NCBI GenBank assembly: GCA_026981635.1
Contig: JALSIF010000279.1
Span: forward strand, 1-10,623
Direction of reading: 5' to 3'
From: JALSIF01 sp026981635 [NCBI: bacterium]
GTDB lineage: Bacteria > 4484-113 > JALSIF01
Length of the DNA: 10,623 nucleotides
The notes below the pieces were generated by a model. The model saw only the letters and a program-made list of their open reading frames with translations. It was not told the origin of the DNA and did not search any database. Numbering within the stretch: position 1 is the first letter of the stretch; each line of letters opens with the position of its first letter. A program made the translations under genes and the position numbers. Below are positions 1 to 10,623 of this stretch, in pieces.

Positions 1-1
1 C

Positions 2-631
2 CTAAGCCCCCTCTATGTGGACCCGCCGCGAAACATCCCTCCCCCCGACTTCGCCTTGGGTAGGCACCTCACCGGTTCCACCAAGCTTCGCCCCTACCTT
101 CTCTACGTGGGCTCCTCCGCCCCTCGCAAGCACCTTCCCCTGCTGGTTGACGCCTTCCTGGAGCTTCACCTCAGGGGCGAGTTTGACGGCTGGTTGGTGC
201 TGGCAGGAGCAACACTCCCCCCGCCCGAGATCCGCTCCGCCCCCCACCGCCCCTACCGACCAAGGATGCTTACCGAGTGGCCGGTCCGCTCCCTGGGCTA
301 TGTGACTGAACAGGAGCTACTTTCCCTCTACGCCCACGCCGAGCTTTTGGTCCACCTGGGCCACCCCGAGGGATACGGCTACCCGGTGGCCGAGGCCCTT
401 GCCATGGGCCTGCCCTGCGTGGTCCCGCGGGGGAGCGCCCAGGCCGAGCTGGGCCCGGAGGGGGTGGTGGAGACAGAGCTGGAGCTTGAGGCGGTGGTGA
501 GCGCCCTTTCGGAGGCCCTCCGCCGAAGGAGTGAACTTGCCCTGGAGGCTGCCAGGGAGGGAAAGAGGCTCAGGGCACGCCAGCCGGGGGCCGAGCTGAG
601 AGCCATAATTGACCAGTTTCTTTCCGACTAG
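2..631 (+). CDS. Glycosyltransferase family 4 (GT-B), C-terminal part, 5' truncated by window
   Basis: The frame is open from base 2, and the codons before the GTG at 17 read L-S-P-L-Y. The gene therefore begins upstream of the window and GTG 17 is not its start. The visible 209 residues are the nucleotide-sugar-binding half of a GT-B glycosyltransferase. They include the strand and helix YLLYVGSSAPRKHLPLLVDA, the G-Y-V-T-E-Q-E-L turn, and the segment P-E-G-Y-G-Y-P-V-A-E-A, which carries the E-x7-E-like motif that contacts the sugar donor in GT4 enzymes. By family knowledge it transfers a sugar from a nucleotide-sugar, probably in surface polysaccharide or glycolipid assembly. Acceptor and donor cannot be read from this part. 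It does not look like BshA, although BshA is also GT4. The stop is TAG at 629-631, and the next gene begins 58 bases later on the same strand. Confidence 0.85.
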   Translation, partial: LSPLYVDPPRNIPPPDFALGRHLTGSTKLRPYLLYVGSSAPRKHLPLLVDAFLELHLRGEFDGWLVLAGATLPPPEIRSAPHRPYRPRMLTEWPVRSLGYVTEQELLSLYAHAELLVHLGHPEGYGYPVAEALAMGLPCVVPRGSAQAELGPEGVVETELELEAVVSALSEALRRRSELALEAAREGKRLRARQPGAELRAIIDQFLSD

Positions 632-689
632 GCCTCTGCCGGCAGATTTAGCTGTATTTCCCCACCCGGTAGGTAGAATTTCCTTGCTG

Positions 690-1229
690 ATGGACTTTAA
701 GGGCTACGACATAGAGACCCTGGCGGAGATGCTTGAGCGGGGAGAGCTAAAGCCCGCCGCCGAGGGAGAGAGCAAGAAGGCTCCCTCCGAGCCTGCGCCG
801 GTGGCCACCGCCGACCTCCCTTCCCGCCAAGAGCTGGACCAGGTGGAGCTCCCCCCGCCTCCCTCCCAGACCACTGACCACTACGAGGAAAGCGCTGCCC
901 AACCGGAGAAGGTCTGTCCCACTCCCACGCCAGCCAAGGAGGAATCCTGCCCGGGGGACGAGTATGTGGTGGAGCTTCCCGACGAGGAGTGGAAGCAGCG
1001 GGTGGCCGAGGTGGTGGAGAAGCTCCGCCCCTTCATCCAGTTTGACGGCGGCGACATTGAAATCGTGGAGTACTGCCGCCCCAACATCAAGGTAAAGCTG
1101 CTCGGTGCCTGCATCGGCTGCCCCAGCTCGGTGGTCACCCTGAAGTGGTCCCTGGAGCAGGCCCTGCGTGACGAGGTGCCGGGCTTCGGGGAGATCATTG
1201 AGGTTGACCAGCTGGCCGACCTGATCTAG
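690..1229 (+). CDS. NifU C-terminal (Nfu) domain Fe-S protein with disordered N-terminal extension
   Basis: The product is 179 residues from ATG 690. Residues 1-20 form a short predicted helix (M-D-F-K-G-Y-D-I-E-T-L-A-E-M-L). Residues about 21-98 are rich in Pro, Glu and Ala and probably disordered. Residues about 103-175 are an Nfu domain, with D-G-G-D-I-E at 119-124 and the cluster-binding pair C141-I-G-C144 in L-L-G-A-C-I-G-C-P-S-S. Nfu domains carry or deliver Fe-S clusters, typically one cluster per dimer using CxxC from each subunit. C76, C87 and C129 are additional. Start choice: the frame is open back to TTG 609, which overlaps the previous gene. ATG 690 fits the first structured segment. 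TTG 684 is an alternative, 7 bases after AGGTAG (671-676), and adds two residues. The long linker is unusual, since most Nfu proteins are the domain alone or fused to an A-type or NifU domain. Confidence 0.88.
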   Translation: MDFKGYDIETLAEMLERGELKPAAEGESKKAPSEPAPVATADLPSRQELDQVELPPPPSQTTDHYEESAAQPEKVCPTPTPAKEESCPGDEYVVELPDEEWKQRVAEVVEKLRPFIQFDGGDIEIVEYCRPNIKVKLLGACIGCPSSVVTLKWSLEQALRDEVPGFGEIIEVDQLADLI

Positions 1230-1290
1230 CTCCGGGATGGTTTACAGCCCTGCCTGCCTCTGATAAGATTTCTTTGCTTAACAGGCGAGC

Positions 1291-1325
1291 GCCCGACCTG
1301 AGTGGTCAGGTCGGGCTTTTTTATT
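1291..1325 (+). terminator. Rho-independent terminator after the Nfu gene
   Basis: GCCCGACCTG (1291-1300) pairs perfectly with CAGGTCGGGC (1307-1316). A1301-T1306 adds an eleventh pair, leaving the tetraloop GTGG. A T-rich tract (TTTTTTATTT) follows directly. The site is 62 bases after the stop of the Nfu gene on the same strand. Confidence 0.93.
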
Positions 1326-1409
1326 TCCCCGCCGCTTCCTTCCGCCTTCTTACCTCAGGTATGAAGTCAGGAGAGAACAAAGGGCAACTTCCCCTAGTAG
1401 TTCAAGTAG

Positions 1410-1462
1410 GCACTCCTCCTTCCCCCAGAGTGCAGGGGCGGGATATCTTCCCGCCCCTTTTT
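1410..1462 (+). terminator. Second Rho-independent terminator preceded by a small hairpin
   Basis: GGGGCGGGA (1435-1443) pairs perfectly with TCCCGCCCC (1449-1457) around the loop TATCT. A1434-T1458 adds a pair, and T1458-T1462 forms the U-tract. Immediately 5' of it, GCACTC (1410-1415) pairs with GAGTGC (1428-1433) around a C-rich loop, so the two stems could stack. The C-run in that loop could also compete for the G-run of the terminator stem. No coding gene lies between this site and the previous terminator, so it ends a short noncoding transcript or acts as backup. Confidence 0.82.
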
Positions 1463-1539
1463 CATTCGGCTCTTTTTGCAGGTAGCTCCGCTTCCATCCC
1501 TGATCTAGGTTGAGACTGGCACATAACTGGCCGGTCACC

Positions 1540-1568
1540 TTGAAATGGCTGTCAACCGGATATCTACT
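1540..1568 (+). promoter_or_regulatory. Possible promoter for the lipoprotein gene
   Basis: TTGAAA (1540-1545, 5 of 6 to the -35 consensus) is followed after 17 bases by TCTACT (1563-1568, 4 of 6 to the -10 consensus). This would give a leader of about 75 bases before ATG 1651. The match is modest; it is proposed mainly because the terminator at 1434-1462 means a new transcript must begin in this interval. Confidence 0.3.
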
Positions 1569-1637
1569 TGGCTGCTGAACTCCGATAACCTCCTCACATC
1601 CTGAGACGGAAGTGCTCGGGAGGAACACTCTCCAAAA

Positions 1638-1645
1638 AGGAGGAG
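1638..1645 (+). promoter_or_regulatory. Shine-Dalgarno site deciding the lipoprotein start
   Basis: AAGGAGGA (1638-1645), core GGAGG at 1639-1643, lies 7 bases before ATG 1651. It rules out the in-frame GTG at 1612 as the start and puts the signal peptide at the very N-terminus. Confidence 0.9.
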
Positions 1646-1650
1646 CAAAG

Positions 1651-3474
1651 ATGACTGGACTAAATATCAGGAACCTGAGTGCACTGGCACTCTCCCTACT
1701 GTTCGTGCTGGTCGCCGCCTGTGGTGGTGGCGGTGGTGGGGGTGGAGCCGGAACCCCCGCACCCGGTCCCACCCCCCAGGCCGGCGGAACGGTCTCCGGC
1801 CAGATCCTGGGTGATCCCGCCGACGCCGACCTGTTCGGTTCCCGGGCCACCGCCCAGGCCGGAATCGGGAATCTGGTCGGTATTCCGGGCATAGAGGTCC
1901 GGGTGGAAAGCGAGGCGGGCGACGACCTCGGCGGGGACATCACCGACGACAGCGGCAACTTCCGCATTGACGATGTGCCCCCGGGCAATGTGCGGGTGAA
2001 GCTGCGCATTCGTACCCAGCTTGACTTCAACGGTGACGGCACCCCCGACGAGGTGGAGATCAAGATCCTGGCCAGCGTAAGCCAGGACCAGATCACCCAG
2101 CTCATTGAGCAGATCGGTCTCATTGACCTGGATGGGGACGGCCAGCCGGACGGCATCCTTCTGCGGGGAACAGTGGTGGACAACGGCCAGCAGCGTGAAC
2201 ACACCATGGGCTTTGATCCTTCCACCAACCAGACCTTTTCTGACACTAACGGAAATGGGGTGGTAGATGTAGATGACGCAAGCTTTGAGGACAATGACCT
2301 TGATGGAGTACCCGATGACCTTACCTCTCAATCTGAGGTGGAGGTTAAGGGTACAGTTGATTCCCTTGATGACCAGCAGATTGTAGTGGGGGGGATAAGT
2401 TTTCTACTTTCACCAACCACCCTGTGGCTTGACGACCATGGCATGGCTACCAGCAGAGATTATTTTGCTGCCGGCAGCTGTGTGGAGGTCAAGGGTTATC
2501 GTCAGGATGAGGACCTGCTGGCAGTCAGGGTTAAGGCCGAGGATGACTGCTCTCTGCTCGGAATTGAGGAGGAGGAGGTAGAGCTTGAGGGCACCATTGA
2601 TTCCATTGACGAAACCCAGATCACTGTCCGAGGGGTAACCTTCTCCCTTTCTCCCGATACCATCTGCTTTGACGAGAACCAAGTTGAGATCCCTTGCATC
2701 GATCTGTCCCCAGGGGACTTTGTTGAGGTAAAGGGCGTCTTCTCACCGCAGGGGCTGATAGCGGAAGAGGTTAAGCTTGATGACCTCTCACCCGATGCAC
2801 ATGAGGATGATGTGGACCATGGTCAAGGGATTGAGTTTGAGGGGGTGGTTGACGAAGTCGGGGATGGAACCGTTACGGTTGGTGGGCAGATTTGGGACAC
2901 GACCCAGGCCCAGTGCTACATGGATGATGGAAGCTCCATTGACTGCTCAGAGATCCAGCCTGGGATGCTGGTGGAGATAGAGGGCTATCAAGCTGAGGAT
3001 GGGGCTTTGGTTGCCACTGAGGTTGAGGTGGAGGAAGAACTGGCAGGAGATGAGCACCAAAACGGTGACGGTGATGAGGCCGGTCGGCAAGATGGCGATG
3101 GCGATGATGAAGGCCAGGACGAGGAAGTAGGAGAGGACGAGCATGATAACGATAACCAAGCTGGCGACGGCAACGCCGGGGAAGGCGTTGATGATGGAGC
3201 TGAGGAGAATGACGGTATGGCCGACGATGGGGCAGAGGAGCATGAAGATGGCGTAAGTGGCGAGGGTGATGATGGTCAGGAAGGGGGAGATGAGGGGCTG
3301 AACGAAGACGGGGATCTTGGCGATGACGGAAACGGAGGTAGTCCAGATCAAGGAACTGATCAGGACCAGACCGGTGGTGATGACGGCTCTTCCAACCAGG
3401 AGGAACAAGACCAGGAAGGTGAGCAGGAGCAGAGTGAAGACGAAGGTGAAGAAGAGGGGGAGCAAAACCGCTAG
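1651..3474 (+). CDS. Secreted lipoprotein: Ca-type loops, three DUF5666-like repeats, hyperacidic tail
   Basis: The product is 607 residues. Residues 1-24 are a lipoprotein signal peptide ending in the lipobox V21-A22-A23-C24, so the mature protein is probably lipid-anchored and exported. Eight glycines (25-32) and a Pro/Gly linker follow. Residues about 46-120 resemble a carboxypeptidase-regulatory-like beta domain (G-N-F-R-I-D-D-V-P-P-G). Asp-rich loops D-F-N-G-D-G-T-P-D (125-133), D-L-D-G-D-G-Q-P-D (159-167), D-T-N-G-N-G-V-V-D and D-N-D-L-D-G-V-P-D look like calcium-binding EF-hand or thrombospondin-3 type loops. Three DUF5666-like repeats follow at about 229-297, 309-377 and 394-461. Repeats 2 and 3 share a C-x9-C pair (C339/C349, C422/C432). 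Residues about 465-607 are almost only Asp, Glu, Gly, Gln and Asn. Function is unknown; a cell-surface, cation-binding or adhesive role is inference. It is flanked by a terminator upstream and a hairpin downstream, so it is probably monocistronic. Confidence 0.88.
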   Translation: MTGLNIRNLSALALSLLFVLVAACGGGGGGGGAGTPAPGPTPQAGGTVSGQILGDPADADLFGSRATAQAGIGNLVGIPGIEVRVESEAGDDLGGDITDDSGNFRIDDVPPGNVRVKLRIRTQLDFNGDGTPDEVEIKILASVSQDQITQLIEQIGLIDLDGDGQPDGILLRGTVVDNGQQREHTMGFDPSTNQTFSDTNGNGVVDVDDASFEDNDLDGVPDDLTSQSEVEVKGTVDSLDDQQIVVGGISFLLSPTTLWLDDHGMATSRDYFAAGSCVEVKGYRQDEDLLAVRVKAEDDCSLLGIEEEEVELEGTIDSIDETQITVRGVTFSLSPDTICFDENQVEIPCIDLSPGDFVEVKGVFSPQGLIAEEVKLDDLSPDAHEDDVDHGQGIEFEGVVDEVGDGTVTVGGQIWDTTQAQCYMDDGSSIDCSEIQPGMLVEIEGYQAEDGALVATEVEVEEELAGDEHQNGDGDEAGRQDGDGDDEGQDEEVGEDEHDNDNQAGDGNAGEGVDDGAEENDGMADDGAEEHEDGVSGEGDDGQEGGDEGLNEDGDLGDDGNGGSPDQGTDQDQTGGDDGSSNQEEQDQEGEQEQSEDEGEEEGEQNR

Positions 3475-3515
3475 AGTTACGCTTCACTAGGAGCTAGCTA
3501 GGGCTAAGTTCTCGG

Positions 3516-3556
3516 CCTGAGGGGGTAGACAGAGAAATATAGTCTGCCCCCTCAGG
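3516..3556. terminator. Large hairpin between convergent genes, possible bidirectional terminator
   Basis: CCTGAGGGGG (3516-3525) pairs with CCCCCTCAGG (3547-3556). The stem continues inward as TAGAC (3526-3530) with GTCTG (3542-3546), which includes one G-T pair, so it is 15 pairs long with an 11-base A/T-rich loop. It lies 41 bases after the lipoprotein stop and 5 bases after the stop of the minus-strand operon. Neither side has a clear U-tract. It could therefore end transcription with help, stabilise 3' ends, or block convergent read-through. Confidence 0.6.
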
Positions 3557-3561
3557 TTGAG

Positions 3562-4404
3562 CTACATCATAAATTGCTTAACTCTGTACGCTTCGCGGAG
3601 GCTCTCCTCCACGCTAGCCCGATCTCCTCGGTGCTCCTGAATAATCAAAAAAAAGTGGTTGTTTTTTTTAAGAGCTGAGAGGCAGCGCTCAATCCAAGGG
3701 TTGCTGACTAGAGCTAAGTGGTGGGAGTCGCTTTCTCCCCCATTATCCTGCAGGTGACAGGCCACCGCGCGGGGAGCATAGGCGATAAGCTTCTCCTCTC
3801 GCCTGGGGTCTAGGCGCAGGTGGCCGGTGTCAAGACAGAGAACCGCCTCATCGCCCAGCTCCTCCACCACCTTCTCCACCAGCCTCTCCCGGGGCTGGTT
3901 GCCGGGCAGGTTCTCCATCGCCAGCACCACCCCCGGGAAGCTCTCCCGCACCTTTTCATTTAGCTCCCGCCAGCTCTCCACTCCCACCCGGATCCGCAGG
4001 CTGAGGTCGGATAAATCCGTTTCCCTTACCTCGGTAAGGTGAACCACCTGAACCAGTCTTCCCCCGGGAACCAACCCCTCATCCACCAGCAGGTGGGCAA
4101 ACTGGGCGGCGGTGAGGTGGCTCTGTATGGTCATAGTCCGGGTTTCCCGATCGGGCGAGGTGAGGTCAAAGTGAGCCTCAATGGGCGAGTGGATGGAAGC
4201 TACCGGCACCCGGTGCTCCTTCAGGTAGGCGATGATGTGGGGCCAGCTCTCCCTCTCCATCCAGGGGTTGTGGACGGTGGGGTGGCCAAGGCTTACTGCG
4301 TCATAGCGAAAGCCGGCCGGACCCTCCCACTCCATATACTCGGCCCCCGCTTCCCACCCTGGGGTGAAGTAGCTGAAGTAGGTGGAGAGGGTGATCAGCC
4401 TCAC
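3562..4404 (-). CDS. Sugar phosphate isomerase/epimerase-like TIM-barrel protein (AP endonuclease 2 fold)
   Basis: The product is 280 residues, starting at a GTG (4402-4404), which is the usual length for the xylose-isomerase-like TIM-barrel superfamily. The metal-site pattern of that family is visible: M-E164-N-L-P-G, C-L-D192-T-G-H195, V-A-C-H217-L-Q-D-N-G-G-E-S-D226-S-H228-H229, and near the end I-I-Q-E257-H. Members isomerise or epimerise sugars or cyclitols, or act as AP endonuclease IV. The spacing here looks like the isomerase group, and the substrate cannot be read. The start is one base after the bshC stop, so the two are almost certainly translationally coupled, which suggests a link to bshC or simple operon packing. 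An A8 run and a T8 run (minus-strand codons 246-253) are unlike the rest of this GC-rich gene and make the 3' end sensitive to slippage. Confidence 0.85.
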   Translation of the reverse strand: MRLITLSTYFSYFTPGWEAGAEYMEWEGPAGFRYDAVSLGHPTVHNPWMERESWPHIIAYLKEHRVPVASIHSPIEAHFDLTSPDRETRTMTIQSHLTAAQFAHLLVDEGLVPGGRLVQVVHLTEVRETDLSDLSLRIRVGVESWRELNEKVRESFPGVVLAMENLPGNQPRERLVEKVVEELGDEAVLCLDTGHLRLDPRREEKLIAYAPRAVACHLQDNGGESDSHHLALVSNPWIERCLSALKKNNHFFLIIQEHRGDRASVEESLREAYRVKQFMM

Positions 4405-4405
4405 C

Positions 4406-6085
4406 TTAGGATGCCTCGCTGAGGCTGACCGGCTGGGTGTGGGGAACCACCGTCAGGCAGACCGTCCCGTAGCGGCCCGCCATGGATTCCCTGAGTCGCT
4501 CCAGGGTTGTCTCAAACCCAAACCGGCCCAGCAGCCAGAGCCAGCTCACTCTACGCTCCATAAAATCTCCCTCCGGGCGGACCCAGCCCATTATGCGCTC
4601 CACCCACTCTCGCTTGGGCCCCATTCTCCTCAGGGCCTCGCGATGGATCTTCTTGGCTATTTTTTCCAGCACGCCCCTCGCCTTGGCCAAGCGTGCCTCG
4701 GCCGACCGGGCCAGGGAGGGGTCCCACTCCATCAGCTCGTCCCTCAGCCGCTCATATCCCCTCTCCAGCGCCCCTTCCAGCTCCCTGAGGGCGGCCATCA
4801 CCCCTTCCGGCACCACCTGCCTGGCCTCTTCGCCCAACCAGTCCTCCGCCCCGTCGCAGGGAAGGCGCAGAGGGATGTCAAGTTCCCTCCAGCGGCGGGC
4901 CATCTCATCGCTGATCAACAGCGCCATGGGCCGGGGGAGCACCACCGGCATGCGGAGACCGAACTCCCCGAAAATAACCTCTGCCTGTGCCCAGTAGGCC
5001 ACCTCTGCCGGCCCCGCCACCAGCATGGCCAGGGGGATGGCCCTGCACTGGTAGACCGGTTTCAGCAGTGCGCTGGGTGAAAAGCGCTCCCCCTCCTCCT
5101 CAATCATCTGGATAAGCTCCACCGGTTCAAAGCGCCGTCCCGAATATTTGAGCACGAAGCTCCCGTCGCTTTCCCTGAGGAGCTTCTCCCGTCCCACCTC
5201 GCTGTGCAGGAAAACCAGCGTCTCCCCGGGCAGCACCGCAACCTGCTCATGGAAGCCGAGCCGTTTGAGCAGGCGGCTGCGGGCTAGGAGCTTCTCCTCC
5301 AGATCGGCGTGGTGGTGGATCACATGGAGGATGGTCTCTCGGTTTAGACGGGAGAAGAGTGGGGTGGAGGCGGGAACTACCACCAGCCCCTGCTCTCCCA
5401 GCACCCTGAGCATGAGCCGGGCAAAGGCCCCGCTGAAGGTAAAGCCCGGCTGATAGCACTCTGCTAGCAGTTCATAGACCCGCCTAGCGTCAACCCCCCC
5501 ATCGCGCAGGCTGGACACCAATCGGTCGGCTATCCCCCGCACCTCCCCGTTGAGCTCTATCTCCCGTACCGGCCTCAGCCCCGCCCCCTGGACGGTGGTG
5601 TGCTGGAGCCGGTCAAGGCCCCCCTCGTGGGGGATCTCCACTGCCCGCACCTCCTCAAAGTCGTGGTCCCAGTCGGGCATCCAGAAGATGGGAATAGTGG
5701 GCCGGCCGGTGATCTTCTCCACCCTTTCCGCCCAGTCCAGCACCGCCAGCGCCTTGCTCAGCACCATGAGCGGTCCTCCGAAAAGGGTGGTCTGCTGGCC
5801 GGCCGCCACCACCAGGGAACCTGGCTCGGCTAGGCGCCGCAGGTTTTCCAGGGAGGCGGGTGGGGCTCCTGCCCAGATGAGAAACTTCTCCATTGACTCA
5901 CTTAGCCGCTTGCGGGGGTGCCCCTGGCGGTCAATCTCCTCTGCTCGGGCTAGCAGGGAGGAGGCCAGCCGATCGCCCAGCTGGTGGTGGAAGAACTGGC
6001 TGGCCGAGGGCTCGCCGGCTTGGTAGTTGCTGAGCAGCTTGCTGGAAAGACCGAAGCAGTCGGGGTCTATGGTCTCGGGCAGCAT
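4406..6085 (-). CDS. bshC: Bacillithiol biosynthesis cysteine-adding enzyme BshC
   Basis: The product is 559 residues from ATG 6085, close to the roughly 540 typical of BshC. BshC is the putative ligase that adds cysteine to glucosaminyl-malate, the last step of bacillithiol synthesis in the cytoplasm. Family landmarks are A-G-Q-Q-T-T-L-F-G-G-P-L (about 95-106), I-F-W-M-P-D-W-D-H-D-F-E-E-V (about 133-146) and A-G-P-A-E-V-A-Y-W-A-Q in the middle third. The Lys/Arg/Glu-rich C-terminal region fits the family's coiled-coil segment. Start choice: an in-frame GTG at 6100 would overlap ubiX by 13 bases and lacks a ribosome site. ATG 6085 lies 2 bases after the ubiX stop, with AGGTGG upstream inside the ubiX 3' end. 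bshA and bshB are not in the window. The TIM-barrel gene follows after one base. Confidence 0.9.
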   Translation of the reverse strand: MLPETIDPDCFGLSSKLLSNYQAGEPSASQFFHHQLGDRLASSLLARAEEIDRQGHPRKRLSESMEKFLIWAGAPPASLENLRRLAEPGSLVVAAGQQTTLFGGPLMVLSKALAVLDWAERVEKITGRPTIPIFWMPDWDHDFEEVRAVEIPHEGGLDRLQHTTVQGAGLRPVREIELNGEVRGIADRLVSSLRDGGVDARRVYELLAECYQPGFTFSGAFARLMLRVLGEQGLVVVPASTPLFSRLNRETILHVIHHHADLEEKLLARSRLLKRLGFHEQVAVLPGETLVFLHSEVGREKLLRESDGSFVLKYSGRRFEPVELIQMIEEEGERFSPSALLKPVYQCRAIPLAMLVAGPAEVAYWAQAEVIFGEFGLRMPVVLPRPMALLISDEMARRWRELDIPLRLPCDGAEDWLGEEARQVVPEGVMAALRELEGALERGYERLRDELMEWDPSLARSAEARLAKARGVLEKIAKKIHREALRRMGPKREWVERIMGWVRPEGDFMERRVSWLWLLGRFGFETTLERLRESMAGRYGTVCLTVVPHTQPVSLSEAS

Positions 6086-6087
6086 CT

Positions 6088-6708
6088 TTAGTAGCCCCAC
6101 CTGCGGTAAAGCTGGTGCTCAATGGCCATCAGATCAAGCACTTTGCCAACGATGAAGTCTACCATCGCCCGGCTGCTCTCCTCCGGTTGGTGATAGAAGG
6201 TGAGCACTGGCGGCAGGATCACACCCCCTGCACGGGCCACCCTGACCATGTTTTCAAGGTGGATGAGAGAGAGTGGGGCCTCGCGGGGAACCAGCACCAG
6301 CAGCCCCCTCTCTTTTAGCACTACATCGGCCGCCCGCTCCAGCAGGTTGTCGCTCATCCCGTTGGCGATGGCGGCAAGGGTGCCCATGGAGCAGGGAGCA
6401 ACCACCATCTTCCGCACCCCGAAGCTTCCGCTGGAAATGGGCGCCCCCAGGTCGTCCTCCCGGTGGTGCTGCCAGGCGACGGCCCTGATCTCGCTGATGC
6501 CCAACCGCTCCCGGAGCCGGCTGAGGTCATCCAGTTCCAGCCCAAACTCGTTTCGGGCCACCTGCCGGGCTCCCTCCGTAAAGACGGTGTGCAGTTCCAC
6601 TCCCGGTGTGGAGAGGAGCACCTCAAGCAGCCTCAGGCCCACCGGCAGGGCGGATGAGCCGCTCAGACCCAGGACAATGCGTTCGGTCTCCCTGGCGGGC
6701 TGGGCCAT
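6088..6708 (-). CDS. ubiX: Flavin prenyltransferase UbiX
   Basis: The product is 206 residues, typical UbiX length. UbiX attaches a dimethylallyl group to FMN to make the prenylated flavin used by UbiD-type decarboxylases, for example in quinone synthesis or aromatic acid metabolism. Signature segments are G-L-S-G-S-S-A-L (14-21, FMN loop), S-G-S-F (93-96), V-A-P-C-S-M-G-T-L-A (103-112), D-N-L-L-E-R-A-A-D-V (120-129), V-P-R-E-A-P-L (140-146) and I-H-L-E-N-M (149-154). The start is ATG 6708. GAGGAG overlaps the stop of the upstream TPR gene and serves as ribosome site, 17 bases after that stop. No UbiD partner is visible in the window, so it probably serves an enzyme encoded elsewhere. Confidence 0.93.
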   Translation of the reverse strand: MAQPARETERIVLGLSGSSALPVGLRLLEVLLSTPGVELHTVFTEGARQVARNEFGLELDDLSRLRERLGISEIRAVAWQHHREDDLGAPISSGSFGVRKMVVAPCSMGTLAAIANGMSDNLLERAADVVLKERGLLVLVPREAPLSLIHLENMVRVARAGGVILPPVLTFYHQPEESSRAMVDFIVGKVLDLMAIEHQLYRRWGY

Positions 6709-6725
6709 GCGGTAGGGCTAGCTCC

Positions 6726-9700
6726 TCATGCCCCTACCAGCTCCTTCACCTTGGGGTTGTGGAGTAGGGGCCTGAATATATCCTCCCGGAGGACCTCCTC
6801 CCGGTGGCTGGGGTTGAGCTCCAGGGCTCTCCTCAGCGCCTCGGCCACCCCCTCGGCGTCCCTCTGCCAGGCGCAGACATAGGCCAGGTGTAGCCAGAGC
6901 AGGTCGTTTTGGGGGAACTTCTCTATCGCCTCCTCAAAGGTCTCCCGCGCCTTCTTGAACTCCTTCATGTGCAGGTAGGCCAGTCCCTTGTTGTCCCAGG
7001 CGGCAACTGAGTTGGGGTCAAGCTCAATCACCTTGTTGAACATGTCAATCGCCTTGGCAAACTGCTCCAGCGCAGCCAGGTTGACTCCCCTGTTGAAGTA
7101 GGACTTGCTGTGGCTTTCGTCAAGCTTGATGGCTCGCTCGTAGCACTCGTTGGCCTTGAGCATCTCCCCCAGCGCGTCGTAGGCCAGCCCCTTCTGGAAC
7201 CAGAGCTCGGCATTCTCAAAGCGCCGGTCAAGGGCGGTATCCAGCACCTCAATCGCCTTGATGTAGAGCTGGCGGGCCTCCTCCTCTCGCCCGGCCCGTT
7301 CCTCCGGCGAGCCGGCCTTGCGCGCATCGGCTTCCTTCTCCTGGGCGAGCTTGTTGAGGGCGATTCCCATGTCCACCCAGATAAAGGTCTTCATCGGCTT
7401 GAGGTCAAGGGCCTTGCGGTATGCCTCAATCTCCTCCTGGTAGCGGCCCAGCTTGCCCAGCGCGCGTCCGTAGTCATACCAGGCCCGGTCGTCCTCAGAG
7501 TTCAGGTTTAGGTAGCGCTCCAGGTATTCGACCTGCTCCTGGAAGCGGCCCATCTTGCCAAGCAGGACTGACTTGCGGTACCAGACCAAGTCGCTGTCCT
7601 CGTTGAGGGCGAGGGATCGGTCGTAGGATTCCAGCGCCTCTTCCAGCCGTTCCAGACACTCAAGGGAGTAGGCCCGGTTGTACCACACCCGATAGTCGTC
7701 GTCCTTGATCTCCAGGAAGCGGTCAAAGAACTTCAGTGCCTGCTCAAACTCCTTGAGTTCATGCTCCGTCAGACCTAGGTTGTTGAGGCAGTCAAGGTCG
7801 TCGGGATGTTCCTCCAGGTAGGTCTCAAAGGCCACCTTGGCCTGCTCATGGCGGTCCTCATTGAGTAGGGCCACCCCCAGGTTGTAGATGGCCTCAAAGT
7901 CGTTGGTGTCAAGCTCCAGGGCACGCTGAAACATGTTCAGGGCTCTGTAGTCCTGTCCCAGCCTGCCCAGCAGACGGCCGGTGTTGAAGTAGGCCCCCTG
8001 CAGCTCCCTTGCCCGGGCCGACGACTCCTCAAAGGCTTTCATCGCCCGCAGGAACTCTCCCGCTTCGGTCAGGGCGATGCCCAGGTTGTACCAGGCCTTG
8101 ACGAAGCCCGACTGGGCGCCTACCGCCCGCTCGTAGCTCTGGATTTCCTCCCCCAGCTGGTCAAGGTCGCTTGCGGCCAGCCCCCGGTTGAACCACAGAT
8201 CGGCCCTTCCCGGCACGATCTCCAGCGCACGGTCATAGTCGCTCTTCTCCTCGGTGTGGCGGGAAAGCTTCTCGTGGCAGATGGCCCTCAGCCACCAGTA
8301 GCCCGCCCGTCGCTGGTCCACCCGCTGCCGGTCCTGCTTGATCTGCTGGCGCTTGGACTCCTCTTCATTTAGGCGGATGGCGTGGTCAAGCTCGCTTATT
8401 GCCTCCTCAAACTTGCCCAGCCGGTAGAGGCCGTAGGCCAGGCCGAGGCTTGAGTATTCGTTCTTGCCGAAGCGCTCCTCCACCACCCGGAAGCGGTCCA
8501 CCGCAGTAGAAAAGTCCTCGTCCAGCAGCAGGATGTAGCAGTGGATCAGTCCCTTGCGGTGCATCTCCCGCTGCTCGCGCTGCTTCTCCTCCTTCTTCAT
8601 GAAGATGCGCGACATCCCCGCCCGTTCAGGGACGAAGATCTCGTTGAAGTCCTCAATGAAGAAGCCCCGGTCCATTAGGTCGCTGGGACCGATATCGCGC
8701 AGGCTGGGGTAGACCCTTCCCTCACGGGGCTTCATCCCCCGGTAGGGCATCACGTTGAAGTAGTGGAAGGAGACCGAAAGCTCTTCCTCAATCTGGGGCA
8801 GGCCCAACCGGCGAGCCAGCTTCTCCATGAAGATGTCGGCGTCGCTGATCTGGAAGATGCGGAAATACTTGCCGTGGAAGTCGCCGGTGCTGATGAGCCT
8901 AACGGCGATGTCAGAAATATCCTTCAGGTCCCCGTAGTGGGCCCAAAGCAGGCCCTCGGAGAAGAACTCGTCGCTGTCCTCGGCGGCGTGCCTCAGCATG
9001 TAGAAGGCGGGCCACTCCTTGCCCGAATAGCCCACCACCACCAGTCCGTGGTGCTTGATCCGGTTGTCAAAAAGCTCAATGAAGTTGTCGTGGAGCTTGA
9101 CCGCCCCCTGGCGGAAGTAGCGCGGTTCATACTGGTCAAAGAAGCCGTAGAGGTGGACGATGTAGTTGTGGTCCTCGTCGTCCCTGATCAGCTTGACATC
9201 GTCGGGGTTTCTGATGGAGATGGCCGAGGTGCGGCGGATAAGGTAGAAAGACTTCTCCAGCAGGTCGTCAAAGTTGGTGGTCCAGATGAGAGGATTGATC
9301 TTTCTGTGCTTGATGGCGATGGTGAGATAGAAGTCGGCTGGCGAAGGGTCCTTGCCGTCCAGCAACTTCTCAAAGAACTCCTTTCTCAGGGTGCGGGAGG
9401 GGTACTCCTTCTCCAGGGCGGAGGCATAGGCATAGTCGGGGTTGAACCACTTCTGTCGGTGGAGCCACTCCTGCAGGTCGGCGGCGGTAACCTTCCCCCG
9501 CTTGTCCGGGTTGGTCTTTTCAAAAACCTTGACGGTGATCTCGTCAATCATCTCCTGGGCGAGGGGGACTCCGCTGGAAACGCTGAATCCCGCCCCCACC
9601 CAGAACTGCATCTTGGGCCCGCGCTGGGCGATGTATTCAATGGCTTCGTCTTCACTGATGACGAGCTCCTCAAGGACCTCCTTGCGCTCCTTGGGTTCTT

Positions 9701-9776
9701 CCCCCTCTTCGCGCCTGCGGTCCTTGCGGATGAGCTTTTCTAGTACCGACCCGGGGTCGGGTGGAGAGACCGTCAC
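6726..9776 (-). CDS. SIR2-like (SIR2_2) NAD-binding domain fused to about 15 TPRs
   Basis: The product is 1016 residues from GTG 9776, with the strong ribosome site GGAGGTGAT. Residues 1-40 are a charged extension. Residues about 50-325 are a SIR2_2-like Rossmann domain: the NAD loop G61-A-G-F-S-V-S-S-G-V-P71, W-T-T-N168-F-D-D, V-H208-L-Y210-G211 and V-V-V-G-Y-S-G (246-252). Residues about 405-991 are about 15 TPRs of 34 residues, most opening with a W/Y-x-x-x-G-type helix. Repeat 11 (797-855) carries an extra Glu/Arg-rich stretch of some 22 residues near 810-835. Proteins of this type, such as DSR1/DSR2 and ThsA, cleave NAD during phage infection, with the helical part sensing a phage product. 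Here the His normally just before the Gly of the HG motif appears to be Tyr210, so activity is uncertain. It is the first gene of an operon with ubiX, bshC and a TIM-barrel gene. The role (defence sensor, regulator or metabolic NAD-binding protein) is inference. Confidence 0.87.
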   Translation of the reverse strand: MTVSPPDPGSVLEKLIRKDRRREEGEEPKERKEVLEELVISEDEAIEYIAQRGPKMQFWVGAGFSVSSGVPLAQEMIDEITVKVFEKTNPDKRGKVTAADLQEWLHRQKWFNPDYAYASALEKEYPSRTLRKEFFEKLLDGKDPSPADFYLTIAIKHRKINPLIWTTNFDDLLEKSFYLIRRTSAISIRNPDDVKLIRDDEDHNYIVHLYGFFDQYEPRYFRQGAVKLHDNFIELFDNRIKHHGLVVVGYSGKEWPAFYMLRHAAEDSDEFFSEGLLWAHYGDLKDISDIAVRLISTGDFHGKYFRIFQISDADIFMEKLARRLGLPQIEEELSVSFHYFNVMPYRGMKPREGRVYPSLRDIGPSDLMDRGFFIEDFNEIFVPERAGMSRIFMKKEEKQREQREMHRKGLIHCYILLLDEDFSTAVDRFRVVEERFGKNEYSSLGLAYGLYRLGKFEEAISELDHAIRLNEEESKRQQIKQDRQRVDQRRAGYWWLRAICHEKLSRHTEEKSDYDRALEIVPGRADLWFNRGLAASDLDQLGEEIQSYERAVGAQSGFVKAWYNLGIALTEAGEFLRAMKAFEESSARARELQGAYFNTGRLLGRLGQDYRALNMFQRALELDTNDFEAIYNLGVALLNEDRHEQAKVAFETYLEEHPDDLDCLNNLGLTEHELKEFEQALKFFDRFLEIKDDDYRVWYNRAYSLECLERLEEALESYDRSLALNEDSDLVWYRKSVLLGKMGRFQEQVEYLERYLNLNSEDDRAWYDYGRALGKLGRYQEEIEAYRKALDLKPMKTFIWVDMGIALNKLAQEKEADARKAGSPEERAGREEEARQLYIKAIEVLDTALDRRFENAELWFQKGLAYDALGEMLKANECYERAIKLDESHSKSYFNRGVNLAALEQFAKAIDMFNKVIELDPNSVAAWDNKGLAYLHMKEFKKARETFEEAIEKFPQNDLLWLHLAYVCAWQRDAEGVAEALRRALELNPSHREEVLREDIFRPLLHNPKVKELVGA

Positions 9777-9780
9777 CCTA

Positions 9781-9790
9781 AATCACCTCC
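9781..9790 (-). promoter_or_regulatory. Strong Shine-Dalgarno site of the SIR2-TPR gene
   Basis: On the minus strand the bases read GGAGGTGATT, an almost complete complement to the 16S rRNA 3' end. The GGAGG core is 9 bases from GTG 9776. It fixes the start of the 1016-residue protein and implies efficient translation. Confidence 0.92.
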
Positions 9791-9791
9791 G

Positions 9792-9808
9792 CTTACACCC
9801 TTTGTAAG
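9792..9808. promoter_or_regulatory. Inverted repeat at the transcription start of the minus-strand operon, possible operator
   Basis: CTTACA (9792-9797) and TGTAAG (9803-9808) are perfect reverse complements separated by CCCTT. The dyad sits between the -10 box (9816-9821) and the ribosome site (9781-9790), at about +1 to +17 of the predicted transcript. It could bind a repressor dimer or form a small 5' hairpin. At this length chance cannot be excluded. Confidence 0.4.
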
Positions 9809-9815
9809 TCCAAGA

Positions 9816-9823
9816 ATTATAAC
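9816..9823 (-). promoter_or_regulatory. Extended -10 promoter of the SIR2-TPR/ubiX/bshC operon
   Basis: The minus strand reads TGTTATAAT at 9824-9816, a perfect TATAAT (9821-9816) with the TGn extension. No recognisable -35 box lies 16-18 bases upstream, which is usual for extended -10 promoters. Transcription would begin near 9809, giving a leader of about 33 bases. Confidence 0.65.
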
Positions 9824-9877
9824 AGTGGTGCCTAGCCGTCCCGGGCGGGAGGGCACAGGCACCCACCGTCGCTGGGG

Positions 9878-9883
9878 TATAGA
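9878..9883 (+). promoter_or_regulatory. Possible -10 box for the NifU/BFD-like gene
   Basis: TATAGA (9878-9883), preceded by GGGG, lies 11 bases before GTG 9895. Transcription would begin within about 6 bases of the start codon, which would explain the lack of a Shine-Dalgarno site. No convincing -35 box is seen. Confidence 0.3.
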
Positions 9884-9894
9884 CTAGTTGTCCG

Positions 9895-10527
9895 GTGAGG
9901 CTTGAGATCTCCAGCTTTGAATACACCGACCTCATGCGGGAGCACTTTCGCCGCCCCCGCAATGTGGTCTACTCCGATGTGGAGGAGTGGAACCGGCGGG
10001 CCAGCGGGCGGGGTTCCATCGGCTCCATGCTGATGGGCGACAGCCTGCGCATCTGGATCGTGGTGGAAAAGGATGCGGCGGGCGAGGAGCGCATCACCAA
10101 GTTGGTCTGGAAGAGCTATGGCAACCCCACCGTCGTCGCCGCCACCTCCCTCATGTCAGAGCTGGTTACAAGGGGAGGGGGGATGACCCTGGAGGAGGCC
10201 CTCGCCCTCACCGCCGAAGACCTCTGCGACCAGCTGGGGATCAACCGCTCCGCCGCCGGTGCCATCGTCTCCCACCTCGCCCTGCGGGACGCCATCCACG
10301 ACTACTTCCGCCGCACCGGCCAAAACCACCGCATCCGTGAGCGTCTGCCCCAGATCGTCTGTGACTGTTTGGGAGTGACCGACGAGGAGATTGAGGAGGA
10401 GGTGAAGAACGGAGCGATGGACTTTGATCTCCTCCAGCAGGCCACCGGCGTGGGGACCGGCTGCGGGGCATGCCATGAGCTGGTCTGCCAGCTGATAGAG
10501 GAGTATCTGGAGAAATACTTCTACTAG
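9895..10527 (+). CDS. Degenerate NifU/IscU-like domain fused to BFD-type [2Fe-2S] domain
   Basis: The product is 210 residues from GTG 9895; an in-frame stop at 9880-9882 excludes earlier starts. Residues about 8-137 follow the IscU/NifU N-terminal pattern: F-E-Y-T-D-L-M-R-E-H-F-R-R-P-R-N-V, a G-D (48-49) and S-Y-G (74-76). The three cluster cysteines are replaced: A-C-G-D by L-M47-G-D, Y-G-C by Y-G-N77, and H-C-S by V-S126-H. Residues about 154-205 are a BFD-like [2Fe-2S] domain with C156-x-C158 and, 31 residues on, C190-x2-C193. This is the first two modules of NifU without the C-terminal Nfu module. It therefore probably holds a permanent [2Fe-2S] cluster and binds partners of the Fe-S machinery rather than building clusters. 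It is transcribed divergently from the SIR2-TPR operon, 118 bases apart. No good ribosome site is visible, so translation may be leaderless. Confidence 0.85.
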   Translation: MRLEISSFEYTDLMREHFRRPRNVVYSDVEEWNRRASGRGSIGSMLMGDSLRIWIVVEKDAAGEERITKLVWKSYGNPTVVAATSLMSELVTRGGGMTLEEALALTAEDLCDQLGINRSAAGAIVSHLALRDAIHDYFRRTGQNHRIRERLPQIVCDCLGVTDEEIEEEVKNGAMDFDLLQQATGVGTGCGACHELVCQLIEEYLEKYFY

Positions 10528-10591
10528 GCCCCGGCTCCCAATAAGCGGCCATAATCCCACCCGCCGGGGTAGAAAATGGTGTGGCCCTTCT

Positions 10592-10623
10592 GCCGGAGTA
10601 GCTCAACTGGCAGAGCAGCTGAC
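10592..10623 (+). tRNA. tRNA 5' part, probably tRNA-Thr, cut by the window end
   Basis: GCCGGAG (10592-10598) fits the 5' acceptor strand. TA (positions 8-9) follows, then D-stem GCTC (10601-10604) pairing with GAGC (10613-10616) around the 8-base loop AACTGGCA. A26 and the 5' anticodon strand GCTGA (10618-10622) follow, and C at 10623 opens the anticodon loop. The sequence up to here matches common bacterial tRNA-Thr(UGU), where this stem carries the anticodon TGT. The anticodon itself is outside the window, so the amino acid is inferred. Confidence 0.87.

Follow-up and report, generated by a model that had tools for sequence, protein, structure and literature searches.

A SIR2-TPR protein carried by all ten sampled genomes of one bacterial phylum: immune-type kinship and a possible core role

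Does a bacterial protein with an immune-type SIR2 domain have to be regarded as an anti-phage protein, or might such a domain have become part of the basic machinery of the cell? This question is raised by the leading gene of a four-gene run in the stretch of DNA analysed here (10,623 nucleotides, hereafter the window), which makes up one entire contig of an assembly of 1.75 Mb, estimated to be 85% complete. Tested bacterial SIR2_2 proteins (ThsA, DSR2, SPARSA and PaAvs5) are described as serving immunity (PMC12700824, PMC12931631, PMC10781750). The features discussed below are as follows:

6726..9776, minus strand: gene of the SIR2_2-TPR protein, 1016 aa, GTG start (open reading frame, Pfam, structure model)
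8781..9668, minus strand: SIR2 domain, residues about 37-332 (Pfam, PADLOC and fold match; the SIR2 of SPARSA was the nearest solved fold found)
9267..9281, minus strand: TTNFD motif, residues 166-170, with catalytic Asn168, invariant in 10/10 orthologues
9144..9149, minus strand: Tyr210-Gly211 (TAC GGC), in the place of the catalytic His-Gly (alignment of orthologues)
6816..8459, minus strand: TPR solenoid, residues about 440-987, ~15 helix pairs (Pfam, model, fold comparison)
6088..6708, minus strand: ubiX (flavin prenyltransferase family), 17 bases downstream of the SIR2-TPR gene, adjoining it in 4/10 genomes
4406..6100, minus strand: bshC (bacillithiol cysteine-adding enzyme family), with a possible start at 6085, next to ubiX in two genomes
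3562..4404, minus strand: TIM-barrel protein (AP_endonuc_2), fourth and final gene of the run, separated from bshC by 1 base

The GTG start of the SIR2-TPR gene is preceded by GGAGGTGA, a stretch resembling a ribosome site. The gap of 17 bases to ubiX reported by the first-pass annotation was correct; its gap of 2 bases between ubiX and bshC holds if bshC begins at the in-frame ATG at 6085 (Met6), while the frame as listed, with GTG at 6100, overlaps ubiX by 13 bases. Scanning of positions 3400-10623 gave no signal for promoters (none found, 1.0 expected) or terminators (4 found, 5.0 expected). Elsewhere in the window, NifU is apparently split over two genes on the plus strand (609-1229 and 9895-10527), one with NifU_N and Fer2_BFD and the other in which a long linker precedes a C-terminal NifU domain. 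The product of the plus-strand gene at 1612-3474 contains three stretches of DUF5666 and has a long tail that is acidic and of low complexity. For the TIM-barrel protein, the cobamide remodelling enzyme CbiR gave a match that fell below the cut-off (39 versus 105 bits).

The domain architecture first read from the open reading frame was confirmed. Pfam placed SIR2_2 (PF13289) at residues 163-284 with a score of 36.4 bits (cut-off 24.5), and the motifs GAGFSVSSGVP (61-71), TTNFDD (166-171) and VVGYSG (247-252) were all present in the 1016-residue frame. Many TPR families were found among the Pfam matches listed for the protein (25 of 29 families). An AlphaFold2 model built from the 10 orthologues (mean pLDDT 82.2) runs from the SIR2 domain through a linker into about 15 TPR helix pairs, as counted by hand on the secondary-structure line, in agreement with the roughly 15 repeats proposed before. 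The TPR part of the model matched consensus TPR proteins, TPR superhelices and OGT, and in a Foldseek search with the full-length model TPR proteins filled the best 50 rows.

The relationship of the SIR2 domain was examined by profile and by fold. Residues 37-332 of the model aligned with the SIR2 of SPARSA (8jkz) over 269 residues with Z 24.3 and rmsd 5.8 (VIA-align). A fold search with a SIR2-only model of the orthologue in genome G003, of modest quality (mean pLDDT 68.5), returned SPARSA, DSR2, ThsA, KomC, Avs5 and Sir2-HerA, with canonical sirtuins lower. The PADLOC families Aga_SIR2-PNTD and pAgo, which judging by their labels we take to be short-Argonaute SIR2 models, matched the orthologues in all 10 phylum genomes. 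By these profiles and models, the SIR2 domain appears nearest to that of SPARSA, a short-Argonaute system, followed by DSR2, ThsA and KomC. Thus, the kinship with anti-phage NADases suggested in the first-pass annotation is supported by profiles and fold, but its nearest relative seems to be the short-Argonaute SIR2 and not that of DSR or Thoeris.

We then asked how widely the protein is distributed. A full-length orthologue, 37-40% identical to the window protein, was identified once per genome in 10 of 10 genomes of the uncultured phylum (eight genera, four families), all of them metagenome-assembled genomes of 77-96% completeness, with sizes of 1.5-4.0 Mb for the relatives of the window's genome. 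The phylum is 4484-113, probably Candidatus Niteriota, under which name 12 genomes of 1.54-4.11 Mb have been described (PMC11382960). SIR2_2 exceeded the cut-off in every one of the 10, compared with 2 of 14 control genomes. Outside the phylum, 10 of 375 genomes gave matches at E values up to 0.001, all of them weak and confined to SIR2; the best scored 66.5 bits, against 627-746 bits inside, and judging from the translations they include SIR2-APAZ-like proteins and shorter proteins with SIR2 and repeats. In a SIR2-only tree of 20 proteins, those of the phylum formed one clade (support 1.000), with the deeper order unresolved. A plasmid search with the 359-residue SIR2 part yielded nine records, all below 30% identity, so that no close mobile carrier was met among plasmids, and viral contigs gave two loci with 26-29% identity over 95 residues. 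An exact-pattern scan of genome contigs, which can miss distant relatives, found eight loci, answering to 8 of the 10 phylum genomes. In the open-licence literature, we recognised no paper describing the SIR2-TPR family of this phylum. The phylum also contains another SIR2 protein, distinct from this one and seemingly with repeats, in an open frame of 757 aa (G001:C34, L050).

Inheritance of the gene was assessed by comparing FastTree trees of SIR2-TPR and rpoB. All six non-trivial splits were common to both trees for the nine genomes compared, G007 being left out for want of an rpoB match. Some SIR2-TPR branches were two to three times as long as those of rpoB, including that of the window's own genome, G000 (2.1), and the stem of family f3 (3.1). 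Selective constraint was estimated from two close pairs only, with dS near 1, which makes all dN/dS values rough. In the closest pair, G003-G006, the ratio was 0.060 for the whole gene, 0.058 for SIR2 and 0.060 for the remaining (TPR) part, compared with 0.054 for rpoB, 0.145 for ubiX and 0.135 for bshC. The pair G007-G008, for which the rpoB comparator is missing, gave 0.056, 0.047 and 0.061, respectively, and 0.16 for the neighbouring rsmD-like gene. The TPR part thus evolves slightly faster than SIR2 in both pairs. From 453 reciprocal G003-G006 gene pairs, 187 non-overlapping pairs were sampled, 186 of which had finite values. Within this sample, where SIR2-TPR had 0.063 and the median was 0.122, 18 of 186 pairs showed lower dN/dS, as did 12 of the 105 pairs of at least 300 codons; it should be noted that the frames were called mechanically, that some may be shadow frames and that the rpoB region was deliberately made part of the sample. 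By other measures the gene was less extreme (32/186 pairs with lower dN and 36/186 with higher identity).

The gene neighbourhood was much less stable. UbiX had matches in four of the ten genomes, the window and three genomes of family f4, and each of these four adjoins the SIR2-TPR gene, which it follows with gaps of 17, 2, 2 and -4 bases; no match was found in the other six. BshC was matched in eight genomes but lies next to ubiX only in the window and in G006, and in five of the eight it is on another contig. In G003 it lies ~3.5 kb from ubiX, with a DNA methylase-Mrr protein between them. This protein, which joins a DNA methylase and an Mrr-type nuclease domain in one chain (L020, 6160-8004), does not occur at this place in the congener G006. 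In family f2, three of four genomes have an rsmD-like gene in divergent orientation ahead of the SIR2-TPR gene, and both f3 genomes carry a PTPS-like gene downstream on the opposite strand; Pfam supported one of each of these neighbours, and the others were assigned by likeness and layout. Across families the neighbours change and the gene remains; what is conserved is thus the SIR2-TPR gene, not the operon. Accordingly, the ubiX-bshC neighbourhood proved not to be a general property of the orthologues, with ubiX adjoining in 4/10 and bshC next in two. Among the PADLOC matches listed (25 of 38 families, E 1e-8) for 60 neighbour ORFs picked by hand were the G003 methylase, four 'mad2' and one MzaA; one 'mad2' match, when checked, had Pfam methyltransferase domains, and the MzaA match was not assigned to a locus. 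The first-pass view that the gene lies outside an obvious defence island agrees with its presence in all ten genomes and the splits shared with rpoB, with the G003 methylase-Mrr gene nearby and the MzaA match unplaced. In contrast, the suggestion that a defence gene had landed ahead of housekeeping genes finds little support, given a gene present throughout the sampled phylum, with rpoB-like tree and constraint and with ubiX adjoining in 4/10.

The active site was well conserved, with one exception. GAGxS, TTNxD and GYxGxE were invariant in all ten phylum proteins, as were Asn168, Asp170 and Glu254. The catalytic His of K-x-H-G was kept in the nine other orthologues and replaced by Tyr210 in the window protein, a change that the first-pass annotation does not mention. 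Hence the catalytic Asn and His pair of SIR2_2 NADases is complete in 9/9 orthologues and incomplete here. Ten further aligned SIR2 proteins all keep the His, one of them as His-Arg. Beside Tyr210, Lys208 has become His and Asp/Ser212 has become Phe; with several changes so close to each other, a single read error at Tyr210 is unlikely, although the window's family (f1) is represented in the sample by this one genome. The NADase activity of SPARSA is lost with H186A and N142A (PMC10781750), and in PaAvs5 an Asn in place of the His works, whereas Ala or Gln there do not (PMC12931631, section 11). Since the His mutant of SPARSA is dead and the Asn variant of PaAvs5 is active, Tyr210 probably lowers or alters catalysis, although this is not certain. 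CxxC pairs, expected for the zinc module of canonical sirtuins, were absent from the SIR2 region in 10 of 10 phylum proteins.

What, then, is the most plausible role of the protein? We consider it somewhat better than an even bet that an immune-type SIR2 domain, fused to TPRs and vertically inherited, has been fixed in this phylum as core machinery linked to NAD, either an enzyme or a scaffold. The protein probably belongs to the cell's basic equipment and not among acquired anti-phage genes. Judging from the conserved Asn, His and binding motifs, the SIR2_2 domain would bind NAD+, and most members may hydrolyse it or transfer its ADP-ribose. The TPR solenoid might hold or sense a putative conserved cellular partner and thereby control the SIR2 domain. 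Universal presence, tree agreement and constraint suggest that the role would be a constant cell function and not acquired phage defence. In the window lineage, the change of His to Tyr with its flanking substitutions could have left mainly an NAD-binding scaffold, or an altered chemistry. The main competitor is a resident anti-phage protein, kept by descent and not by exchange, in which the TPRs would sense a phage product and the SIR2 domain would drain NAD+ in abortive infection. The immune kinship of the SIR2 domain speaks for defence, its nearest relatives by profile (PADLOC, 10/10) and by fold being immune NADases, and so do the Asn and His found together in nine of ten proteins and the DNA methylase-Mrr gene between ubiX and bshC in G003. 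Strong constraint is also compatible with a defence role. However, an arms-race sensor is disfavoured by presence in all ten genomes, vertical descent in agreement with the rpoB tree and an rpoB-like dN/dS in SIR2 and TPR parts alike. The PADLOC matches listed for the 60 neighbour ORFs included the G003 methylase, four 'mad2' and one MzaA, and the window protein has lost the catalytic His. On balance, we regard resident defence as possible but rather unlikely.

Two other explanations were given much less weight. The tie to redox and flavin metabolism raised in the first-pass annotation would have the protein serve flavin, quinone or thiol metabolism together with UbiX and BshC. The tight ubiX linkage seen in two families (four genomes, with gaps of 17, 2, 2 and -4 bases) and the fact that every UbiX match of the phylum adjoins the SIR2-TPR gene favour such a tie, but we judge it improbable and the link weak, as the protein persists in the six genomes that have no UbiX match and bshC lies on another contig in five of the eight genomes with a match. 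A canonical sirtuin-type protein deacylase whose substrates are chosen by the TPRs appears more improbable still. Its CxxC pair is missing from the SIR2 region throughout the ten proteins, and the zinc module, which SIR2_2 proteins lack, is described as required for deacetylation (PMC12700824); the sirtuin Asn and His positions are nevertheless kept in nine of ten, and canonical sirtuins did appear, lower down, in the G003 fold search.

Returning to the core NAD-linked protein that we favour, a bolder form of the claim is that this immune-type sirtuin is an indispensable component across the phylum, a TPR-scaffolded machine consuming or sensing NAD+ that lacks its catalytic His in one lineage. 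We advance this form tentatively, being rather more inclined to doubt than to accept it. The occurrence of a SIR2_2-TPR protein across a phylum, at rpoB-like constraint, would demonstrate that an immune fold can become core machinery. It also cautions that a domain alone is insufficient for naming a defence gene. The orthologues of the phylum include forms that have the catalytic His and one that lacks it, providing a natural series for comparison.

Comparison with known systems places the protein near, but apart from, each of them. The Sir2-APAZ protein of SPARSA (GsSir2; 8jkz, 8in8, 8y80) has the same SIR2 by family profile (E 2.3e-21) and by fold (Z 24.3), and the same catalytic Asn, and its K-x-H-G His is also found in 9/10 phylum proteins; SPARSA has APAZ where the phylum protein has a TPR solenoid. 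Piwi, the short pAgo partner of SPARSA, was found in none of the 10 phylum genomes, which are incomplete, and in one of 14 controls (M. jannaschii). DSR1 and DSR2 are characterised by a DSR-type profile and by the sensing of phage tail tubes. DSR2 resembles SIR2-TPR in its length of about 1000 aa, N-terminal SIR2_2 and long C-terminal part, and DSR2 structures match by fold. SIR2-TPR differs in its typical TPRs and phylum-wide presence, the C-terminal make-up of DSR2 lying outside this comparison; no DSR-named family occurred among ten PADLOC matches (E 0.1), in a library whose DSR models are unconfirmed. ThsA of Thoeris shares SIR2_2, with a weak profile match and a fold match. No SLOG or macro domain of Thoeris was among the Pfam matches listed for SIR2-TPR (25 of 29 families), and no TIR partner among those listed for the eight scanned proteins of the window.

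PaAvs5 (AVAST type 5) combines SIR2_2 with C-terminal repeats and likewise departs from His-Gly, with Asn-Gly (PMC12931631) where the window protein has Tyr. It carries a STAND ATPase, which was not among the Pfam matches listed here (25 of 29 families); at that position the SIR2-TPR model goes directly from SIR2 through the linker to the TPRs. FAM118A/B offer a further parallel, as a vertebrate-wide SIR2_2 clade that processes NAD and is devoid of the zinc module (PMC12700824). They differ in being vertebrate and in keeping the active-site His in both proteins, and a TPR solenoid is not mentioned in the passages of PMC12700824 drawn on here. SIR2_2 proteins with repeats were already known, both as Avs5 and with TPR named in a tree legend (PMC12700824); the unusual point here is that such a protein may be a core gene of a phylum.
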